Part shown: piece by piece, positions 1-64,000 of the stretch
Position numbering within the stretch: position 1 is the stretch's first letter
How the letters are laid out: each line of letters begins with the position of its first letter
Source of the DNA: Haladaptatus caseinilyticus
Lineage (GTDB): Archaea; Halobacteriota; Halobacteria; Halobacteriales; Haladaptataceae
Assembly (NCBI RefSeq): GCF_026248685.1
Contig: NZ_CP111041.1
Span: forward strand, 186,001-250,000
DNA: 64,000 bases
Reading direction: 5' to 3'
The notes under the pieces: model-generated
What the model was told of the DNA's origin: nothing
Databases searched by the model: none
What the model saw: the letters and a program-made list of their open reading frames with translations, nothing else
Program-made: the position numbers and the translations under genes

Positions 1-139
1 TTACGAAGTGGCCGTGATTACCAGTGAGGTTTGTTAGTTAGAATGGGGGTGAACCGCTTGGTGTGACTCCTCGGGACAATCAACCGGCTTGAGCCGTGAA
101 GTCGGTATGTATTTCATTCTCCGGTAATATCACCAAGGT

Positions 140-1465
140 ATGAATGAAATACCGACTGCCGTGACCACCACGGGGGGCGGAGCAGTCCGCGACTACCTCC
201 GTGAAATGGGGCCGTCGTGGGTTGCTGGGGCGATCGCCGCAGGGCCGGCGACGATGGCGAGTCTACTTACTGCGGGTGCACGCTTCAACTATGCTCTGCT
301 TTGGGTCGTGATTCTCTCTGCGGTCGCAGGTGCACTAGCGCAATATCTCGCAATGCGATTAGGACTCCTCACCGAGCGGGGAATCGTGGGCGTCGTCGAG
401 GAATATCTTGGGACGTGGTGGGCCTGGATCCTCGTCATCGATGTGGTGATTGCAGCTGGCGTCGCACAGCTCGTGATCATGAACACCGTCGCTTCAGTCT
501 CGTCGACGATAACGGGAATCGATGCCAGAATATGGGGTGGTATCTGGGCGCTGGTTCTCGCCGTCGGTCTCGCCGGGCAGGGGTATCGTTTCATCGAATT
601 TGTGGCGAAGATCCTCGTTACTGCGGTCGTCCTCGCGTTCGTCGCATCCCTTTCCGTTGTTTCGATCGACCCAGGGAGTGCCGTTCAGGGACTTTCTCCG
701 TCACTTCCCTCCGGCAGTGCAGTTGTGGCCGCGGGTATCCTCGGCGGTGCGGTTCACATCACGCTGATCACGATGCATTCCTACACGATGCACGCTCGCG
801 GGTGGACCGATCATGAGTACGACCTCGCAACCTTCGATATCGTCGCTTCGATGCTCGTCGCGTTTGGTGTTTACAGCGTTGCGATCTTCCTCGTTACTGC
901 CAGTGTGCTCACCGACCCCAATCTGACGACCGTCAGCGCTGCACAGGCTCTTGGCCCGCTTGCCGGATCGAGCGCCAAGTGGCTTTTCCTCCTTGGGCTT
1001 GGTGGTGCGGCAGTCTCAACGCTCGGTGGGAACACGATCGTCCCACCGTTTCTCGTTGCTGACAAACTCGGCTGGAATACGACGGTCGAAGACTCGCGGT
1101 ACCGGACACTCCTCGCCGCATTCGCGCTTCTGTCTGCTCCCGGCGCCTTCATCGGTGGGGAAGTTATCGGCCAGCTCGTGCTCGTCCTTGCGCTTGGTAC
1201 AGTTGGGACGCCATTCGCCATCGCCATCGTTCTCTACCTTCTGAACTCCAAGGCAGTGCCAGAGTCGAACTCGACACTCGCCAACTGTGGGGGACTCGCC
1301 TTACTTCTCGTTTCAGGGGCACTCGCAGTGAACTTTGTTCGCGAACAGATTGCAGGCGGCATCGATTCGTTGTCAGGTATCGTCCTCATGTTCGCCATCA
1401 TCCTCGGGATCGCGACCATCGTTCTCCTGGGGAAATATGCCCGAGAGGAGGCAGCGATCGTATGA
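140..1465 (+). CDS. NRAMP-family (divergent) metal-ion transporter
   Basis: A 441-residue polytopic membrane protein with about 11 hydrophobic segments and the layout of the NRAMP divalent-cation/proton symporters. The first helix begins GPSWVAGAIAAGP, where classical NRAMP proteins carry the metal-binding DPGN motif. Here it reads GPATMAS, so the Asp and Asn ligands are not conserved. A central segment, HITLITMHSYTMHARGW, sits where the family has its MPHN motif. This suggests a divergent NRAMP relative whose ion may not be Mn or Fe. It overlaps the following P-loop gene by four bases (ATGA), implying cotranscription. The family call is fairly sure; the substrate is unknown. Confidence 0.8.
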   Translation: MNEIPTAVTTTGGGAVRDYLREMGPSWVAGAIAAGPATMASLLTAGARFNYALLWVVILSAVAGALAQYLAMRLGLLTERGIVGVVEEYLGTWWAWILVIDVVIAAGVAQLVIMNTVASVSSTITGIDARIWGGIWALVLAVGLAGQGYRFIEFVAKILVTAVVLAFVASLSVVSIDPGSAVQGLSPSLPSGSAVVAAGILGGAVHITLITMHSYTMHARGWTDHEYDLATFDIVASMLVAFGVYSVAIFLVTASVLTDPNLTTVSAAQALGPLAGSSAKWLFLLGLGGAAVSTLGGNTIVPPFLVADKLGWNTTVEDSRYRTLLAAFALLSAPGAFIGGEVIGQLVLVLALGTVGTPFAIAIVLYLLNSKAVPESNSTLANCGGLALLLVSGALAVNFVREQIAGGIDSLSGIVLMFAIILGIATIVLLGKYAREEAAIV

Positions 1466-2010
1466 CTGATCTTCCGTTCCCACTCTCCGGTTCGACTCTA
1501 ATCGTCGGCCCTTCTCAGACTGGGAAGACCCGTCTCACTGCCCAAGCGCTCGATGCCTGGATCGAACGGAAGGGTACTGAGGGCGTAGTCGTCTTAGAGT
1601 TCGCCCCCGAGGTCGAACGGGACGAATGTATGCTCGGCGGCAGGCTCGATCGCTTCACGACGATTCCTGATCGAGTATGGTACGGTGTCCTCGAGGCGAA
1701 TGCCCCGCGATCGGAAGGTAAGACTGAAGAGAAAATGGTCGCACTGGCCCAGGATAACGCCAAGCGAGCGAGTCGGATTCTTGACGAGGCTGCAAATCCG
1801 CGCGTAGTATTCGTAAATGATGCCACAATACCGTATCAGCACAAATCATTCGACTCCAAACAACTCACTTCCTACTGCAAACGGGCCGAGTGTGTGGTTA
1901 TGAATGCCTTTGAAAGCGACGAGCTCGGGACGGATGATCCTGTTTCCCGGTACGAACGAGAGGCTGTAGGGTTTATCCAGGCGTGGGTTGACCGAACCAT
2001 CTCACTATGA
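1462..2010 (+). CDS. small P-loop NTPase linked to the NRAMP-like transporter
   Basis: A 182-residue soluble protein with a clear Walker A motif, GPSQTGKT, at residues 16-23. A hydrophobic strand, PRVVFVNDA, near residue 113 could be the Walker B strand. The rest is not a family I recognise, and it is shorter than AAA+ or ABC ATPases. Its start overlaps the stop of the transporter gene (ATGA), so the two are probably translated together. That may point to a regulatory or accessory role for the transporter, which is inference only. No membrane segment is visible. Confidence 0.65.
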   Translation: MTDLPFPLSGSTLIVGPSQTGKTRLTAQALDAWIERKGTEGVVVLEFAPEVERDECMLGGRLDRFTTIPDRVWYGVLEANAPRSEGKTEEKMVALAQDNAKRASRILDEAANPRVVFVNDATIPYQHKSFDSKQLTSYCKRAECVVMNAFESDELGTDDPVSRYEREAVGFIQAWVDRTISL

Positions 2011-2450
2011 TGAGTGCTTCTCACACTTCGAGTCGCGCCCTACTCATTCGCCGCTCGAATCAATTCCTTAGCGCTCTATCGATATCGACGGTGTACTTCG
2101 ATAGCGCCGCTCGGTGCCCAATACTGGTACACATTCTCATCAGCCACTTCCCGAAGGACGTCGTCAACGCACCAGCATCCGAATCACGCAACGGAACAAA
2201 TGCCGTTCAGTCGTAGTGCGGTTCGTGTTCAGTCAGTGACGGTAAGACAGCAGATTCGATTTATCGAACTGTTTGGTTTTTCGCTTACCACAAAGCATTT
2301 AAGGCTGCTAGACATTATCTAACATGTGGCGAGGCCGCTCTGACAAATTCTGGACCTGACGCCATCACTTTTGGTCCAACATTGCCCCGCCACATCCCTC
2401 ATTACAACGAATGGATACTAGTTCGTGACCGCTGGGTAGTGGAACGCTCG
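2011..2450. other. gene-poor gap with possible coding relic
   Basis: No convincing gene. On the minus strand around 2075-2170 a short frame reads like an acidic haloarchaeal protein (…DDVLREVADENVYQYW…), but it has stops on both sides and no start, so it may be the remains of a decayed gene. Nothing else is recognised. Confidence 0.3.
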
Positions 2451-2690
2451 TTACCGCGTAGATTCGTAATCAGTGAGTCGAAGCTTCCCCTCAACTTCAT
2501 AGAGATGTCCCCTGTTGTTGAGTCGTTCGATGATATCTTCAGCACCCGGTCGCCCAAGATCTTCTCTCTCAGCTACAACAGTATACGCTTGCTCGTAAGT
2601 GAATTCTCCCTCGTCCGGCAATGCTGTCGAAAGCGCGTCAAGGGCGTCTTGTGCAAGAGGTGAGAGTGGTGATTCTCCCTGTCCAACCAT
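2451..2690 (-). CDS. small acidic winged-helix-like protein
   Basis: A 79-residue acidic protein (pI clearly low, haloarchaeal composition). The helix-rich middle contains TYEQAYTVVAEREDLGRPGAEDIIERLNN, followed by a short hydrophobic strand and LRLTDYE. The pattern fits a small winged helix with a C-terminal wing. I do not recognise a named family. It stands alone between relic sequences. It could be a DNA-binding regulator, and its amino-acid composition argues that it is real. Confidence 0.6.
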   Translation of the reverse strand: MVGQGESPLSPLAQDALDALSTALPDEGEFTYEQAYTVVAEREDLGRPGAEDIIERLNNRGHLYEVEGKLRLTDYESTR

Positions 2691-2940
2691 TGGTACTCAT
2701 CGATTCGTACACTCACTTCGTAAATCCTTGGAGGAAACGTCCTCTTTCGCTAAGTCGAGTGCCGTGATACACTGGGATAAAGACGGCATGGATGCATGGG
2801 TTGGGAAGAGTGCAAGATCCCATGCCGTCTGTTGGGGTACACGGGCTGCATTTGCGACTGGAATATGCGAACTGAAGTCAGTTTCTATCCAATATGGGGT
2901 GAAATACAATCAAACTCAAGAGGTGAGGCGGATGTTTTCA

Positions 2941-2959
2941 GTTAGTATATAATACTAAC
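2941..2959. promoter_or_regulatory. perfect inverted repeat, operator-like
   Basis: GTTAGTAT-ATA-ATACTAAC: two perfect 8-base arms around a 3-base spacer, five bases upstream of the start of a broken gene at 2964. A near-identical site with the spacer TTC lies at 12067-12085. The form suggests a dimeric repressor site overlapping a TATA-like box. Confidence 0.5.
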
Positions 2960-2963
2960 TACC

Positions 2964-3350
2964 AATGCCCAATACGATCAAACGCTCCGGCGATGGTCTT
3001 GCTCTTTATGTCACAAAACCAGCCTGAGCCGCTGAACTCGTTGAAGAGACCTTAGAGGAGACCACCCGTCGTGCCAATATCCCTGGTTCTGCGTTCGACG
3101 GTCTCTTTCTTGTCGTCGACATCGACGGCATCACTGACGAGAACATCGTCGAACTGGCGACGTCAGCCACCCTCGACACCGTCTCGACCCACCCCTCAAA
3201 CACATCGTCGATGGTGACGACGAGTTGGTTCTCAGCGGGATTGTCGTGGCTCTCGTTGGTAACGTCGACGAGTCCAGGGGTATCGATGTCGAGGGAAGGT
3301 GGACTTCAGAAAGGAGCGGTATCACCGGTTACCAGTTGCAACAAGAATAA
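2964..3350 (+). pseudogene. broken gene of unknown family (stop plus frameshift)
   Basis: From an ATG at 2964 the frame reads MPNTIKRSGDGLALYVTKPA, then an in-frame TGA. It continues in the same frame as acidic coding-like sequence (ELVEETLEETTRRANIPG, then FDGLFLVVDIDGITDENIVE). Near 3200 the coding signal shifts to another frame (IVDGDDELVLSGIVVALVG) and ends at TAA 3348-3350. Rejoined, this gives about 125 residues of haloarchaeal composition. I do not recognise the family. One nonsense mutation and one frameshift are needed to explain it, so it is most likely inactive. An inverted repeat lies directly before the start. Its 3' end overlaps the end of the convergent small membrane gene. Confidence 0.6.
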
Positions 3351-3528
3351 GGCCGAAGATAACACCGACTGCGACGAACACAGCGCCAGCCATCCCATAT
3401 AGCTCTGAAACACTATACTGAAACTGCGCACCATATTCTCCGATCGCTGCAGATAACAGGAGTGTGAGTCCCGACCCAGTGAGAACAGTGGCGAGATCAA
3501 ACCCAATCGGATTGCCGATATCAGGCAT
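3322..3528 (-). CDS. small two-helix membrane protein
   Basis: A 68-residue protein with two hydrophobic stretches: FDLATVLTGSGLTLLLSAAIG and a C-terminal segment containing GMAGAVFVAVGVIFGLILVA. The ATG at 3528 (MPDIGNPIG) is preferred. The frame can be extended ten codons upstream to a TTG, but that extension has no special support. The function is unknown; it resembles many small haloarchaeal membrane proteins. It converges with the broken gene at 2964-3350. Confidence 0.55.
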   Translation of the reverse strand: MPDIGNPIGFDLATVLTGSGLTLLLSAAIGEYGAQFQYSVSELYGMAGAVFVAVGVIFGLILVATGNR

Positions 3529-3700
3529 AGGCTGAATTGCCAGTGGGATTGGATACAACTGTGGCTTGCGGATACAAGCACCCTATTTAGCAGTAAGAAG
3601 AAAACCCGAACACGGTGTGATGAGTTACTAAAAGCGGGTGGACAGTGCTAGGAATAAAGTTCAAACAAATACTCCCGCGACATCCATTACCGGAAAGAGA

Positions 3701-4195
3701 CTACCCTGGAATACCGACCAAGGCGATATCGTAGCTTGCGATCTTACTTGCGGAGGTGAGAAGAACAACCTCAAACTGCCATGTGATCCCCGCACTAAGG
3801 TCATTCGTACTATCGAGATACAGTCCAAGCTGCGCACCTGTATCATCGTACACACGGACACGTACTTCGGCATATGAAAGAGAATTTTTACCAGTATTGA
3901 TGGCGGTACCCTGTACCGTTGGGCCTTTGTAGCTATCTTTGATTACGAACTCGTGAGAGTCGAGTTTGAGTGAATCAACAGAGCTGGCATCCTCATTCGG
4001 GTTTTGTTGTACGACGGCTTCTGCTGCTACCATTTCGTTCGCTGTTCGCGGTTTGCCGGTGCTGTTGTTGACTACGGTCCGCGAATACTGGGGATCATCA
4101 TCCGAGCTGGCACAGCCACTAAGAATAACCGTTGTTCCAATACCGAGAGATGAGAGAAAACATCTCCGAGAGATCTGTTGAGAGCTAATTTTCAC
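3701..4195 (-). CDS. Tat-type lipoprotein with FxLyD-like domain
   Basis: A 164-residue exported protein. The N-terminus has twin arginines (SRRCFL, residues 9-14), a hydrophobic stretch and a lipobox LSGC ending at Cys28, so it should be lipid-anchored outside the cell. After an Asp/Ser-rich linker, the C-terminal half (residues about 75-150) has the beta-rich pattern of FxLyD-type domains: GTAINTGKNSLSYAEVRVRVYD, then a tryptophan-containing strand. The start is GTG; no ATG is available before the signal peptide. It is divergent from the membrane protein at 4399 and shares a ~200-base upstream region with it. Confidence 0.7.
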   Translation of the reverse strand: MKISSQQISRRCFLSSLGIGTTVILSGCASSDDDPQYSRTVVNNSTGKPRTANEMVAAEAVVQQNPNEDASSVDSLKLDSHEFVIKDSYKGPTVQGTAINTGKNSLSYAEVRVRVYDDTGAQLGLYLDSTNDLSAGITWQFEVVLLTSASKIASYDIALVGIPG

Positions 4196-4398
4196 CTGTG
4201 ACTCGCTCCTCTGCTGTGTTTAGAGTCAGTCATCCTACTGCAAATAGAGGAGCGGCATACATTTCAATATGACTTTTCAACAGTAGCGATTACATCTCGT
4301 ATAGATACACTATCTTCAATACAGGGGAATTATCAACCAAGGTTTATTTGTATGCTCTTTGCCAATGTCCTTTTGTCTCGTCAGTCTATTTCTCCACC

Positions 4399-5448
4399 AT
4401 GAGTTCTACTGAAAACGATAGCTCGCCAGAGTCACCCAGCAATGATATTGCACAACGGTCGAAATCCCGAAATCAGGTTCTAGAATGGATATTGATCGAG
4501 GGGAACCGACTACTCATCACGGTCGGTGGCTCAGCGATGATTTTCGTGTTATTTCTTCTCCTCTCTCATTACGGTGTGATCGCATTCACGAACGAAAATT
4601 CGGTTACACGAATGGCAAGTGGAATGATTGCAGGCACTTTCTCGCTTGTCACTCTCGTTGTTTCAGTAAACCAGCTCATTCTCTCACAAGAGTTCTCTCC
4701 TGCTGGCGATTTTCGTGACCGTCTCGATGGGGTACTTGATTTTCGACAAGATGTCGAACAGATGGCTGGTGTACCGGCGACTCCGGCAGCGCCCTCTCAA
4801 ATTCTTCTGTTACTCGCTACGGCTATTCAACACCGTGCCAATTCTCTTGCTACCGCTTTGGGTGATCATGATGACGAGGAATATCGAGCACGAGCAGTCC
4901 AGTTCGCTAATAGCGTTGCTGAAAGCACAGAACAAATTGATAAGTCATTGGACCAGACTGGGGAAACCGCGTTCGATACACTTTCTGTAGCCGTCAATTA
5001 CGATGATGTATGGCAACTCTATGCAACAAAACATCTCCGTAACGATGCTTCCTCACTGTCGGAAGAAACGGCACAGAATTTTGATGATTTAATCGATCTA
5101 CTCCAGTTATTCCGTATCGCACAGGAGCATTTCAAGACTGTATATCTGCAACGAGAACTCACTCGGTTCTCACAACTTACCATTTACTGTGGTATCCCAG
5201 CAGTACTTGCTGCAGTCCTCATCACGGTACTCTATGGCGACATTGGTGGTGGGACGATTGCCGTCATGTACCTCCCATATGTGACATCATTCCTCGCAAC
5301 ACTCGTATTTGTTCCACTTGTCTTGCTTGCTGCGTATATCCTTCGGACTGCAACACTCACCCGACGATCCGCTGCAATCGGACCGATTCTCCCACAGAAG
5401 GATTCAAACGAAGGGCCATTTGAAGTTTCGTACAATGAGAATCAGTAA
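4399..5448 (+). CDS. four-helix membrane protein with cytoplasmic central domain
   Basis: About 349 residues. The N-terminus is polar. Two transmembrane segments follow (LLITVGGSAMIFVLFLLLS and MASGMIAGTFSLVTLVV), then a ~150-residue acidic, helical soluble domain, and two further segments near the C-terminus (YCGIPAVLAAVLITVLYG and a leucine/valine-rich helix before ILRTATLTRRS). I chose the ATG at 4399 (MSSTENDSS). A longer frame from 4348 adds a Cys/Phe-rich N-terminus unlike haloarchaeal proteins. It is a conserved-looking hypothetical protein with no catalytic motif visible. Confidence 0.7.
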   Translation: MSSTENDSSPESPSNDIAQRSKSRNQVLEWILIEGNRLLITVGGSAMIFVLFLLLSHYGVIAFTNENSVTRMASGMIAGTFSLVTLVVSVNQLILSQEFSPAGDFRDRLDGVLDFRQDVEQMAGVPATPAAPSQILLLLATAIQHRANSLATALGDHDDEEYRARAVQFANSVAESTEQIDKSLDQTGETAFDTLSVAVNYDDVWQLYATKHLRNDASSLSEETAQNFDDLIDLLQLFRIAQEHFKTVYLQRELTRFSQLTIYCGIPAVLAAVLITVLYGDIGGGTIAVMYLPYVTSFLATLVFVPLVLLAAYILRTATLTRRSAAIGPILPQKDSNEGPFEVSYNENQ

Positions 5449-5766
5449 CAGCAATTCAGCACTCACACGCGAAAATCGAATATGACAGTCACAATTTAAG
5501 CGACTATACTCAATAACACGGAAATACCTATAACTATACGAGCTTGAATACCATGCAAACACTATGTATTTCCTAAAAAAGGACTTGCAATAAGAAAATA
5601 ATGATTGTGTGTCTTGGCTTTACTGTTATCTAACAACCAAGCTCTTGCTTACTTAGTAGATACAATAACTTATTAAATAGTGGTGACAATTTAGAACACA
5701 ATATCTCTATTACGGGTATGAAAATTAATATAAATATTTATTACCGATTAGACTTTGAATTAATTG
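5449..5766. other. A/T-rich intergenic region
   Basis: About 320 bases of A/T-rich sequence with several TATA-like boxes (for example near 5668-5680). No gene, repeat or RNA is recognised. It presumably carries the promoter of the glycerophosphodiesterase gene. Confidence 0.5.
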
Positions 5767-6642
5767 ATGACACGATACTACAGGCGTGTTGTGAACCGAA
5801 TATCACGACGAAATGTTATTGGAACCATTGGCATGGCACTCGGTGCCTCATTAGTGAGTGGTACGGGGACGGCACGCAAAAAGCAGCACGTCACCCAAAG
5901 TGCACGAGATAAGTTCCATATAACGGCACATCGCGGATTCAGAGACGTATTTCCGCAAAATACGATCGCCGCTGTCGAGGGTGCATCACGATTAGGAACG
6001 GACCGGATTGAAATCGATGTTGAAGCGACAAGTGATGGAGAAATTGTCGTTTTTCACGATGCGGCCCTTGATACTCTCACGGATAAAGAAGGTCTCGTTG
6101 GGGAAACCCCATCTGACGTTGTATTGCAAGCAGAAGTTCTCGAGTCGGGCGAAACGATTCCAACGCTTGCTGAGACACTTGCTGCAACTAGACCGAGTGT
6201 CATGATGAATATCGAATTCAAAGATCCAGGACCACTTTCCTGGGAAGAGTTTGCCGAACGGACACTACCCATTGCATCGCGATACCCAGGGCAGTACTAT
6301 GTGTCCTCGTTCGATCCGGACGCGCTCAGAGCAGTTCGAGATGTAGACCCCAACGTCGATGTGGCGCCGATTTTCGGGAGTAACAAGGACGAAAATCTGG
6401 AGATTGCTCGCGAAGTAGACGCCAAAGCAGTAAATCCATCTACCGGAGTTCTTGATCGTGATCTCGTAGAAACCGCTCACAAGGAAGGTCGGGAAGTGAA
6501 TGTTTGGACGATCGATAGTTGGAGAGAGGCACAAGAACCACTTGAGCTGAACGTAGATGGACTGATCGCAGATTATCCGCATATGGCTACCTTTGCTACG
6601 AAGACTACGCATCCCAAATCAATGAGTCGGAAAAATAAATAG
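5767..6642 (+). CDS. exported glycerophosphodiester phosphodiesterase
   Basis: A 291-residue member of the GDPD family, which hydrolyses glycerophosphodiesters to glycerol-3-phosphate and an alcohol. Expected active-site residues are visible: HRG at 55-57, E82 and D84 in IEIDVEA, and H97 in VVFHDAALD. Later family blocks follow (MNIEFKD, YYVSSFD, VNVWTIDS, DGLIADYP). The N-terminus has RISRRNVIG and a hydrophobic stretch with no lipobox, so it is probably Tat-exported and released or weakly anchored. ATG 5767 is used; a TTG one codon earlier and a GTG at 5791 are alternatives. Confidence 0.88.
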   Translation: MTRYYRRVVNRISRRNVIGTIGMALGASLVSGTGTARKKQHVTQSARDKFHITAHRGFRDVFPQNTIAAVEGASRLGTDRIEIDVEATSDGEIVVFHDAALDTLTDKEGLVGETPSDVVLQAEVLESGETIPTLAETLAATRPSVMMNIEFKDPGPLSWEEFAERTLPIASRYPGQYYVSSFDPDALRAVRDVDPNVDVAPIFGSNKDENLEIAREVDAKAVNPSTGVLDRDLVETAHKEGREVNVWTIDSWREAQEPLELNVDGLIADYPHMATFATKTTHPKSMSRKNK

Positions 6643-6705
6643 TATAATAGTCAATTATTTTTTACAATTTTCGCTGTCCTCCGATGGCTATGTGTTAAAG
6701 CGACT

Positions 6706-8205
6706 TCACTCACTGGAGAGCGGAGGTGTCACGTCAGGAGGCGTGCGTGTATCCGCGACCTGCTCGTAGGCGTACGCCATCTCGACGAGTTCGTGTTCGT
6801 GATATGGTTTTCCGAGCAGTTCAATACCAATGGGGAGTCTGTTCTTGGTCAATTCACCGGGAACTGACACTGCTGGACACTGCGTCTGCGCACCTAAGGG
6901 CGTATTCGCTGGAAAGTCTGCCGTCGTGTATTTCTCACCTAGTTCTGAGACCAATGGCGGCACCACCTGAACGTTGGGGAAGACGAGCGCGTCAAGATCG
7001 TTGGCAGCGAACGTATCTAAGACATCACGACGGAAAGTCTCTTGACCGAGGGTATTTCGCCAAAAGTCAAGTACGTCTTTGGGATCCTCCGTCACTGACG
7101 CGATTGCTTCAAAGAGCCCGAGATTTTCGTGGTACGCACCATCCTCGAGGATATCCTGGGTATTCTCGTACGGGATGTTATCGCGCTCTGCGATGAAATC
7201 GTTGAGATAGATCGACCCAAAGTAGTCATAGACCTCGGTCTTTGTAATCTGTTCTTCGATATTGGGGACAGAGACAGGATCAACGATTTTAGCTCCGGCC
7301 TCTGATAGCGTCTCGATCGCGTTTTCGACAGCCTCGTTCACAGGCGCACCATCGGGGTTGTCGTCGTCACCGAAGAGATCACGAAGCACACCAATTCGCT
7401 TGGTTTCTAGACCGTCTTCGTTTAGATAATCAGTGTACGAGCTGACCTCGGACTGTGCTGTTGCGCCCGACCAAGGGTCCTCTGCGTCGTACCCGACGAG
7501 TACGTCAAGTAAGTAGGTCATGTCGGTAACGGTCCGAGCCATTGGGCCAGCGGTGTCCTGCCGGGGCACGATCGGTGACAGTCCAGTGCGACTTACGAGG
7601 CCAGTCGTAGGACGGATCCCGTAAAGGTTACAATTTGCGGATGGGACGCGAATCGACCCACCGGTGTCCTCGCCGATACCGACTACTCCGAGGTTAGCGG
7701 CCACGCTCGCCCCTGTTCCACCGCTCGATCCCCCGGGGTCACGCTCCAGATCATATGGATTTTTTGTCTGTCCCGACGCCGAAGAGAACGTAAAGTAGGC
7801 ACACGCCCAGTCTGGTAGATTTGTCTTCGCTAGGACCACAGCCCCGGCTTCCTTGATTCGGGAGACGATCGTTGCGTCGGCCTCAGGAATATATTCCGCA
7901 CAAGCCTCGGAGCCGAATGTTGTTACCACACCTTTCGTCTCAGCCTGATCTTTGACAAGAACAGGAATGCCGTGAAGTGGGCCGACAAAACCGTCCGTTT
8001 CCCGTTTCTCGTCAAGTTCGGCTGCACGCTTGGCTGCGTTCTCATTGATGGTGACGATACTATTCAGTTTAGGTCCAGAGTAATCGTATGCTTCAATCCG
8101 CTCAATATAGCGTTCGACGAGTTCTTCACTTGTGACTTCACCAGCCTCCATTGCCTCGTGAATTTCATCAACAGTGATTTCCATTAATTTGAACTTACCT
8201 GACAT
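6706..8205 (-). CDS. amidase (amidase-signature family)
   Basis: About 499 residues of the amidase-signature family (GatA/aliphatic amidase/AtzF-like hydrolases). The Lys-Ser-Ser triad is visible: K85 in VLVKDQ, the cis-Ser at 160/161 in GGSSGGT, and nucleophile S184 in DTGGSIRVP. The length and the C-terminal substrate region fit free-standing amidases rather than GatA. The start is ATG 8205, because a GAGGAGG ribosome-binding site lies just before it; an upstream in-frame TTG would bury that site. The substrate cannot be told. With hydantoinase and creatinase-like genes elsewhere in the window, amide catabolism is plausible. Confidence 0.9.
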   Translation of the reverse strand: MSGKFKLMEITVDEIHEAMEAGEVTSEELVERYIERIEAYDYSGPKLNSIVTINENAAKRAAELDEKRETDGFVGPLHGIPVLVKDQAETKGVVTTFGSEACAEYIPEADATIVSRIKEAGAVVLAKTNLPDWACAYFTFSSASGQTKNPYDLERDPGGSSGGTGASVAANLGVVGIGEDTGGSIRVPSANCNLYGIRPTTGLVSRTGLSPIVPRQDTAGPMARTVTDMTYLLDVLVGYDAEDPWSGATAQSEVSSYTDYLNEDGLETKRIGVLRDLFGDDDNPDGAPVNEAVENAIETLSEAGAKIVDPVSVPNIEEQITKTEVYDYFGSIYLNDFIAERDNIPYENTQDILEDGAYHENLGLFEAIASVTEDPKDVLDFWRNTLGQETFRRDVLDTFAANDLDALVFPNVQVVPPLVSELGEKYTTADFPANTPLGAQTQCPAVSVPGELTKNRLPIGIELLGKPYHEHELVEMAYAYEQVADTRTPPDVTPPLSSE

Positions 8206-8386
8206 GGGGATCCTCCTCAATAGTCATTCCATATGATCATATACCTTCGGCCCAGAGACAAATCATCGCCAGCGTGAATTATGCTATTGTGAGTAAAAGC
8301 ACTAAATTGAGGTATCTCGGCAGGTTCTTGCATCCCGTTCTCACACCCTCCCTGGCTGATGGTTACGGTGGTGTAACCCGCTAAGC

Positions 8387-8827
8387 TCAGCTGAGCTCCT
8401 CGGCTAACCCGACGATGATGCCTTCGGGTCCGCGCACGTAGCAGAGGCGGTACACGTCTTCATACTGGGCGACGTCGCCCACGAGTTCGGCTCCGTGGGA
8501 GCGGAGACGGTCGAGAACTTCGTCGATGTCGTCGACGGCGAACATGATGCGGCGGATCCCCAGGGTGTTCACCGCCGGTTCCTCGGATCCGTTGCGAGTA
8601 GCCTTGGGCTTGATAAACTTCGAGAGCTCGACGCGGCCGTGGCCGTCGGGGGTCCGCATAACGGCGATGTCGCTTTGGACGTTTTTGAGCCCCACGACGC
8701 GGTTCACCCACTCCCCCTCGACGCGTGTTTCCTCCTCCAACTCCATGCCGAGCTCCGTGAAGAACGCTTTCGCGGTTTCGAGGTCCTCGACCACGATGAG
8801 GACGTTGTCCATCCGCTTGATTGCCAT
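8387..8827 (-). CDS. VOC-family (glyoxalase/bleomycin-resistance fold) protein
   Basis: 146 residues with two beta-alpha-beta-beta-beta repeats. The first starts MDNVLIVVEDLETAKAFF, the second GIRRIMFAVDDIDEVLDRL. A C-terminal strand PEGIIVGLAEEL supplies the usual final Glu ligand. These proteins are metal-dependent isomerases, dioxygenases or binding proteins; the reaction here is unknown. The gene is markedly more G/C-rich than its neighbours and reads like typical haloarchaeal core DNA, so it may have a different history from the surrounding A/T-richer sequence. It stands alone. Confidence 0.8.
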   Translation of the reverse strand: MAIKRMDNVLIVVEDLETAKAFFTELGMELEEETRVEGEWVNRVVGLKNVQSDIAVMRTPDGHGRVELSKFIKPKATRNGSEEPAVNTLGIRRIMFAVDDIDEVLDRLRSHGAELVGDVAQYEDVYRLCYVRGPEGIIVGLAEELS

Positions 8828-8916
8828 AGTCCGAGCAAATTAGGTGATGAGTGGGCAAATAGGCTTTGACGGTGGATGTGGTGCTTGGCTTCGACATCTA
8901 GCTTTTCATATTCGGG

Positions 8917-9126
8917 TTAGTCTCTGTGTGTCTCGGCATCTTCGATGATCGTTTCGAGATCAGCGATGATTTGATCGGGTTTGTCCTCCGGTTCGATGAC
9001 CGCTTTCCCGTCTTCTTCGTGGATTTCGACTTCGGTGCCAGGTGTAATTCCGAGTCGTCGTCGGACGTTTTGTAGGAGAGCAATTCGTCCCTTTGAGTCT
9101 ATTTTGCTTATGAACCCACTTACAGT
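8917..9126 (-). pseudogene. AbrB/VapB-type antitoxin relic without a start codon
   Basis: On the minus strand the frame ending at TAA 8917-8919 reads ISKIDSKGRIALLQNVRRRL, then GITPGTEVEIHEEDGKAVIE, and ends in an acidic helix. This is the swapped-hairpin DNA-binding domain of AbrB/VapB antitoxins. Upstream, the frame runs to a TGA at 9151-9153 with no ATG, GTG or TTG in a sensible place, and no PIN toxin follows. It is therefore probably a decayed antitoxin gene. The domain call is good; the inactive status is an inference from the missing start. Confidence 0.6.
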
Positions 9127-9347
9127 AGGTATGGGACTAATCGTTGTATCTCACGTAGTATTTTTGCCACTTTCACTGAGAAGTACCTGTTAACTGGAGT
9201 TAGCTGTACTGATGTGACTGGCTATTTTACATCAATCTCGGGGCTCTGGTATCTTGAGACGGATGGCCGAACAACTACTTTTCCATTGTCGGTCGCAAAG
9301 AGCGGCTGCCACATTGGTTTTGATGGAGCGCTGGCTATCAAATAGTG

Positions 9348-10616
9348 ATGGTTGAAACCTATATTGTCGGAGTAGCATTAGCTGGCTTCGTTATCCTTGC
9401 TGCTTCGGTTCTGCCAGAGTTGCTCGCCGACCGTGCCGTTTCAGCTCCTCTCTTCTATCTCGTAATCGGAGCTGTAGCGTTCTCGCTCCCACTTGGTCTT
9501 CCAAACCCTGATCCAATCGCAAACGGAGTCATTGCTGAGAAGGTCACTGAATTCATCGTGATTGTTTCCTTAATGGGGGCGGGGCTCAAACTGGACCGAC
9601 CGTTTTCATTTCAAACCTGGTCAACAACGTGGCGATTATTAGCCGTGACGATGCCGCTCACGATCGCTGGCGCGGTGTTTCTTGGGTGGTGGGTACTCGG
9701 AATCGTTCCTGCGACCGCCGTTCTCCTCGGGGCCATCGTCGCACCGACAGACCCCGTGCTAGCTTCGGACATCCAGGTTGGACCCCCAGGTGAAGGTGAG
9801 AATGTTGCAGATGACCATTACGACGGCCGAGAACACGAACATGAAGTTCGATTTGCTCTCACATCAGAAGCTGGTCTCAATGACGGATTGGCGTTTCCAT
9901 TTACATACGCCGCCATTCTTATCGCTGGGTCCGGGATTGTCGGTACTGATTGGCTTGGAAAGTGGATGTTGATGTATGTTGGATATAAAATCATCGTGGG
10001 GACCCTTCTAGGACTGTTCCTTGGATACGTACTCGCAGAACTACTGTTCCGCTTTTCACCTACTACCCGACTTGCTCGGGCAGTAGAAGGTGTTGAAGCA
10101 CTTGGTGGGACCCTGTTGGTGTACGGTGTGACGGAGTTTTTCCAAGGATATGGTTTCATCGCGGTCTTTGTTGCTGCGTTAATGATCAGACACCAGGAAC
10201 GATCCCATGAATACAACCAAGCCCTTCATGATTTTTCAGAAGTGACGGAGCGGTTGGCAATGGCTCTCCTGCTCGTTCTTTTCGGCGGGACACTTGTCAC
10301 TGGGCTCCTCGATCCACTCTCATGGGAAATGATCATCGTTGGATTAGTCATCATCTTCATCCTGCGACCAGTCACAGGAGCGGTGGGCCTCGTTGGAGCA
10401 TCAATCGAGAGCGACGAGCGTGCTACTATCGCGTTCTTCGGTATTCGCGGTGTCGGATCGTTCTACTATCTGTCGTATGGATTGAATGAAGCACAATTCC
10501 CGGCCTCACGACTTCTATGGGCTCTTATAGGATTTATTGTCCTGGTTTCCATTATCGTTCATGGAATCACTGCCACACCAGTCATGAAAGCGCTTTCAAC
10601 CCGAGGGAACGCATAA
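9348..10616 (+). CDS. cation:proton antiporter (CPA1 family, NhaP-like)
   Basis: 422 residues with about 12 membrane segments. Hallmarks of CPA1 Na+/H+ antiporters are present: APTDPVLASD in the ion-binding helix, and SEAGLNDGLAFP with the conserved Glu/Asn-Asp. A hydrophilic Glu/His-rich loop lies between them (GEGENVADDHYDGREHEHE). The role is exchange of Na+ or K+ for H+, relevant to salt balance. ATG 9348 is preferred over an adjacent in-frame GTG. It is monocistronic; the ~200 bases upstream are non-coding. Confidence 0.87.
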   Translation: MVETYIVGVALAGFVILAASVLPELLADRAVSAPLFYLVIGAVAFSLPLGLPNPDPIANGVIAEKVTEFIVIVSLMGAGLKLDRPFSFQTWSTTWRLLAVTMPLTIAGAVFLGWWVLGIVPATAVLLGAIVAPTDPVLASDIQVGPPGEGENVADDHYDGREHEHEVRFALTSEAGLNDGLAFPFTYAAILIAGSGIVGTDWLGKWMLMYVGYKIIVGTLLGLFLGYVLAELLFRFSPTTRLARAVEGVEALGGTLLVYGVTEFFQGYGFIAVFVAALMIRHQERSHEYNQALHDFSEVTERLAMALLLVLFGGTLVTGLLDPLSWEMIIVGLVIIFILRPVTGAVGLVGASIESDERATIAFFGIRGVGSFYYLSYGLNEAQFPASRLLWALIGFIVLVSIIVHGITATPVMKALSTRGNA

Positions 10617-10717
10617 ATGACGGATAGCTCTGATGAGCCTTCGTCGAGAGGTTGATGTTATTTTGGTCAGATCACGAGATCACTGTCTGCTATCGTCATT
10701 GTATTCGAGAGTGAACC

Positions 10718-10741
10718 GCCTCGGGGTTTGACCCCCGAGGC
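10718..10741. repeat. G/C-rich hairpin, possible IS200/IS605 end remnant
   Basis: GCCTCGGGG-TTTGAC-CCCCGAGGC: perfect 9-base arms. The preceding GTGAACC and the C-rich loop resemble hairpins at the right ends of haloarchaeal IS200/IS605-type elements. No transposase or TnpB coding sequence remains nearby. It could equally be a terminator for the antiporter gene. Confidence 0.4.
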
Positions 10742-11058
10742 ACTCGGTCTGCGCCGTCCGTAGAGGCCGATGAACTTACACGTCTTCAGCAACCAAACCG
10801 CTATAACTCACTCCTTTTGCAACGAGTTGTAAAGTGGATTTGGTTTAGTCCAGTTAACTGTCTTCCACGGCTCAGCACAAGCCTATCACTGATAGCGAAC
10901 TGATGAGACGATCTGCAAAAACCAGAAATGAATGTGGAAGGAGAATGCGTCTCCCTGTAGTATATCGCCGAGTTACTCCGGAAATATGGTGTAGTAATGG
11001 ACCGTTTGAATGACTTGTACTGGTTGTTCACTTCGGATTAGGTCATTGGATCTGCCGT

Positions 11059-11077
11059 CCGATCGTCCGACGATCGG
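11059..11077. promoter_or_regulatory. palindrome upstream of proteasome alpha gene
   Basis: CCGATCGTC-C-GACGATCGG: two 9-base arms around a single base, about 155 bases before the proteasome alpha start. It could be a regulator-binding site or a hairpin; the sequence does not decide. Confidence 0.35.
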
Positions 11078-11232
11078 GTAACAGGAACCTCACAACGGTG
11101 GCACGACGGACAGTCAAGAATATGGGGGAAACCATGTCATTTTTTGTCACGTCTCTCGCCAAGTCAACAAAACTCCTTTACAAAGCCCACCCCAATGGGT
11201 CACAACGAGAGCCGAGCGCTCTATACAACACT

Positions 11233-11967
11233 ATGCAAGGACAAAACCAACAGCAGGCATACGATCGAGGCACGTCAATATTCTCCCCGGACGGCCGACT
11301 CTACCAGGTCGAATACGCTCGCGAAGCGGTCAAACGAGGCAGTGCTTGTCTCGGCATCCGGACGACTGATGGTGTAGTGCTCGCAGCTGAAATCAACATC
11401 CGATCATCGCTGATGGAATCATCGTCAGTCGAAAAGCTCCACAAGGTCGACACACACATTGGAGTTGCATCTGCGGGCCATGCTGCTGACGCCCGCCAAT
11501 TGGTCGACAAAGCACGTCAGCATGCACAAGTTGAGCAATGGCGTTATGATGAGCCAGTCGGTGTCGATGCGCTCACCACCGCAGTTTGTGATGATATTCA
11601 AGAATATACGCAGAAAGGTGGCACACGGCCATTTGGAGTCGGGCTTCTTCTTGGTGGCATCGACAAAGGTGAACCGCGACTCTTCGAAGTTACGCCGGCA
11701 GGAACAACGTCCGAATGGAGGGCAACTGCAATCGGTTCGAAGAGTGATGACCTGCAAGCCACTCTCGAAGAACAGTATGAGGCCGATCTATCGCTTGATG
11801 GTGGCGTTCGGGTAGTTCTTCGAGCGCTCGAAAGCGTGAAAGATGATGAGCTCTCAGCAAATGACGTCAGTGTTGCAACCATCGATACTGAATCAGAGTA
11901 CTACGAGATGGTAAATGAGGAAACAGTTGCAGAACACCTTCGTGATCTTTCGACATCCACTGAGTAA
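11233..11967 (+). CDS. psmA: proteasome alpha subunit
   Basis: 244 residues forming the outer ring of the archaeal 20S proteasome. The alpha-subunit N-terminal signature is clear: YDRGTSIFSPDGRLYQVEYA, with the Tyr/Asp/Gly-Arg segment that gates the pore, followed by AREAVKRGS and ACLGIRTTDGVVLAAE. ATG 11233 gives the canonical N-terminus; an upstream in-frame start would add 45 basic residues not seen in the family. Haloarchaea usually have two alpha subunits and one beta. No beta subunit or PAN ATPase lies nearby, so this may be the second or an extra alpha isoform. The acidic C-terminal tail is typical. Confidence 0.92.
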   Translation: MQGQNQQQAYDRGTSIFSPDGRLYQVEYAREAVKRGSACLGIRTTDGVVLAAEINIRSSLMESSSVEKLHKVDTHIGVASAGHAADARQLVDKARQHAQVEQWRYDEPVGVDALTTAVCDDIQEYTQKGGTRPFGVGLLLGGIDKGEPRLFEVTPAGTTSEWRATAIGSKSDDLQATLEEQYEADLSLDGGVRVVLRALESVKDDELSANDVSVATIDTESEYYEMVNEETVAEHLRDLSTSTE

Positions 11968-12066
11968 ATCCAGGTAGTGAACCATTCTGGAGGTCCAACC
12001 GTCTCTCACGACTTCCCCCAGGGGTTTCAGATACCCTGTAGGGGATGACGCTGAAGACCTGTTCTG

Positions 12067-12085
12067 GTTAGTATTTCATACTAAT
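12067..12085. promoter_or_regulatory. second copy of the GTTAGTAT inverted repeat
   Basis: GTTAGTAT-TTC-ATACTAAT: the same arms and spacing as the site at 2941-2959, with one mismatch in the last base. It lies in the ~310-base gap between psmA and the convergent small membrane gene, where I see no other feature and no convincing target gene. A half site (GGTTAGTAT) is at 12622-12630. Confidence 0.45.
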
Positions 12086-12280
12086 CAAAGCATTCTCTTA
12101 ACTCAAAGCAAAGGCGACAGTACTGACTCATGCAGAAAGTACCGGCCTGCGAAATCTTCCTCGTATATAAACACGACCGAGTTCCCTCGAGCAGTGGATA
12201 CAAGAAAGGCGGATACCGCTTCTTTCAGTGTAGGTCCACAGACAAACTCTTGTGTCGTCTGTTCAACTTGCGTCGGATCT

Positions 12281-12487
12281 TTACTCTCTTTCTTCGTCTA
12301 GCATTGATTCCCAATACGGTGCCACGAGGAGGAAAAGAATGCCCAGACCACAGACTGCTGCTATCATCTTTAACAGGTGATCTATGCCATAGCTGTTTCT
12401 AATCAGAAAATAGATTTGAAAAGAGAGGAGAGAAGCGATAACCATGAGCCATCGACGTATCGACTGTAACGTTCCTTCTGAAGACAT
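12281..12487 (-). CDS. small two-helix membrane protein
   Basis: 68 residues: a short polar N-terminus (MSSEGTLQSIRRW), two transmembrane helices (LMVIASLLSFQIYFLI and MIAAVCGLGILFLLVAPYW) and an acidic tail ending LDEERE. The start at ATG 12487 follows an A/T-rich stretch. The frame continues upstream without a stop, but that part looks like a relic of a different gene. The function is unknown. Confidence 0.5.
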   Translation of the reverse strand: MSSEGTLQSIRRWLMVIASLLSFQIYFLIRNSYGIDHLLKMIAAVCGLGILFLLVAPYWESMLDEERE

Positions 12488-12717
12488 AGTTATCACTCGA
12501 AAGTAACCTTTATAATGGTGTTGGATAGGCAGTCTTTGCCTTTGTTGATAGACGACCATTAGACCCATGCGTATGAGTCCACGGGTCGAAGCTTTCGCTC
12601 CCTCGTAGTAGCGTTTCAATTGGTTAGTATAGCTCTCCTCAATCCACAATTCGCTTTGGGAGATGAAACATGTCCCTCGTTTCGTCCTAAAACTTGCCAC
12701 AGCAGTCCAATGTAAGC
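12488..12717 (-). pseudogene. relic of an unrecognised protein gene
   Basis: In the same minus-strand frame upstream of the small membrane gene lies coding-like sequence: FRTKRGTCFISQSELWIEES, then LKRYYEGAKASTRGL. The beta-strand-then-helix pattern resembles the start of small haloarchaeal membrane-associated proteins. It has no start of its own and no membrane part downstream, so I read it as a truncated fragment. It abuts the repeated HTH relic at 12727. Confidence 0.35.
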
Positions 12718-12726
12718 GTCATGTAA

Positions 12727-12836
12727 AAAATGTTTAGTGCGTAAATGTATACAAGGTCATCGAATCGTTCGTATCCCACATGTCAAGCGAAATCGCGGAC
12801 GGACTTGGATGACTAAGATGGTCGGCGTATAACGTT
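12727..12836 (+). repeat. repeat copy 1: degenerate HTH gene fragment
   Basis: About 110 bases closely similar to 51463-51573. Within it ATGTCAAGCGAAATCGCGGA corresponds to the better-preserved copy that encodes SEIADELGCSRRSAYNV, a regulator recognition helix. This copy has a frame-breaking change (…DGLG then stop) and cannot encode a working domain. It lies just upstream of the DUF1931 gene, whose 5' end is also duplicated at 51408-51452. Confidence 0.6.
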
Positions 12837-12990
12837 CTGGGTCGTCTCCTTAAAATCGATGAGATTCGCAAGAAGAAGCCCGAATCTCGGTGTGCAATAT
12901 AGATTCGGCCGGAGTAGCGGTACGCTACTGAGAAGTGTATTCCGTGTAGTGAGAAAAAACAGGTTACTGCTACAGTGAAGCGATGAGCAG

Positions 12991-13158
12991 CTACAAATCG
13001 CGCGCTTGGACGGTTTTGCGATCGTTTTCTTCAGCTCGCCGGGCGGCGTTGTCGAGGACTTCTGCGACTTCCTCGTCGAGTGCATCGTAGAAGTCACCCG
13101 CCACATTTTGGCCTTCGAGCTGTTCTTTCACTGCCGCTTTGACAATCAAATCTGCCAT
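12991..13158 (-). CDS. DUF1931-type histone-fold protein
   Basis: A 55-residue acidic protein running MADLIVKAAVKEQLEGQNVA, then a central acidic helix DALDEEVAEVLDNAARRAEE, and ending NDRKTVQARDL. This is the short histone-fold-like pattern of archaeal DUF1931 proteins: a helix, a long central helix, and a final TVQxRDL. A DNA-binding role is likely but not proved for the family. The start is ATG 13158, preceded by an A/T-rich TATA-like region. A truncated copy of its 5' end occurs at 51408-51452. The gene is short but well supported by composition and motif. Confidence 0.75.
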   Translation of the reverse strand: MADLIVKAAVKEQLEGQNVAGDFYDALDEEVAEVLDNAARRAEENDRKTVQARDL

Positions 13159-13814
13159 ACAAGCATCCAAACGGTATAATACTACAAAAAGTCAGCGGTA
13201 AAATAGTCGGCAGAGGACTACTAAGTTAGAGAGATGGTCGAAGGTGTTAACATTCGATCGAAGTAATACCGTTCTCTGTAATGGTGATTCCATTTCGATT
13301 CCCGACGCTGATAAGCACCAATCGTTGAGGCGGCCTTGAGTGGGGTACCAAGCACTGATAAAACACCTACTGCACATCAGCTTGTTGACGCGGTTTCAAT
13401 AGTCGGTCTCGAATCTGATCAGGTAATTGCAGACTCAGTCCGGCGGTTTCTCCGACGTGAGAGTGGTGGGAATTGCAAAACCATAGCCGTCTTCTAGTCT
13501 TACGATGGCGAAAACTCACCCACGTTGTCACACGGGAAATCGGCATCCCGACCGATACTTGGCTAATCGGTTGGTTCTGAGGGCCAAAACGCACACTGCT
13601 CAAACGCTTCAGATCGGCAAGGACCCATGCGACAAACACCATGTCATCTTCTTACTGAACACTACAATACTTGTATTCATCAACTCCATCCATGACTGAG
13701 AGTAAATATGAACTGAAATTCGGATGAACATCTGGCTATGTTAATATTGATTTGGTCATGCTAGTACAGTCGAAATCGAATCTTTTTATGATGCCAGCCA
13801 CGTAGCATGCCAAC
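13159..13814. other. intergenic region without recognised gene
   Basis: About 650 bases. A 91-codon minus-strand frame at 13367-13642 is Arg/Gln/His-rich and unlike haloarchaeal proteins, so I do not call it. A TATA-like box (CTTTTTATG, about 13780-13790) fits a leaderless promoter for the dehydroquinate dehydratase gene at 13815. Confidence 0.45.
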
Positions 13815-14561
13815 ATGGAACCAGATCAGTTCGCCCTCGCTGCGACTACGAATGATCTCCAGCGAGAAACACAGGTAAGAGAGGTAGCGGATGTGGTCGA
13901 GTTTAGAATGGACAAGGCGAAAAATCCTCTTTCTCAACTTGCTGAGTACGATGGAGAACTACCGATAATCGCAACGAATAGAGCCCAATGGTTCGGGGGA
14001 AAAGCGAGTGATTCAGGACGACTCGACCATCTATTTACTGCGTCCGAATTTGAGGCTGTCGAGATGGTTGATATAGAATTAGAAACAGCTCGGGGGTCCA
14101 GTTGGGTTCTTGAGGAGTTTGAAAAGGGGGATGTAGAGATTATAATCTCGTTCCATGAGTTCGAGGAAACTCCTGATCTAAATGTTCTCAAGGCCATTTT
14201 TGAAGCCTGTGGGCAATATGGCGATATTGCAAAAGTCGCAGCTTACGCAAATAACCACACTGATTCACTGAATATGCTTAGGGCTGTCAGTTCAGTCTCC
14301 GAAAATGGGCTACGTGCTACGGGAATCTCGATGGGGACGATTGGTAGTCACACCCGTGCGATTGCACCGCTGTATGGAGCAAAAATTGGATATGCTCCAT
14401 TAAAATCTGATGAAAGTGAATACGCACCAGGTCAAATTCCTATTTATAAACTCAGATCTATGATTGATACACTGAGATCATCTAGCAATAGTTTATACAC
14501 AAACATAGAATCCGATGTAAATTCGTATGCGAGAAAAAAAGTAGTGGAGAATAGTAAATAG
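13815..14561 (+). CDS. aroD: 3-dehydroquinate dehydratase, type I
   Basis: 248 residues of the class I (Schiff-base) dehydroquinase, which converts 3-dehydroquinate to 3-dehydroshikimate. Key residues are present: E29 and R31 in VVEFRMD, general base H114 in SFHEFEETP, Schiff-base K140 in AKVAAYA, and the substrate-binding block GSHTRAIAPLYGAKIGYAPL (R181). A TATA-like box about 29 bases upstream indicates a leaderless transcript. The role may be biosynthetic (shikimate pathway) or catabolic (quinate/shikimate use). The neighbouring catabolic genes do not decide. A dead paralog converges on it at 14653-15384. Confidence 0.9.
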   Translation: MEPDQFALAATTNDLQRETQVREVADVVEFRMDKAKNPLSQLAEYDGELPIIATNRAQWFGGKASDSGRLDHLFTASEFEAVEMVDIELETARGSSWVLEEFEKGDVEIIISFHEFEETPDLNVLKAIFEACGQYGDIAKVAAYANNHTDSLNMLRAVSSVSENGLRATGISMGTIGSHTRAIAPLYGAKIGYAPLKSDESEYAPGQIPIYKLRSMIDTLRSSSNSLYTNIESDVNSYARKKVVENSK

Positions 14562-14652
14562 CCTACAAGAAACGATAGTACAAATCCTCTATTTGCTCTG
14601 AGATTTTTATAAATACAGAGAGCCACCTTGAAATCCGGCCACACTATTTATT

Positions 14653-15384
14653 TCACTCATTGAATTCAGTAATAAGAGGGTTAGTAATCAAATCAGAAAG
14701 CGAAGTGGTGGTATCAGAATATTCAATATCACTTATAAGATTGGACAACTCCTTAATAGCAAATGAATGTTGAGAATTGTCATTTTTGGACTGGGATAAA
14801 GGTGCAAAGGCTAACTTTGAACCATAAAATGGCGCAATAGCGCGCGTATGACGCCCTATCTTGCCAGTTGCAACGCCTCCTGTGATAATTCCTTGGTCTG
14901 TCGCCTCATTAATTACTGAGAGAAGAGTTGAGGTGTCATTTGTGGTCTTTGCTGCAGTTTGTATGTAAACAACATCCCCAAAGTTTGTCGCACCATCGAT
15001 AATTGACATTAGATCAGACTTGACTGGTGTACTGTTATTATTTATATATGATATTATAACATCCACATCAGCGGATTCAAGACATTTGAATAAACGAACT
15101 TCTTTCTGGATACTGTCTAGGTCAATGGAAATTGCTTCAACGGTATCGTGTTCTACTACCGCTTGAAGAGAGTCGATGTTCGAGTCGGAAAACGAAGTAT
15201 TATTGCTCTTATCGGAGTGAGCTATAATAACAACCGGCAGTTCACCAGAGTATCGTTCTATTTGATTAACAATGTTTTCACTGCTCCACATTTGAATTGC
15301 AATCGCATCAGCATAGGGTCGGACCGTTGGCTCGTCGGATAATTCATCTAATTCGGCGATGAGGACGAGATCATCGTAATCCAT
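14653..15384 (-). CDS. dehydroquinate dehydratase-like protein lacking catalytic residues
   Basis: 243 residues that align with the neighbouring aroD product without gaps over most of their length. Examples are VRPYADAI against VREVADVV, YSGELPVV against YDGELPII, and GRHTRAIAPFYGSKLAFAPL against GSHTRAIAPLYGAKIGYAPL. All four main catalytic positions differ: E29 is Ala, R31 is Gln, the general base H114 is Ile and the Schiff-base K140 is Tyr. R181 is kept. It therefore cannot do the family chemistry and may be a regulatory or binding partner. The frame is open and uses a leaderless promoter (TATA near 15411, 27 bases from ATG 15384). Base composition is more A/T-rich than aroD. Confidence 0.8.
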   Translation of the reverse strand: MDYDDLVLIAELDELSDEPTVRPYADAIAIQMWSSENIVNQIERYSGELPVVIIAHSDKSNNTSFSDSNIDSLQAVVEHDTVEAISIDLDSIQKEVRLFKCLESADVDVIISYINNNSTPVKSDLMSIIDGATNFGDVVYIQTAAKTTNDTSTLLSVINEATDQGIITGGVATGKIGRHTRAIAPFYGSKLAFAPLSQSKNDNSQHSFAIKELSNLISDIEYSDTTTSLSDLITNPLITEFNE

Positions 15385-15625
15385 GTTAAAGAGCATCACC
15401 TCGGATAGTATAAAACATTCTGTCTCGATAAGGGGTCAATAGAAAATCAATGTAAGTCCATTTTGGGAAATGTTGGAGATACACATCGAAGTTTATCTGG
15501 ATTAGTTAGTTGGTCTGAGGAGCTCTAAAAGTTGGTACAAAAGATGCGACATCGATTGCATTTATATATTCGGAAGCCCCTGATTAGAGCTATGAATAGA
15601 CAGCAGGAATTGGTGATTGTTATAG

Positions 15626-16159
15626 ATGACTGACATTCAAACTGAAGTTCAAACATACACAATTCGACTTGAGTTAATTGATGACCCAGGTGAGCTATTA
15701 CGTGCTCTGGAACCGATAGCGAATAATGGTGGAAATCTGCTCTCGGTATTCCACGAACGTGGAAACATTACACCCCGAGGTCATATTCCGATCGAAGTAG
15801 ATCTGGAGGCGACTGCTGAACGCTACGACGCAATTATAGATTCACTACGCGACGTTGGGATCAAAGTTGTACAAGCAGGAACAGAGCGATATAGTACATC
15901 TGTCACGGTTATTTTATCCGGCCATTTAGTTGATACAGACCTCTCGGATACGCTTACTCAGATTCGGGAGAAAAGCAACACATCGGTAACAGAACTTTCT
16001 CTTTCCGCACCGAAGGGTACGAAGGACATCTCAAGCGCTCGATTGCAACTTGCAACTGCAAGCGGAGAAATCGAAGAAACCATGGAAGTGGTTCGGACAG
16101 TCGCTGCGGATAAAGATCTGCGTGTCATCGAACCCTTGTCTTTAGACAGTGAGATTTAG
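15626..16159 (+). CDS. ACT-domain amino-acid-binding protein (homoserine dehydrogenase partner)
   Basis: 177 residues with an N-terminal ACT domain (TYTIRLELIDDPGELLRALEP, then GNLLSVFHERG) and a second, more degenerate half. ACT domains bind amino acids and regulate biosynthetic enzymes. In haloarchaea this gene commonly precedes homoserine dehydrogenase, where it is thought to act as a separate regulatory subunit. Here the next gene, starting right after the stop, is a broken hom, so this ACT protein is intact but has lost its local partner. The family call is strong; the present role is uncertain. Confidence 0.8.
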   Translation: MTDIQTEVQTYTIRLELIDDPGELLRALEPIANNGGNLLSVFHERGNITPRGHIPIEVDLEATAERYDAIIDSLRDVGIKVVQAGTERYSTSVTVILSGHLVDTDLSDTLTQIREKSNTSVTELSLSAPKGTKDISSARLQLATASGEIEETMEVVRTVAADKDLRVIEPLSLDSEI

Positions 16160-16546
16160 ATGCAACTGGGTAACTATGAGCAGGTACTATAGGTCGAGCG
16201 CTGACAAGCTTAGCTATCGAATATGGCCCCTACTGTAACTGCACTGGTGGATTCAAAAAGTGCCATTGTCAATAGTAGTGGTGTAGATTCCGAATCAGCT
16301 TTCAAACGTAAGACTAGAGGGAACTATCGGCGACCTCGAGGTCGAGGAAGCTGTGGAAGGATCTATAAGGCTCTAATCGAGGTAATACCCACTACAGTCC
16401 GTAATGCAGGGTCAGCCTTTACTCACGTAAAAAACGACATAGCAAAAACGCCACGTTGTATTAGGTATCAAGGGAAATGGCTGAGCGGTATGGAAACACA
16501 CGTCCTCTTGAACAAGAGAGCAATGGTTCAGTCATATTTTACGTAG
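16160..16546 (+). pseudogene. hom: homoserine dehydrogenase relic (N-terminal part)
   Basis: Directly after the ACT gene, an ATG at 16160 begins the relic. Pieces of the NAD-binding domain are spread over frames: GTIGRALTSLAIEYG, a one-base shift near 16230, VTALVDSKSAIVNSSGVDSE, a damaged middle, then ALIEVIPTTVRNAGSAFTHV and HVLLNKRAMVQ. These match in order the haloarchaeal enzyme's Rossmann loop, the DSKSA strand, the EVxPTT block and the ANKGP block. Nothing of the catalytic C-terminal domain follows, so the gene is frameshifted and truncated by about two thirds. The enzyme makes homoserine for Thr/Met synthesis. A working copy must exist elsewhere if the strain is prototrophic. Confidence 0.75.
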
Positions 16547-16582
16547 TAATAAGGAACTACGGTTTATCGTTGAGCAGGATTA

Positions 16583-17272
16583 TTACTGAGCTGAATCTTC
16601 AGGACCGATCACCTCAAGGTTCTCATACAGTTTGTCATACCCGCTGATCTCAAAGAGATAATCACCATTCTGAATACGCTTGCGAATATTATCTTCGGCG
16701 TCCATTTTCTCATGCGACCGTTCTAGAATCGACAGGGCATTTTCGGATGGGACAATTGCTATGCCCTCGTCGTCTCCCACTACGATATCACCTGGGTCAA
16801 CAGTAACCCCTCCACAGGAAATCGTGACATTAATCGAACCAGGGTCCTGCTTGAGTGGTCCTTGCGGATGAACACCTCGGGCATAAACGGGAAATTCCAT
16901 TTCTTCGATCTCCTTGCGATCTCGAATGGCACCATCAATGACGATACCGGCAAGGTCATTTGCTTTACAGGATGTGCACATTAGTTCCCCTAAGTGACCA
17001 GTTTCCAGATACCCATTTGCATCGATTACGAGAACATCCCCTGGCTTTGCCAACGTGATCGCTTTGTGAATGATTAGGTTATCACCTGGTGAGGCCTTTA
17101 CAGTTATTGCAGTTCCAGCTAGTTCAGCACCATTGTAGATGGGCTTCATACCAGAATCCATTGCGACCCCGACATTCCCAGTTACGTCGGACACAATCGA
17201 ACTTGGCACCTTCTCAAATCCTGAAACGATCTCAGACTCTGGTCTATTTACACTCGGCTCTACCGTATGCAT
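16583..17272 (-). CDS. RraA / HMG-aldolase family protein
   Basis: 229 residues of the RraA-like superfamily (4-hydroxy-4-methyl-2-oxoglutarate / 4-carboxy-4-hydroxy-2-oxoadipate aldolases and relatives, often labelled dimethylmenaquinone methyltransferase). Active-site blocks are visible: GDVLVIDANGYLETGHLGEL, then LAGIVIDGAIRD with the metal/substrate-binding Arg-Asp, and PGDIVVGDDEGIAIVP. Such enzymes split oxo-acids to pyruvate or oxaloacetate in aromatic and sugar-acid breakdown. It is divergent from the zinc alcohol dehydrogenase gene, so the two may share control. The substrate is unknown. Confidence 0.8.
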   Translation of the reverse strand: MHTVEPSVNRPESEIVSGFEKVPSSIVSDVTGNVGVAMDSGMKPIYNGAELAGTAITVKASPGDNLIIHKAITLAKPGDVLVIDANGYLETGHLGELMCTSCKANDLAGIVIDGAIRDRKEIEEMEFPVYARGVHPQGPLKQDPGSINVTISCGGVTVDPGDIVVGDDEGIAIVPSENALSILERSHEKMDAEDNIRKRIQNGDYLFEISGYDKLYENLEVIGPEDSAQ

Positions 17273-17481
17273 GAAAGAACCCGTGTTCTCAGGTCATTTT
17301 AAACTACTGGTTCTTCACAACATAAATTTGTGATTGTTCTGTTGTTTACCATATTGTCTACTCTCTTGATTCGTACCATTCAAAGGTTAAACGTTGAGCC
17401 TATTATCGATAGTACCGTAATTTGAGGAAAATAACTGACTTAATCAATAAAACTATAATCATCGGCACGTGATGAACGACC

Positions 17482-18519
17482 ATGCGTGGATTAGCCAAAG
17501 TTGCGCGTAACGAAGGCGCTATGCAACTCATAGATCGCCCCAAACCGACACCAGCAGAGAATGAAGTACTCGTTGAAGTCAAGTATGCAGGTCTCTGCGG
17601 AAGTGATGCTGGTATCTACAAATTCAAGTCTGCTTTCGAGCGGATGGACCTTCCGACCGTTATTGGGCATGAATATGCAGGATGTATTGTAGAGACCGGT
17701 GCGAATGTTTCCAGCTATAACATCGGTGACCATGTGGTTGAAAGACCGATTCGACCGTGCGGAGACTGCTATCAATGCCAAATTGGCGAGGAAAATATCT
17801 GCCAAAATACAGCACTTACGGGTATTGACCACGATGGAGCCTATGAGAAATATATCGCAGTCCCCGAGGACGTCCTTCACAGTGTCCCAAGCGACATTCC
17901 ATTGAACCACGCCGCAATAGCAGAGCCGACGGCTATCGCTGTACGTGCAGTTACTAAGAATTCGAGAGTCGAGCCCGGTGATCGCGTTCTTGTTGAAGGC
18001 CCAGGTCCAATTGGGTTGCTAACCGCCCAGATCGCTGACGCTCAAGGCGGGGATGTTGTAATTTCGGGAATTGGTCGGGATGCAAACTATCGCTTACCTC
18101 TCGCTCGGGAACTCGGCTTCGAAATTATGAACGCTGGAGAAGATGATTTAGAAGCCGTCCGAAGGGACAAGACGGACGGTGCTGGATACGATGTCATATT
18201 TGACACTACTGGTCATCCTTCTGGACTGACTACCGCCTTCGAAGAGGTCAGGAAAGGGGGACAGGTCGTTTTAGTTGGTCAAACCGGTGAAACTACGATG
18301 GCATATACACCTCTTGTACGCTCTGAAATCGATATTCAATGTACCTACGGAGCTCTGTTTGATGATTTCGAGCGCGCATTCCGCATTATTCAATCCGGTG
18401 ATGTTGATGCGGAGACGTTTATCGACGATAGATTTTCACTTTTCGATGTTGAAGAAGCATTCGAGGCATTTCTTGCTAGCAAAACCGCGAAACCGGTTTT
18501 CGATATCTCCGAACTCTAA
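17482..18519 (+). CDS. zinc-dependent alcohol/polyol dehydrogenase (MDR family)
   Basis: 345 residues of the medium-chain dehydrogenase family. The catalytic zinc site is visible (C39 in GLCGSD, HE at 63-64). A structural-zinc cluster follows (CGDCYQCQIGEENIC), then a Rossmann fold with GPGPIG. It is closest in appearance to threonine dehydrogenase/sorbitol dehydrogenase-type enzymes acting on polyols, sugar acids or amino alcohols. A TATA-like box at about 17449-17460, 27 bases upstream, supports a leaderless start at ATG 17482. Its neighbours (RraA protein, epimerase, IclR regulator) suggest catabolism of a hydroxylated compound. Confidence 0.87.
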   Translation: MRGLAKVARNEGAMQLIDRPKPTPAENEVLVEVKYAGLCGSDAGIYKFKSAFERMDLPTVIGHEYAGCIVETGANVSSYNIGDHVVERPIRPCGDCYQCQIGEENICQNTALTGIDHDGAYEKYIAVPEDVLHSVPSDIPLNHAAIAEPTAIAVRAVTKNSRVEPGDRVLVEGPGPIGLLTAQIADAQGGDVVISGIGRDANYRLPLARELGFEIMNAGEDDLEAVRRDKTDGAGYDVIFDTTGHPSGLTTAFEEVRKGGQVVLVGQTGETTMAYTPLVRSEIDIQCTYGALFDDFERAFRIIQSGDVDAETFIDDRFSLFDVEEAFEAFLASKTAKPVFDISEL

Positions 18520-18695
18520 GACAAGGCCTCAAGTCAGCAAGATAAGTAGAATAAATGATTGGCTACGATTCTTGTGAGCTCTACCTTCTGGGGGAACTTT
18601 TCGAGATGAGGATCGACTCAATATACTACGAAATTTTTAAAATAGCTAAAGACACAGAACTGTTGATCTCCGCGTTGTTGAGACAGACATCAAAG

Positions 18696-19613
18696 CTACT
18701 CGGAAGTGTGTTCGACCGCGGGAGGATGTTTCCACTCGGAGGCATCATCCTTTGGATCATATCCGAGAACCGCCTGGGCATGCTCTATGTCGAACCAGCG
18801 AGCAGCATTTCTACTGACCGCGTAGAATGTATCGTAGACCACTGTCTCGTCCTTGAGGCAGCACTCGATTAAGTGTGCAAAGTCTCGCTGGGAAGTCCAA
18901 GAGGCTTTCAGACGTTTTACCATTTCTTCGTATTCATCACTGTTACGTTTCCATGATCCGGTTTGTGACTGATCCCAGACTTCGTCTTCATCGGTCAATT
19001 TATGCTCATCAGTGCGATCGACACCACGCTCAGCATCTCCGTAAGGATGGTCATATTCTTCGGTTCGTACACTTGAAATACGGAGTGAATACACCTGCTC
19101 TGGTGCCCCCTCACGGCGTGCATGTACCCGACAAATGTTCTCACCGAATACTTTGGAAGCCCCATAATATCCATCCGGTTTCGGAAGCGTCTCGTGAGTG
19201 AGTCGGAGAGGATCAAATTGAGTCGGATAATCCTCTTCGAAGAGTTTAGGAGCATGATCTTCCTCGTAAAGACCCATCACCCGTTGTGAGGAAGCAAAGA
19301 TGAGTTTCTGCACATTCGCATCTTTCATCGCTTTGAGGACGTTGTATGTCCCGATGATATTTGGATCGACGATTCCTTCGAAGTCTGCACCAGCATCTGA
19401 CTGTGCTGCTAAGTGAATTACCGTATCTTGATCTTCGAAGGCTGGACGGATTGCGTCGTAGTCCGCGATATCTGCAACATATGTTTCATACTCTGGGTGG
19501 TCACTACGATCGAGGAACGTGAACTCATACTGGTCCTTTTCAAAGAGATTAGTGAGGATTGCTTCTCCAGCCTCTCCGAACGGTCCCGTCACTAGGACAT
19601 TTTGCTTACTCAT
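18696..19613 (-). CDS. NAD-dependent epimerase/dehydrogenase (uronate dehydrogenase-like)
   Basis: 305 residues of the extended short-chain dehydrogenase family. The N-terminal GxxGxxG reads VTGPFGEAGEAIL. Family blocks VIHLAAQSDAGADFEG and the catalytic YYGASK (YxxxK) follow. The overall length and the VLKAMKDANVQKLIFASS block resemble uronate dehydrogenases and related sugar-acid enzymes, but the substrate is not settled. ATG 19613 is used; the frame extends 16 codons upstream through A/T-rich promoter-like sequence, including TTATAAATAAT. Confidence 0.82.
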   Translation of the reverse strand: MSKQNVLVTGPFGEAGEAILTNLFEKDQYEFTFLDRSDHPEYETYVADIADYDAIRPAFEDQDTVIHLAAQSDAGADFEGIVDPNIIGTYNVLKAMKDANVQKLIFASSQRVMGLYEEDHAPKLFEEDYPTQFDPLRLTHETLPKPDGYYGASKVFGENICRVHARREGAPEQVYSLRISSVRTEEYDHPYGDAERGVDRTDEHKLTDEDEVWDQSQTGSWKRNSDEYEEMVKRLKASWTSQRDFAHLIECCLKDETVVYDTFYAVSRNAARWFDIEHAQAVLGYDPKDDASEWKHPPAVEHTSE

Positions 19614-19968
19614 CGATATTCTCAACGACGTACTTCTATTATTTATAATTTCGGCTGACATGGGACATCCCTGAATTTGAGTGCCTTAGAGGGTACACCA
19701 GTAGTAGACAAACTAACTTGCCGATGGAGGTATTGGCCAGTAATTCCCTTGAAAACCAATTTTGCTGTTCCAGAAGAATACAAAATCGGAATCGGGCGAA
19801 AGGAGGAAAATCCCGTCCTAAGCGTGCTTCATCATTGTTGAAGTAGACAGTCGAGATTGAGAACAGATGACGTATCTTTACAGACATAGTCATGTAATAG
19901 AAGCTCCGACCTAAAATTACACAATTAGTTCTGTCATGGATAAGCGGCACAGAAATGGAATCGATCCT

Positions 19969-20739
19969 TTATTGTTTGATTTTCAATTCGATAAAATTCT
20001 GCTTATCGAAGAGTGCTGGTGCGATTTCCTCTTCAATACGCGTGTCTCCCATCCGGCTAATGGGTCCGCTAGCACTTATTGCACCGATTACTTCATTGCG
20101 CTCCGATAATATTGGAACAGCTACTGCGCATACACCAGTAAAGTGCTCACTGCGGTTGACTGCGTATCCACGATCTCGAATTTCTGCCAATTCTTTCTCG
20201 AGTGCTTGTCGGTCTGTGATTGTCGTCGGAGTTAATTTAGGTAATCCACGAAGATCGAGTATCATATCGAGTCTCTCCTGCGAAAGCCGAGAGAGCATTG
20301 CCTTACCCAAGCCCGTTGAATGTAAATACAGATGAGAACCGAGCGGAGCATTATCATCGATAGACGATGAGTTTCGCGATTTATACAGTTGGACCATATA
20401 ACCGTTCTCGATGGTACCTACGTTAGCGTATTCTCCAAGGGTATCAGAAAGGTCGTCTACCTCGTCTTTTGCAGTCTGAAAAAGCGAAAGCTTGTCACGC
20501 ATCTCACCACCAACTCGGAGGAATCGAAGACTACATCGGTATTCTCTTTCTGATTTTATCACATACTCATTCGCTACGAGAGTAGAGAGATGAACATGTG
20601 CGGTACTCATAGGGAGTTCTAAATCGTCAGTAATCTCCGAGAGGGTTACCGGTCCATTCTCGCGAAGATATTCGATAATCTGGAAAGCCTGATCTACACT
20701 TTTTAACCGTTGTCCGGGAGTTTCTTCTTCATCATTCAT
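19969..20739 (-). CDS. IclR-family transcriptional regulator
   Basis: 256 residues: an N-terminal winged helix (VTLSEITDDLELPMSTAHVHLSTLVANEYV, residues about 30-60) and a C-terminal GAF-like ligand-binding domain with the family blocks GLGKAMLSRLS, EIRDRGYAVNRSEHFTGVCAVAVPI and VIGAISASGP. IclR proteins bind small carboxylates or their derivatives and switch catabolic operons. It lies between the epimerase and the metallo-hydrolase-fold genes and is divergent from the latter, so it probably controls this block. A TATA-like CTATATACG lies about 24 bases upstream. Confidence 0.88.
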   Translation of the reverse strand: MNDEEETPGQRLKSVDQAFQIIEYLRENGPVTLSEITDDLELPMSTAHVHLSTLVANEYVIKSEREYRCSLRFLRVGGEMRDKLSLFQTAKDEVDDLSDTLGEYANVGTIENGYMVQLYKSRNSSSIDDNAPLGSHLYLHSTGLGKAMLSRLSQERLDMILDLRGLPKLTPTTITDRQALEKELAEIRDRGYAVNRSEHFTGVCAVAVPILSERNEVIGAISASGPISRMGDTRIEEEIAPALFDKQNFIELKIKQ

Positions 20740-20915
20740 ACTCTATACTCGTATATAGCTACTATTAAGAACTCCGATTGTTTCAAGCATATTGAAGTGG
20801 TATACGGAAAAGTCAAATTTCCAATCGTCTTAGATGGCTATACAACCTCTTAGAACCGAAGTTGCGGTAGTCCACCGTTAGTTTTATGCGAAACGGTAGG
20901 TCATAATTACTCGCA

Positions 20916-21560
20916 ATGATCGCAGAACCAGTAGCTGATGGGATTTACAAAATCCAGTTCGAACACGTTCGTGTATATGTGTTGGAAGACGTTCCAAAAG
21001 GTAAGACGACGCTTATCGACACGGCGTTCGATGAAAACGGTGAAGAGCTAGTTGAGACACTCAAAAAGGAGTTTGGTATGATCGATCGGGTGATTCTCAC
21101 TCATGGCGATCACGGTCACCACGGTGGGCTCCCATACGTTATGGAAGAATTTGACCCGGAATTGGTTGCTGCCGATAACGAATCAAAACTCTACGAAGCA
21201 ATCGAATATGAACCGGATGTACGCTTTGAAGACGGTGACACTCTCGAAAGTGATATCCAGGTGATCCAAGTTCCGGGTCATACGGAAGCTACATCCGCGC
21301 TATTGCTGACCGATAGGGATATTCTTATCTCTGGAGATTCGCTTGATGGTTCAGATCGAGCGGGGCTACCAGAAGGATACCTTCTCCCACCGCCGGCGTT
21401 ATTCAACGATGACCACAAAGCAGCTGAGATCAACCTTTACGATTTGCTCCAATATGATTTCGAGACGGTGCTAGTATTCCATGGAGCAAACGTCTTTGAA
21501 AACCCGAAACAGAAACTCGATGATTTCCTCGTAGAGCGTGAATGGGATCCTAGGCCGTAG
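20916..21560 (+). CDS. metallo-beta-lactamase-fold hydrolase with altered metal motif
   Basis: 214 residues of the metallo-beta-lactamase fold. The usual THxHxDHxGG is read THGDHGHHGG (residues 62-71): H63 and H68 are kept, but the second His is Asp65 and the metal-2 Asp is Gly67. Later ligands look intact (PGHTEATSALL, then LISGDSLDG). This may mean one metal ion or a changed arrangement using H66/H69. The reaction is unknown; lactonase or thioesterase activity would suit the catabolic setting. TATA-like AGTTTTATG about 30 bases upstream. Its 3' end overlaps the convergent stress-protein gene by 11 bases. Confidence 0.8.
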   Translation: MIAEPVADGIYKIQFEHVRVYVLEDVPKGKTTLIDTAFDENGEELVETLKKEFGMIDRVILTHGDHGHHGGLPYVMEEFDPELVAADNESKLYEAIEYEPDVRFEDGDTLESDIQVIQVPGHTEATSALLLTDRDILISGDSLDGSDRAGLPEGYLLPPPALFNDDHKAAEINLYDLLQYDFETVLVFHGANVFENPKQKLDDFLVEREWDPRP

Positions 21561-21990
21561 TTGTATTTTCCATTATACAGGTAACGACTGGACAATTGGC
21601 CTCTAGTAATACCGACTGAGCGAAGCTTCCGAACACCACTTTTCCGGTGGGTGATCTTTTTCGAGGACTTACAACGATATATCGGGCGTCTTGGTTGTCG
21701 GCATATTCGACGATCTTATCCGCTGGGTTGCCGACTAACCCAACGGCTTCATACTGGATTTCTATATTTGATATTGCTTCTTCGGCCATCTCTGCTGCTG
21801 CAATGCGTATTTGATCCATATCTAGGGGGTCGCCGGCTTGAGCATTGGTTTTCCCCAACTCCACAAATTCCGACCGGGTTAGTGCGTGAATAACATGGAG
21901 CGAGTCACCGAATGCTCGTGCTAATTGTGCTGCTTCATCTACTGTATATGCGGCTCGAGCGGATCTATCCACTGCTGCAACGATTACCAT
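21550..21990 (-). CDS. universal stress protein (UspA family)
   Basis: 146 residues with the UspA fold: MVIVAAVDRSARAAYTVDEA at the N-terminus and a C-terminal nucleotide-binding loop (VVSPRKRSPTGKVVFGSFAQ, then SVLLEANCPVV) close to the ATP-binding consensus G-2x-G-9x-G-S/T. It is common beside transporter genes in haloarchaea. Its 3' end overlaps the convergent metallo-hydrolase gene, and it is divergent from the tricarboxylate-transporter operon, with which it may be functionally linked. Confidence 0.85.
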   Translation of the reverse strand: MVIVAAVDRSARAAYTVDEAAQLARAFGDSLHVIHALTRSEFVELGKTNAQAGDPLDMDQIRIAAAEMAEEAISNIEIQYEAVGLVGNPADKIVEYADNQDARYIVVSPRKRSPTGKVVFGSFAQSVLLEANCPVVTCIMENTTTA

Positions 21991-22223
21991 ATTCAGAGAT
22001 GTTTACTACCACATATTACTGTTTCGCTACAGTAACTCACAAATCGGACTGTAAGTTAGTACGTGATCGCTTTGAGAAATCGAGGAAGAACGACCCTGCC
22101 AACAGACAACAGATATATTTTTGAACTACTATTCATAATTTAATAGCAATACTATATGTTCAAAAAAATTGCAATATTCGCAAAGAAAAAACTAAATAAT
22201 AGTCTCTACACGATGGAAGTGAG

Positions 22224-23261
22224 ATGGTTGGTAACCAGTCACTCGTCCGTGTAGAAAATGAAGAGTCTCGCAACCAAATTAGCTCTAAACGGCGCAATTT
22301 CATCAAAGCAGCAAGTGGAGCCGGAATCATCAGTACTGCTGGCTGTTTAGATAAGTTATCAAAAAGTAGAGGCCAGAATTGGCCATCCGGACAAGTGGAG
22401 ATTATCGCTCCATGGGCAGCTGGAGGAGGGTCGGATCGGACTAGCCGGGCTGTGGCTGACGCAGCTGAAAAACACACGGAAGCGACGTGGAATGTGAAAA
22501 ATCAAACCGGCGGATCTGGTTCGGTTGGGATGAGTGCCGTAGCGAACGCGAAACCAAATGGACTTACTCTCGGATGTACAGCACCAGAGATTTGCTTGTA
22601 CGAACATCTGGGAATCGCCGACTTATCCCCTGATAACATCACGCCGATTATGCAATATACGCAGATGCCAGCAACCATTGTCGTACATGAAAATTCAAAA
22701 TACAATTCTTTAGATAAATTTCTCTCCTTTGCGAAATCGAATCCTGGGAAAGTAAAGATGGCAAACTCTGGCACAGGTTCTTCATGGCATATGGCGGGTG
22801 CTGCATTCGTGCATGAAGCAGGAATCGATGTTAAACACGTCCCATATGATGGAGCGAAGCCTGCGATAACAGCCACACTAAATGGAGAAGTCGACTGTGC
22901 AACTGTTGGCGCTGTCGAAGTAGCACCACAGGTTCGAGATGGACCACTCGAAGCGCTTGGTGTGATGTACGATGAGAAGCTTGAGTCGCTTCCACAAACT
23001 CCAACGATGAAACAGCAAGGTGTAGATATCGTAATTGGCTCGTGGTTGGCTCATTTCGGGCCAAAAGACCTACCAAACGATGTCCGTGATTCAATCGTTG
23101 ATACGTATAACGCTGTATACGAGGACAAAAAATTCAAGAAGTTCATGGATAATAACAATTTCTTGAGAGTCAAACGTGGACCGGACGAACTAAAGAAATT
23201 TCTTGATGAGAAGTACAAATACTATGGTCAGCTCGTCAAGGAGATAGATGTGAATAAATAA
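22224..23261 (+). CDS. tctC: tripartite tricarboxylate transporter substrate-binding protein (TctC)
   Basis: 345 residues. The N-terminus has KRRNFIK and a lipobox STAGC ending at Cys41, indicating Tat export and lipid anchoring. The mature part is a TctC/BugT-type receptor: VEIIAPWAAGGGSDRTSRAV near residue 60, MANSGTGSSWHMAGAAF, and HVPYDGAKPAITATLNGEVD. It binds carboxylates outside the cell for TctAB. A TATA-like CTAAATAAT lies about 29 bases upstream of the ATG. It is separated from tctB by 282 bases, unlike the tctB-tctA overlap. Confidence 0.9.
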   Translation: MVGNQSLVRVENEESRNQISSKRRNFIKAASGAGIISTAGCLDKLSKSRGQNWPSGQVEIIAPWAAGGGSDRTSRAVADAAEKHTEATWNVKNQTGGSGSVGMSAVANAKPNGLTLGCTAPEICLYEHLGIADLSPDNITPIMQYTQMPATIVVHENSKYNSLDKFLSFAKSNPGKVKMANSGTGSSWHMAGAAFVHEAGIDVKHVPYDGAKPAITATLNGEVDCATVGAVEVAPQVRDGPLEALGVMYDEKLESLPQTPTMKQQGVDIVIGSWLAHFGPKDLPNDVRDSIVDTYNAVYEDKKFKKFMDNNNFLRVKRGPDELKKFLDEKYKYYGQLVKEIDVNK

Positions 23262-23543
23262 AAATTAAGAGTAATAGAGCGAGAAGGGTATGATAGTGGT
23301 ACCGAAAACGCATGGAATAGAATACGACGAAGCAATCTAAACTCATTACAATGCTAACTTTGGGTGTTATTCTATACCAGTATATTTATGTACCGCCATA
23401 ATAGAGATCAACAAGAAAGTACCTGAGGTATGATTAGCAGAGATCCTCGGTCAAACTAAATCATTAGAACCAATTATGTTTGATATCCAAGGCCTCAGTG
23501 TGCTTGACAGGCACAAATTACAGTTAAAGGGTGTGAACTTCAC

Positions 23544-24029
23544 ATGGTAATCAGCAAAGAGAAAATCAGGTCAAATCCGCTCGCGTTACTGTTCATAGCT
23601 GTATCGATAACAGTAATACTATTTGCTAGTCGATTTCCGAGTGACGGTCAAGTAGGACCAGGGTTCTTCCCTATCATTATCTCACTTGGTATAATAATGT
23701 TTGCAGTAGTGGATTTGATGATAGACGATGATACAGCACTTGAGATGAGTGATTTTGATTTTAAAGCGGCCGTACTAATCTTCGTTCTACTCTTACTCTA
23801 CTTAGGTCTAATGCCAATCTTAGGATTTTTAGTGGGGACGATTGCATTTTTACCCATCATTCTCTACTACTCAGGGGTCCGATCGAAAGTTACTATTATT
23901 TCGATATCGATCTGTCTTCCAGTTGTGTTGTTTTACTTGTTCAGCCGGTTCTTTCTCGTTCGACTTCCTGAGGGGATTATACCGTTCTCGAGGTTACTTC
24001 CCATACTTCCCATAGGGGTGATCCTATGA
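23544..24029 (+). CDS. tctB: tripartite tricarboxylate transporter small subunit (TctB)
   Basis: 161 residues with four membrane helices and the TctB layout: an N-terminal helix followed by GPGFFPIIISLGIIMF, and a hydrophobic C-terminal pair with GFLVGTIAFLPIILYYSG. It forms the membrane complex with TctA. Its stop overlaps the TctA start (ATGA), so the pair is translationally coupled. The 282-base gap before it holds a possible promoter but no gene. Confidence 0.87.
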   Translation: MVISKEKIRSNPLALLFIAVSITVILFASRFPSDGQVGPGFFPIIISLGIIMFAVVDLMIDDDTALEMSDFDFKAAVLIFVLLLLYLGLMPILGFLVGTIAFLPIILYYSGVRSKVTIISISICLPVVLFYLFSRFFLVRLPEGIIPFSRLLPILPIGVIL

Positions 24030-25525
24030 TAGATAACGTTCTCCATGGGTTCACGACCATTCTGAACCCGTTCACATTACTCCTGATGGTGTCAGGAATA
24101 CTCCTTGGTATATTCATGGGTTCGATTCCTGGGATGACCGCGACGATGACCGTTGCAGTTCTACTGTCGTTCACGTTTACAATGGATCCGACAAATGGGA
24201 TGATGCTGTTGTTGGGAATCTATGGGGGCGCAGTATATTCAGGATCTATCCCTGCAGTTTTGATTCGCACACCGGGGACTCCCTCGGCTGCGGCGACAAT
24301 CTTTGATGGCTATCCGCTCTCTCAAAAAGGCGAAGCGGGAAGAGCGATCAGGATTAGTACGGTTGCCTCGTTTGTAGGAGGCATAATCAGCGTACTTGGT
24401 CTGATATTCTTTTCTCCCGTTATTGCAAATGCTGCTCTACGATTTCGGTCACCGGAATTTTTCGCATTGGCGTTCTTTGGGTTGACAATTATAGCCAGTG
24501 TGAGCAGTGATTCGCTCACAAAAGGAATGATGTCCGGTCTATTGGGTATGCTCGTTGCAACAGTTGGAATCGATCCGATTGCAGGATTCCAGCGATTTAC
24601 ATTTGGAGTTCCAGAGCTGCTTACTGGAGTCCAGTTCATCGCTGTGATGATTGGGCTCTTTGGGATTGCAGAAGGATTGAAGTCCTACTCTGAAGGGATT
24701 GACAGAGACGGAAAGAAAGTTGATCAAGAAATCGAAGGAATCATTCCATCGCTTTCAGATCTAAAGTCCATCGGGCCAGTTTCGGTAATGTCTGGAATTG
24801 GTGGTGTTATTATCGGCGCTATCCCAGGTGCAGGCGGTGATATCGCAGCTTTCATCACTTATAACGAGGCAACGAGATGGATTAAGGACGCAACACCATC
24901 ATTTGGAAAAGGAAACGTACGAGGAATTGCCGCAGCTGAGTCTGGGAACAACGCAAGCACTGGTGGAGCACTTATTCCGACTCTCACGCTTGGAATTCCC
25001 GGTGATTCCGTTTCAGCGATTTTAATCGGTGCTCTTGCAGTACATGACATCCAACCCGGTCCGGCTCTATATCAAGAGCAAACAGGGCTGTTGTATGAGA
25101 TATTCATGGGCTTCCTTCTCATCTATGTCTTTATACTACTATTCGGGTTGCTCGGTGCCCATTACTGGGTTCGATTGATTAATATCCGCGAGTCCTTGCT
25201 TTGGCCAGCAATATTCGTACTCTGTGTAATCGGTGCAATCGCACTCAGAGGCAACGTCTTCGATGCATGGATAATGCTAGGTGCAGGGGCCATTGGGTAC
25301 GTTCTCCGACTACGTGGGTATCCTCTTGCACCGATGGTCCTCGGACTAATCCTTGCACCAATTGCCGAAGAGAACCTCCGGCGTTCGCTTTCTCTGTCCG
25401 GAGGGTCGCTTGATATCTTCTATCAGAGTCCGATTGCTCTCATTATCTTGCTACTAAGTGCCGGGACATTAATTTTACCAGTATTTAGGAAGGTATCTCC
25501 AGGGTTGTCGGATATAATGAGCTAA
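24026..25525 (+). CDS. tctA: tripartite tricarboxylate transporter large subunit (TctA)
   Basis: 499 residues with about 12 membrane segments and the TctA signatures: GSIPGMTATMTVAVLL, SGSIPAVLIRTPGTPSAAAT and the repeat-related GAIPGAGGDIAAFITYNEA, then LTLGIPGDSVSAIL. It drives ion-coupled uptake of a carboxylate delivered by TctC. Substrates of this family range from citrate to aromatic acids. The IclR, RraA and dehydratase genes nearby suggest an organic or sugar acid, by inference. Confidence 0.92.
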   Translation: MIDNVLHGFTTILNPFTLLLMVSGILLGIFMGSIPGMTATMTVAVLLSFTFTMDPTNGMMLLLGIYGGAVYSGSIPAVLIRTPGTPSAAATIFDGYPLSQKGEAGRAIRISTVASFVGGIISVLGLIFFSPVIANAALRFRSPEFFALAFFGLTIIASVSSDSLTKGMMSGLLGMLVATVGIDPIAGFQRFTFGVPELLTGVQFIAVMIGLFGIAEGLKSYSEGIDRDGKKVDQEIEGIIPSLSDLKSIGPVSVMSGIGGVIIGAIPGAGGDIAAFITYNEATRWIKDATPSFGKGNVRGIAAAESGNNASTGGALIPTLTLGIPGDSVSAILIGALAVHDIQPGPALYQEQTGLLYEIFMGFLLIYVFILLFGLLGAHYWVRLINIRESLLWPAIFVLCVIGAIALRGNVFDAWIMLGAGAIGYVLRLRGYPLAPMVLGLILAPIAEENLRRSLSLSGGSLDIFYQSPIALIILLLSAGTLILPVFRKVSPGLSDIMS

Positions 25526-26058
25526 TATCTAATATTAACTAAAATAATTATAAAATATCCCCATTCACAAACAATAACTATCAGAACAAGCAATTGCGCA
25601 GGACTTGTGTATATTATTTCCAATACTACACAGTATAATATTCGACTGTAGAGTTGAACCATATTATTTTCTATTTTCTTAGTAGTGTTTATTATTAACT
25701 TCAGTCCTTATAGTATAGGGTAGACAATTGATTTTATAAATTAGATCGACTAAGTACTATAATGTAATTGTATCGCTTGATCCTGAATGCTCTCTAGAAA
25801 TGTTGTGTATTGCATTAAATAGGCAATACTAGTATCTGTTCATACTTTTACCTTGGGGATTTTCCAGTGGTATTATTGACTGTAGAGTGCTACATTTCGT
25901 ATCTTGGAAAGAATCTCGGTAGGTGTAGTTGAAGACAACTAAAGGAAATAACCATAGAATCAGGAAACATAGTTCAAACCGACTTGTTATTTTGAAAACA
26001 AGCTTGGATTATTTAATGATAAAATAAGAAAAATCTATGTGGGTTCCAGACGCATGGT
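25526..26058. other. A/T-rich region before the diol dehydratase operon
   Basis: About 530 bases, strongly A/T-rich, with many TATA-like boxes and no reading frame of haloarchaeal character. It should hold the promoter and any control sites of the dehydratase operon. I see no clear hairpin or repeat. Confidence 0.5.
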
Positions 26059-27786
26059 ATGTTGTTTCAAAGCATGAGTGAGAGAGAGGAGGGTGAAGTC
26101 GAGAATGCGGACACAAAGCAACACAAAAGATCGAATCGGTTCAAATCACTCGATGAAAAGCCGGTGAATCAAGACGGGTTCGCAAAAGAGTGGCCAGAGG
26201 AGGGGCTCATCGCAATGGATAGTCCCAATGATCCTGACCCTAGTGTAACTGTCAAAGAGGGAGAGATCGTCGAGATGGATGGAAAGCAGCGAGAAGATTT
26301 CGATTTTATCGATTTCTTCATTGCGGACTACGCCATCAATGTGGAGAAAGCCGAGGAAGCACTCGCTATTGATTCAGTTGAGTTTGCTCAACGACTCGTA
26401 GATATTAACATCGCACGTGAAGACATCATTGAGCTTACGACTGCAATGACTCCAGCAAAACTGGCTGAAGTAGTGAACCAGATGAACACACTGGAGATGA
26501 TGATGGCATTGCAGAAAATGCGTGCTCGAAAGACGCCAGGCAACCAAGGCCATTGTACGAGTGTCAAAGATCACCCCGTACAAATAGCGGCTGACGCTGC
26601 CGAGGCAGCGCTCCGAGGATTCGACGAAATCGAAACCACGGTAGGAGTTGCTCGATATGCGCCGTTTAACGCACTCGCTCAGCAACTTGGAAGCCAAGCT
26701 GGGCGCGGAGGAGTACTCACCCAGTGTGCTGTCGAGGAGGCGACCGAACTGGAATTAGGGATGAAAGGCCTGACGACGTACGCTGAAACAGTATCTGTCT
26801 ACGGGACGGAATCGGTCTTCAAAGACGGAGATGACACGCCATGGTCGAAGGCGTTTCTCGCCTCGGGGTATGCTTCTCGTGGATTGAAGATGCGGTTTAC
26901 GTCTGGTTCCGGTTCAGAAGTGAATATGGGACAGGCGGAAGGAAAATCGATGGTCTATCTAGAGTCACGCTGTGTTCTCGTGACAAAAGGATGTGGTGTC
27001 CAAGGATTGCAAAACGGTGGAATTAGCTGTATCGCGATCCCATCCGCCGTCCCATCGGGGATTCGAGGCGTCCTTGCAGAAAATCTGATTACGACCATGG
27101 TAGATTTAGAGGTCGCATCAGGAAATGACCAGACGTTCTCTCATTCGCACAAACGCCAGATGGCACGGACATTCCCACAATTGGTCGCTGGAACAGATCT
27201 CATCTTCTCTGGATATAGCACCATGCCGAACTATGACGATATGTTCGCCGGATCGAACTTCGACTCATACGACTATGATGACTACAACGTTGTGCAACGG
27301 GATCTCAAGGTCGATGGGGGACTAAAGCCGATCGCAGAAGAGGATGCAATTGCAGTGCGAAATACTGCCGCACGGGCAATTCAAGTTGTATTCCGAGAAC
27401 TGGGTTTCCCACAAATCACCGACGAAGAAGTTGAAGCCGCGACATATGGTGATGGGAGTGATGATATGCCGGACAGAGACCAAGCTGCGGATCTGAAAGC
27501 CGCAGAAGAATTGATGGAAGGAGATATCACTGGATTAGATATCGTAGAAATCCTCGCCGATCATGGTTTTGACGACTTGGCGGAAAACATGTTAAATATG
27601 CTCAAGCAACGGATCTCCGGAGATTATCTCCATACATCTGCGGTCATCGATGGGGAATTCAACGTAACTAGCGGTGTAAACGACAGAAATGACTATCAGG
27701 GTCCTGGAACCGGCTACCGCATGAGTGAGGAGCGTTGGGAAGAAATCAAAGATATTCGGCATGCGTTCGATCCAGAAGAAGTCTGA
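26059..27786 (+). CDS. pduC: B12-dependent diol/glycerol dehydratase, large subunit
   Basis: 575 residues, slightly longer than bacterial PduC/DhaB1 (~555) because of an acidic N-terminal tail. The family core is clear: MRARKTPGNQGHCTSVKDHP, TTVGVARYAPFNALAQQLGS, AEGKSMVYLESRCVLVTKGC, then VQGLQNGGISC and FSGYSTMPNYDDMFAGSNFD. With the two smaller subunits it converts 1,2-propanediol to propanal or glycerol to 3-hydroxypropanal by adenosylcobalamin radical chemistry in the cytoplasm. It is first in a five-gene operon. Start ATG 26059; an ATG five codons later is possible. No microcompartment shell genes are present. Confidence 0.93.
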   Translation: MLFQSMSEREEGEVENADTKQHKRSNRFKSLDEKPVNQDGFAKEWPEEGLIAMDSPNDPDPSVTVKEGEIVEMDGKQREDFDFIDFFIADYAINVEKAEEALAIDSVEFAQRLVDINIAREDIIELTTAMTPAKLAEVVNQMNTLEMMMALQKMRARKTPGNQGHCTSVKDHPVQIAADAAEAALRGFDEIETTVGVARYAPFNALAQQLGSQAGRGGVLTQCAVEEATELELGMKGLTTYAETVSVYGTESVFKDGDDTPWSKAFLASGYASRGLKMRFTSGSGSEVNMGQAEGKSMVYLESRCVLVTKGCGVQGLQNGGISCIAIPSAVPSGIRGVLAENLITTMVDLEVASGNDQTFSHSHKRQMARTFPQLVAGTDLIFSGYSTMPNYDDMFAGSNFDSYDYDDYNVVQRDLKVDGGLKPIAEEDAIAVRNTAARAIQVVFRELGFPQITDEEVEAATYGDGSDDMPDRDQAADLKAAEELMEGDITGLDIVEILADHGFDDLAENMLNMLKQRISGDYLHTSAVIDGEFNVTSGVNDRNDYQGPGTGYRMSEERWEEIKDIRHAFDPEEV

Positions 27787-27797
27787 TCATTATAACA

Positions 27798-28373
27798 ATG
27801 AGTACTAAAACCGAAATTAGTCGACGGAAGCTCCAACTTGAAGAGAAAGGGATTGCCGAAAAGGGAAGTGAAAGTGACGAAGTCGTAATCGCGATCAGTC
27901 CAGCCTTCGGGGAGACTCAAACCTCAACGATCGTGGATATTCCGCTTGCAAATGTGCTACGTGAGACGATGGCTGGAATCGAAGAGGAGGGCCTCAAATC
28001 ACGACTTGTTCGGTTTATCGATACTGCAGATCTAGGGAATCTCGGGAACCGAGGCGCAGAGTTGAGCGGATCGGGAATCAGTGTCGGTATCCAGTCGAAA
28101 GGAACGGCATTGATTCATCAGGCAGATTTACTTCCGCTTAGTAATCTCGAATTATTCCCGCAGGCGCCATTGTTAGATCGCGAGAAATTCAGAGCCATCG
28201 GAAAAAACGCAGCAAAGTACGCAAAAGGAGAGAATCCGTCACCCGTTACGGTCGAAAACGACCCGATGGCCAGGCCGAAATATCAAGCACTCGCCGCAGT
28301 ACTCCACATCAAAGAGTCGAAATCAATCGACGAGTCACGAGAACCAGTTGAACTCGAAGCTCACTTCGAATAA
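27798..28373 (+). CDS. pduD: diol/glycerol dehydratase, medium subunit
   Basis: 191 residues. The blocks EVVIAISPAFGETQTSTIVD, IPLANVLRETMAGIEEEGLK and SGSGISVGIQSKGTALIHQA match the medium (beta) subunit, which with the large subunit holds the cobalamin base. ATG 27798 is 11 bases after the large-subunit stop; an upstream in-frame start would overlap that gene. It lacks the long N-terminal targeting extension of microcompartment-borne PduD, consistent with a soluble cytosolic enzyme. Confidence 0.92.
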   Translation: MSTKTEISRRKLQLEEKGIAEKGSESDEVVIAISPAFGETQTSTIVDIPLANVLRETMAGIEEEGLKSRLVRFIDTADLGNLGNRGAELSGSGISVGIQSKGTALIHQADLLPLSNLELFPQAPLLDREKFRAIGKNAAKYAKGENPSPVTVENDPMARPKYQALAAVLHIKESKSIDESREPVELEAHFE

Positions 28374-28388
28374 AGACCACTACGATCC

Positions 28389-28802
28389 ATGTCCGATAAC
28401 AACACAGACGAACCAAGCGAGTATCCCCTCGGAAAGAATCCAGATCAAGTCGAAACGCCGACCGGAAAAACGATGTCCGATGTAACGCTCGAGAGCTTGG
28501 CAGACGGCGATGTCGACGCAGCAGACATCCGTATTTCCGCAGAAACACTCGAAAAGCAAGCGACAGTCGCAGAATCTGCTGGTCGTTCGCAGATGAAACA
28601 AAACTTCCAACGAGCGGCAGAGTTGACTGAGATACCGGATGAGCGCATATTAGAGATCTATAACGCACTTCGGCCAAGTGGAGCAGAGAAAGAGAAATTG
28701 TTGGAGATTGCCGACGAACTCGAGGAGAAATATGATGCACAGATCAACGCAGAACTCGTTCGAGAAGCTGCGGAAGTCTACGAAACACGTGGACTGTACT
28801 AA
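28389..28802 (+). CDS. pduE: diol/glycerol dehydratase, small subunit
   Basis: 137 residues. It opens with a polar segment containing SEYPLGKNPDQVETPTGK, typical of the small (gamma) subunit. LESLADGDVDAADIRISAET and the helical end LRPSGAEKEKLLEIADELEE follow. It completes the dehydratase heterotrimer. It starts 15 bases after the medium subunit and reads into the reactivase genes. Confidence 0.9.
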   Translation: MSDNNTDEPSEYPLGKNPDQVETPTGKTMSDVTLESLADGDVDAADIRISAETLEKQATVAESAGRSQMKQNFQRAAELTEIPDERILEIYNALRPSGAEKEKLLEIADELEEKYDAQINAELVREAAEVYETRGLY

Positions 28803-28868
28803 CGAATCTACACGGTTGTGATTGCTGCCGTTCGTTTCCCCCTTTCACTACAAAATACGATACTACAC

Positions 28869-30764
28869 ATGAAATACATCGCAGGAATCGACATCGGGAA
28901 CTCCAGTACCGAGGTCGGAATTATTCGGCATGATCAGGAGTCGTGGCGGTTCGTCGCTAGCAGTCTCTTTCAGACGACCGGTCTCAAAGGGACGACCGAA
29001 AACATTCCAGGGATCAAACGAGCATTGGAACGAGGAGTGGAAAACGCCGGAATAGAGGTAAAAGACCTTGATCTCCTTTTGTTGAATGAAGCAGCACCGG
29101 TGATCGGTGATGTTGCTATGGAGACGATTACTGAAACGATTATCACGGAATCGACGATGATTGGTCACGATCCATCGACACCCGGTGGTGTTGGAATCGG
29201 AACTGGAACCATTGTCGATATTTCGGGCTCACAACAAACTCATTCAAAGGACGACGATATCATTTTCCGAGTCCCGAGTGCGGTCGATTTCGCAGATGTG
29301 GCGGCCATTATCAATGAGTGGGCCGAGCAAGGATACGACATCCAAGGAGCGATCCTCCAGAAAGATGACGCCGTACTCGTTTCCAACCGCTGTGAGATCG
29401 ATATCCCGATCGTAGACGAGGTGACTGAAATCGACGAAGTACCGCTCGGCCAACCTGCTGCCATCGAAGTCGCTTCATCAGGACAGACTATCGATACCCT
29501 CTCGAATCCCTACGGCATTGCGACTCTCTTCGAGTTAACAGCAGAAGAAACACAGAAAATCATTCCAGTTGCACGAGCCCTGGTTGGAAACAAATCTGGC
29601 GTCGTAATCAAAACACCAGAAGGGGATGTCGAAGAACGGAGCATCCCAGCAGGATCACTTACTGTAACCGGTGAAGACGGGTCAAAGAGTACCGTCGATA
29701 CTGAGGATGGAGCACAAGCGATTCGAGAAGCGATCAGAAACCGACGACCACTCAAAGATGTCACTGGTGAATCCGGCACTAATATCGGAGGAATGCTGAA
29801 CCGAGCCCGCACTGAGATGGGTGAAATCACCAATCAGAACCCAAACTCGATTCAGATCCGTGATATTCTTGCAGTGGACACGGTCGTTCCCCAAGCAGTA
29901 AAGGGAGCAGTCGCTGGCGAATATCGGATGGAAAACGCTGTCGCGCTTGCCTCGATGGTCAAGACCAATCGGCTTCCGATGGAACAGATCGCAGAAGAAC
30001 TGGAACAAGAGATCGCTATTGACGTTCACATCCAAGGGATAGAGGCATCAATGGCAGTACTTGGATCACTGACGACACCGGGAACGGATTTCCCGATCGC
30101 AATCCTGGATATCGGAGGAGGGTCCACCGATGCAGCATATATGAACGAACACAAAGAGATCGAATCGATTCATCTCGCTGGGGCAGGTGATCTCGTCACT
30201 ATGCTCATTGATTCGGAACTCGGGTTAGAAGATCGAAAAACTGCTGAAGAAATAAAGAAGCATCCAGCCGCAAAAGTAGAGACCCTCTTCAGTATCAGGC
30301 ATGAAGACGGGACTGTTGATTTTCTGGAAACTGCTGTTGACCCTGAGCTCTTTGGAAAAGTCGTACTACTAAAGAACGATGATAAGATGGAACCGATCAA
30401 TACGGATCATTCACTGGAAGAGATCCGGTCGACACGTCGAGAAGCAAAAGAAAAAGTGTTCGTGACGAACAGTGAACGGGCGCTTCGTCAAATCACCCCG
30501 TCGCTAAATATTCGCCATTTACCGTTTGTGGTAATGGTTGGCCGGTCGGCACTCGATTTCGAGATTCCCGAAATGATCTCGAATACCTTAGCTGAATATG
30601 GGATTGTTTGTGGTAGTGGTAATATCCGAGAAGAACAGGGTCCGAGAAATGCTGTTGCCACCGGTCTCGTACTATCGCATATCGATGGCGGTTCTTTCCT
30701 TGATTTCGAACTACCTGATGGGCTTTCGACATCGATTACCGAGAAGGTGGCGACAGATGAGTAA
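28869..30764 (+). CDS. pduG: diol dehydratase reactivase, large subunit
   Basis: 631 residues with an actin/Hsp70-like ATPase fold: phosphate-binding loop YIAGIDIGNSSTEVG at the N-terminus and a second loop AILDIGGGSTDAAYMNE in the C-terminal half. This is the DdrA/PduG/GdrA chaperone that uses ATP to swap damaged cobalamin out of the inactivated dehydratase. ATG 28869 gives the canonical MKYIAGIDIGN; 17 extra upstream codons are out of keeping with the family. It overlaps the small reactivase subunit by eight bases. Confidence 0.92.
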   Translation: MKYIAGIDIGNSSTEVGIIRHDQESWRFVASSLFQTTGLKGTTENIPGIKRALERGVENAGIEVKDLDLLLLNEAAPVIGDVAMETITETIITESTMIGHDPSTPGGVGIGTGTIVDISGSQQTHSKDDDIIFRVPSAVDFADVAAIINEWAEQGYDIQGAILQKDDAVLVSNRCEIDIPIVDEVTEIDEVPLGQPAAIEVASSGQTIDTLSNPYGIATLFELTAEETQKIIPVARALVGNKSGVVIKTPEGDVEERSIPAGSLTVTGEDGSKSTVDTEDGAQAIREAIRNRRPLKDVTGESGTNIGGMLNRARTEMGEITNQNPNSIQIRDILAVDTVVPQAVKGAVAGEYRMENAVALASMVKTNRLPMEQIAEELEQEIAIDVHIQGIEASMAVLGSLTTPGTDFPIAILDIGGGSTDAAYMNEHKEIESIHLAGAGDLVTMLIDSELGLEDRKTAEEIKKHPAAKVETLFSIRHEDGTVDFLETAVDPELFGKVVLLKNDDKMEPINTDHSLEEIRSTRREAKEKVFVTNSERALRQITPSLNIRHLPFVVMVGRSALDFEIPEMISNTLAEYGIVCGSGNIREEQGPRNAVATGLVLSHIDGGSFLDFELPDGLSTSITEKVATDE

Positions 30765-31119
30765 TACTACATCATCTCCGCGGCCACAGATTGAGGTCTA
30801 CTATCAAAGTGAGCGATCCGACGTACTCGATTTCGTGGAATATGGTATTGAGGAAGAGGGTGTTCCCTGGCACGTCGAGAGCATGCAGCGAGACGACCTA
30901 CTCATGGTTGCACACGAGGCTGCCGATGATTCTCGACTAGGCATTGGAATTGCGATTGGGGACGGAAATCCGAGTCGAACTATTCTTCAGCATGAACGGA
31001 TGCCAGAAGACCAACCGGTATTCGATGTGTCTTCACCAACACTTGTGCAAGCTCGACTTCTTGGAGCAAACAGCGCCCGGTTAGCAAAACGGACTCCGTT
31101 GAAGCGGATTCCCGAATAG
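30757..31119 (+). CDS. pduH: diol dehydratase reactivase, small subunit
   Basis: 120 residues. QIEVYYQSERSDVLDFVEYG followed by EEEGVPWHVE and a C-terminal SARLAKRTPLKRIPE match DdrB/PduH, which resembles the dehydratase medium subunit and displaces it during reactivation. The ATG at 30757 lies inside the end of the large reactivase gene (ATGAGTAA), indicating translational coupling. It is the last gene of the operon, five bases from the convergent GlcG-like gene. Confidence 0.88.
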   Translation: MSNTTSSPRPQIEVYYQSERSDVLDFVEYGIEEEGVPWHVESMQRDDLLMVAHEAADDSRLGIGIAIGDGNPSRTILQHERMPEDQPVFDVSSPTLVQARLLGANSARLAKRTPLKRIPE

Positions 31120-31124
31120 AGAAC

Positions 31125-31532
31125 CTATGATTCAAATGCTTCGACACCGGCTTCAGCAACGGTTCGATCTTCTTCAACCGCTCCACCACTCACCCCGACA
31201 GCACCAACGACATTGCCATTAACACGAAGGGGATATCCACCCCCGAAGATGACAATACGGTCATCATTCGTCGAATGAATCCCGAAAAGAGACTCATTTG
31301 GTTGACCAGCGTCTGCGAGTTCATGAGTCGGCATTTTCAGACTCACCGCTGAGTAAGCTTTGTTCTGGGCAATATCGATGCTCGCTAGGAGGGCATCATT
31401 CATTCGGCGAAAGGCAACCATATTAGCTCCTTCATCGAAGACGGCTATACACATCGGAACCTCAATCTCTGTCGCTTTCTTTTCAGCAGCAGTGAGGATC
31501 GATTTTGCAACATCTGTACTTACGTTAGTCAT
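31125..31532 (-). CDS. GlcG/HbpS/PduO-C-family protein
   Basis: 135 residues of the GlcG/HbpS family (Pfam DUF336), also found as the C-terminal domain of PduO. The blocks MCIAVFDEGANMVAFRRMND, ASIDIAQNKAYSAVSLKMPT and GGYPLRVNGNVVGAVGVSGG are characteristic. Members bind haem or corrinoid-like molecules and often lie beside B12-dependent diol dehydratase genes, as here, so a role in cofactor handling or oxidative protection is plausible. It has its own leaderless-type promoter (TATA-like GCGTATAACG about 27 bases upstream) on the opposite strand. Confidence 0.82.
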   Translation of the reverse strand: MTNVSTDVAKSILTAAEKKATEIEVPMCIAVFDEGANMVAFRRMNDALLASIDIAQNKAYSAVSLKMPTHELADAGQPNESLFGIHSTNDDRIVIFGGGYPLRVNGNVVGAVGVSGGAVEEDRTVAEAGVEAFES

Positions 31533-31683
31533 TGTTCATCACGGACTCGTTATACGCTAACACAACTCGGAGTATAAGATTTATGCTGAAGATCGTATGG
31601 ATTGCAGTATTGTTTTGCAGGGTACGATAGGCTTGAGGTCCACTTTGAATTGAGTAGATCTCCGCTCGTCGCCGCTCTGTGAG

Positions 31684-31930
31684 GATCGAAGAGACAGGTT
31701 ATGGAGACACTTTTCACATTGGGTTGCCATGTGCTCGGGGTTGAGGGCCACGAACCACCGTATCTAGTGGAGGGTAATGAATCGATCCTCTCTATGGGGA
31801 ACGCGTTCACGATTGAACCAGGGATCTATGTTGAGTGTATCGTGGTGTTCGCATCGAAGACGACGTCGTTCTAACCGATACTGGACTGGAGGTCTTGACA
31901 CAAACAACTCGTGAACTCGCTCACCTATGA
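31684..31930 (+). pseudogene. M24 peptidase (Xaa-Pro dipeptidase type) relic
   Basis: C-terminal part of an M24 metallopeptidase gene broken over frames: ETGYGDTFHIGLP, then (shifted) EGHEPPYLVEGNESILSMGN, AFTIEPGIYVE, then (shifted) VRIEDDVVLTDTGLEVLT ending at TGA 31928-31930. These match the family's GHGxGL..HE, EPGxY and RxEDxxxVT blocks in order. At least two frameshifts are needed and the N-terminal half is absent. An overlapping short frame from ATG 31927 may be the remains of the next gene. It lies beside an intact M24-like gene on the other strand. Confidence 0.7.
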
Positions 31931-32051
31931 CGGAGGAACAGTTAGACGAGTTCTCCATCTTTGACGACAACACTTGTGGAATTTGCTGAGGTAATTCCTC
32001 GAAGCGGGTCGTCAGTCATCGACGAATCGGGGTCTCGGGTTCGGGATTTGT

Positions 32052-33233
32052 TCACGCATTGGTTATCGTCACACTGTCGATATCGCGTGGATAATAGGTG
32101 AGAGTCTCGACACCATCGTCCGTCACGACGACCGTATCAGAGTGGCGGAATCCGCCCACTCCGTCGATGTAGAAGCCAGGCTCGACAGTATACAATTCAC
32201 CAACTCGAATTTCACCATCGTAGTCGACATCAAGGAAGGGACGTTCGTGTCCCTCCATTCCGATATTGTGTCCGATATGATGCTGCGTCTTATTTGCAAC
32301 ACCCTGTTCTTCGTAGTAGCTCACCACAGCGTCCTCTACGGCAGCATACTCGACACCAGGTTCGATAGTGTCGATCGCAATTTCCTGTGATTCGCTCATT
32401 ATCTCATAATAGTCTCGCTGTTCGTCACTCGGTTCCCCAACGAACAATGTTCGTTCGAGTTCAGTCGTGTACCCCCCGACGTGTGGTTTGACGATAGTGA
32501 CGATGTTATCACCATCTTCGATTGGGGTTGTTTGGTTGACGCTATGTGGTTGGCTCGTTATATCACCCGTAGTGAATTTGCATTGCATTGGACTCTGCCA
32601 ATTCATCATCTCGTATCGACTCCCGAGTGTATCGAGCATCAGTTTCGTCCCTTCCGCCTCGACTTCCGAACTGACGACGACTGGACGACGTCCGACCTCG
32701 ATTTTATCCTGTAAAAGACGGTGACCGAGATTTGCCCAGACACTCGCTTCCCTGATGAGCTCAATCTCGTTTTCGCTCTTTACTTCTCTCATTTCAGTAA
32801 TATATCCCTCGACACCTACATCCGAATCAACGAGTTCGGAGAGCGTTGGACCAATGTAGCCGTTCCGTCCGGGACTGCCGTCGCTATCCACAGCAATCGT
32901 ACCGTTCGCAATATCCAACGACTCACACATTTCGGCAACCTTCTCCATCGGTTTGCCCTGTGGATACTCGAAGTAAACAGTAACCTGGTCGATACCGAAA
33001 TCAGAACGTTCGGCGTGTTCTTTTTCCAATCGAGGAACGACTATTTCGGTTCCGTTTTCTGAGATACCCAACGCACAGGGTCGTTCGGTGGGTAAGTGAT
33101 ACATCCCACTGATATAGTGAATGTTGAGCGCTGTGAATAGCACAACGCCATCGTATCCGTCTGCATTAGCACACTCGAGAAGGTTTGCTTGCCGTTCGTC
33201 ATATTCATCCGTAGGAATGTGAAGTGTTTGCAT
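32052..33233 (-). CDS. creatinase-like M24 family hydrolase
   Basis: 393 residues with the two-domain pita-bread fold of M24 proteins. The block GGYTTELERTLFVG, the single His motif HHIGHNIGMEGHE, VEPGFYI and the final GGFRHSDTVVVT are visible. The metal-ligand positions of true aminopeptidases are not kept: the two Asp of the central strand are not conserved, and the RxED Glu is His. This pattern and the length agree with creatinase and related non-metal hydrolases (including ectoine hydrolase-type DoeA) rather than a peptidase. The upstream ABC transporter is divergent. The substrate is an inference: creatine or another N-substituted amino acid. Confidence 0.75.
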   Translation of the reverse strand: MQTLHIPTDEYDERQANLLECANADGYDGVVLFTALNIHYISGMYHLPTERPCALGISENGTEIVVPRLEKEHAERSDFGIDQVTVYFEYPQGKPMEKVAEMCESLDIANGTIAVDSDGSPGRNGYIGPTLSELVDSDVGVEGYITEMREVKSENEIELIREASVWANLGHRLLQDKIEVGRRPVVVSSEVEAEGTKLMLDTLGSRYEMMNWQSPMQCKFTTGDITSQPHSVNQTTPIEDGDNIVTIVKPHVGGYTTELERTLFVGEPSDEQRDYYEIMSESQEIAIDTIEPGVEYAAVEDAVVSYYEEQGVANKTQHHIGHNIGMEGHERPFLDVDYDGEIRVGELYTVEPGFYIDGVGGFRHSDTVVVTDDGVETLTYYPRDIDSVTITNA

Positions 33234-33409
33234 CCCTCATATAGGTATAGAGGATGGGTAATGAAATTTCCGCCGAGGACAGACTTTCTTTTATTTCTAT
33301 TATAAATAATTATATGATATACGAATCGTTGCGTTTGATCTGAGTAAATTAGGAGATCCGTTCCCCATCCGTTGGATTTATATGTATTAGTATGGATTGT
33401 GCCCTTGGT

Positions 33410-34489
33410 ATGGATGAACAAAGCATACTCCGGCGTGAATATCTACGAAGAGCCGGTGCATTCGGTGCTACCGTCGGTGGAGCAGGATTAGCGGGCTGTC
33501 TTGGTGGTGGTGGGAATGGTGGCAAACCCAACGCCCTTCGGTTAGGTACGTGGGGTGGAACATGGCAAGACCTAATGATCAAAGCAGTGGTCAAACCTTA
33601 CAAAAAGGAAACCGGAATCAACGCTGAGTATGTGCTTGGGGATAATACAGACCGTCTGAATAAGATCATTGCCCAAAAAAAGAAACCCCCTGTCGACGTT
33701 TCCCAACAGGACGGGTCGGGTCTCGTTCGCGGGTCAAATGCAGGTCTTTGGAAGAAGTTGAACCCGGAACTCGTTCCAATGCTGGATAAAATCCCGGATA
33801 ATTTCAAAAGCGATGACTGGGTAATGCAGATTTTCGCTGCAAGTGGTCTCCTATATAATCAAAAGAAGATAGATTCAAAACCGACATCTTGGAACGCGTA
33901 TCTTGACCCGAAATACAAAGGGAAAGTAGGGTTATTTACGGAAGATCCCACTCACGACTTGCTTGCGTTTTCATTGGCGAAGACACAGGGAAAATCATTC
34001 AAAGAGATCGACAAAGCGTTCGAAATGTATGAAAAAGTTGTCAAGGACATGAACCCTGAGTTTATTACGTCAAGCGAAGAGTACGGCAAACTATTTGCCC
34101 AAGAAAAGATCGTGCTTGGCCGCTACTGGTCAGCACGAGCAGCACAATGGCAAAGCGAGGGCAAGCCAGTCACCAGTTTGATCCCGAAAAGCGGTGCGAT
34201 GACCACTAATTTCGGAAATGCAATTCCGAAAAACATTCCGGATAACAAGGTAGAGTGGGCAGGGAAGTTTATAGATTATACACTTCGTAAACAGGCCGCG
34301 AAGATCGTCGCGGAGGAGATGTACTATACGAATCCGAATCCGAATATGGAGTATTCGAGTTCTATTGCGGATAAACTCGTGAAATCAGAGGATCTCGAGA
34401 AATTGAACGTGCCTGATCTCGATTGGATTGCGAAAAACCGCTCTAGTTGGCGGGAGCGCGCGAATAATATCATCAATAAACACGGATAA
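33410..34489 (+). CDS. spermidine/putrescine-type ABC transporter substrate-binding lipoprotein
   Basis: About 359 residues. The N-terminus RREYLRRAG plus a glycine-rich stretch ends in the lipobox LAGC (Cys30). The mature protein (LRLGTWGGTWQDLMIKAVVK, YVLGDNTDRLNKIIAQ) has the family-1/PotD-type periplasmic-binding fold used for polyamines, opines and other organic cations. ATG 33410 places a TATA-like TTTATATGTA about 28 bases upstream; a start six codons earlier would be too close to that box. It is first in a four-gene transporter operon. Confidence 0.87.
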   Translation: MDEQSILRREYLRRAGAFGATVGGAGLAGCLGGGGNGGKPNALRLGTWGGTWQDLMIKAVVKPYKKETGINAEYVLGDNTDRLNKIIAQKKKPPVDVSQQDGSGLVRGSNAGLWKKLNPELVPMLDKIPDNFKSDDWVMQIFAASGLLYNQKKIDSKPTSWNAYLDPKYKGKVGLFTEDPTHDLLAFSLAKTQGKSFKEIDKAFEMYEKVVKDMNPEFITSSEEYGKLFAQEKIVLGRYWSARAAQWQSEGKPVTSLIPKSGAMTTNFGNAIPKNIPDNKVEWAGKFIDYTLRKQAAKIVAEEMYYTNPNPNMEYSSSIADKLVKSEDLEKLNVPDLDWIAKNRSSWRERANNIINKHG

Positions 34490-34491
34490 GC

Positions 34492-35595
34492 ATGAATCAA
34501 TCAGTTGTCAACCTGTCTGGCGTCACGAAACGTTTCCGCGAAGTGACCGCGGTCAAAAATATCGATCTATCAATAAAAGATGGTGAATTATTGACCTTAC
34601 TTGGGCCATCTGGGTGTGGGAAGACGACGACGCTTCGGATGATCGCTGGGTTCGAGACTGCTTCCGAAGGCAGTATCGAGATCGATGGTCAAACAGTGAC
34701 CGGAACGGCGCCGTATAATCGTGATACGGGAATGGTGTTTCAGCAGTATGCGCTCTTTCCACATATGACCGTCTCAGATAACGTCGCATTCGGTCTCGAA
34801 ATGCAGGGTCGGCCACAAAGTGAGATAGACGATCGCGTCAGTGAAGTACTCCAAATGGTACGCCTTGATGGATTAGGAGGACGATATCCGAAGGAGTTGT
34901 CCGGCGGGCAACAGCAACGAGTGGCGCTCGCTCGAGCACTCGTCATTGAACCGTCCGTCCTCTTGCTCGACGAACCTCTGTCGAACCTCGACAAAAAGCT
35001 GCGAGAAGAGATGCAACTCGAGATCCTCCGATTACATCGCGAACTGGATGTATCAATGGTGTATGTTACGCACAACCAGGAGGAAGCACTAACCATCTCA
35101 GACAGAATGGTGGTGATGAACGACGGGGAGATCCATCAAATCGGGACTCCGGAAGAAGTTTATCAGTCACCAAACGATGAATTCGTCGCCGATTTCATCG
35201 GCAATGCGAATCTTATCGATGGCACAGTCGATGCTGTCAATTCTGATGGCTATGCAGTTTCATTGGAAACGGGAGATAGAGTGGATTTGGATCGACAGGC
35301 TAATGATAACAGCATTGAACCTGGGCAATCAGTTACGTTACTGTTTCGACCTGAGCGGTTCCATGTCGAACCCTCTGCAGATGGTGGCTCCATAGAGAAC
35401 CAACTCTCCGGTACAGTTCTCGAGGCGACATATCTGGGCTCTCGGATGGAGTATTTTATAGAAGTCGGGAATGATCAGCGACTTCACGTAGCACAGCAAA
35501 ACCTGCAAGGAACGCATACACATACAACAGGTGAGCGGATCAATCTCGGATTCGATCGTGAATCGCCGTTCATCATTCCACGGGGTGTCGCATGA
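34492..35595 (+). CDS. ABC transporter ATP-binding protein (PotA/UgpC type)
   Basis: 367 residues. Walker A GPSGCGKTT near residue 40, the Q-loop FQQYALFPHM, signature LSGGQQQRVALARAL, Walker B VLLLDEPLSNLD and the H-loop VYVTHNQEEAL are all present. A C-terminal TOBE domain follows (LLFRPERFHVEP, LEATYLGSRMEYFIEVG). It powers the adjacent permeases. It starts three bases after the binding-protein gene and overlaps the first permease by four (ATGA). Confidence 0.93.
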   Translation: MNQSVVNLSGVTKRFREVTAVKNIDLSIKDGELLTLLGPSGCGKTTTLRMIAGFETASEGSIEIDGQTVTGTAPYNRDTGMVFQQYALFPHMTVSDNVAFGLEMQGRPQSEIDDRVSEVLQMVRLDGLGGRYPKELSGGQQQRVALARALVIEPSVLLLDEPLSNLDKKLREEMQLEILRLHRELDVSMVYVTHNQEEALTISDRMVVMNDGEIHQIGTPEEVYQSPNDEFVADFIGNANLIDGTVDAVNSDGYAVSLETGDRVDLDRQANDNSIEPGQSVTLLFRPERFHVEPSADGGSIENQLSGTVLEATYLGSRMEYFIEVGNDQRLHVAQQNLQGTHTHTTGERINLGFDRESPFIIPRGVA

Positions 35596-36533
35596 GCGAC
35601 CGATCAAATACCAGTACTCGATGGAGATTCGATACAAGACGGCTACCCATACTCCACGAACAATTCCGCTCATTCATCCAACGACACAAGGACGAGTCAT
35701 ATGCTGGGTATCTACTTGCCGGACCATATCTCCTGTACATGCTTTTTCTCTTCTTCATCCCAATCCTGTATGTATTCGTTGTGAGCTTCTATCACAACGA
35801 CCCCATCGCGACAATGGTCCCAGGATTCACGCTCGATAATTATGCAACGTTTCTCTCTTCCGGGCTGTATCGTCGAGCACTTCTGGTCACGGTGGAGATT
35901 AGTGTCGTCTCAACAGTGTTTACCATCCTCGTCAGCTATCCGATTGCGTATTTTATCGTCTTCTCAAATTGGCGCTACTCGCAGGTACTCGTTCTCCTCG
36001 TAATCGCGCCAATGCTCGTCGGGAACGTCGTTCGAGCATTCGGATGGTTCGCGCTGATGGGCTCCAGCGGTATCATCAATCAAATACTCGGTGTGTTCGG
36101 CCTCCAGTATACGCTTTTGAATACGAAACCTGGCGTCATCATCGCCATTTCATCCGTCCTCATGCCGTTTGCAATTCTCATTCTGATGAGTGTTCTCTAT
36201 ACTATCGACCAGGAACTCATCGAGGCAGCGTTCAACCTTGGCGGGAACCAGTTGCAAACGTTCCTTTATGTCACGCTACCGCTTTCCCTTCCAGGTGTGA
36301 TTGGAGCAACGCTTATTTCGTTCGTATTGACGATGGGTACGTTCGCAACAGCAGTGTTCATCGGGATGCCAAAGGTTCCGATGATTGCCCCGTTCATTTA
36401 CGACGCTGCAACGACCAATCTGAACTGGCCGCTCGCTTCGGCGATGTCGTTCATCTTACTGGCAGTCTCGCTCGTTCTCGTCTACCTCTACACCCGAGTA
36501 ACGGATATCCAAGTCGGCGGTGATGCTGCATGA
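35592..36533 (+). CDS. ABC transporter permease (PotB type)
   Basis: 313 residues with six membrane helices plus an N-terminal one after a charged leader. The EAA loop, which contacts the ATPase, reads LIEAAFNLGGNQLQTFLYVT followed by LPLSLPGVIGA. It matches PotB-type permeases for polyamine-like substrates. It overlaps both the ATPase gene and the second permease gene by four bases. Confidence 0.9.
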   Translation: MSDRSNTSTRWRFDTRRLPILHEQFRSFIQRHKDESYAGYLLAGPYLLYMLFLFFIPILYVFVVSFYHNDPIATMVPGFTLDNYATFLSSGLYRRALLVTVEISVVSTVFTILVSYPIAYFIVFSNWRYSQVLVLLVIAPMLVGNVVRAFGWFALMGSSGIINQILGVFGLQYTLLNTKPGVIIAISSVLMPFAILILMSVLYTIDQELIEAAFNLGGNQLQTFLYVTLPLSLPGVIGATLISFVLTMGTFATAVFIGMPKVPMIAPFIYDAATTNLNWPLASAMSFILLAVSLVLVYLYTRVTDIQVGGDAA

Positions 36534-37405
36534 GTAGCGATTTAGGCCGGTCACGGAAGTTCCGTGGAGCAAGTGTGCTCAACAAAATCGATCTCTCAAA
36601 AACCATCGGTGGCGTTTCATTGTCACAGTTGCTCTATGTGGTCTTGCTGTCTGTCGTCTTCCTTTATCTGCTCTTGCCGGTCATATTCGCAATTCTCATC
36701 AGTTTCAACCCCTCTGATCTGTACGCTTTCCCACCAGATGGGTTGACGCTAAAGTGGTATCAAGCCGTCTTCTCACGGTACTCCTGGGTCTCGTCGTTCT
36801 TGGTAAGTTTCCAATATTCGATTCTTGCAACGATCATCGGTATTCTACTCAGTTCGACCGCTGCCTATGCTATCGGTCGATTCGATTTCCGTTTCCGGAA
36901 TTTACTCGATGCTGCGACGTTCCTTCCCTTGATGATTCCCCAGATTATCCTCGGTCTTGCATTGTTGCTTTTCCTGCAGCATTTCGGCCTCGTCGGGAAT
37001 CTCTTCGGTCTCTCGTTGGCGCTGGCGGTGTATACAACACCGTATGCGACACGCAGCATCCTCGCAGCAATGAATAATTTCGATCGAAGCACTGAGGAAG
37101 CAGCGATGAATCTCGGGGCGGATGAGATCCAGACATTCGTTCGGATTACCTTTCCGTCCCTCTTGCCCGGTTTACTTACTGCTGCGATTTTCTCCTTCGT
37201 CGTGAGTTATTCAAACCTCCAGATTGCGGTGTTTCTGCAGGGTGCAGGTATGACTCCAATCCCAGTGCGGATCTTTGCGCAGATGCAATTTGGAGCGAGT
37301 CCAGTTATCGCGGCTGTGTCGACGATTAATATCGTCATTGTGTTACTCGCAATTCTCATCGTCGAACGCCTATTTGGTGCGGCCGAGGCGCTCGGATACT
37401 CCTGA
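36530..37405 (+). CDS. ABC transporter permease (PotC type)
   Basis: 291 residues with six to seven membrane helices. The EAA loop STEEAAMNLGADEIQTFVRI is followed by TFPSLLPGL, as in PotC. An N-terminal ~30-residue charged leader precedes the first helix. It ends the operon. About 240 bases of non-coding sequence follow before the convergent IclR gene, including the palindrome AGCACATGTGCT near 37570. Confidence 0.9.
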   Translation: MSSDLGRSRKFRGASVLNKIDLSKTIGGVSLSQLLYVVLLSVVFLYLLLPVIFAILISFNPSDLYAFPPDGLTLKWYQAVFSRYSWVSSFLVSFQYSILATIIGILLSSTAAYAIGRFDFRFRNLLDAATFLPLMIPQIILGLALLLFLQHFGLVGNLFGLSLALAVYTTPYATRSILAAMNNFDRSTEEAAMNLGADEIQTFVRITFPSLLPGLLTAAIFSFVVSYSNLQIAVFLQGAGMTPIPVRIFAQMQFGASPVIAAVSTINIVIVLLAILIVERLFGAAEALGYS

Positions 37406-37642
37406 TTGACTATTCTTTCATCGTAACAGACTCTCTTGACGGTACAACTGGTATATCTCGGGTCTCATCACTAGTAATATAGACAATAACGAATACCACC
37501 GAACCTCTCGCTGACAGTACCAATTAGCAATGAGAGAGCGGCAATCACATTCCGGAACGAGAGCCAGCACATGTGCTAACGGTCACGACCAGTACATGAC
37601 ATGGGAAATTGTGTGAAACCTTGGATGACCACGGCGGATATT

Positions 37643-38416
37643 TCACAGGTTTCGCTCGACACTCTGGACTGTTTGATCAAGATGTGAAACTATATTATCG
37701 AGAGTAGATTTATTAATGCGATATTTTGGACTATCTAGGCTTATTGCTCCACAAACGCGACCATCAGGGTAGTGAACCGGTCTCGCGACAGAATATAGGC
37801 CAGTGACGACCTCTTCATCGTTAACAGCATATCCTCGCTCACGTGTTTCTTCAAGTTCTGTCAAAAGTTCATCCAGGGTGGAGATTGAATGCTCGGTTTC
37901 ACGGGGGAGACCCCACTGTTCTATTATTTTCTTCACGTGGGACCTAGTAAATTCGGCAAGGATGGCCTTTCCTGACGCGGTGTTATGCATGTAAAACGTA
38001 CGGCGATCACTGAGCAGTGAAGATTGAGTATCATAGAGTTCGCTATAGAGTGAAACGACTCTACCATGTTCCTCAACGCTAAAATCTGCTATCCGATCCG
38101 TTCGGTCATTAAGAGCATTTATTTCGTCTTCGGCGATCCCATAAATCTTCTTGCGGGAGATGACATACTCGCCCATCTCAAAAAATTTTAGCCCCAAGTG
38201 ATAGAATTCGCCCTCTTTCACGACATATCGCGCGTCTCTAAGGGTGGTCAGATGTGCGTGAATAGTACTTTTCGAAAGCTCGAGCTCATCGGTTAATTGA
38301 CGTAATCGGATACCGTCATGCGCACGGATCGTATCAATTATAGTGAAAGAAGTTTCCGTAGTGGATACCGATGAAGTGGATTTTCCGTTGTGATTTACCA
38401 TGTTTGAAGATAACAT
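37643..38416 (-). CDS. IclR-family transcriptional regulator
   Basis: 257 residues: winged helix at about 25-75 (GIRLRQLTDELELSKSTIHA, then HLTTLRDARYVV) and the IclR ligand domain (TASGKAILAEFT, ETRERGYAVNDEEVVTGLYS, VCGAISLDSP). It is paralogous to the regulator at 19969. It lies between the ABC transporter operon and the divergent permease gene at 38765, so it may control either or both. TATA-like GATTATAGC about 26 bases upstream supports ATG 38416. Confidence 0.87.
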   Translation of the reverse strand: MLSSNMVNHNGKSTSSVSTTETSFTIIDTIRAHDGIRLRQLTDELELSKSTIHAHLTTLRDARYVVKEGEFYHLGLKFFEMGEYVISRKKIYGIAEDEINALNDRTDRIADFSVEEHGRVVSLYSELYDTQSSLLSDRRTFYMHNTASGKAILAEFTRSHVKKIIEQWGLPRETEHSISTLDELLTELEETRERGYAVNDEEVVTGLYSVARPVHYPDGRVCGAISLDSPKYRINKSTLDNIVSHLDQTVQSVERNL

Positions 38417-38764
38417 GGGACATCACTAATATGTTCGCTATAATCGAACTGGTTTAAACATCCACGATCATCAACGAAGGCGTCGGTTATGATGTAGTCA
38501 TGATCGTCAAAGGCTTTGTAAGCCACATACAAGTGGTCGGTTGAGTTTTGTAGAGACAAACTATCATATGAAAATTCGCAATAATGTGGTTATTTCTTGA
38601 TCGAGATGTTTGGGGAAGTGTTTGTATCGTCATAGACATCTAGAAATAAATGTGCCCCCTATTTAATAGTCCGACAGAGAAAAACAAAATTCGACCATAC
38701 ACCATATGTTTTTCATAAAATCGGCGTAAAAACTTTAACATCAAATGATAACGAGTTGTGTTTT

Positions 38765-39967
38765 GTGTTTACACGACTCACGAAATCACGAATCGGACGA
38801 ATCGTGGTTCCTGCAATCGTCTTCCAATCAGTAAGCATCGGCGGAGGGTTTTCAACCGGTCGAGAAGTGGTGGAGTACGTAGCACAATATGGAGCGCTCG
38901 GGATTGCTTCGATCCTTACGTATGTGACCGTCCTCTCGATTTGTGGTGCCCTTGTTTACGAATTCTCAAGACAATTTGATCTATATGACTATAAGTCGTT
39001 AATGAAGAATCTCATTTGGCACGGATGGCCTATCTTTGAGGCCATCTATGTGATTCTAGCTGTAGTCATCATCGCAGTTGTCGCCTCTGCTGGTGGCAAC
39101 CTGATGAATCAGATCCTGGGCGTTCCAGTGTTTACGGCAAATGTCCTTCTTATCGGATTTATCTTCTTTGTCCTTTACTTTGGACGTGAAGCCATTGAAC
39201 GATTCAGCGTTTATGGTACGACGTTTATTTATGCAGTTTACCTCACCATGTTCGGGTATGTCCTCGTCAATAACGGTGGACAAGCTCTTGAAGTTCTTCA
39301 ACGTGGGAGTACAGCATATGTGGACGATCCGAATGTCACTGCTGCGATCAAGTCCGCTCTGATATACGCTGGATATTCACTTATCGGCTTTATTCCACCG
39401 CTCTTCTTGATCGATCGGATGGAGAGTCGATCAGAAGCGATTATATCGGGCGTATTGAGCGCAGTTATGCTCGCGATTCCACTCGTTCTCTCATATTTAT
39501 CGATTTTAGCATACTATCCTGATGACAATGTGATGGGTGCGTCCGTGCCGTGGTTAGCGATGCTTGACACACCTGTTGTGGTAGTTCTTTACGGGCTAGC
39601 GATAGGGTGGACGTTAACTGAAACCGGGGTTGGGTTCGTCCACTCTATCACGGAGCGTATCGACGAAAATATAAAAAAGTCGGACTACCGATTTTTTGCA
39701 GCCAGAGACGGTCTTTCTCCCTTGGAACGTGGAACCATGGGTCTTTTAATCCTCCTCAGCGCGATGTTGCTCTCCCAAATCGGTATTATCAGCCTCGTCA
39801 GTGAAGTATACCCAATTTTGGCTGTTTTATTCACTACGGTACTTGTTATTCCTTTGCTCACCGTTGGGCTCTATCGCCTCTTGAATCCGTCGTGGAAACG
39901 AGAATTTTGGCCAGGACGAAGTACAGACACCCAAAGGCGAGGAGCGGACATGGAGCAAGTAGAATAA
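38765..39967 (+). CDS. YkvI-like membrane transporter
   Basis: About 400 residues with ten to twelve membrane segments. The first helix reads VVPAIVFQSVSIGGGFSTGRE followed by VVEYVAQYG, the glycine-rich broken helix seen in YkvI/COG3949 proteins, which are distant relatives of LeuT-fold amino-acid and nucleobase transporters. A GTG at 38765 lies about 27 bases after an A/T-rich TATA-like box (TAAAAACTTTAA); a TTG three codons earlier is possible. Its stop overlaps the next gene by one base (TAATG), so the pair is coupled. The substrate is unknown; the partner suggests an amino acid, hydantoin or dicarboxylate. Confidence 0.75.
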   Translation: MFTRLTKSRIGRIVVPAIVFQSVSIGGGFSTGREVVEYVAQYGALGIASILTYVTVLSICGALVYEFSRQFDLYDYKSLMKNLIWHGWPIFEAIYVILAVVIIAVVASAGGNLMNQILGVPVFTANVLLIGFIFFVLYFGREAIERFSVYGTTFIYAVYLTMFGYVLVNNGGQALEVLQRGSTAYVDDPNVTAAIKSALIYAGYSLIGFIPPLFLIDRMESRSEAIISGVLSAVMLAIPLVLSYLSILAYYPDDNVMGASVPWLAMLDTPVVVVLYGLAIGWTLTETGVGFVHSITERIDENIKKSDYRFFAARDGLSPLERGTMGLLILLSAMLLSQIGIISLVSEVYPILAVLFTTVLVIPLLTVGLYRLLNPSWKREFWPGRSTDTQRRGADMEQVE

Positions 39968-40683
39968 TGTATGGGTGGAGAAATCGGCTCGGACTCGTCG
40001 TGACGTCGTCTGATAGAACGAGTGAGGGGGAATACTTTCGGCATACGCCAGAGGGTGTCTCCGTCCATGCTTCCCGTATGTTGCTTGAGGATGGGGTTGC
40101 TGATATGGAAACATTAGAGCGAATGTCACACGACGTCGAGCGATGCGCAAGATTGCTTGAGACGACTAACGTAGATGTAATCGCGTACTCCTGTACGACT
40201 GGTAGTCTTCTCAAGGGCGAGGGATTTGAAACGGAAATCGAACAGCGAATCGAAGACATTGCAGAGGTACCTGCGGTTGCGACTGCAGCGTCAATCAAGC
40301 GGGCATTAGACACGCTCGGTATCGAATCAATTTCAGTTGCAACACCATATATAGAGGAACTCAACGAATTGGAAGTCGACTATCTTGAGGAATCGGGATA
40401 CGAAGTCGTCGATATATACGGGTTGAGCTGCCAGACTGATGAAGAAATTTGTGCGTATCACCCAGAAACGGCTTATCAACAAGCTCGAAGTATGGATCGG
40501 GAGGATGCAGAAGGAATATTCATTAGCTGTACGGGTTATCGAACCTTCGAGATCATTGAACAGTTAGAAAAGGATCTCGATAAACCTGTTGTGACGAGCA
40601 ATCAGGCGACGCTATGGGATGCACTCCGGACAATTGGCGTTGATTACTCTGAGCTCGAGCTGGGATCTCTATTTCGACACTGA
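39967..40683 (+). CDS. Asp/Glu racemase superfamily protein (maleate isomerase/arylmalonate decarboxylase type)
   Basis: 238 residues of the aspartate/glutamate racemase superfamily. Two active-site cysteines are visible: C76 in IAYSCTTGS and C188 in FISCTGYR. The N-terminus GLVVTSSDRTSEGEYFRHTP and spacing resemble maleate cis-trans isomerases and arylmalonate decarboxylases; hydantoin racemases are a related option. Cytoplasmic. It is coupled to the YkvI-like transporter (TAATG overlap), so the transporter probably brings in its substrate. Confidence 0.8.
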   Translation: MYGWRNRLGLVVTSSDRTSEGEYFRHTPEGVSVHASRMLLEDGVADMETLERMSHDVERCARLLETTNVDVIAYSCTTGSLLKGEGFETEIEQRIEDIAEVPAVATAASIKRALDTLGIESISVATPYIEELNELEVDYLEESGYEVVDIYGLSCQTDEEICAYHPETAYQQARSMDREDAEGIFISCTGYRTFEIIEQLEKDLDKPVVTSNQATLWDALRTIGVDYSELELGSLFRH

Positions 40684-40939
40684 GAATTCCAGTGATAGTG
40701 ACCATTTTTCAGACACCAATGCTAGCAGTGAGTATGCAGATAAATCGACTGACAACGGTATTCTCGTAGCGATACGTTCGTCAGAGTATTCGGTGGTGAC
40801 CGCTCGGTAGGTGGGGGTTAGCTCGCCATGGGGACGAACGTCGGCACATCAGTATAGAAATTGTAAGGATATGTTCGCCTATTTATTCCATCATTCAAAC
40901 AATACAAATTTACTTGTGCTATTAGATTAATTCTGTTCT

Positions 40940-41842
40940 GTGAAGATCGAAAACAGACGTGGAAAGATCGTTGTCGCAACAGTATCGATAGTATTGGTCT
41001 GTGGTTTAACAGCTGCAGTCGTTGTTACACCAGCTACTGCCGAAATAACCGGTAGCCAACAGGTGACGGTAACAAACGTGGTTGATGGCGATACCCTCGA
41101 CGTGCAATACGAAAACGGCACGACTGATACCGTTCGATTGCTTGGCGTCGATACCCCTGAAACGTACGGTGAAAATACTCCCGATGAGTGGGAGGAGGTA
41201 CCCAATACACAAGCCGGAAAGGACTGTCTCCGTACGGAAGGCGAGGGGGCAACAGCGTTCATGAAAAACAATCTTGAAGGCAAACAAGTAACGCTTAAAT
41301 TTGACTCCGAGTCGGATCACCGAGGAGACTACGGTCGTCTTCTTGCCTACGTCTACTATGGTGGCGAGGACTACAACTACAAGCTTATTCAGACCGGTCA
41401 GGCTCGTGTGTACGATTCAACGTTCTCGAAAAGCAGCTCGTATTACGGTGCCGAATCGTCGGCCCAGGACGCCGAACAGAATGCGTGGAGTTGTCGGAAT
41501 GCCGGAGGTAGTGGTGAATCAGTGAGTATCGCACAGATTCACGAGGATGCAGCGGGCAACGATAACAACAATCTGAACGATGAGTATGTCGTTCTCGAGA
41601 ACACCGGTTCGGCGTCGATTGACGTAACCGGTTGGACCATCTCGGACGAATCAGGGAAGACATACACGTTCTCCAGTCTAACGCTCAGTCTAGGCCAAAC
41701 AGTTACGATTCATACGGGAAGTGGGTCGGATACGAGCAGCGATGTTTACTGGGGCCGTTCGGGTGCGGTTTGGAACAACGACGGTGACACCGTTTCCGTT
41801 TCCGATAGTAGTGGATCACCGGTCGTCTCCAAAGCGTACTAA
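40940..41842 (+). CDS. secreted thermonuclease (SNase) with lamin-tail domain
   Basis: 300 residues. A signal-like hydrophobic N-terminus (residues 9-34) is followed by a staphylococcal-nuclease domain with the active site intact: D51 in NVVDGDT, R66, D71-T72 and E74 in RLLGVDTPET, and R133 in DYGRLLAYVY. The C-terminal ~100 residues form a lamin-tail (LTD) domain: NDEYVVLENTGSASIDVTGW, then TVTIHTGSGS. It should degrade extracellular DNA or RNA. The start is GTG 40940; there is no ATG ahead of the signal. A strong hairpin lies ~45 bases after the stop. Confidence 0.9.
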   Translation: MKIENRRGKIVVATVSIVLVCGLTAAVVVTPATAEITGSQQVTVTNVVDGDTLDVQYENGTTDTVRLLGVDTPETYGENTPDEWEEVPNTQAGKDCLRTEGEGATAFMKNNLEGKQVTLKFDSESDHRGDYGRLLAYVYYGGEDYNYKLIQTGQARVYDSTFSKSSSYYGAESSAQDAEQNAWSCRNAGGSGESVSIAQIHEDAAGNDNNNLNDEYVVLENTGSASIDVTGWTISDESGKTYTFSSLTLSLGQTVTIHTGSGSDTSSDVYWGRSGAVWNNDGDTVSVSDSSGSPVVSKAY

Positions 41843-41886
41843 CGTACCACTCTCTCTTTTCAAAAGCGATCATAGACAGACCGCAG

Positions 41887-41905
41887 GGCTCGACGACGTC
41901 GAGCC
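41887..41905. terminator. hairpin after the thermonuclease gene
   Basis: GGCTCGAC-GAC-GTCGAGCC: perfect 8-base arms, 45 bases downstream of the stop and followed at some distance by T-rich sequence. It is a possible transcription terminator or 3'-end protecting hairpin. Confidence 0.45.
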
Positions 41906-42542
41906 AGTGGGGAGTGACAATTTACTCATACTTTTGAGTCCGAATCCGGGGAATGCGTATATTAGGGGGTTTGCTTAGGTGCGTTCCGCTTTGAGGATCC
42001 GCGAATTTGTTCTGCGGTGAGAAAGGGCGTGTGCATATGCATTCAGTATACAAATACGGTATTCATATACAGGATCTCTAACGATGAATCCGTAACCAAA
42101 TCTCGATGTCCATATCCGTATCGCATTGATGAAATGGACCTCAAATGAGCTAGGAGATGAAGTAAACGTGGCTTGAGGAAGTTGCCGGTGAGTTGGTAGA
42201 GGTTTGTGTTGGGTTCGAGGGACTTCTCCCAGTACATCCGGCAAGAGTGATGAGGGTTGCTATGAGAAATGTAAAAGCACCCGCTGCTTTCGGATACTGC
42301 GTACACGTTAAGCAATAGTAATATGTTGTTCAATCACAGCTGACGTGATTCTTGAAAAACTACGTGAGTCTATTTTTGTTAGTCACCGTTTGGTGAGGGT
42401 TGAGACTCCTAGTATTCAACAGTAATTAAGCCCATTATCGAAGAATACAATCTCCTTACTACATTATTTTGAACATTTAGAATGTAGAATAGCCAACGAA
42501 TAGTTATCACAGAGGCTCTCGAAGAACTTGAGAAGGTCAATA
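41906..42542. other. intergenic region without recognised gene
   Basis: About 640 bases. The minus-strand frames here are Arg/His/Leu-rich and unlike haloarchaeal proteins, so none is called. A/T-rich sequence from 42400 on probably contains the promoter of the winged-helix gene. Confidence 0.45.
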
Positions 42543-42854
42543 ATGAGCGCTGAACCAGCATTCACCGATGTTCCGAGTTTTCGATGTGATTTACTCGCCG
42601 TCGTCGCTCGTGAAGAGCCAGTAAACGGGCTTGTTGCGAAGCGGGCTCTTGAAACAGCCTACGAGGACACGATTAACAACGGCCGACTCTATCGCCATCT
42701 CGACGCGCTCGTTGAAGCTCAGTACCTACAGAAAAGAAAGTTGGATCGCCGAACAAACGAATATTCTGTCACAGATTCGGGCCGAGAAGCGCTTGCAGAC
42801 CAGATTTCGTGGCTTGAATCGTGTCTCACTGATGGGAATAGCGTCTCCGAATAA
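42543..42854 (+). CDS. PadR-like winged-helix regulator
   Basis: 103 residues with the PadR/phage-type winged helix: FRCDLLAVVAREEPVNGLVA, YEDTINNGRLYRHLDALVEA and the wing DRRTNEYSVTDSGREALADQ. It is acidic. ATG 42543 is preferred over an in-frame start five codons upstream. It stands alone before a PIN-domain relic. The target is unknown. Confidence 0.75.
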   Translation: MSAEPAFTDVPSFRCDLLAVVAREEPVNGLVAKRALETAYEDTINNGRLYRHLDALVEAQYLQKRKLDRRTNEYSVTDSGREALADQISWLESCLTDGNSVSE

Positions 42855-42913
42855 CCATAGCTAATCACAGTTAGGTCGATAAAGATGGGTTGAGTATTGA
42901 ATCGTGTCTTGGC

Positions 42914-43063
42914 ATGCTGATGAGCAAGCAGATTACGTTCGTTGATCACACGAGTGCGGTACTGGCAAGTGAGTACGATATTGGCTATATCTTTGCCTTC
43001 GATCGGGATTTCACGACATTTGGGCAGACTCGGGTTCCTGCGAATATTCACTTCCCGGAGTGA
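42914..43063 (+). pseudogene. PIN-domain (VapC-type) toxin C-terminal relic
   Basis: A 49-codon open frame: QITFVDHTSAVLASEYDIGY, then IFAFDRDFTTFGQTRV and PE at the stop. This is the last third of a PIN-domain RNase, with the late acidic cluster (D of VDHTSA and D of FDRDF). The first two thirds, including the N-terminal Asp, are missing, so it should be inactive. Confidence 0.65.
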
Positions 43064-43162
43064 GCCGTGGCTACAGTAGTAGTGAACAGACGGAATAACA
43101 GTTAATAATCTGTTAAAAATCAGTAGAAAGTATTTCTATCGCATAGCGTGTCATCCTCACTA

Positions 43163-43456
43163 ATGACGAACTTCGAATACGGATCACCGCGTATCCCACT
43201 TGGCCTGCTGGTCGGGGCCTGGGCCATTTGGTCGCTGTATGCAATTTGGACGAGTGGGATCAATTGGCAGAGTAGTGGGGCTATCGCAACTGTTGGAGGA
43301 TTCACAGCAGTCAGTCTCGGCTGTCTTGTGTGGGCGATTGGGGCAGTTACCGGTGATTCGTTGGAGCGACCGACTGTGTATCGGCGGCTCATGCAGCTCT
43401 TTGGGGCTCTTGGAATCGTGTTTCTTGGTGGAATTGCTTTTTCAGTGATGTTTTGA
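43163..43456 (+). CDS. small three-helix membrane protein
   Basis: 97 residues with three membrane segments (IPLGLLVGAWAIWSLYAIW; IATVGGFTAVSLGCLVWAIG; LFGALGIVFLGGIAFSVMF). ATG 43163 is chosen; a GTG five codons earlier is possible. The next gene is 39 bases on and also encodes a small membrane protein, so they may be an operon. The function is unknown. Confidence 0.6.
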   Translation: MTNFEYGSPRIPLGLLVGAWAIWSLYAIWTSGINWQSSGAIATVGGFTAVSLGCLVWAIGAVTGDSLERPTVYRRLMQLFGALGIVFLGGIAFSVMF

Positions 43457-43495
43457 ATCAGCCGGTGGATTCAGGTTGTTCTCATCACTCTAGGA

Positions 43496-43909
43496 ATGGA
43501 TTTACTTGTAGGGAGTAATACAAGATCTATGGTTACTACAGAACTCTCTTCAAGGTCGTCGTTCGAGCGGTATCTTCACTCTGGACGATGGTGGCTCGTG
43601 ATACTCGCAATTCCAGTGTTTTTTGCTCTTTGGCTTACTGTAACGATCATCACGATGAGTATCACCAGATTTGTCCCGCTCAACGTCTCAGGGTATTTGA
43701 CGACGTATCTTGGTGGAGGAATCATCCTCATGAGTTACGCAGCTGCACTGCTCTCCCTGCCTGCTGTGTATTCTGACCGGCAGTATGTCCGTAATCACTC
43801 TGTGTGGAAGCCAACCATACTCTATTATCTCATGGTCATTCCGCTGCTCAATGTTCCGATTGCATGCCTCTATCTATTCTTTCGGCATCGGCATATCGGA
43901 ATTCCGTGA
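43496..43909 (+). CDS. small three-helix membrane protein
   Basis: 137 residues with three membrane helices (WWLVILAIPVFFALWLTVTI; YLTTYLGGGIILMSYAAALL; PTILYYLMVIPLLNVPIACL) and short charged loops, ending in FRHRHIGIP. The start could also be the ATG at 43529. It probably forms a unit with the preceding membrane gene. No known family. Confidence 0.6.
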   Translation: MDLLVGSNTRSMVTTELSSRSSFERYLHSGRWWLVILAIPVFFALWLTVTIITMSITRFVPLNVSGYLTTYLGGGIILMSYAAALLSLPAVYSDRQYVRNHSVWKPTILYYLMVIPLLNVPIACLYLFFRHRHIGIP

Positions 43910-43946
43910 TAGCTTTAGTATGTGCTCTGACCGAGAACGAAAGTGA

Positions 43947-44090
43947 GTGCGCGAGCAGGGACGATTTGTGGAAAAAGCGAGTGACGACGATCTTCTTCGA
44001 ATGATTCGTGAATCCGAGTTCCCAGCGGTGACGGCTTGATGGGGCGCGGATACAGTTGGGATGAAGCAGCGGCCAGTACATCAGCGGCCC
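43947..44090 (+). pseudogene. winged-helix regulator relic, copy A
   Basis: The frame from GTG 43947 reads VREQGRFVEKASDDDLLRMI, RESEFPAVTA, a stop, then WGADTVGMKQRPVH. It looks like the start of a small haloarchaeal winged-helix regulator (…GRFV…DDDLL…VTARWVADTVG…) interrupted by a nonsense mutation. Related fragments lie at 48288-48372 and 50270-50360, all on the plus strand. The family assignment is by pattern only. Confidence 0.5.
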
Positions 44091-44165
44091 AAAGTACTTC
44101 CTGAACAGTGAAAGTTGAGTTCGCAGATAGTTATCTGATAGTAGTGGGTAATCAAAAACTAGGAG

Positions 44166-46136
44166 TTACGACCACTCGCTAACAGCGCGTTCACTTAGCA
44201 TCTCTCGGAAATCCTCGGTAGTCCGCTTTAGTAATTCCCCACTTGACCAATCGAGGATGACACCGTAGCGTCGGATGAGATCGAGTGTATCAAGTTCGCC
44301 CTCATTGTAGCGTTTAGCAACTATCTCGGGGTCCTCACGCAACCACTCTCTCCGGTTTTCACGGATATAGTCGCGTTTTTGTTCCGTTGCTTCTTGGTTG
44401 ATCTCGTACTCACATCGATCTGGGTCTATTTCCTCAATGACTACACCATAGTCCTTGGCTGCACGCTCAATAGACACGTAGTCATCCTCAACATCCACTA
44501 ACACATCCTGAGGACTTCGGTCAAGGGGGTCGCCAAATCCACCCCCGCCAGAGGAGGGACGAACAAATTCGTTATCCTCCTGGATGGGTATACTTGAGAA
44601 GACCGTGCCCATATCTTCGGATTCCCCATCTTTTGTGAGGGTAACACCGTGAGGGATTCCTGGAAGGCCACCGTTGATTCCCCAGGTGATCGACCGGGCA
44701 CGATCAGAGCAGTACGAGATGACACTATTGTCACATTCCAATATTTGGCCACCTTTTCTAACACCAAACCCACCACGATATTCCCCTGGGCCAGCAGAAT
44801 CAGTAACGATGGAATGTTCACTCGTCAAAAGTGGTGTGTCCCGCTCTTGACCCTCTAAGGATTGGACAGCAAGGCCAGCACCAAACACTGGCGCTGTAGC
44901 GGTAGCGCCATCTTTGCCGTCACGGCCTCCCCACCCACCAGCCATCCAATCGTACCAAGCGAACTCTTTGCCGTCTCTACCTGGCCGCTGATCTTGACCA
45001 CCGGCAAGTAGATACTCGAGGTTGAATGCACAAGCCATAGCGCGCTCCGGCAAGACCTCCGACCATAGCTCAAAGATCGCATTCATTACTTTCTCATATG
45101 CACCGGCAACTGATCCTGTGACTGGAATGGGTTCTGGAGCATTTACTACTGTTCCTTCCGGGAGTTCAGCACTGACAACTCGATACATCCCCGAGTTCAG
45201 TGGCACGTCTGGGAAAAACATCTTCGTCCCTGCGATGACTGCCGAAAAGGAAGTTCCAAATGTCGAATTCAGGAAGTTACCAACGTACTCGTCCGACCCC
45301 GAAAGATCATAATGAACTTCGTCTCCATCGATGGTCATTTCGACGTCAACAGTGACGAATCCCTCTTCCTTGTTGGGGTCGGCATCAATGTAGTCTTGAG
45401 TGTGCCAAGTGCCATCGGGCAAGTCATGAATCTGCTTGCGCATCATTCTCTCAACGTAGTCTTTCGACTCATCGAACGCGGTCATCACCGTATCGGCACC
45501 ATACTTCTCAACAAGCTCGAGGAGACGTTCTTCAGCAATCCGTGTCGCTTCGGCTTGTGCCCGCATATCGCCCATTCGATCCTCTGAGAGACGCATATTG
45601 GTCGTCAAAAGGTTCGCGACATCGTCTCGGAATTCGCCACGGTCCCAGATTTTCAGCGGTGGAATGCGCAGCCCTTCAGCAAAATGGTCGTTTGCACTAA
45701 TGTTGAACGAACCGGGAGCTGGACCACCAACATCAGCCCAGTGACCATTCGATTGGGTAACGGCGATGAGTTCACCATCGTGGAACACAGGACGCATAAT
45801 GCGAACGTCATTGATATGAGTCCCACCAAGATACGGATCGTTGACGATGTAGACGTCGCCGGGATTGATGTCTCCCTCAAAGTATTCGAGGGTTTCCTTG
45901 CAGGTGTAGTGGAGGGTGCCAACGTGGACGGCGATGTCTTGTGAACCCTGCATCACTGTATTGCCTTCTGCATCGTTCAAGCAGTTGCTGAAGTCACGAT
46001 TGTAAATTACGAACGAGTAGCAGGTTCGCTGTATCTGTTCGGCCATTCTATCAACGAGGTTCGTGAACGAACTTCGGAGTACCTCGAACGTGACTGGATC
46101 GAGGTCGATTTCCTGCTGTGGTTGTGTATCTGACAT
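44166..46136 (-). CDS. hyuB: hydantoinase/oxoprolinase B subunit (HyuB)
   Basis: 656 residues of the hydantoinase B/oxoprolinase family. Typical blocks: DPVTFEVLRSSFTNLVDRMA, IQRTCYSFVIYNRDFSNCLN, NPGDVYIVNDPYLGGTHIND, RPVFHDGELIAVTQSNGHWA, and near the C-terminus RPSSGGGGFGDPLDRSPQDV. With HyuA it forms an ATP-dependent hydrolase opening a cyclic amide (N-methylhydantoin, hydantoin, 5-oxoproline) or a carboxylase-type enzyme. It starts two bases after hyuA, so they are one operon. The exact substrate is not determined. Confidence 0.92.
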   Translation of the reverse strand: MSDTQPQQEIDLDPVTFEVLRSSFTNLVDRMAEQIQRTCYSFVIYNRDFSNCLNDAEGNTVMQGSQDIAVHVGTLHYTCKETLEYFEGDINPGDVYIVNDPYLGGTHINDVRIMRPVFHDGELIAVTQSNGHWADVGGPAPGSFNISANDHFAEGLRIPPLKIWDRGEFRDDVANLLTTNMRLSEDRMGDMRAQAEATRIAEERLLELVEKYGADTVMTAFDESKDYVERMMRKQIHDLPDGTWHTQDYIDADPNKEEGFVTVDVEMTIDGDEVHYDLSGSDEYVGNFLNSTFGTSFSAVIAGTKMFFPDVPLNSGMYRVVSAELPEGTVVNAPEPIPVTGSVAGAYEKVMNAIFELWSEVLPERAMACAFNLEYLLAGGQDQRPGRDGKEFAWYDWMAGGWGGRDGKDGATATAPVFGAGLAVQSLEGQERDTPLLTSEHSIVTDSAGPGEYRGGFGVRKGGQILECDNSVISYCSDRARSITWGINGGLPGIPHGVTLTKDGESEDMGTVFSSIPIQEDNEFVRPSSGGGGFGDPLDRSPQDVLVDVEDDYVSIERAAKDYGVVIEEIDPDRCEYEINQEATEQKRDYIRENRREWLREDPEIVAKRYNEGELDTLDLIRRYGVILDWSSGELLKRTTEDFREMLSERAVSEWS

Positions 46137-46138
46137 GG

Positions 46139-48163
46139 TTAGACGGTGATGATGATGTTTCCAGTTTCGTCGACTTCGGCTGCCATCTGAGGTGGAATCA
46201 CGACAGTTGAGTCCATCTGTTCGACAATCGCGGGACCGTCGAAGGTAGCACCTGAACCAAGTGCTGTACGGTCATAGACGGCCGTGTCTACATACTCCCC
46301 AACTTCTGTGAAGTACGCTTCACGAGTGCCCTGGCGGGCGTTAGTAGAATCATCTCGATCGATCTCTGGGAACGAAGGTTTTTCAACTACCCCTTTGCCG
46401 GTGACGTGGAGGCCATATATCTCGACGGATTGATCTTCATCAGAGTAGGCGTAGGTCTGTTCGTGCTGACGATGGAACCGCTCTCTGATGGATTCAATAC
46501 TATCGATTGGCCGTGAGCAGGTCACTTCCAACGAGCGCCATTGACCGACATACCGCATCTTTATCTCGTGTTCCATTCGCATTTGCTCATCGTCGATACC
46601 CTCCTTTGCAAGGCGGTCGTGAATCTCATTCTCCATTTTTGCAAAGGCATCCCCAATATCATCTACGACGTCCCCTGACGCGTCGGCGATGAACGTCTGT
46701 GAGAGGTCATGTTCAACATCGACTAGTAGACAGCCGAGTGCCGAATTGATCCCCGGATAGGGAGGGACAATGACCTTTGGAATGCTCATTTCTTTCGCTA
46801 CGTGGGCAGCATGCATTGGACCAGCACCACCGAAGGCAACCAATGCGAAATCCCGTGGATCATATCCTTTGCTCGTCGAAACCAGACGAACAGCATTACA
46901 CATATTAGCGACCGCGATCCGCTCAATAGAGGAAGCAGCCTCGGTGAGATCAAGCCCTAACGGATCAGCGATGTCGCGTTCAATAACCTCACGAGCGGGG
47001 TCGGCAGTGGCATCCATATCGCCACCAAGGAATTTGTCAGGATCGACCCAGCCGAGAACGACATTGGCATCGGTCGTTGTGGGCTTGTCCCCACCTCGGA
47101 GATAACAGGCAGGACCAGGATCCGCTCCTTGACTCTTCGGTCCAACGCGTAAGGATCCACCGTCGTCAATCCAGGCGATTGAGCCACCACCCGCGCCGAT
47201 AGTTTCGATGTCTGTCGACGGGAACATGATTGGATAGCCATATTCGACAGACCATTCATCAGTCATCTCAATGTTGCCTTGAAAAGTGAGCGAGACGTCG
47301 GCGCTGGTTCCACCCATGTCAAAGCCGATCGCGTTCCCGAATCCACATTGTTCGGCGATGTACTGACTCGCAATTGCGCCTGCAGTAGGCCCTGAATTAG
47401 CGATACGAGCAGCATAGTAGGCGATAGCTTCTGTTGTCATTACACCACCGCCAGAGTGCATGGCGAGGACGTCACCGTCGTAATTTCGCTCGCTGAGTTG
47501 TGTTGAGAGATCGATTAAGTACTCACGGACGACTGGAACCAACGCTGCATTGATGATCGTTGTACTGGTTCGCTCGTGTTCGAACATCTCCGGAAGAATT
47601 TCATGGGAAGTACAGACGAACGCACTGGGATATTCCTGGTCGACGATCTCAGCGACTCGTTGTTCGTGTTCGCCATTGACGTAGGCGTTGATCAACGATA
47701 CAGCGATAGTATCGATACCACGTTTCTTGAAGATACGAGTTGCCTCGCGAACTGTTTCCTCATCAAGTGGCGTAACGACGTTCCCGTCTGTATCGATGCG
47801 TTCGGAAACCTCAAGTCGGTCACGTCGCTGAACATATGGATCTGCGACATCTTCATATGCATCCCACAGCTCGTCTTTCGTCGCATCTCGAATCTCATGC
47901 ACATCACGGAACCCTTCAGTCGTGATCAACCCGATCCGAGGGAGTTCCCGTTCGATGAGAGCATTGGTACCGACCGTTGAACCATGCGAGAAAAATTCCA
48001 ATTCACCGATACCCGTTTCAACTTTTGTCAGGCCATCAATGACGCCTTCTGCCGGATTTGTCGGTGTTGATGGGGTCTTCGCTATTTCAATTTCTCCAGT
48101 TTTGTCGTCAAAGATGATAACATCTGTGAACGTACCACCAATATCGACTCCAGATCGTATCAT
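46139..48163 (-). CDS. hyuA: hydantoinase/oxoprolinase A subunit (HyuA)
   Basis: About 674 residues. The N-terminal actin-like phosphate loop IRSGVDIGGTFTDVIIFDD, GSTVGTNALIERELPRIGLI and the central IGFDMGGTSADVSL identify the ATP-binding A subunit of hydantoinase/oxoprolinase/acetone-carboxylase enzymes. VAFGGAGPMHAAHVAKEMSI is another family block. ATG 48163 gives the usual N-terminus; the frame extends 19 codons upstream across A/T-rich promoter-like sequence. It is first gene of the hyuAB operon. A winged-helix relic lies about 120 bases upstream of the start. Confidence 0.92.
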   Translation of the reverse strand: MIRSGVDIGGTFTDVIIFDDKTGEIEIAKTPSTPTNPAEGVIDGLTKVETGIGELEFFSHGSTVGTNALIERELPRIGLITTEGFRDVHEIRDATKDELWDAYEDVADPYVQRRDRLEVSERIDTDGNVVTPLDEETVREATRIFKKRGIDTIAVSLINAYVNGEHEQRVAEIVDQEYPSAFVCTSHEILPEMFEHERTSTTIINAALVPVVREYLIDLSTQLSERNYDGDVLAMHSGGGVMTTEAIAYYAARIANSGPTAGAIASQYIAEQCGFGNAIGFDMGGTSADVSLTFQGNIEMTDEWSVEYGYPIMFPSTDIETIGAGGGSIAWIDDGGSLRVGPKSQGADPGPACYLRGGDKPTTTDANVVLGWVDPDKFLGGDMDATADPAREVIERDIADPLGLDLTEAASSIERIAVANMCNAVRLVSTSKGYDPRDFALVAFGGAGPMHAAHVAKEMSIPKVIVPPYPGINSALGCLLVDVEHDLSQTFIADASGDVVDDIGDAFAKMENEIHDRLAKEGIDDEQMRMEHEIKMRYVGQWRSLEVTCSRPIDSIESIRERFHRQHEQTYAYSDEDQSVEIYGLHVTGKGVVEKPSFPEIDRDDSTNARQGTREAYFTEVGEYVDTAVYDRTALGSGATFDGPAIVEQMDSTVVIPPQMAAEVDETGNIIITV

Positions 48164-48287
48164 TGGTTCATCGAGAATAATTACATCAGATCTATATTTA
48201 GAATTTTGTTGTTTGTACATTACAAAACGGAGGATGGAATAAGCCCCATGTTGTCAGATGGCACGGAAGTAAAATCTCGATATACTA

Positions 48288-48372
48288 CTCCTCCCTTTCG
48301 CTGTGACCTCTCGGTGGGTTGCAGATACAGTTGGATAGAACGGCGGCCAGTCCATCTACAACTTGAGGACTT
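48288..48372 (+). pseudogene. winged-helix regulator relic, copy C
   Basis: The fragment encodes VTSRWVADTVG, a stop, then in a shifted frame RRPVHLQLEDF. It is the same stretch as in the relics at 43947-44090 and 50270-50360 and is the best match to the helix-turn-helix pattern. It lies between hyuA and the end of the arylsulfotransferase-like gene. Confidence 0.5.
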
Positions 48373-48379
48373 TCAATTA

Positions 48380-49675
48380 TCAATGACGTAGATATTGAAC
48401 ACCACCAATAAAAATCAAGATAAGTGAGATCAGTGACAAAGCTAACTGAGGAACACCGAACCAAAACGGTGTCGCTGGGACAATCGCTCGAAGGAGAACG
48501 AGGATCGACGAGAGGATCGGGATGTCATTCCCTGGCGTAACGATTGATGACGTATCTGAACTGTATTGCGGTCCACCGACTGCTTCGCCCACCGGGAGTC
48601 GGTCCGCTTCATACGGGATCCGTGGTGTTCTTGTACTCCATACGACTTTGCCTTTAGAATTCACCTCGACGATCCGTCTGTTTAGCGTATCGGTGATGAG
48701 CGTATTTCCATTTGGCAGTCGATCAGCGTCACGTGGCCAATTAAATTCGACGCCACTAGCACTTCCTACCGTCCAAACAGGGCGCCATTCCCCACTCTCT
48801 GTGCGATGAAGTTCAACAATTCGGTCATTGTCACTATCGGCAACGAGTACAGCACCGTTTCCTATCCACTGTGGATTGTGTTGATGATTAAGCACAGAGG
48901 GATCTCCACAGCGAACGTCGCCATCATTGTCATAATCTGCTAACTGGCCCGATCGTTCACAGCTTTCATCAGAGCTCGTTGGAGTATCCTTGTTGATTAC
49001 CTCGACAACACCTTTGCCTCGTTGAATGACCAATAATTGGTTTGTGTTCCGTACCGAAATCAGATATCGACCATCACCAATGACGTCGACATCGTTGATG
49101 TGCAGCCAGTCCGACTTTGTTGGATCACTTGGCGCGTCGTAGAATGAACGCCCATTCCATTGCCACGTGACTGCTCCATTTTTCACCGTAAAGATGCGCT
49201 CGTGTTCCATATCGGTCATCAGATATTCCCCTGACGGGAGGATCTCGACATCGTGGACTTCACTATCCTTTTTATCACGAACTGGGAAACTATATTCCGA
49301 GATGACATGGGGGGAAGATGTAGGATCAATCACACGAAATCCTGAGCGTGAACATGGAGACCCATACGGGGCACATTTCTGATAACCCCCATCCATAAAT
49401 CCTGCCAATACCGTTCCATTGCTTGTCTTCGTCACGTCGAAATAGCTACCTGCACTGGCTTCGCGCCATGTCATATTCCGCCCAGTCAAAAGATACACAC
49501 TTCCATACTCGTGCCAACCAGCCCCGCCACCTTGTGATCCCACCAAAGTTCGGCGGCTATCGCTATCACCTACGGAACCAATCTGTGGCGCAAGGGCCCC
49601 ACTGACTACGACAGTTAATACGAAAAGGATGACACCGATTGCGACGAGCCAGGTACCTTGACGGCGGTGATTCAT
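48380..49675 (-). CDS. membrane-anchored arylsulfotransferase-like beta-propeller protein
   Basis: 431 residues. An N-terminal helix (WLVAIGVILFVLTVVVSGAL) is followed by an extracellular ~330-residue domain with repeated beta-propeller blades: EVHDVEILPSGEYLMTDMEH, WLHINDVDVIGDGRYLISVR, QHNPQWIGNGAVLVADSDND, NWPRDADRLPNGNTLITDTL. A C-terminal hydrophobic pair follows. The pattern matches arylsulfotransferase/ASST-type (PQQ-like) proteins common in haloarchaea. ATG 49675 excludes a Cys/Tyr-rich upstream extension. The catalytic role is uncertain. Confidence 0.8.
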   Translation of the reverse strand: MNHRRQGTWLVAIGVILFVLTVVVSGALAPQIGSVGDSDSRRTLVGSQGGGAGWHEYGSVYLLTGRNMTWREASAGSYFDVTKTSNGTVLAGFMDGGYQKCAPYGSPCSRSGFRVIDPTSSPHVISEYSFPVRDKKDSEVHDVEILPSGEYLMTDMEHERIFTVKNGAVTWQWNGRSFYDAPSDPTKSDWLHINDVDVIGDGRYLISVRNTNQLLVIQRGKGVVEVINKDTPTSSDESCERSGQLADYDNDGDVRCGDPSVLNHQHNPQWIGNGAVLVADSDNDRIVELHRTESGEWRPVWTVGSASGVEFNWPRDADRLPNGNTLITDTLNRRIVEVNSKGKVVWSTRTPRIPYEADRLPVGEAVGGPQYSSDTSSIVTPGNDIPILSSILVLLRAIVPATPFWFGVPQLALSLISLILIFIGGVQYLRH

Positions 49676-49720
49676 TATATTTCCTACTCTGAGATGTCGC
49701 AAAGGGCTTGTGGTCCCTAA

Positions 49721-49975
49721 ATAGGAGATATAAACTCTACAGGCAATAAGCTGATACCGAGCGATCATGACGAAGACCATCGAGAGCGTATTAGTTGGGA
49801 GAGTGATTCCTCAAACCAACAGCGTAATCAGGCCGTCTATCGGGTAAGTAAGCGGATTACCGAGGAATTCCCGAAGGACATTGCTGTGTTTGCGGAGCAT
49901 CGCCCTGTCAATTTAGACAGTTCTGGAAAGATAGTTGGGATACAAGGGCGAAAACTGGGAAGAACGACCCGATAG
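49721..49975 (+). pseudogene. unrecognised coding relic without start
   Basis: An open frame without a usable start encodes an acidic/basic helical segment: SDHDEDHRERISWESDSS, QRNQAVYRVSKRITEEFPKD, IAVFAEHRPVNLD, ending at TAG 49973-49975. The composition is clearly coding-like. I read it as the remains of a small haloarchaeal protein gene truncated at its 5' end; the family is unknown. Confidence 0.4.
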
Positions 49976-50269
49976 CGGAAACAAATAAGTTCAAGATTAA
50001 TGCTTGCTTTTCAGTAGTTGGTTACTATGACTGCTCACTATGACTACAAAATGGTCAAACGTCGACCAAATGGTTCGGAATGGCAACCGATTGACGAGCG
50101 ACTGAAGCACATCTTAACCATCTTGCACGGGATGGATGGGAACTCGATCAAGCAGCAATCAATTGGGGCGGCAGTACTGATCTGTTTTTGCGCTGTCCAC
50201 GGTAACACCGTTTTAACTCTGCCAGTATACTCGTCAACTGCAATCAGTATGCAGAAGAAATGTTGACAA

Positions 50270-50360
50270 TTGCCTTTGAATAATTCGCAAATCCAAGTTT
50301 CAGCGATGACCGCTCTGTGGGTCGCAGATACGGTTGCAATGAAACGGCCGTCCATTTCTG
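50270..50360 (+). pseudogene. winged-helix regulator relic, copy B
   Basis: The fragment ALWVADTVAMKRPS corresponds to WVADTVGMKRRP of the relics at 43947-44090 and 48288-48372; the surrounding 80 bases align with copy A with scattered changes. No intact gene. The rest of the 49976-50494 interval shows nothing recognised. Confidence 0.45.
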
Positions 50361-50494
50361 TGCGTCTTAAACTAATACATGATAATAAACGTGAATTTTT
50401 ACAGACCAAAGGAGTTACCGTCTGGTTCTTTGTTTATACATTGAACGTACTAATAGTAACCCTAGGGCTTGAATTACACGGATAAAAGCGTTTA

Positions 50495-51352
50495 TTATCT
50501 TGAATTATTGAGTAGTTGCCAGTATTTGATCAAACTTGCCGCATGACCTTTGTTCTCATCAGTCTGGCGCATAGTTGCCTTGTACGCCTCATGGACAACA
50601 TTGTTGATTGGGAGCGCCGTCCCATTTCTGTGGGCAACATCGCGGGCATAGCCGATATCCTTATTCCAGATTGAGAAGCCACCCATGCCTTCGATATCTT
50701 GGCTGAAGTCGCCGGTAAAATATTGTTCCCAAATGTCCATCCCAAAAAAGTCATTAAATAGCTTGGGATCTACCCCATTGTCGCGTGCATACTCGACTAT
50801 TTCCGCATCAAGGGCATTCTGACCAGCATAGCGCATTTGCAATCCGAGTTTGAATATGGTTCCCTTGCCAATTTCACCGACACGGATATGATCATGACAA
50901 ATCACATCGAGGATGTCAACTGCCTCTTTATAGTTTTCATTAGTTCCGCCAATCATCATCTGATATCCTCTACGGGGTGCTGCACCCGTGATTGGGGCTT
51001 CGATGAATCTAGCACCGCGGTCAGCACACCGCTTTTCATACTTAATCGAGATTTCTGGGTGTGTTGTCGTCACATCGATTACTAATTTATCGTCATCTAA
51101 TACTTCGAGCAAACCGCTTTCGCTCTCCATCGTCTCTTCAACCTCCGACGAGCCAGGAACTGCGATTAGTATGACGTCAGCAACCTCTCCGACTTCATTT
51201 GGTGAAGTGACAGCTGTTGCTCCGCGATCGAGAGCATACTTAACCTGTTCGTTGTCCACATCAAACACCGTTAGCGAGTATCCCGCGCCGCATAGTCGTT
51301 CAACGAACAGTTTACCAATGTAACCGACACCGATAAGTCCAATATCACTCAT
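50495..51352 (-). CDS. 3-hydroxyisobutyrate/beta-hydroxyacid dehydrogenase family protein
   Basis: 285 residues. The N-terminal Rossmann loop GLIGVGYIGKLFVERL and acidic FDVD suggest NAD preference. The substrate block APITGAAPRRG corresponds to the family's DAPVSGG, and the catalytic lysine is K168 in GKGTIFKLGLQ. Such enzymes oxidise 3-hydroxyacids (3-hydroxyisobutyrate, tartronate semialdehyde, 6-phosphogluconate relatives). No operon partner; the ~800-base region downstream holds relics. Confidence 0.85.
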   Translation of the reverse strand: MSDIGLIGVGYIGKLFVERLCGAGYSLTVFDVDNEQVKYALDRGATAVTSPNEVGEVADVILIAVPGSSEVEETMESESGLLEVLDDDKLVIDVTTTHPEISIKYEKRCADRGARFIEAPITGAAPRRGYQMMIGGTNENYKEAVDILDVICHDHIRVGEIGKGTIFKLGLQMRYAGQNALDAEIVEYARDNGVDPKLFNDFFGMDIWEQYFTGDFSQDIEGMGGFSIWNKDIGYARDVAHRNGTALPINNVVHEAYKATMRQTDENKGHAASLIKYWQLLNNSR

Positions 51353-51407
51353 AGGATAAGTTGAATTGCTACCTGATTACTGATAAACATTGACTAAGGA
51401 ATGTCTA

Positions 51408-51452
51408 TCATTGCCGCTTTGACAAGCAAACTATCCATACAAGCACCCAGGC
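51408..51452 (-). repeat. duplicated 5' end of the DUF1931 gene
   Basis: About 45 bases match 13130-13173, which cover the start codon, the first ~11 codons (here MDSLLVKAAM) and the upstream bases of the DUF1931 gene. The rest of the gene is absent, so this is a truncated copy. It is followed at once by the HTH repeat, whose other copy also neighbours the DUF1931 gene. Confidence 0.6.
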
Positions 51453-51462
51453 AATTTATGTG

Positions 51463-51710
51463 AAAATGTTTAGTGCGTAAATGTACGCAAAGTTATCGAA
51501 TCGTTCGAATTCTATATGACAAGCGAGATCGCGGACGAACTTGGGTGTTCGCGGCGATCGGCGTATAACGTCTTCAGCCATCCTCATGAGAAGATCAATG
51601 TCGTCAAATGTTCCTTCAGAAGGGATAGCCTGTATTCGATTGACATCAGTGAACAGCTCGATATCGGAGTACTGCGGGATGTTACTTGTCATCCTTTCAG
51701 ACATCGATGA
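51463..51710 (+). pseudogene. repeat copy 2: HTH regulator fragment
   Basis: The first 110 bases match 12727-12836. From ATG 51516 the frame reads MTSEIADELGCSRRSAYNVF, a clear helix-turn-helix recognition segment of haloarchaeal winged-helix regulators. The sequence after it (64 codons in all) loses the expected pattern, and the N-terminal part of the regulator is missing. It is most likely a gene fragment. A minus-strand frame here (51456-51704) is its shadow. Confidence 0.5.
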
Positions 51711-51840
51711 AAAAGCGGAGCAAACTCGAAAATTGTGAAATTACTCTAACATACAATTTAGGAAGAGATAAAGCAGTCAATTAGTCTGAAATACTTCCAA
51801 ATTGTATATATGCACATCAGTTGACCAGCCATTGGTCAGC

Positions 51841-52644
51841 ATGACCCGAATCGAAGTTGAGGACGGGGTGGAATTGTTCGTTCAGGACTGGGGATCGGGT
51901 ACACCAATCGTGTTCGTTCATGGGTGGCCGCTGAGCCACCGGATGTTCGAATATCAGTACATTCAGCTCCCCAGGGAAGATATCCGATGTATCGGTATCG
52001 ACCTTCGTGGCTACGGGCAGTCAAGTAAACCGTGGAGTGAGTATGACTTCGACATGTTCGCTGACGATTTGAAGGCGGTTCTCGACGAACTCGATGTCGA
52101 GGATGTAACTCTCACAGGCTTTTCGATGGGCGGCGGGGTCGTCACCCGATATATGAGCCGCCATAACGAAGACCACGTGGCAAAATTGGCGCTACTTGGT
52201 GCTGCGAGTCCCGTGTTAGCCAAAAAACCGGACTTTCCGGAAGGCGTCGATGGAGCCGCATTTACGGGACTTGCCGAGGGATGCTATGAGGATCGGGCGG
52301 AGGTCAGTAGTGACTTCGGCGACTCGATGTTTCATTCTGCACCAAGTCCCGGGTTGAAAGATTGGCTCCAGAATATGAGTATGGAATCGTCGCCACAGGC
52401 CATGGCCGATTCGATCGAAGCGGTCGGCGAGATGGATCTTCGGTCCGATCTCGCGGACATCTCTGTTCCGACACTCATCTGTCACGGTGTGCACGACGAA
52501 GCCTGTCCTTTCGAGCTGACGGCAGAGAAGCTCCACGACGGAATCGAAGACACTGAGCTCGTTCGCTTCGAGGAGAGTGGTCACGCGCTCTTCTACGAGG
52601 AAAATGAGAAGCTCAACCAAGAATTGACTAAATTCAGCAAATAG
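51841..52644 (+). CDS. alpha/beta hydrolase
   Basis: 267 residues of the alpha/beta-hydrolase fold, close to non-haem chloroperoxidase/esterase types. The oxyanion-hole block is FVHGWPLSHRMF, the nucleophile elbow TGFSMGGGVV (S95), the acid in ICHGVHDEACPFE and the base in EESGHALFYEE. Cytoplasmic; no signal. ATG 51841 (MTRIEVEDGV) is chosen over a start 13 codons upstream. The substrate is unknown; lactone or ester hydrolysis is typical. Confidence 0.87.
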   Translation: MTRIEVEDGVELFVQDWGSGTPIVFVHGWPLSHRMFEYQYIQLPREDIRCIGIDLRGYGQSSKPWSEYDFDMFADDLKAVLDELDVEDVTLTGFSMGGGVVTRYMSRHNEDHVAKLALLGAASPVLAKKPDFPEGVDGAAFTGLAEGCYEDRAEVSSDFGDSMFHSAPSPGLKDWLQNMSMESSPQAMADSIEAVGEMDLRSDLADISVPTLICHGVHDEACPFELTAEKLHDGIEDTELVRFEESGHALFYEENEKLNQELTKFSK

Positions 52645-52825
52645 ACAAGGGTTGCGTCGAAATAATCATTGTCGTATTTTATCGCCTAGACCAATATTTT
52701 TGCACACATCTCTTGGAACCTAAGTTTATTAGGTAACTGAAACACAAATCATATATGTGGATTCCGAGACCTGTTCAATTTGCCTCACCGAAGCAGTGTT
52801 GCGCCACTCGCGATCGGCTCAATTT

Positions 52826-52855
52826 TGCACACGACGCTCGCGATGGATGTGTGCA
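52826..52855. repeat. spaced inverted repeat TGCACAC/GTGTGCA
   Basis: Seven-base arms separated by 16 bases in an otherwise non-coding 290-base gap. It could be an operator for the HTH gene at 52938-53225 or an element boundary; neither is proved. Confidence 0.3.
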
Positions 52856-52937
52856 GTTTCGCGAATTCGTTTCTTGCGTTCTACAACCCCCAGTTCTTAT
52901 AGAAATTTAATTAGTGATACCTCGTAAAGCGATCTGA

Positions 52938-53225
52938 CTACTCAAGAGGTTCATTATCACGAGGATCACTAATGAAGGCAAATTCACGAGTCGGCTCGTG
53001 AATGAGTTCAACGTGATTACTTGCTTTTAGGACTTCCAAGCGTTGGTAGACGCTATTTCTGCTAAATCCAGTTTCGTCGACAAGTCTTCCTTTCGTAGCA
53101 ATTCCCCATGGTTCGTCACCATTGCAACCTTGTTTTAGACAGTCGAGGATAGCTCGGTCAGTTTTTGTGAGATCGCCGGCGTCCATGATTTCAGTCGAGG
53201 TTTGTTGTGCTAACACCATATGCAT
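52938..53225 (-). CDS. HTH regulator (phiH1-repressor/MarR-like winged helix)
   Basis: 95 residues: LTKTDRAILDCLKQGCNGDE, then a winged helix IATKGRLVDETGFSRNSVYQRLEVL and the wing SNHVELIHEPTREFAFI, with an acidic tail. The domain resembles repressors found with haloarchaeal proviruses and plasmids. It faces away from the small-gene run beginning at 53395 and may regulate it. Start ATG 53225. Confidence 0.75.
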   Translation of the reverse strand: MHMVLAQQTSTEIMDAGDLTKTDRAILDCLKQGCNGDEPWGIATKGRLVDETGFSRNSVYQRLEVLKASNHVELIHEPTREFAFISDPRDNEPLE

Positions 53226-53325
53226 ACTGACATCATCTGGGCATTTAGAACTGTCTGTTTGACCATCTTGAATAGATGTGCAGCATGCACAAATATAAGT
53301 GGGTGCAGTATGTAGACGTAACTAC

Positions 53326-53380
53326 GAAGCGCGGATTGCCTTCACAGAAAGGTCGGTGCTAGAGACACCGACCGCGCTTC
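53326..53380 (+). ncRNA. two-part stem upstream of the small-gene run
   Basis: An inner hairpin GGTCGGTG-CTAGAGA-CACCGACC (53351-53373) is closed by an outer stem GAAGCGC (53326-53332) with GCGCTTC (53374-53380), leaving an 18-base bulge on the 5' side. In total 15 base pairs, all Watson-Crick, with no mismatch, ending 14 bases before a leader frame. It could be a structured 5' leader, a small RNA or a recombination/replication site. Strand is assumed from the downstream genes. Confidence 0.45.
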
Positions 53381-53394
53381 TGGGATACAGAAGC

Positions 53395-53466
53395 ATGACT
53401 AGCAAAACCCTTTCCGTAGAAAAACGCATCGACTACCAACCACTTGCTCTCGGAGGACTCCACTAA
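53395..53466 (+). CDS. 23-residue leader frame coupled to the next gene
   Basis: ATG 53395 starts a 23-codon frame (MTSKTLSVEKRIDYQPLALG, then GLH) whose TAA shares its last base with the ATG of the next gene (TAATG). A GGAGG lies about ten bases before that ATG. The same TAATG junction links other genes in this run, so the frame is probably translated and couples the operon. A product function is not implied. Confidence 0.45.
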   Translation: MTSKTLSVEKRIDYQPLALGGLH

Positions 53467-53960
53467 TGGCGTCCTTCGACGAGAAACCCAACGGCGGCGC
53501 ACTCTCCCTCAAGGCCCAATTCGGCGCAAAAGTCTTCCACCCCGTCAAGCGCCTCGAACCCACACCCGACACCGCCACACAAGACCCCGACCAACCCACT
53601 CCCACTACCGACGAGTCAATCACTCGCGCGTACCTCGTCGAACTCCGCGTGGGCTTTCAAACCCGAACCAAGACCACCGGCCAAGAACCTTACCTGTACT
53701 GCGTCTACGCCACAGAAGACTGCCAGCAATTCTTCGAACGTCGACTACCGATCGACTACGGCGAGGAGGGCTTCCAGATTCCCGAGGACACCGACACCTA
53801 CCGGTCGGTCGCAACCACCAAAACGGGCAATCCAAACCTCCCCTCGACACCACCGGGTGAAACCCACGCAGAAACCCGCAGGCACTACCAGCGCATCCTC
53901 AAACAGTGCTACGACATCGACACCACCACCCACACCACCACAACCGAGGTGACCGCGTAG
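53466..53960 (+). CDS. unknown protein 1 of the small-gene run
   Basis: 164 residues. A predicted mixed alpha/beta middle, SITRAYLVELRVGFQTRTKT then EPYLYCVYATEDCQQFFERR, lies between a Pro/Thr/Asp-rich N-terminal linker and a Thr-rich C-terminus. No family is recognised. It has a GGAGG ribosome-binding site and is coupled to the leader frame upstream. The G/C content is higher than in the flanking genes. The following frame begins immediately after its stop. Confidence 0.7.
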   Translation: MASFDEKPNGGALSLKAQFGAKVFHPVKRLEPTPDTATQDPDQPTPTTDESITRAYLVELRVGFQTRTKTTGQEPYLYCVYATEDCQQFFERRLPIDYGEEGFQIPEDTDTYRSVATTKTGNPNLPSTPPGETHAETRRHYQRILKQCYDIDTTTHTTTTEVTA

Positions 53961-54341
53961 ATGCACCTCACTGAACGCCCTCCCCAAAGAGCGCTAGCTA
54001 TCGGCACCCGAGCCCACGACGAACCACCCAAGAACTGCGGCATGTCGTGTCAAATAAACCCACTGGTGTGCGTAAACTATTTGACCCTAGTCGGGAACCA
54101 GCAACCAAGGCAAAACAGCCTGAAACGCCAGCGAGCGAGTCCTTATCGGCCCAAACGCGGCGATATCGTACCGTACTCCACGAGCATCAGCCAACGGCAA
54201 TTCCACACTTGGTTCCCACCCATGAAACTCACATCCCGGAACCCCAGCAAGCGACGACAACTCCAGCCCACCCACGACCCCAGCGAACACACGTCCCCCC
54301 TTACACCTGACGTGGACCCATACCAGTGGAGGCGAGCGTAA
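53961..54341 (+). CDS. unknown protein 2 of the small-gene run (frame uncertain)
   Basis: The ATG follows directly on the stop of the preceding gene, and the TAA overlaps the next start (TAATG), which favours this 126-codon frame. However, the product is basic and Arg/Gln/Pro-rich. Part of the interval has a rival frame (GTG 54047 to TGA 54310) with more haloarchaeal composition: VRKLFDPSREPATKAKQPET. Either the true gene is one of the two, or it has suffered frameshifts. No function assigned. Confidence 0.4.
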   Translation: MHLTERPPQRALAIGTRAHDEPPKNCGMSCQINPLVCVNYLTLVGNQQPRQNSLKRQRASPYRPKRGDIVPYSTSISQRQFHTWFPPMKLTSRNPSKRRQLQPTHDPSEHTSPLTPDVDPYQWRRA

Positions 54342-54772
54342 TGGCCCACGATTGTGAGCCACCGCACACGCCCACTAGAGACGACCACAGCGAGTGGTCA
54401 CCAGACGACAAAATCACCGAAGCCGAGATCAAAGAGACGTTCGAGCAGTGCCCCCATTGTGGCACGTATATCGTTCAGTGCAATGGGTCACACTCCTGCA
54501 TCCCAGCCGACTACCAGCCCCATGCAGACGAACCGGAGATCCGCCGTCGCATTGAGGCCAGCCCCTTCCCCGACGACGATCCGGTGCTCATCCGCAAACA
54601 CAAACGGCACGACACGTACGCCTACCACGAACCCGATAGCGACGACACACCCCTCTGTTCGCTCGGTGCCGACCAGTCGTTCCTCACACGTACTCGTGAG
54701 CACGCCCACGAGCAATTCCTCGCACCTTGCCAGCGCTGCGAACGCATTCGCGAAAAACAGGAGGGAGAGTAA
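54341..54772 (+). CDS. zinc-finger-like unknown protein 3 of the small-gene run
   Basis: 143 residues. The first half has a Cys/His cluster, CPHCGTYIVQCNGSHSC, likely to bind zinc. A second Cys set near the C-terminus (PLCSLGADQSF, then APCQRCERI) surrounds a helix. It is acidic. It is coupled to its neighbours on both sides by TAATG overlaps. A nucleic-acid or protein-binding role is a reasonable guess only. Confidence 0.7.
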   Translation: MAHDCEPPHTPTRDDHSEWSPDDKITEAEIKETFEQCPHCGTYIVQCNGSHSCIPADYQPHADEPEIRRRIEASPFPDDDPVLIRKHKRHDTYAYHEPDSDDTPLCSLGADQSFLTRTREHAHEQFLAPCQRCERIREKQEGE

Positions 54773-55104
54773 TGACCGACCGAGACACTGTTCTCGCACT
54801 CGAATGTGCAGACCCAATCCAAATCCACACCGAGCAACGCACGCTCACGGGTGTCGTCTACCAGTGCGACCATTCAGAACCCGAACTCACCTGCCGCGGC
54901 CCTGATCCCGGCGAGCACGTCCTGTACGTCGCCACACCAACGGACGACTGCTACCGACTCCAGTACACCTACTACGACGAAATCGAGCATACCGACGCGA
55001 AACTCGAACGATACGATCTGACACCCACCGGCCGATATGCCTGGGTTCGGACTGGTGCGCGTATAGAGACCATCACCAACCCAAAAGGGGGTGAGCAGGC
55101 GTGA
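54772..55104 (+). CDS. unknown protein 4 of the small-gene run
   Basis: 110 residues, beta-rich: RDTVLALECADPIQIHTEQR, TLTGVVYQCDHSEPELTC, and later LYVATPTDDCYRLQYTYYDE. It looks like a small beta-barrel/SH3-like or Sm-like domain protein. No family recognised. Its start shares a base with the preceding stop, and its end overlaps the next gene by four bases (GTGA). Confidence 0.65.
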   Translation: MTDRDTVLALECADPIQIHTEQRTLTGVVYQCDHSEPELTCRGPDPGEHVLYVATPTDDCYRLQYTYYDEIEHTDAKLERYDLTPTGRYAWVRTGARIETITNPKGGEQA

Positions 55105-55505
55105 GTACCGACCAGCACTCGCTCGTTCCAAAGCCACTGAATCTACGCGATCCGGAAACACTTACTCAACGTCTCTTGCCGGGTGACCGCGTTCGCATCA
55201 CGACGACCGATCTGCCGCGGACGATCTGCACGGTCAGTGAGACGAACCCACAGACAAGCGACGCGCCACTACTCGTTCTCACCGCACCGCCGATCACCAC
55301 GACCGCACAGCACGCTCTCCACCAAGCCACCTTCCACTGCATCAGTCACTCCGACTCGCCCATGACTGTTCTCGAGCACACCCACACCGCCACTGACACG
55401 ACTACTCACTGTATCGGCACGCTCACCACTATCGCACACTTCCCACACCTCTCGACGCCAACAGACGACACTGCGGTCAATACGGAGGTGTCTGTCGATG
55501 AGTAA
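55101..55505 (+). CDS. unknown protein 5 of the small-gene run
   Basis: 134 residues starting at GTG. The N-terminal part contains TQRLLPGDRVRITTTDLPRT and a beta-rich Thr/His-rich domain (PPITTTAQHALHQATFHCIS). Like the previous product it could be a small beta-barrel domain; the LLPGDRVRI block is shaped like the start of an OB- or KOW-type barrel. Overlaps both neighbours. Function unknown. Confidence 0.62.
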   Translation: MSTDQHSLVPKPLNLRDPETLTQRLLPGDRVRITTTDLPRTICTVSETNPQTSDAPLLVLTAPPITTTAQHALHQATFHCISHSDSPMTVLEHTHTATDTTTHCIGTLTTIAHFPHLSTPTDDTAVNTEVSVDE

Positions 55506-56175
55506 CACCACGATTTCCGAAGTATCCAGTACTCTCGATGGAGACAACATTTCGATCAACGAGCTCGCAGAGCATATCCAATTGCTCACTGGCCGCATCG
55601 ACGACCTCGAACAAGAAGTCGCCACGAAAGACGAGCGAATTGATGATCTCGAACAACAGGTCGAAAATCTCGAAGCTGACCACAACACACACGACAAACG
55701 TATGGACGCCCTTGGCACCGGTATCGCGAGTGCCAACGACGATATCGCCGAGCTCGAAGACCGTATTGACGCTACGGACAGCGACGGCAGCGACAGTAAT
55801 ACACCAGCGGACGACTGGACGCCACTCGAGCGACTATCAATAATTGGTGACGACGCATTAGACGAGCACGTCTCGGCGAGCGATAGGCGTGCAGTCACAT
55901 TGTTCGAACACTGGGATGAGTGGTCAACCAAGACTCCGCAGGGAAACCTCTTGAAGACGAGTGACAGCCTCAAGTCGCTGCTGTCGACAGCAACGGATGA
56001 GCATCTCGCGTGGAAGCAGGTGTACCGCGCCTGCCGTCGCGTCGAACAGCTGTCGAAGGGGCGTCTCACGTTCTTCCAGCACGACAAACACGGGTGGATG
56101 CTCAAACAACACCGGAAGTTCTCGTCTGCACAACCCTCCAGTGCGGATGTGACAGCGTCGTCAGTAACCACGTAG
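55498..56175 (+). CDS. coiled-coil protein 6 of the small-gene run
   Basis: 225 residues. Residues about 25-90 form a coiled coil with regular heptads (HIQLLTGRIDDLEQEVATKD, ERIDDLEQQVENLEADH). An Asp/Ser linker leads to a C-terminal helical domain with WTPLERLSIIGDDAL and AWKQVYRACRRVEQLSKGRL, shaped like a DNA-binding winged helix ending FFQHDKHGWML. It starts inside the end of the previous gene. It may be the structural or DNA-binding member of the system. No family name known to me. Confidence 0.72.
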   Translation: MSNTTISEVSSTLDGDNISINELAEHIQLLTGRIDDLEQEVATKDERIDDLEQQVENLEADHNTHDKRMDALGTGIASANDDIAELEDRIDATDSDGSDSNTPADDWTPLERLSIIGDDALDEHVSASDRRAVTLFEHWDEWSTKTPQGNLLKTSDSLKSLLSTATDEHLAWKQVYRACRRVEQLSKGRLTFFQHDKHGWMLKQHRKFSSAQPSSADVTASSVTT

Positions 56176-56467
56176 CCACCCCCGTCAGCACACTCATCCC
56201 GAGAGGGTTACAACTCTAACACGAACCTAATCAACACGACACGAAGCACTGTAACCAACTATCGACTACTCCCAAGTATGTCTTGTTTTGCGGTTGGTTT
56301 GCGGTTAAAGAGAGGACAGTGGTGCATGAGTTGGTTCTGACGACGGTGTCAGTAGTTCGTGGGAAAGAACGAGTAATGGACTACTGATTTTCCGTCACTT
56401 GGGAGTGATTTACACGGGTATTTTCTCTAGAGTAGACCACTTATCGCATTAGCACATATTTTTGAGT

Positions 56468-56791
56468 ATGAGTACTGGCTTGGGAACGAACGGCAGCAAC
56501 CGCGAATTGGTGCACTTCGTGACTCAGCAGACGCGGATTGCACTTATCGTCAATATCCTTCAGCATCCACAGCAACTTCTCTCGATGTATGAGCTTGAGC
56601 AGCTCAATCCAAGCGTCAGCAAGGGAACAGTCTATAAACACATCCAAAAATTGATCGACGCAGGGATCGGAGAGGAGGCCGCACTGCCGGATGGCCAACG
56701 CCGACAGGTGTATCCCTGGAAATTCTACGGACTGACCGACGAGGGGCGTACGTTCCTCAATGCGGTTTTCTCCTTACCTTCTCGTAACTGA
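56468..56791 (+). CDS. PadR-like winged-helix regulator
   Basis: 107 residues: LVHFVTQQTRIALIVNILQH, LLSMYELEQLNPSVSKGTVYKHIQKL and a wing ending YGLTDEGRTFLNAVFSLP. Typical PadR/haloarchaeal winged helix. ATG 56468 is two codons inside an in-frame TTG. It converges with the P450 gene, 29 bases apart. The preceding 290 bases are non-coding. Confidence 0.75.
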   Translation: MSTGLGTNGSNRELVHFVTQQTRIALIVNILQHPQQLLSMYELEQLNPSVSKGTVYKHIQKLIDAGIGEEAALPDGQRRQVYPWKFYGLTDEGRTFLNAVFSLPSRN

Positions 56792-56820
56792 GACTGGCGC
56801 AGCCAACAGTTCAAACGTGA

Positions 56821-58161
56821 TTATCGCGACGCAAGCCGCATCGGCAATCCATCCTTCGTCTGCATCGTAATCTCTGGCCCGAACGAAAGCGAAGTGTCCT
56901 CGTTTGCCCACTCTAACGTCCACTGTTGACCAATCGTCGCTAACACAAGTGTCGCTTCGAGACGTGCAAAATCCCGGCCAATACATGTCCGTCGACCACC
57001 GCCGAAGGGAACGAATGCATACTCCGGACGTTCGTTTTCGAATTCCGAAGTCCACCGATCTGGACGGAACGAGTCGGGATCATCGTAAAAACGCTCGTTA
57101 CGATGCACGGCCAATACGGGAAGGTGAACTTGCGTTTCTGCCGGAATGTGGTAGCCACCAACTTCGACTGCTTGCGTCGTCTGACGAGGAAGCGTATGCA
57201 CCGGCGGATACATTCGGAGTGTTTCAGTAACGATACGAGATGTGAGGTCTAGCTCGTCGATATCCTCGTGTGTCGGTGGAGTTCCATCGAGTACAGTGTC
57301 GAGTTCCTCGTGGAATGCCCGCCGAATGTCGGGATTTACCGCCAGTGCGTACCACGCAAATCCGAGAACAGCGGCCGTCGTTTCATAGCCCGCAAAGAGC
57401 ATCGTGAGTAGTTGCCCTTCGACTTCTTCAGTTCTGAGATGATTTTGGCCACTTGCATTGCGTGCCGCATCGAGCTTAGAAAGGAGCGTGTCCCGCTGCA
57501 GATCCGCAGACAGTGTATTCTCATCGTGTTCTACGAGGAGTCGTTGAATTTCCGTTCGGAGCCGTTCCTTTGAGTCGAAAAACTCCCGTCGGGAGGGTGT
57601 TGGCACCCAATTCGGTAACATCCACGACGTCGGTGCAAACCATCTGTTGAGACCATCAGATGCGGTCCGAAGCTCTTCTCCGTCACCGGGTGGGAGTTCG
57701 CGGCCAAAGAGCGTCGCGAAGAGGATTTCTAACGTAAGATCCTGCATTTCCGATTCGATATCCCGAACCTCGCCCGATGACCACGTATCGAGACGACGCT
57801 GTGTCGCATTGACCATGTAGTCTCCATATCCCGTGACGCGATCCCGATGGAAGAGCGGCTGGAGGACGTTCCGCTGTCGACGCCACTGATTTCCATCGGT
57901 TGCGATTACGCCTTCGCCAAACGCTTTCTCGAAGTCATCTGTTTTTTCGAATTCGTCAACGTCCGTCACTAGAACCTGCTTGAAATAGTCTGGGTGTGCT
58001 AAGACATAGATCTCAGTGGTCGGGAGCACTAAACGATAGATATTCCCACACTCATCGATTGCACGGTACGTGAACTCGAACGGATCCCGTGCAAATTCGA
58101 GCGTGTGTCCGAGCACCGGCAAGCCTGATGGGGTGGGTGGGTGCTGCGGTTCCGGAGTCAT
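56821..58161 (-). CDS. cytochrome P450
   Basis: 446 residues with all P450 landmarks: the oxygen-binding I-helix FAGYETTAAVLG, the K-helix ETLRMYPPVH (ExxR), the PxRW block FRPDRW, and the haem-ligand loop FVPFGGGRRTCIG with its Cys. Soluble; there is no N-terminal membrane anchor. It inserts oxygen into an unknown substrate using external ferredoxin electrons. No redox partner is adjacent. The divergent FilR1-type regulator at 58379 shares its upstream region and may control it. Confidence 0.95.
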   Translation of the reverse strand: MTPEPQHPPTPSGLPVLGHTLEFARDPFEFTYRAIDECGNIYRLVLPTTEIYVLAHPDYFKQVLVTDVDEFEKTDDFEKAFGEGVIATDGNQWRRQRNVLQPLFHRDRVTGYGDYMVNATQRRLDTWSSGEVRDIESEMQDLTLEILFATLFGRELPPGDGEELRTASDGLNRWFAPTSWMLPNWVPTPSRREFFDSKERLRTEIQRLLVEHDENTLSADLQRDTLLSKLDAARNASGQNHLRTEEVEGQLLTMLFAGYETTAAVLGFAWYALAVNPDIRRAFHEELDTVLDGTPPTHEDIDELDLTSRIVTETLRMYPPVHTLPRQTTQAVEVGGYHIPAETQVHLPVLAVHRNERFYDDPDSFRPDRWTSEFENERPEYAFVPFGGGRRTCIGRDFARLEATLVLATIGQQWTLEWANEDTSLSFGPEITMQTKDGLPMRLASR

Positions 58162-58378
58162 ACTATCAGAACAATGCAGGAGTCAGATAAAGCCATTGCA
58201 CCCGATCCTCAGAACTGCAATATTGTCACGTACAACGATAGATAATCTACAGAAAAACCAGAATAATATTTTGAATTGAGTATTTGCTTCGAATAGTTCT
58301 CCCAGAACTCATCTTTCCAAATGAAACCACACTCTATATTATAACGAAGAATCGAAGAAGCACCATCTATACCAAATC

Positions 58379-59473
58379 GTGACTGCTACAGCACGCAATC
58401 CCCTCACAGAGGAAGAACTGGAGATTCGGACCGTCATCAACGAGACGGTAGACTCTGTACGTCTCGATATCTTATGTGCATTTAAGCAGCTTCCAAGCAC
58501 AACGACAAGTACGAATCTCGCAACTCACGCCGACGTCTCCCGACAGGCTGTTTCTCAGCACCTTGGTACCCTTCATGATCGAGGATTTGTAAATCGCGAT
58601 AATAAGGGAGCCGAACTTACCGCTGGAGGCCTCTTGTTTGTAGAGGCAATCAATGACTGCCTGCAGAATGCTTCAGTCGAAGGGCTCTCCTATTTGACCC
58701 GATCTGTTCATCCACTCGTACTTTTAGAAGAGCTTTCGAAGCAAGCATATCGACTAAGTGAGTTACAGACTGCTGCGAGCAATTTGCCCTCCCAATCGAC
58801 GATTCGGCGCATTCTCTCGGGATTTGTAGATCATGGTTGGATCACGGATGACAGTGGGACATACCGGATTACCCCTACCGGAAACAATGCATTATCAGCG
58901 TATAGAGAATTGGTCGCTGTTGTTGAGCAACTCATCAAGAAAGCACCGTGGCTTCAGCGTCTTCCAATTGAGGCTGCCACATTCCCATTATCAACGCTCA
59001 CCAGCGCTGAACTCGTCGTTTCCAATCCTCGTAGTCCTGCATCGGTTCTTTCGACGTGTCTAAAGTTGTATGATCGGAATATCAGTCAGTTCCGATGCCT
59101 CTGTTCTGTGTATAATCCTGTTCTTTTTCAAGCCTACCGTGGCTTGTTCGAACTCGGTGTCGACTCGGAGGCGATCTTAGATTGGCCGACAGCTATGAAA
59201 GCGGCTGACAACTCCGCCACTCGGTACTCAGTTCAAAATGAACGGTATAGTAATTACCAATCGTTTGTATTGGAAGAGTCGCACACGCTCGGTATCGGAA
59301 TCTACGACGACCGTCGAGTCGCGATTGGTGCCTATAACGAATCTGGCACCGGAAATCACATTGCGATGATTGTAAGCTCGAATGATAGACTGGTCGAGTG
59401 GGGAATCGATTTGTATGAATCCTATCGCGCAGATGCCACCCCCGCTACGGAAGTAGATCTAAGCAGGCTATAG
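58379..59473 (+). CDS. HTH regulator with FilR1-type C-terminal domain
   Basis: 364 residues. The N-terminal ArsR/MarR-type winged helix (STNLATHADVSRQAVSQHLG, then TLHDRGFVNRD) is followed by a second helical/winged segment (LPSQSTIRRILSGFVDHGWI) and a C-terminal alpha/beta domain with the pattern of archaeal FilR1 (methanogenesis-regulatory-protein) regulators: SVQNERYSNYQSFVLEESHT, then GIGIYDDRRVAIGAYNESG. The start is GTG 58379. It is divergent from the P450 gene, its likely target. Confidence 0.75.
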   Translation: MTATARNPLTEEELEIRTVINETVDSVRLDILCAFKQLPSTTTSTNLATHADVSRQAVSQHLGTLHDRGFVNRDNKGAELTAGGLLFVEAINDCLQNASVEGLSYLTRSVHPLVLLEELSKQAYRLSELQTAASNLPSQSTIRRILSGFVDHGWITDDSGTYRITPTGNNALSAYRELVAVVEQLIKKAPWLQRLPIEAATFPLSTLTSAELVVSNPRSPASVLSTCLKLYDRNISQFRCLCSVYNPVLFQAYRGLFELGVDSEAILDWPTAMKAADNSATRYSVQNERYSNYQSFVLEESHTLGIGIYDDRRVAIGAYNESGTGNHIAMIVSSNDRLVEWGIDLYESYRADATPATEVDLSRL

Positions 59474-59796
59474 ATGTGAAATACAGCCATTTTCCAAACA
59501 TTCATACATTGATGTGTATTCGAAAATATGAGAACTTATTTTCCAGTGTTCCACACACTTTTACGGTGTAAACGGCGGTGCAAATAATACACCTAACTGA
59601 GTAGCGATAGCCACACCGGAGGCCGATTTCCGCCGCCTACCATTGGGCCAACTCGACACGCAATGCCGTGGACTGCGTTTCGAACCCATGGCTCTTGGTT
59701 ACGAAGTCGCTGGTGTGCAAAATCCCGCGAACATTAGTGGGCTCTAATCACTCGTTCGCGGGTGCACCGGTCGCCTCTGGTACCTGCCATACAAGC
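59474..59796. other. intergenic region
   Basis: About 320 bases between the FilR1-type regulator and the HTH gene. No gene, repeat or RNA is recognised. Confidence 0.45.
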
Positions 59797-60174
59797 ATGT
59801 CCCAGAGCAATCTGAATTTCGAGATAGACTGTTGTAAAGCTTCCCTGCCACAAAACCGCCAGCATGGACATCCACAGTGGAGGTCCAACACGCCAGACCG
59901 AACAACGACTGCAGGAGACGACGATACAACGCCAATAAAATCGAGTGACTATTCGTATCGATATCCAGACCGACTCCAGGAGACGTACGATCGAATTGGA
60001 ACGATTGCCGGAACCGCGTCTCATTTCGGTATCTCGGAATCGACTGCCCGCACGTGGCTGATTCACCACGGCATCTACGATCCAGAGACCGATGGAATAC
60101 CAGCACCGGCGGAACGACTAAAAGAACTTCATCCGGAAGACCTCGGTCTCACACCACTGGGTGAGCGACGATGA
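59797..60174 (+). CDS. HTH protein, likely antitoxin of a decayed PIN pair
   Basis: 125 residues; the last ~75 are convincing: YRYPDRLQETYDRIGTIAGT followed by a helix-turn-helix SHFGISESTARTWLIHHGIY and an acidic end. The N-terminal part is less typical and the start uncertain (ATG 59797 chosen). The stop overlaps an ATG (ATGA) that begins the remains of a PIN-domain gene, the arrangement of an antitoxin-toxin pair. Confidence 0.5.
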   Translation: MSQSNLNFEIDCCKASLPQNRQHGHPQWRSNTPDRTTTAGDDDTTPIKSSDYSYRYPDRLQETYDRIGTIAGTASHFGISESTARTWLIHHGIYDPETDGIPAPAERLKELHPEDLGLTPLGERR

Positions 60175-60631
60175 CGGGTACACAGTGAATAATGCAAAAT
60201 GTAGATAGTAAGTCTTCCACTGCTATCGACGACCTCGCTAATCACACCCTGTAACCCACCGGGCGAATTAATGATCTTGAATAGCAGGGTGAGGAGAAAG
60301 ACGATCAAATTGCGAATCACTATGGAAATCTTGCGCAAAAGGACGCCCCGAATTGACACAGTTCTGAGCAGACGTGGTACGGTTACTTGTGAGTACGGCA
60401 GTTGTATCGGCATCTATCAGTTACAAACCAGCGGGAGAGTTTCTACCGGCCACCGCGTTAGTGATCGGAGCGGGACACCCAGATCCCGTGACTGCTCGAG
60501 AGCCACGTCTGGTCGATGGACTGGCTTTTTTGGCGTGTGCCGAGAGCCAAGACATGACATTAGTCTCGTTCGACAAGGAACTCACTGAAGCAGAAGAGCG
60601 TTCACCGGAAGAAATCACCGACGGTGTATAG
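60171..60631 (+). pseudogene. PIN-domain toxin relic
   Basis: The gene starts at the ATGA overlap with the HTH gene but stops after five codons (MTGTQ). Coding-like sequence resumes near 60410 with the C-terminal part of a PIN domain: PATALVIGAGHPDPVTAREP, RLVDGLAFLACAESQDMTLV, SFDKELTEAEERSPEE. The middle shows no PIN-like sequence, so the gene is disrupted and should be inactive. Confidence 0.55.
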
Positions 60632-60752
60632 ACGACGTTATTGAACCAGTAAATACCGGTATTTGCTTCGTTTCAATATGAACAATAACTTCACAATATG
60701 AGATACTGTGCTGAGGTTCAGCAGTGAACACAACGAGTGAACACCAGCGTCA

Positions 60753-61448
60753 TCAGTCGTCGGTGACAGCGAGATTGATGTACGGAAGAACGAACGTAAT
60801 CAGAGTGTGTTCGGCTTTTCGAAGGTGATTCGATGCGGTTGTCTTCGTAATGCCCATCTCTTCGGCGAGTTCTTCGAGCGTCACTTCCCGAGGGATTTCG
60901 AAATACCCTTTCTCGACTGCGGTGTTCAGAAACTCACGCTGTCGTGGTGGAATCGATGCGAATAGTTCCTGCCACTCGGCACGGCTCGGCATGATTTCCC
61001 GACGGAAATCCCTAGTGATACGTTCCACCGACACGGTTCCGAAATCCGAGAGGAGTTCGATGGCTTTCGCGAGTTCCTCGCGGTCACCCAAAAGCAAATT
61101 GAAGTACTCACAGCCGTTTTTGAGTCTCGTCGGCCCGATCGGAAGGTATCCCTCGTACATGAGTGCCTGGAAGGGGGTGAGTTCGGTAAGACGACCACGG
61201 AGCAGTATGGTTGCCGCGGATCGACCTTCGGACGTGTCATACCGTTCGACGACATCGATACTGTCCACCATCTCGTGGGACCGAATGACGTCTAGCGTCT
61301 CCTCGTAGTCGGTCGTTTCCAGCGCCAGCATTCCGATATACCGGTGGTTGCGAAACGTCGATGCGATGAATTCACCAAAGACATCATATTCTGCGAGTTG
61401 GGCAGTCCAATCGCCATCGTATCGGACTCGCACCTCAGAAGTCAACAT
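60753..61448 (-). CDS. bacterio-opsin-activator-type HTH-10 regulator
   Basis: 231 residues. The C-terminal HTH-10 (Bat) domain is clear: SIPPRQREFLNTAVEKGYFE, IPREVTLEELAEEMGITKTT, ASNHLRKAEHTLI. The N-terminal ~150 residues form a sensor-like alpha/beta region typical of this large haloarchaeal regulator family. A TATA-like TTATAAAG about 27 bases before ATG 61448 indicates a separate leaderless promoter. It follows the PrpD-Rieske-amidohydrolase genes on the same strand and probably controls them. Confidence 0.9.
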   Translation of the reverse strand: MLTSEVRVRYDGDWTAQLAEYDVFGEFIASTFRNHRYIGMLALETTDYEETLDVIRSHEMVDSIDVVERYDTSEGRSAATILLRGRLTELTPFQALMYEGYLPIGPTRLKNGCEYFNLLLGDREELAKAIELLSDFGTVSVERITRDFRREIMPSRAEWQELFASIPPRQREFLNTAVEKGYFEIPREVTLEELAEEMGITKTTASNHLRKAEHTLITFVLPYINLAVTDD

Positions 61449-61552
61449 CGTACTGAGGACACTGTACCGACTTTATAAGTGCTCTTCGTTACCATTTGGC
61501 AATCTCCTGTACTAGTCGGACGACGAAAACCGCATGAGAGACGGGGAGTCCG

Positions 61553-62872
61553 TCATGTTCGCCACGGGGAAAGGAGGGTCCCAACCGAGACAGAATCACA
61601 GAGCCGTTGTTCCGTTCTTTCAACTACGGACATCGGGAGTGTCGGTGTAACAAGCCGACGAGCTTTCTCACGTCGCACGTCGGCGGCGAGGGGTTGTTCC
61701 CGAGCCCCCGGTGGACGTGTGACTTTAGAGTCGTACGTTTCGCTCCCGGTGTCGAGTTCAAGACGGGCGAGACATTCGCCCGGAAACCGCCCATCGAGTG
61801 TCTCATCGACGTGGAGTTCTACGGCGTCGGAAAGTGCCAAGATGTCGGGATCGGACAGCACGTCCGATGCGTGTTCTGCTTGCGTGAACTGCTCACGGAC
61901 GAGTGCCGCCGCTATCGGGAATGGATAGGAGTACTGAGCCTCTTCAGGGGTTTCAGGATTCCGCGTTTTGAGATGTGTTGCCTCCTCGAAAGTATGAACA
62001 CGAACCGTCTCGATAGCCGTCGAGTCGATATTGGCTGTCTTCATTAGCGATAAGGCGGCCGCAACGCCGGGCTGCACCCATCGGCAACACGGATAGGGTT
62101 TGAGGTACGCCTCCGTAACGTGATGGACGTCGCCAAATGGGGCGACACTGCCGGTATCGTCCTCGTCGAAGACCGTTCCTGACCCCGTAAACCCCGATTT
62201 GGCGAGGTGGGCGGATACAATGCCAACATACGATCCCCACCCGATTCCGTCCTTCGTCATACCTGGACGTTCGACCCCACGCATGATGGGTGTCCGAGGC
62301 GCGTGATACTCGGCGACGCCAAGCGCATGAGCCGTCTGTTCGGGCGAAAACTCACGTATTCGGGCGACGGCCGCGCCAGCACCGACCGCACCCCACGATC
62401 CGGTTCCGGTGTACACGCCGTCGATTTCGTGCATCGCCAGTCCGGCTCTGACGCCGACCTCGTAGCCGACGTAGACGGCATCGAGCAACGTTTCGACCGT
62501 CGCATTGGCCGACTCCGCTGTAGCGAGTGCGGCCGGAACGACGACTGCGGCTGGATGTCCCTTGACCTCTCGGTGGCCGTCATCGATGTCGAGGGCGTTC
62601 GCCGCCGTCGCGTTGGCTAGCGTCGCACCCTCCGACCGCACGCTTGTTCCGCTGCCGTCGAACAGTGTCGCGGTCGAATTACCGCCGAATCGGTCGAGTG
62701 CATACTGGCGGACGATATCGACTCCGTCCTGCCGATACCCAGCCGTCATCGCAGCAAGCGTGTCCAGAACCCTGATTCGGACTGCTCGCTCGACCGACAA
62801 TGGAAGCTCACGGAGTGAGGCCGAGTGGACGAATGTGACCGCATCGGTCGTGTCTATCGTGTCCATGGTCAT
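61553..62872 (-). CDS. MmgE/PrpD family protein
   Basis: About 439 residues of the MmgE/PrpD family (2-methylcitrate dehydratase, cis-aconitate decarboxylase, iminodisuccinate epimerase and others). Characteristic blocks: RVLDTLAAMTAGYRQDGVDI, NATAANALDIDDGHREVKGH followed by PAAVVVPAALA, KDGIGWGSYVGIVSAHLAKS, and KPYPCCRWVQPGVAAAL. The start is ATG 62872, one base after the Rieske stop, so it is cotranscribed. Its true substrate is unknown; a hydroxy-tricarboxylate or related acid is typical. Confidence 0.9.
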   Translation of the reverse strand: MTMDTIDTTDAVTFVHSASLRELPLSVERAVRIRVLDTLAAMTAGYRQDGVDIVRQYALDRFGGNSTATLFDGSGTSVRSEGATLANATAANALDIDDGHREVKGHPAAVVVPAALATAESANATVETLLDAVYVGYEVGVRAGLAMHEIDGVYTGTGSWGAVGAGAAVARIREFSPEQTAHALGVAEYHAPRTPIMRGVERPGMTKDGIGWGSYVGIVSAHLAKSGFTGSGTVFDEDDTGSVAPFGDVHHVTEAYLKPYPCCRWVQPGVAAALSLMKTANIDSTAIETVRVHTFEEATHLKTRNPETPEEAQYSYPFPIAAALVREQFTQAEHASDVLSDPDILALSDAVELHVDETLDGRFPGECLARLELDTGSETYDSKVTRPPGAREQPLAADVRREKARRLVTPTLPMSVVERTEQRLCDSVSVGTLLSPWRT

Positions 62873-62873
62873 C

Positions 62874-63347
62874 TCAAAGATAGACAACGACCATTTCGTC
62901 TTCAACGGTCACGTCATAGGTGGCGACCGGGGGTTCGTCGGCGCTCGAACCACAGTCGCATTCGTCAGGGATGGACGAACAGTCGGCTTCGCTTTCCGTG
63001 GGCTCTTCATCGGCTGGTTCGACCGTGGTCTCGAACGACCGGGCACGGACTTTGTTGGGATTGAACACGGAACGGCCGGTTTCGATATCGAACTCCCAGC
63101 CGTGCCACGGACAGCGCAGAATATGGCCGTTGTCCTCCCAGTTTATCGCGCCGGTATGCTCGACCGACGTCGTGCCGGTCACCTTCCCCATGCACAAAGG
63201 CGCTCGCTGATGTGGGCAGTCGTTTTTCAGCGCGTAGTACTCGCCATCGACGTTGAACACGCCAACTGAGATGCCGTTCAGGTCAGTTATCGTTCGCTCT
63301 CCAGGTGGAAGCTCTGCCGCCGGACAGACCTCGAATCGTTTTTTCAT
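62874..63347 (-). CDS. Rieske [2Fe-2S] protein
   Basis: 157 residues. Cluster ligands are visible: CPHQRAPL (C-x-H) and CPWHGWEFD (C-x-x-H), in the order and spacing of Rieske ferredoxins or oxygenase-linked domains. An insert rich in Glu, Ser and Cys (EADCSSIPDECDCGSSADE) lies before the last strands, unusual for a simple Rieske ferredoxin. ATG 63347 has a GGTG ribosome-binding-like sequence just upstream. It sits between the amidohydrolase and PrpD genes and may carry electrons for an oxygenase encoded outside the window. Confidence 0.9.
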   Translation of the reverse strand: MKKRFEVCPAAELPPGERTITDLNGISVGVFNVDGEYYALKNDCPHQRAPLCMGKVTGTTSVEHTGAINWEDNGHILRCPWHGWEFDIETGRSVFNPNKVRARSFETTVEPADEEPTESEADCSSIPDECDCGSSADEPPVATYDVTVEDEMVVVYL

Positions 63348-63357
63348 ACGTGACACC

Positions 63358-64000
63358 TCACTTGGCGGGGAGACTCGCCGGGTCGTCTGGGAGTCCGTAC
63401 AGTTCCTGTGCGTTTCCAGCCATTACGCCGGCTTCCATCTCCTCGGGCATCGGTGGGATCGCATAGAGCGGTGAATCCGTGTCCCAATGAGGATAATCAC
63501 TGGCAAACATAACCGTCTCTGATGCGTTCATCATCTCCAGAATTTGCAGAAGGTGCTGAGGGTCGTCCGGTTCTTCGATTGGTTGTGTGGTGAACCGAAC
63601 CTGGTCTTTGACGTATTCGCTCGGCGGCTTTTCGAGGTACGGTACCTGGGCGCGGAGCGCTTTCCAGTCCTTGTCCATCCGCCAAAGGAAGTGGGGCACC
63701 CAACTGAGGCCGCCCTCGACGACGACGAAGTCGAGGTCCGGAAACGACGGGAGAACGCCTTCGGCGACGAGGCTCACGAGTTGGCCCATTGCGTAGGTAC
63801 CCAAGAGCGTATGCCACTCGAAGTATGTCCGTGGATATCCGGCACCGGTCGGTGGTCGGGTGACACCGTGGCCCTCAGTGTACGGGTGAAGCGCGATCGG
63901 AAGCCCCATCTCTTCGGCCGCCTCGTACATCGGCCAATAGTACTCGTGACCGTAGGGGAGCTGTGCGGCCATCGGCATCACGACCTGAACGACGCGTGGA
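63358..64000 (-). CDS. amidohydrolase-2 family protein (5' part outside window)
   Basis: The C-terminal ~210 residues of an amidohydrolase_2 (ACMSD/decarboxylase-type) TIM-barrel enzyme: VVMPMAAQLPYGHEYYWPMY, MGLPIALHPY (metal His), VVVEGGLSWVPHFLWRMDKD, and METVMFASDYPHWD-type block ASDYPHWDTDSP with the catalytic Asp. The frame stays open to the window edge, so the N-terminus is missing. It is probably the first seen gene of an operon with the Rieske and PrpD genes, suggesting breakdown of a carboxylated or aromatic compound. Confidence 0.88.
   Translation of the reverse strand, partial: PRVVQVVMPMAAQLPYGHEYYWPMYEAAEEMGLPIALHPYTEGHGVTRPPTGAGYPRTYFEWHTLLGTYAMGQLVSLVAEGVLPSFPDLDFVVVEGGLSWVPHFLWRMDKDWKALRAQVPYLEKPPSEYVKDQVRFTTQPIEEPDDPQHLLQILEMMNASETVMFASDYPHWDTDSPLYAIPPMPEEMEAGVMAGNAQELYGLPDDPASLPAK

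Follow-up and report, generated by a model that had tools for sequence, protein, structure and literature searches.

What is the run of six overlapping genes that stands, in a Haladaptatus genome, behind a strong stem and a short leader frame, and what does the stem contribute to it? The locus lies within a 64,000-nucleotide stretch of DNA (the window) that corresponds to positions 186001–250000 of a 557-kb contig (C6) of genome G000. A first-pass annotation, made from the sequence alone, had suggested a defence or regulatory system, or else a module belonging to an integrated element. Our analysis indicates that the region is probably an operon for plasmid maintenance headed by a leader RNA of a new, switch-like kind, and a plasmid replication or partition operon is the best fit for the six genes.

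Organization of the operon

Examination of the reading frames and sequence bears out the leader and the six overlapping ORFs as first described (Table 1). The interval originally assigned, 53326–56175, contains the gene set but ends too early, as the cis site of the set reaches ~56351. The suspected compositional shift is also real: the G+C content is 0.54–0.59 in the operon and ~0.45–0.50 directly upstream, and the operon has a strong strand bias (GC skew of −0.15 to −0.23). Searches of Pfam, PHROGs, and NCBIfam returned nothing above threshold for genes 1–5. There is indeed a divergent HTH gene, although its designation as phiH1-like is weak, with a sub-threshold Pfam match and a match to PHROG 4278 at 9e-6; it also matches PHROG 2440 (transcriptional regulator) at 9e-5. 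About half of the sister loci described below have a homologue, detected by sequence, in the corresponding position, with 27–86% identity.

Table 1. Features of the operon and its flanks, in window coordinates.
Feature	Coordinates	Strand	Description
Divergent small wHTH gene	52938..53225	−	Faces away from operon; presumed regulator
TATA-like box TATAAG	53294..53299	+	32 nt 5' of P1
Three-way-junction leader RNA	53326..53380	+	P1 53326-53334/53372-53380; P2 53338-53342/53349-53353; P3 53354-53358/53366-53370
P4 hairpin GCTTCTG/CAGAAGC	53376..53394	+	GCTTC common with P1; ends at leader ATG
Leader ORF	53395..53466	+	23 codons, MTSKTLSVEKRIDYQPLALGGLH; TAATG coupling to gene 1; GGAGG within ORF end
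Gene 1	53466..53960	+	164 aa; function unknown; Haladaptatus-specific
Gene 2	53961..54341	+	126 aa; optional conserved frame
Gene 3	54341..54772	+	143 aa; double Cys-cluster (zinc-ribbon-like): CPHCG...C/H and C..C clusters
Gene 4	54772..55104	+	110 aa; small protein, function unknown
Gene 5	55101..55505	+	134 aa; small protein, function unknown
Gene 6	55498..56175	+	225 aa; N-terminal coiled coil (20-94) and C-terminal winged-helix-like domain
Origin/centromere-like cis site	56150..56351	+	TGACAGCGTCGTCAG 56150-56164 (gene 6 end, before stop); inverted CTGACGACGGTGTCA 56337-56351
Further repeats of cis site	56268/56397		ACTCCCAAGT/ACTTGGGAGT

The operon recurs on Haladaptatus plasmids

Gene 1 is present in all nine Haladaptatus genomes examined, and a search of 284 further genomes of the order did not find it. 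Its 23 close copies include that of the window, to which the other 22 are 80–89% identical, and one further, chromosomal copy is 46% identical. The close copies are distributed over 22 contigs, 21 of which carry one and one of which (G190:C4) carries two. At the 22 loci besides the window, the stem and the leader, preceded by the divergent HTH gene, are followed in the same order by gene 1, the optional gene 2, and genes 3, 4, and 5. These sister loci are nearly all plasmid-borne, mostly one per replicon, with the stem in place at every one, and the leader ORF has the identical length of 23 codons at 23 of 23 loci. This recurrence at 22 loci disposes of the possibility that the set is absent elsewhere and no module at all.

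Conservation differs along the operon. Genes 4 and 5 are 67–82% and 61–78% identical, respectively, at the 22 other loci, and gene 3 is 40–74% identical at other module loci. Gene 3 also has homologues in Halorussus, where the family occurs in many copies per replicon on plasmids, an observation that counts against a role in plasmid maintenance. Gene 2 (31–63% identity in eight loci) is open in frame 0 in nine loci, the next frame carrying 5–9 stops, and loci without it have only a ~58-nt gap at its place; it is a conserved but optional reading frame. Because the genes flanking the module vary between loci, the module is a plasmid-backbone block and not one inherited neighbourhood. The original notion of an integrated-element or regulatory module comes close, but the module itself has no linked integrase, and a defence role for the six genes is unsupported. 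A reading of the locus as a mobile-element end was rejected, the conserved block not being bounded by repeats.

Gene 6 and the downstream site

Gene 6 had been described as a coiled coil with a possible winged-helix end, and the AlphaFold model supports this view (mean pLDDT of 79 for the whole protein; pLDDT of 81 and pTM of 0.72 for the C-terminal domain alone). Foldseek matches to the model are weak, winged-helix in kind, and none has E<0.05. The terminal gene is the part of the operon that differs among the sister loci: it is usually a coiled coil plus winged helix, with the first 55–60 residues in common and a C-terminal part that belongs to one of several unrelated types, and at some loci the gene is replaced altogether. 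Homologues are also found in other families, and a phage collection yielded no match. The protein has no catalytic domain. Its sequence lacks the HUH motif and tyrosine of rolling-circle initiators, with no family match in Pfam or NCBIfam; likewise, there is no Pfam match to DUF7845, the TBP-like endonuclease with a catalytic tyrosine, and the model contains a coiled coil and winged helix only.

Loci of the same C-terminal type have in common a non-coding segment of ~200–250 bp directly downstream that is bounded by inverted repeats, the left of which falls on or within the final codons of the terminal gene. The version found in the window, TGACAGCGTCGTCAG ... CTGACGACGGTGTCA, recurs downstream of homologues of type G in Halorussus, Halococcus, and Actinarchaeum, and in type B GTAATC gives way to GTAACG in both arms at once. 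Among the 36 loci tested, the inverted repeat is significant at p≤0.05 by shuffling in 24, and the type D and F terminal proteins have no clear inverted repeat. In these alignments, the C-terminus of gene 6 and the downstream site change together by type, and gene 6, the interchangeable part of the operon, is presumed to be a site-binding or initiator gene. A rule of one compatible type per cell was considered and rejected: co-resident copies differ in G000, G186, G190, and G147, but G161 holds two copies of type A and G166 two of type D.

Small replicons are informative about the function of this pair. A gene 6 homologue and its site are found on a complete 4,491-bp plasmid of Halomicrobium urmianum, on two circular contigs of about 5.3–5.6 kb, and on Haladaptatus plasmids of 17.6 kb and 21 kb; the partner gene common to the small plasmids encodes a ribbon-helix-helix coiled-coil protein ('CopG'). 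Because neither the 4.5-kb plasmid nor one of the contigs (~5.5 kb) has another recognisable initiator, initiation is favoured over partition. Some related plasmids carry other replication candidates, namely an HUH-like protein (L202) and a primase-helicase-like protein (L221). Every G000 contig carries Orc1/Cdc6 genes elsewhere, so the large plasmids need not replicate from the gene 6 site. On the window contig, the only Orc1/Cdc6 gene found lies ~260 kb away, not adjacent to the site as in Orc1/Cdc6 replicons. As a sign of an origin or terminus at the module, GC skew, a measure biased by the C-rich strand of the module, is suggestive on two contigs, with a peak ~9 kb from the module on C6 and near it on C3, and there is no peak on C4.

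The ubiquity of Orc1/Cdc6 genes in G000 is also what would be expected if gene 6 and the downstream repeats were a partition cassette, that is, a centromere-binding protein and its centromere, with replication left to Orc1/Cdc6 origins elsewhere. A coiled coil joined to a DNA-binding end resembles plasmid partition helpers, a variable specificity domain at roughly one copy per replicon would suit such a role, and in L249 and Actinarchaeum the leader RNA described below stands before ParA-type genes as well. We regard partition as unlikely, though a serious competitor: on the circular plasmids of about 4.5–5.6 kb, no initiator is recognised beside gene 6 and its site, and Pfam and NCBIfam searches identified no ParA-type ATPase among genes 1–6.

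A replication gene with its origin directly downstream is known from SNJ2 in haloarchaea (PMC13107129) and from pRN1 in crenarchaea (PMC4234260). The Rep-Arvir/SNJ2 ORF19 replicon likewise pairs a haloarchaeal winged-helix gene with a downstream site, an essential origin of ~210 bp that includes inverted repeats (PMC13107129). The type-specific inverted repeats of the present loci correspond to such a conserved origin-like element directly downstream, by analogy only. Rep-Arvir has an N-terminal TBP-like tyrosine endonuclease (DUF7845) (PMC13107129), whereas gene 6 is predicted to be only a coiled coil and winged helix. The pRN1 minimal replicon is likewise an operon with a regulator, its origin immediately 3' of the last gene; its ORF904 is a primase-helicase and its origin a 100-bp stem-loop (PMC4234260), unlike gene 6 and its site. 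Gene 6 thus lacks the catalytic domains of both the SNJ2 and the pRN1 replication proteins. KfrA-type proteins (PMC7821693, PMC7783346) are likewise plasmid-encoded DNA-binding coiled coils tied to maintenance, with an N-terminal DNA-binding head and a long C-terminal coiled coil; the order is reversed in the model of gene 6, which has no sequence match to them.

A leader RNA with two competing folds

The stem upstream of the operon is real and beyond chance, with a single-sequence fold z-score of −3.7 and compensatory changes at the 22 other loci. Its description as a two-part accessory fell short, as it is a three-helix junction with a fourth, exclusive hairpin and constitutes an independent RNA element. 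When the upstream regions of all 23 loci are aligned, the two-part stem proves to be composed of P1 and P3, and the apparent bulge holds P2. RNAalifold recovered P1-P2-P3 from a 22-locus alignment that was not fitted to the structure. Across 44 distinct copies, two-sided changes occur in 15 of 18 pairs and 97.3% of cells are paired, with 0 of 500 shuffles as good; this alignment was fitted to the model, slid controls fall to 37–49%, and the unfitted alignment agrees.

P4 pairs GCUUC of the P1 3' strand with GAAGC immediately 5' of the leader AUG. Since both use the same GCUUC strand, P1 and P4 are mutually exclusive by sequence. The apical pairs of P4 covary (41 of 44 cells paired; mean of 26 and maximum of 35 in 10,000 shuffles). 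The P1-P2-P3 and P4 folds are near-isoenergetic, also in further copies; the minimum free energy (MFE) structure is the P4 state in the window and P1-P2-P3 at the five other loci tested. Of the features of riboswitches and cis-regulatory leaders, a covariation-supported structure is present, and an exclusive alternative helix at the start region is seen at the level of sequence. No covariance model in Rfam 15 matches at E≤1 across 52900–56600, and the leader RNA is previously uncatalogued.

The distribution of the RNA was assessed with a covariance model (R1) and then a broader one (R2, with a cut-off of E≤1e-4). R2 matches occur in 115 of 341 haloarchaeal genomes, representing 50 of 81 genera and about ten family groups. 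In other genera, R1 matches nearly always lie 3' of a TATA-like box and 5' of an ORF, and about half of the R2 matches scanned have a TATA-like motif 29–32 nt 5' of P1. Among 67 distinct copies, a start codon is located at the end in 65, a count that is partly by construction (the model has ATG columns), with P4 0–1 nt before the AUG. A P4 of at least 5 bp is found in 63 of these copies and a strand common to P1 and P4 in 61; the P4 pairing is not part of the model's structure. In locus L273, three strands have changed in concert (AGAGC/GCTTT/GAAAGC).

The genes behind the RNA encode SWIM zinc-finger proteins, LAGLIDADG/HTH proteins, and, as identified by sequence inspection, integrase-like and ParA- or ParB-like proteins. 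The RNA also heads operons with diverged Cas7/Cas5-like proteins that resemble the HRAMP systems (PMC8730458), and it occurs on at least four viral contigs; two of six viral-contig pattern matches (L282 and L284) were discarded, as the upstream structure is missing and they look like chance. In Halalkalicoccus-type genomes (G065, G040, G057, G029, G050, and G014) and in G181, it heads a small Cys-rich operon that ends with a gene 6 homologue, ~1.1–1.2 kb downstream of the RNA.

This functional diversity, with no common pathway pointing to a ligand, could also be produced by a fixed 5' stability or translation-enhancing element of mobile genes, in which P4 would be a by-product of a GAAGC repeat before the AUG; a Shine-Dalgarno sequence is not strictly required in haloarchaeal translation (PMC8241225). 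We consider such a fixed element a minority possibility: the apical pairs of P4 covary independently of P1, and the concerted change of all GAAGC/GCUUC strands in L273 would not be required of a by-product. It is improbable that the operon serves defence or is a regulatory module derived from a virus. The same RNA does head HRAMP-like operons, integrases, and genes on viral contigs, but genes 1–6 have no defence or viral family match in Pfam, PHROG, or NCBIfam, and minimal plasmids carry gene 6 and its site. Least probable is that the stem, a strong inverted repeat close to a divergent HTH gene in a plasmid context, acts as DNA (as a regulator operator, mobile-element end, or single-strand origin), given its three helices, the tolerance of G-U pairs (many of the cells in P1), its fixed position just 3' of the TATA box and adjoining a sense-strand start codon, and the lack of a repeat-bounded mobile unit around the operon.

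Proposed mechanism and implications

In the mechanism that we propose, transcription would start a few bases 5' of P1, and the nascent RNA would adopt one of two folds. In the P1-P2-P3 junction, the start region of the leader (GAAGC-AUG) would stay unpaired; in the alternative P4 fold, it would be paired with the same GCUUC strand. We infer that the choice between P1 and P4 controls translation of the 23-codon leader and then, by coupling through TAATG and overlaps, of genes 1–6. Gene 6 would be the specificity protein, its coiled coil mediating oligomerisation and its interchangeable winged helix binding the inverted repeats across the gene 6 stop codon and ~180 bp further on. Binding would most likely lead to replication initiation, the cis site then being an origin, and less likely to plasmid segregation. 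Genes 1–5 would be a constant accessory set.

Bacterial translational riboswitches and strand-exchange leaders likewise have a structured 5' element with two exclusive helices, one of them at the start-codon region. The haloarchaeal RNA differs in that it belongs to no Rfam family, has no known ligand, stands before mobile-element genes and not one metabolic pathway, and adjoins the AUG without a Shine-Dalgarno sequence. The literature that we searched contained no description of a natural class of riboswitch-like RNAs distributed across the haloarchaea. A wider reading, which we put forward tentatively and at somewhat less than even chances, is that this is a natural and widespread class of switch-like haloarchaeal leader RNA that gates translation of mobile-element genes from the first codon via one common cellular signal, coupled here to a new initiator family with swappable winged helices and matching origins.

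With a compact leader RNA that adjoins the AUG, has two exclusive folds, and stands before dozens of unrelated mobile genes, the questions of haloarchaeal riboswitches and of how translation starts on leadered haloarchaeal mRNAs that have no Shine-Dalgarno sequence become testable with one reporter. The pairs of gene 6 and its site may provide a family of small haloarchaeal plasmid replicons that can be mixed and matched, and they could account for the coexistence of several megaplasmids in one Haladaptatus cell. If the wider reading is true, the leader RNA would serve the mobilome of haloarchaea as a common RNA on/off layer, spanning replication, partition, integrases, viral genes, and HRAMP.

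Results and discussion

Gene 6, the terminal interchangeable gene of the operon, is shortened in two copies, at loci L098 (contig G000:C7) and L112, where its products have lengths of 53 and 111 aa. Since the leader and genes 1–5 are intact beside these truncations, the constant genes may function without gene 6. The small plasmids that carry gene 6 also encode a ribbon-helix-helix coiled-coil protein, whose C-terminal end is often Trp-rich (for example, WYRWWKRQ) and is perhaps a membrane anchor. A small PadR-like HTH gene directly follows the origin/centromere-like cis site.

Homologues of gene 3, which encodes the double Cys-cluster protein, are borne by G118:C7 and other Halorussus plasmids, where they sit in small operons of similar layout and reach about ten copies on one 219-kb plasmid.

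Positions in the window and locus handles of the features
Feature	Window position	Loci
PadR-like HTH gene	56462-56791	
Small plasmids with gene 6 and the ribbon-helix-helix coiled-coil protein		L202, L203, L204, L220, L221, L222
Longer-P1 leader RNA variant		L246, L247, L248; more chromosomal matches in genomes G090, G152, G161
Leader RNA heading HRAMP-type operons		L238, L242, L252, L262, L265, L276

The leader RNA variant with a longer P1 occurs in several copies on Haladaptatus chromosomes, and the ORFs behind it encode proteins of 50–62 aa, with small Cys-rich proteins at L246 and L248. RNA-headed ORFs have similar first ~16 codons (common pattern M-S/T-x-N-x-x-x-x-E-K-x-I-x-x-E/Q), even where the remainder of the protein is unrelated; this likeness suggests that the module may reach into the coding sequence. 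In several genera, HRAMP-type (diverged Cas7/Cas5) operons lie immediately 3' of the leader RNA, and, judging from this arrangement, an RNA may control how HRAMP is expressed.
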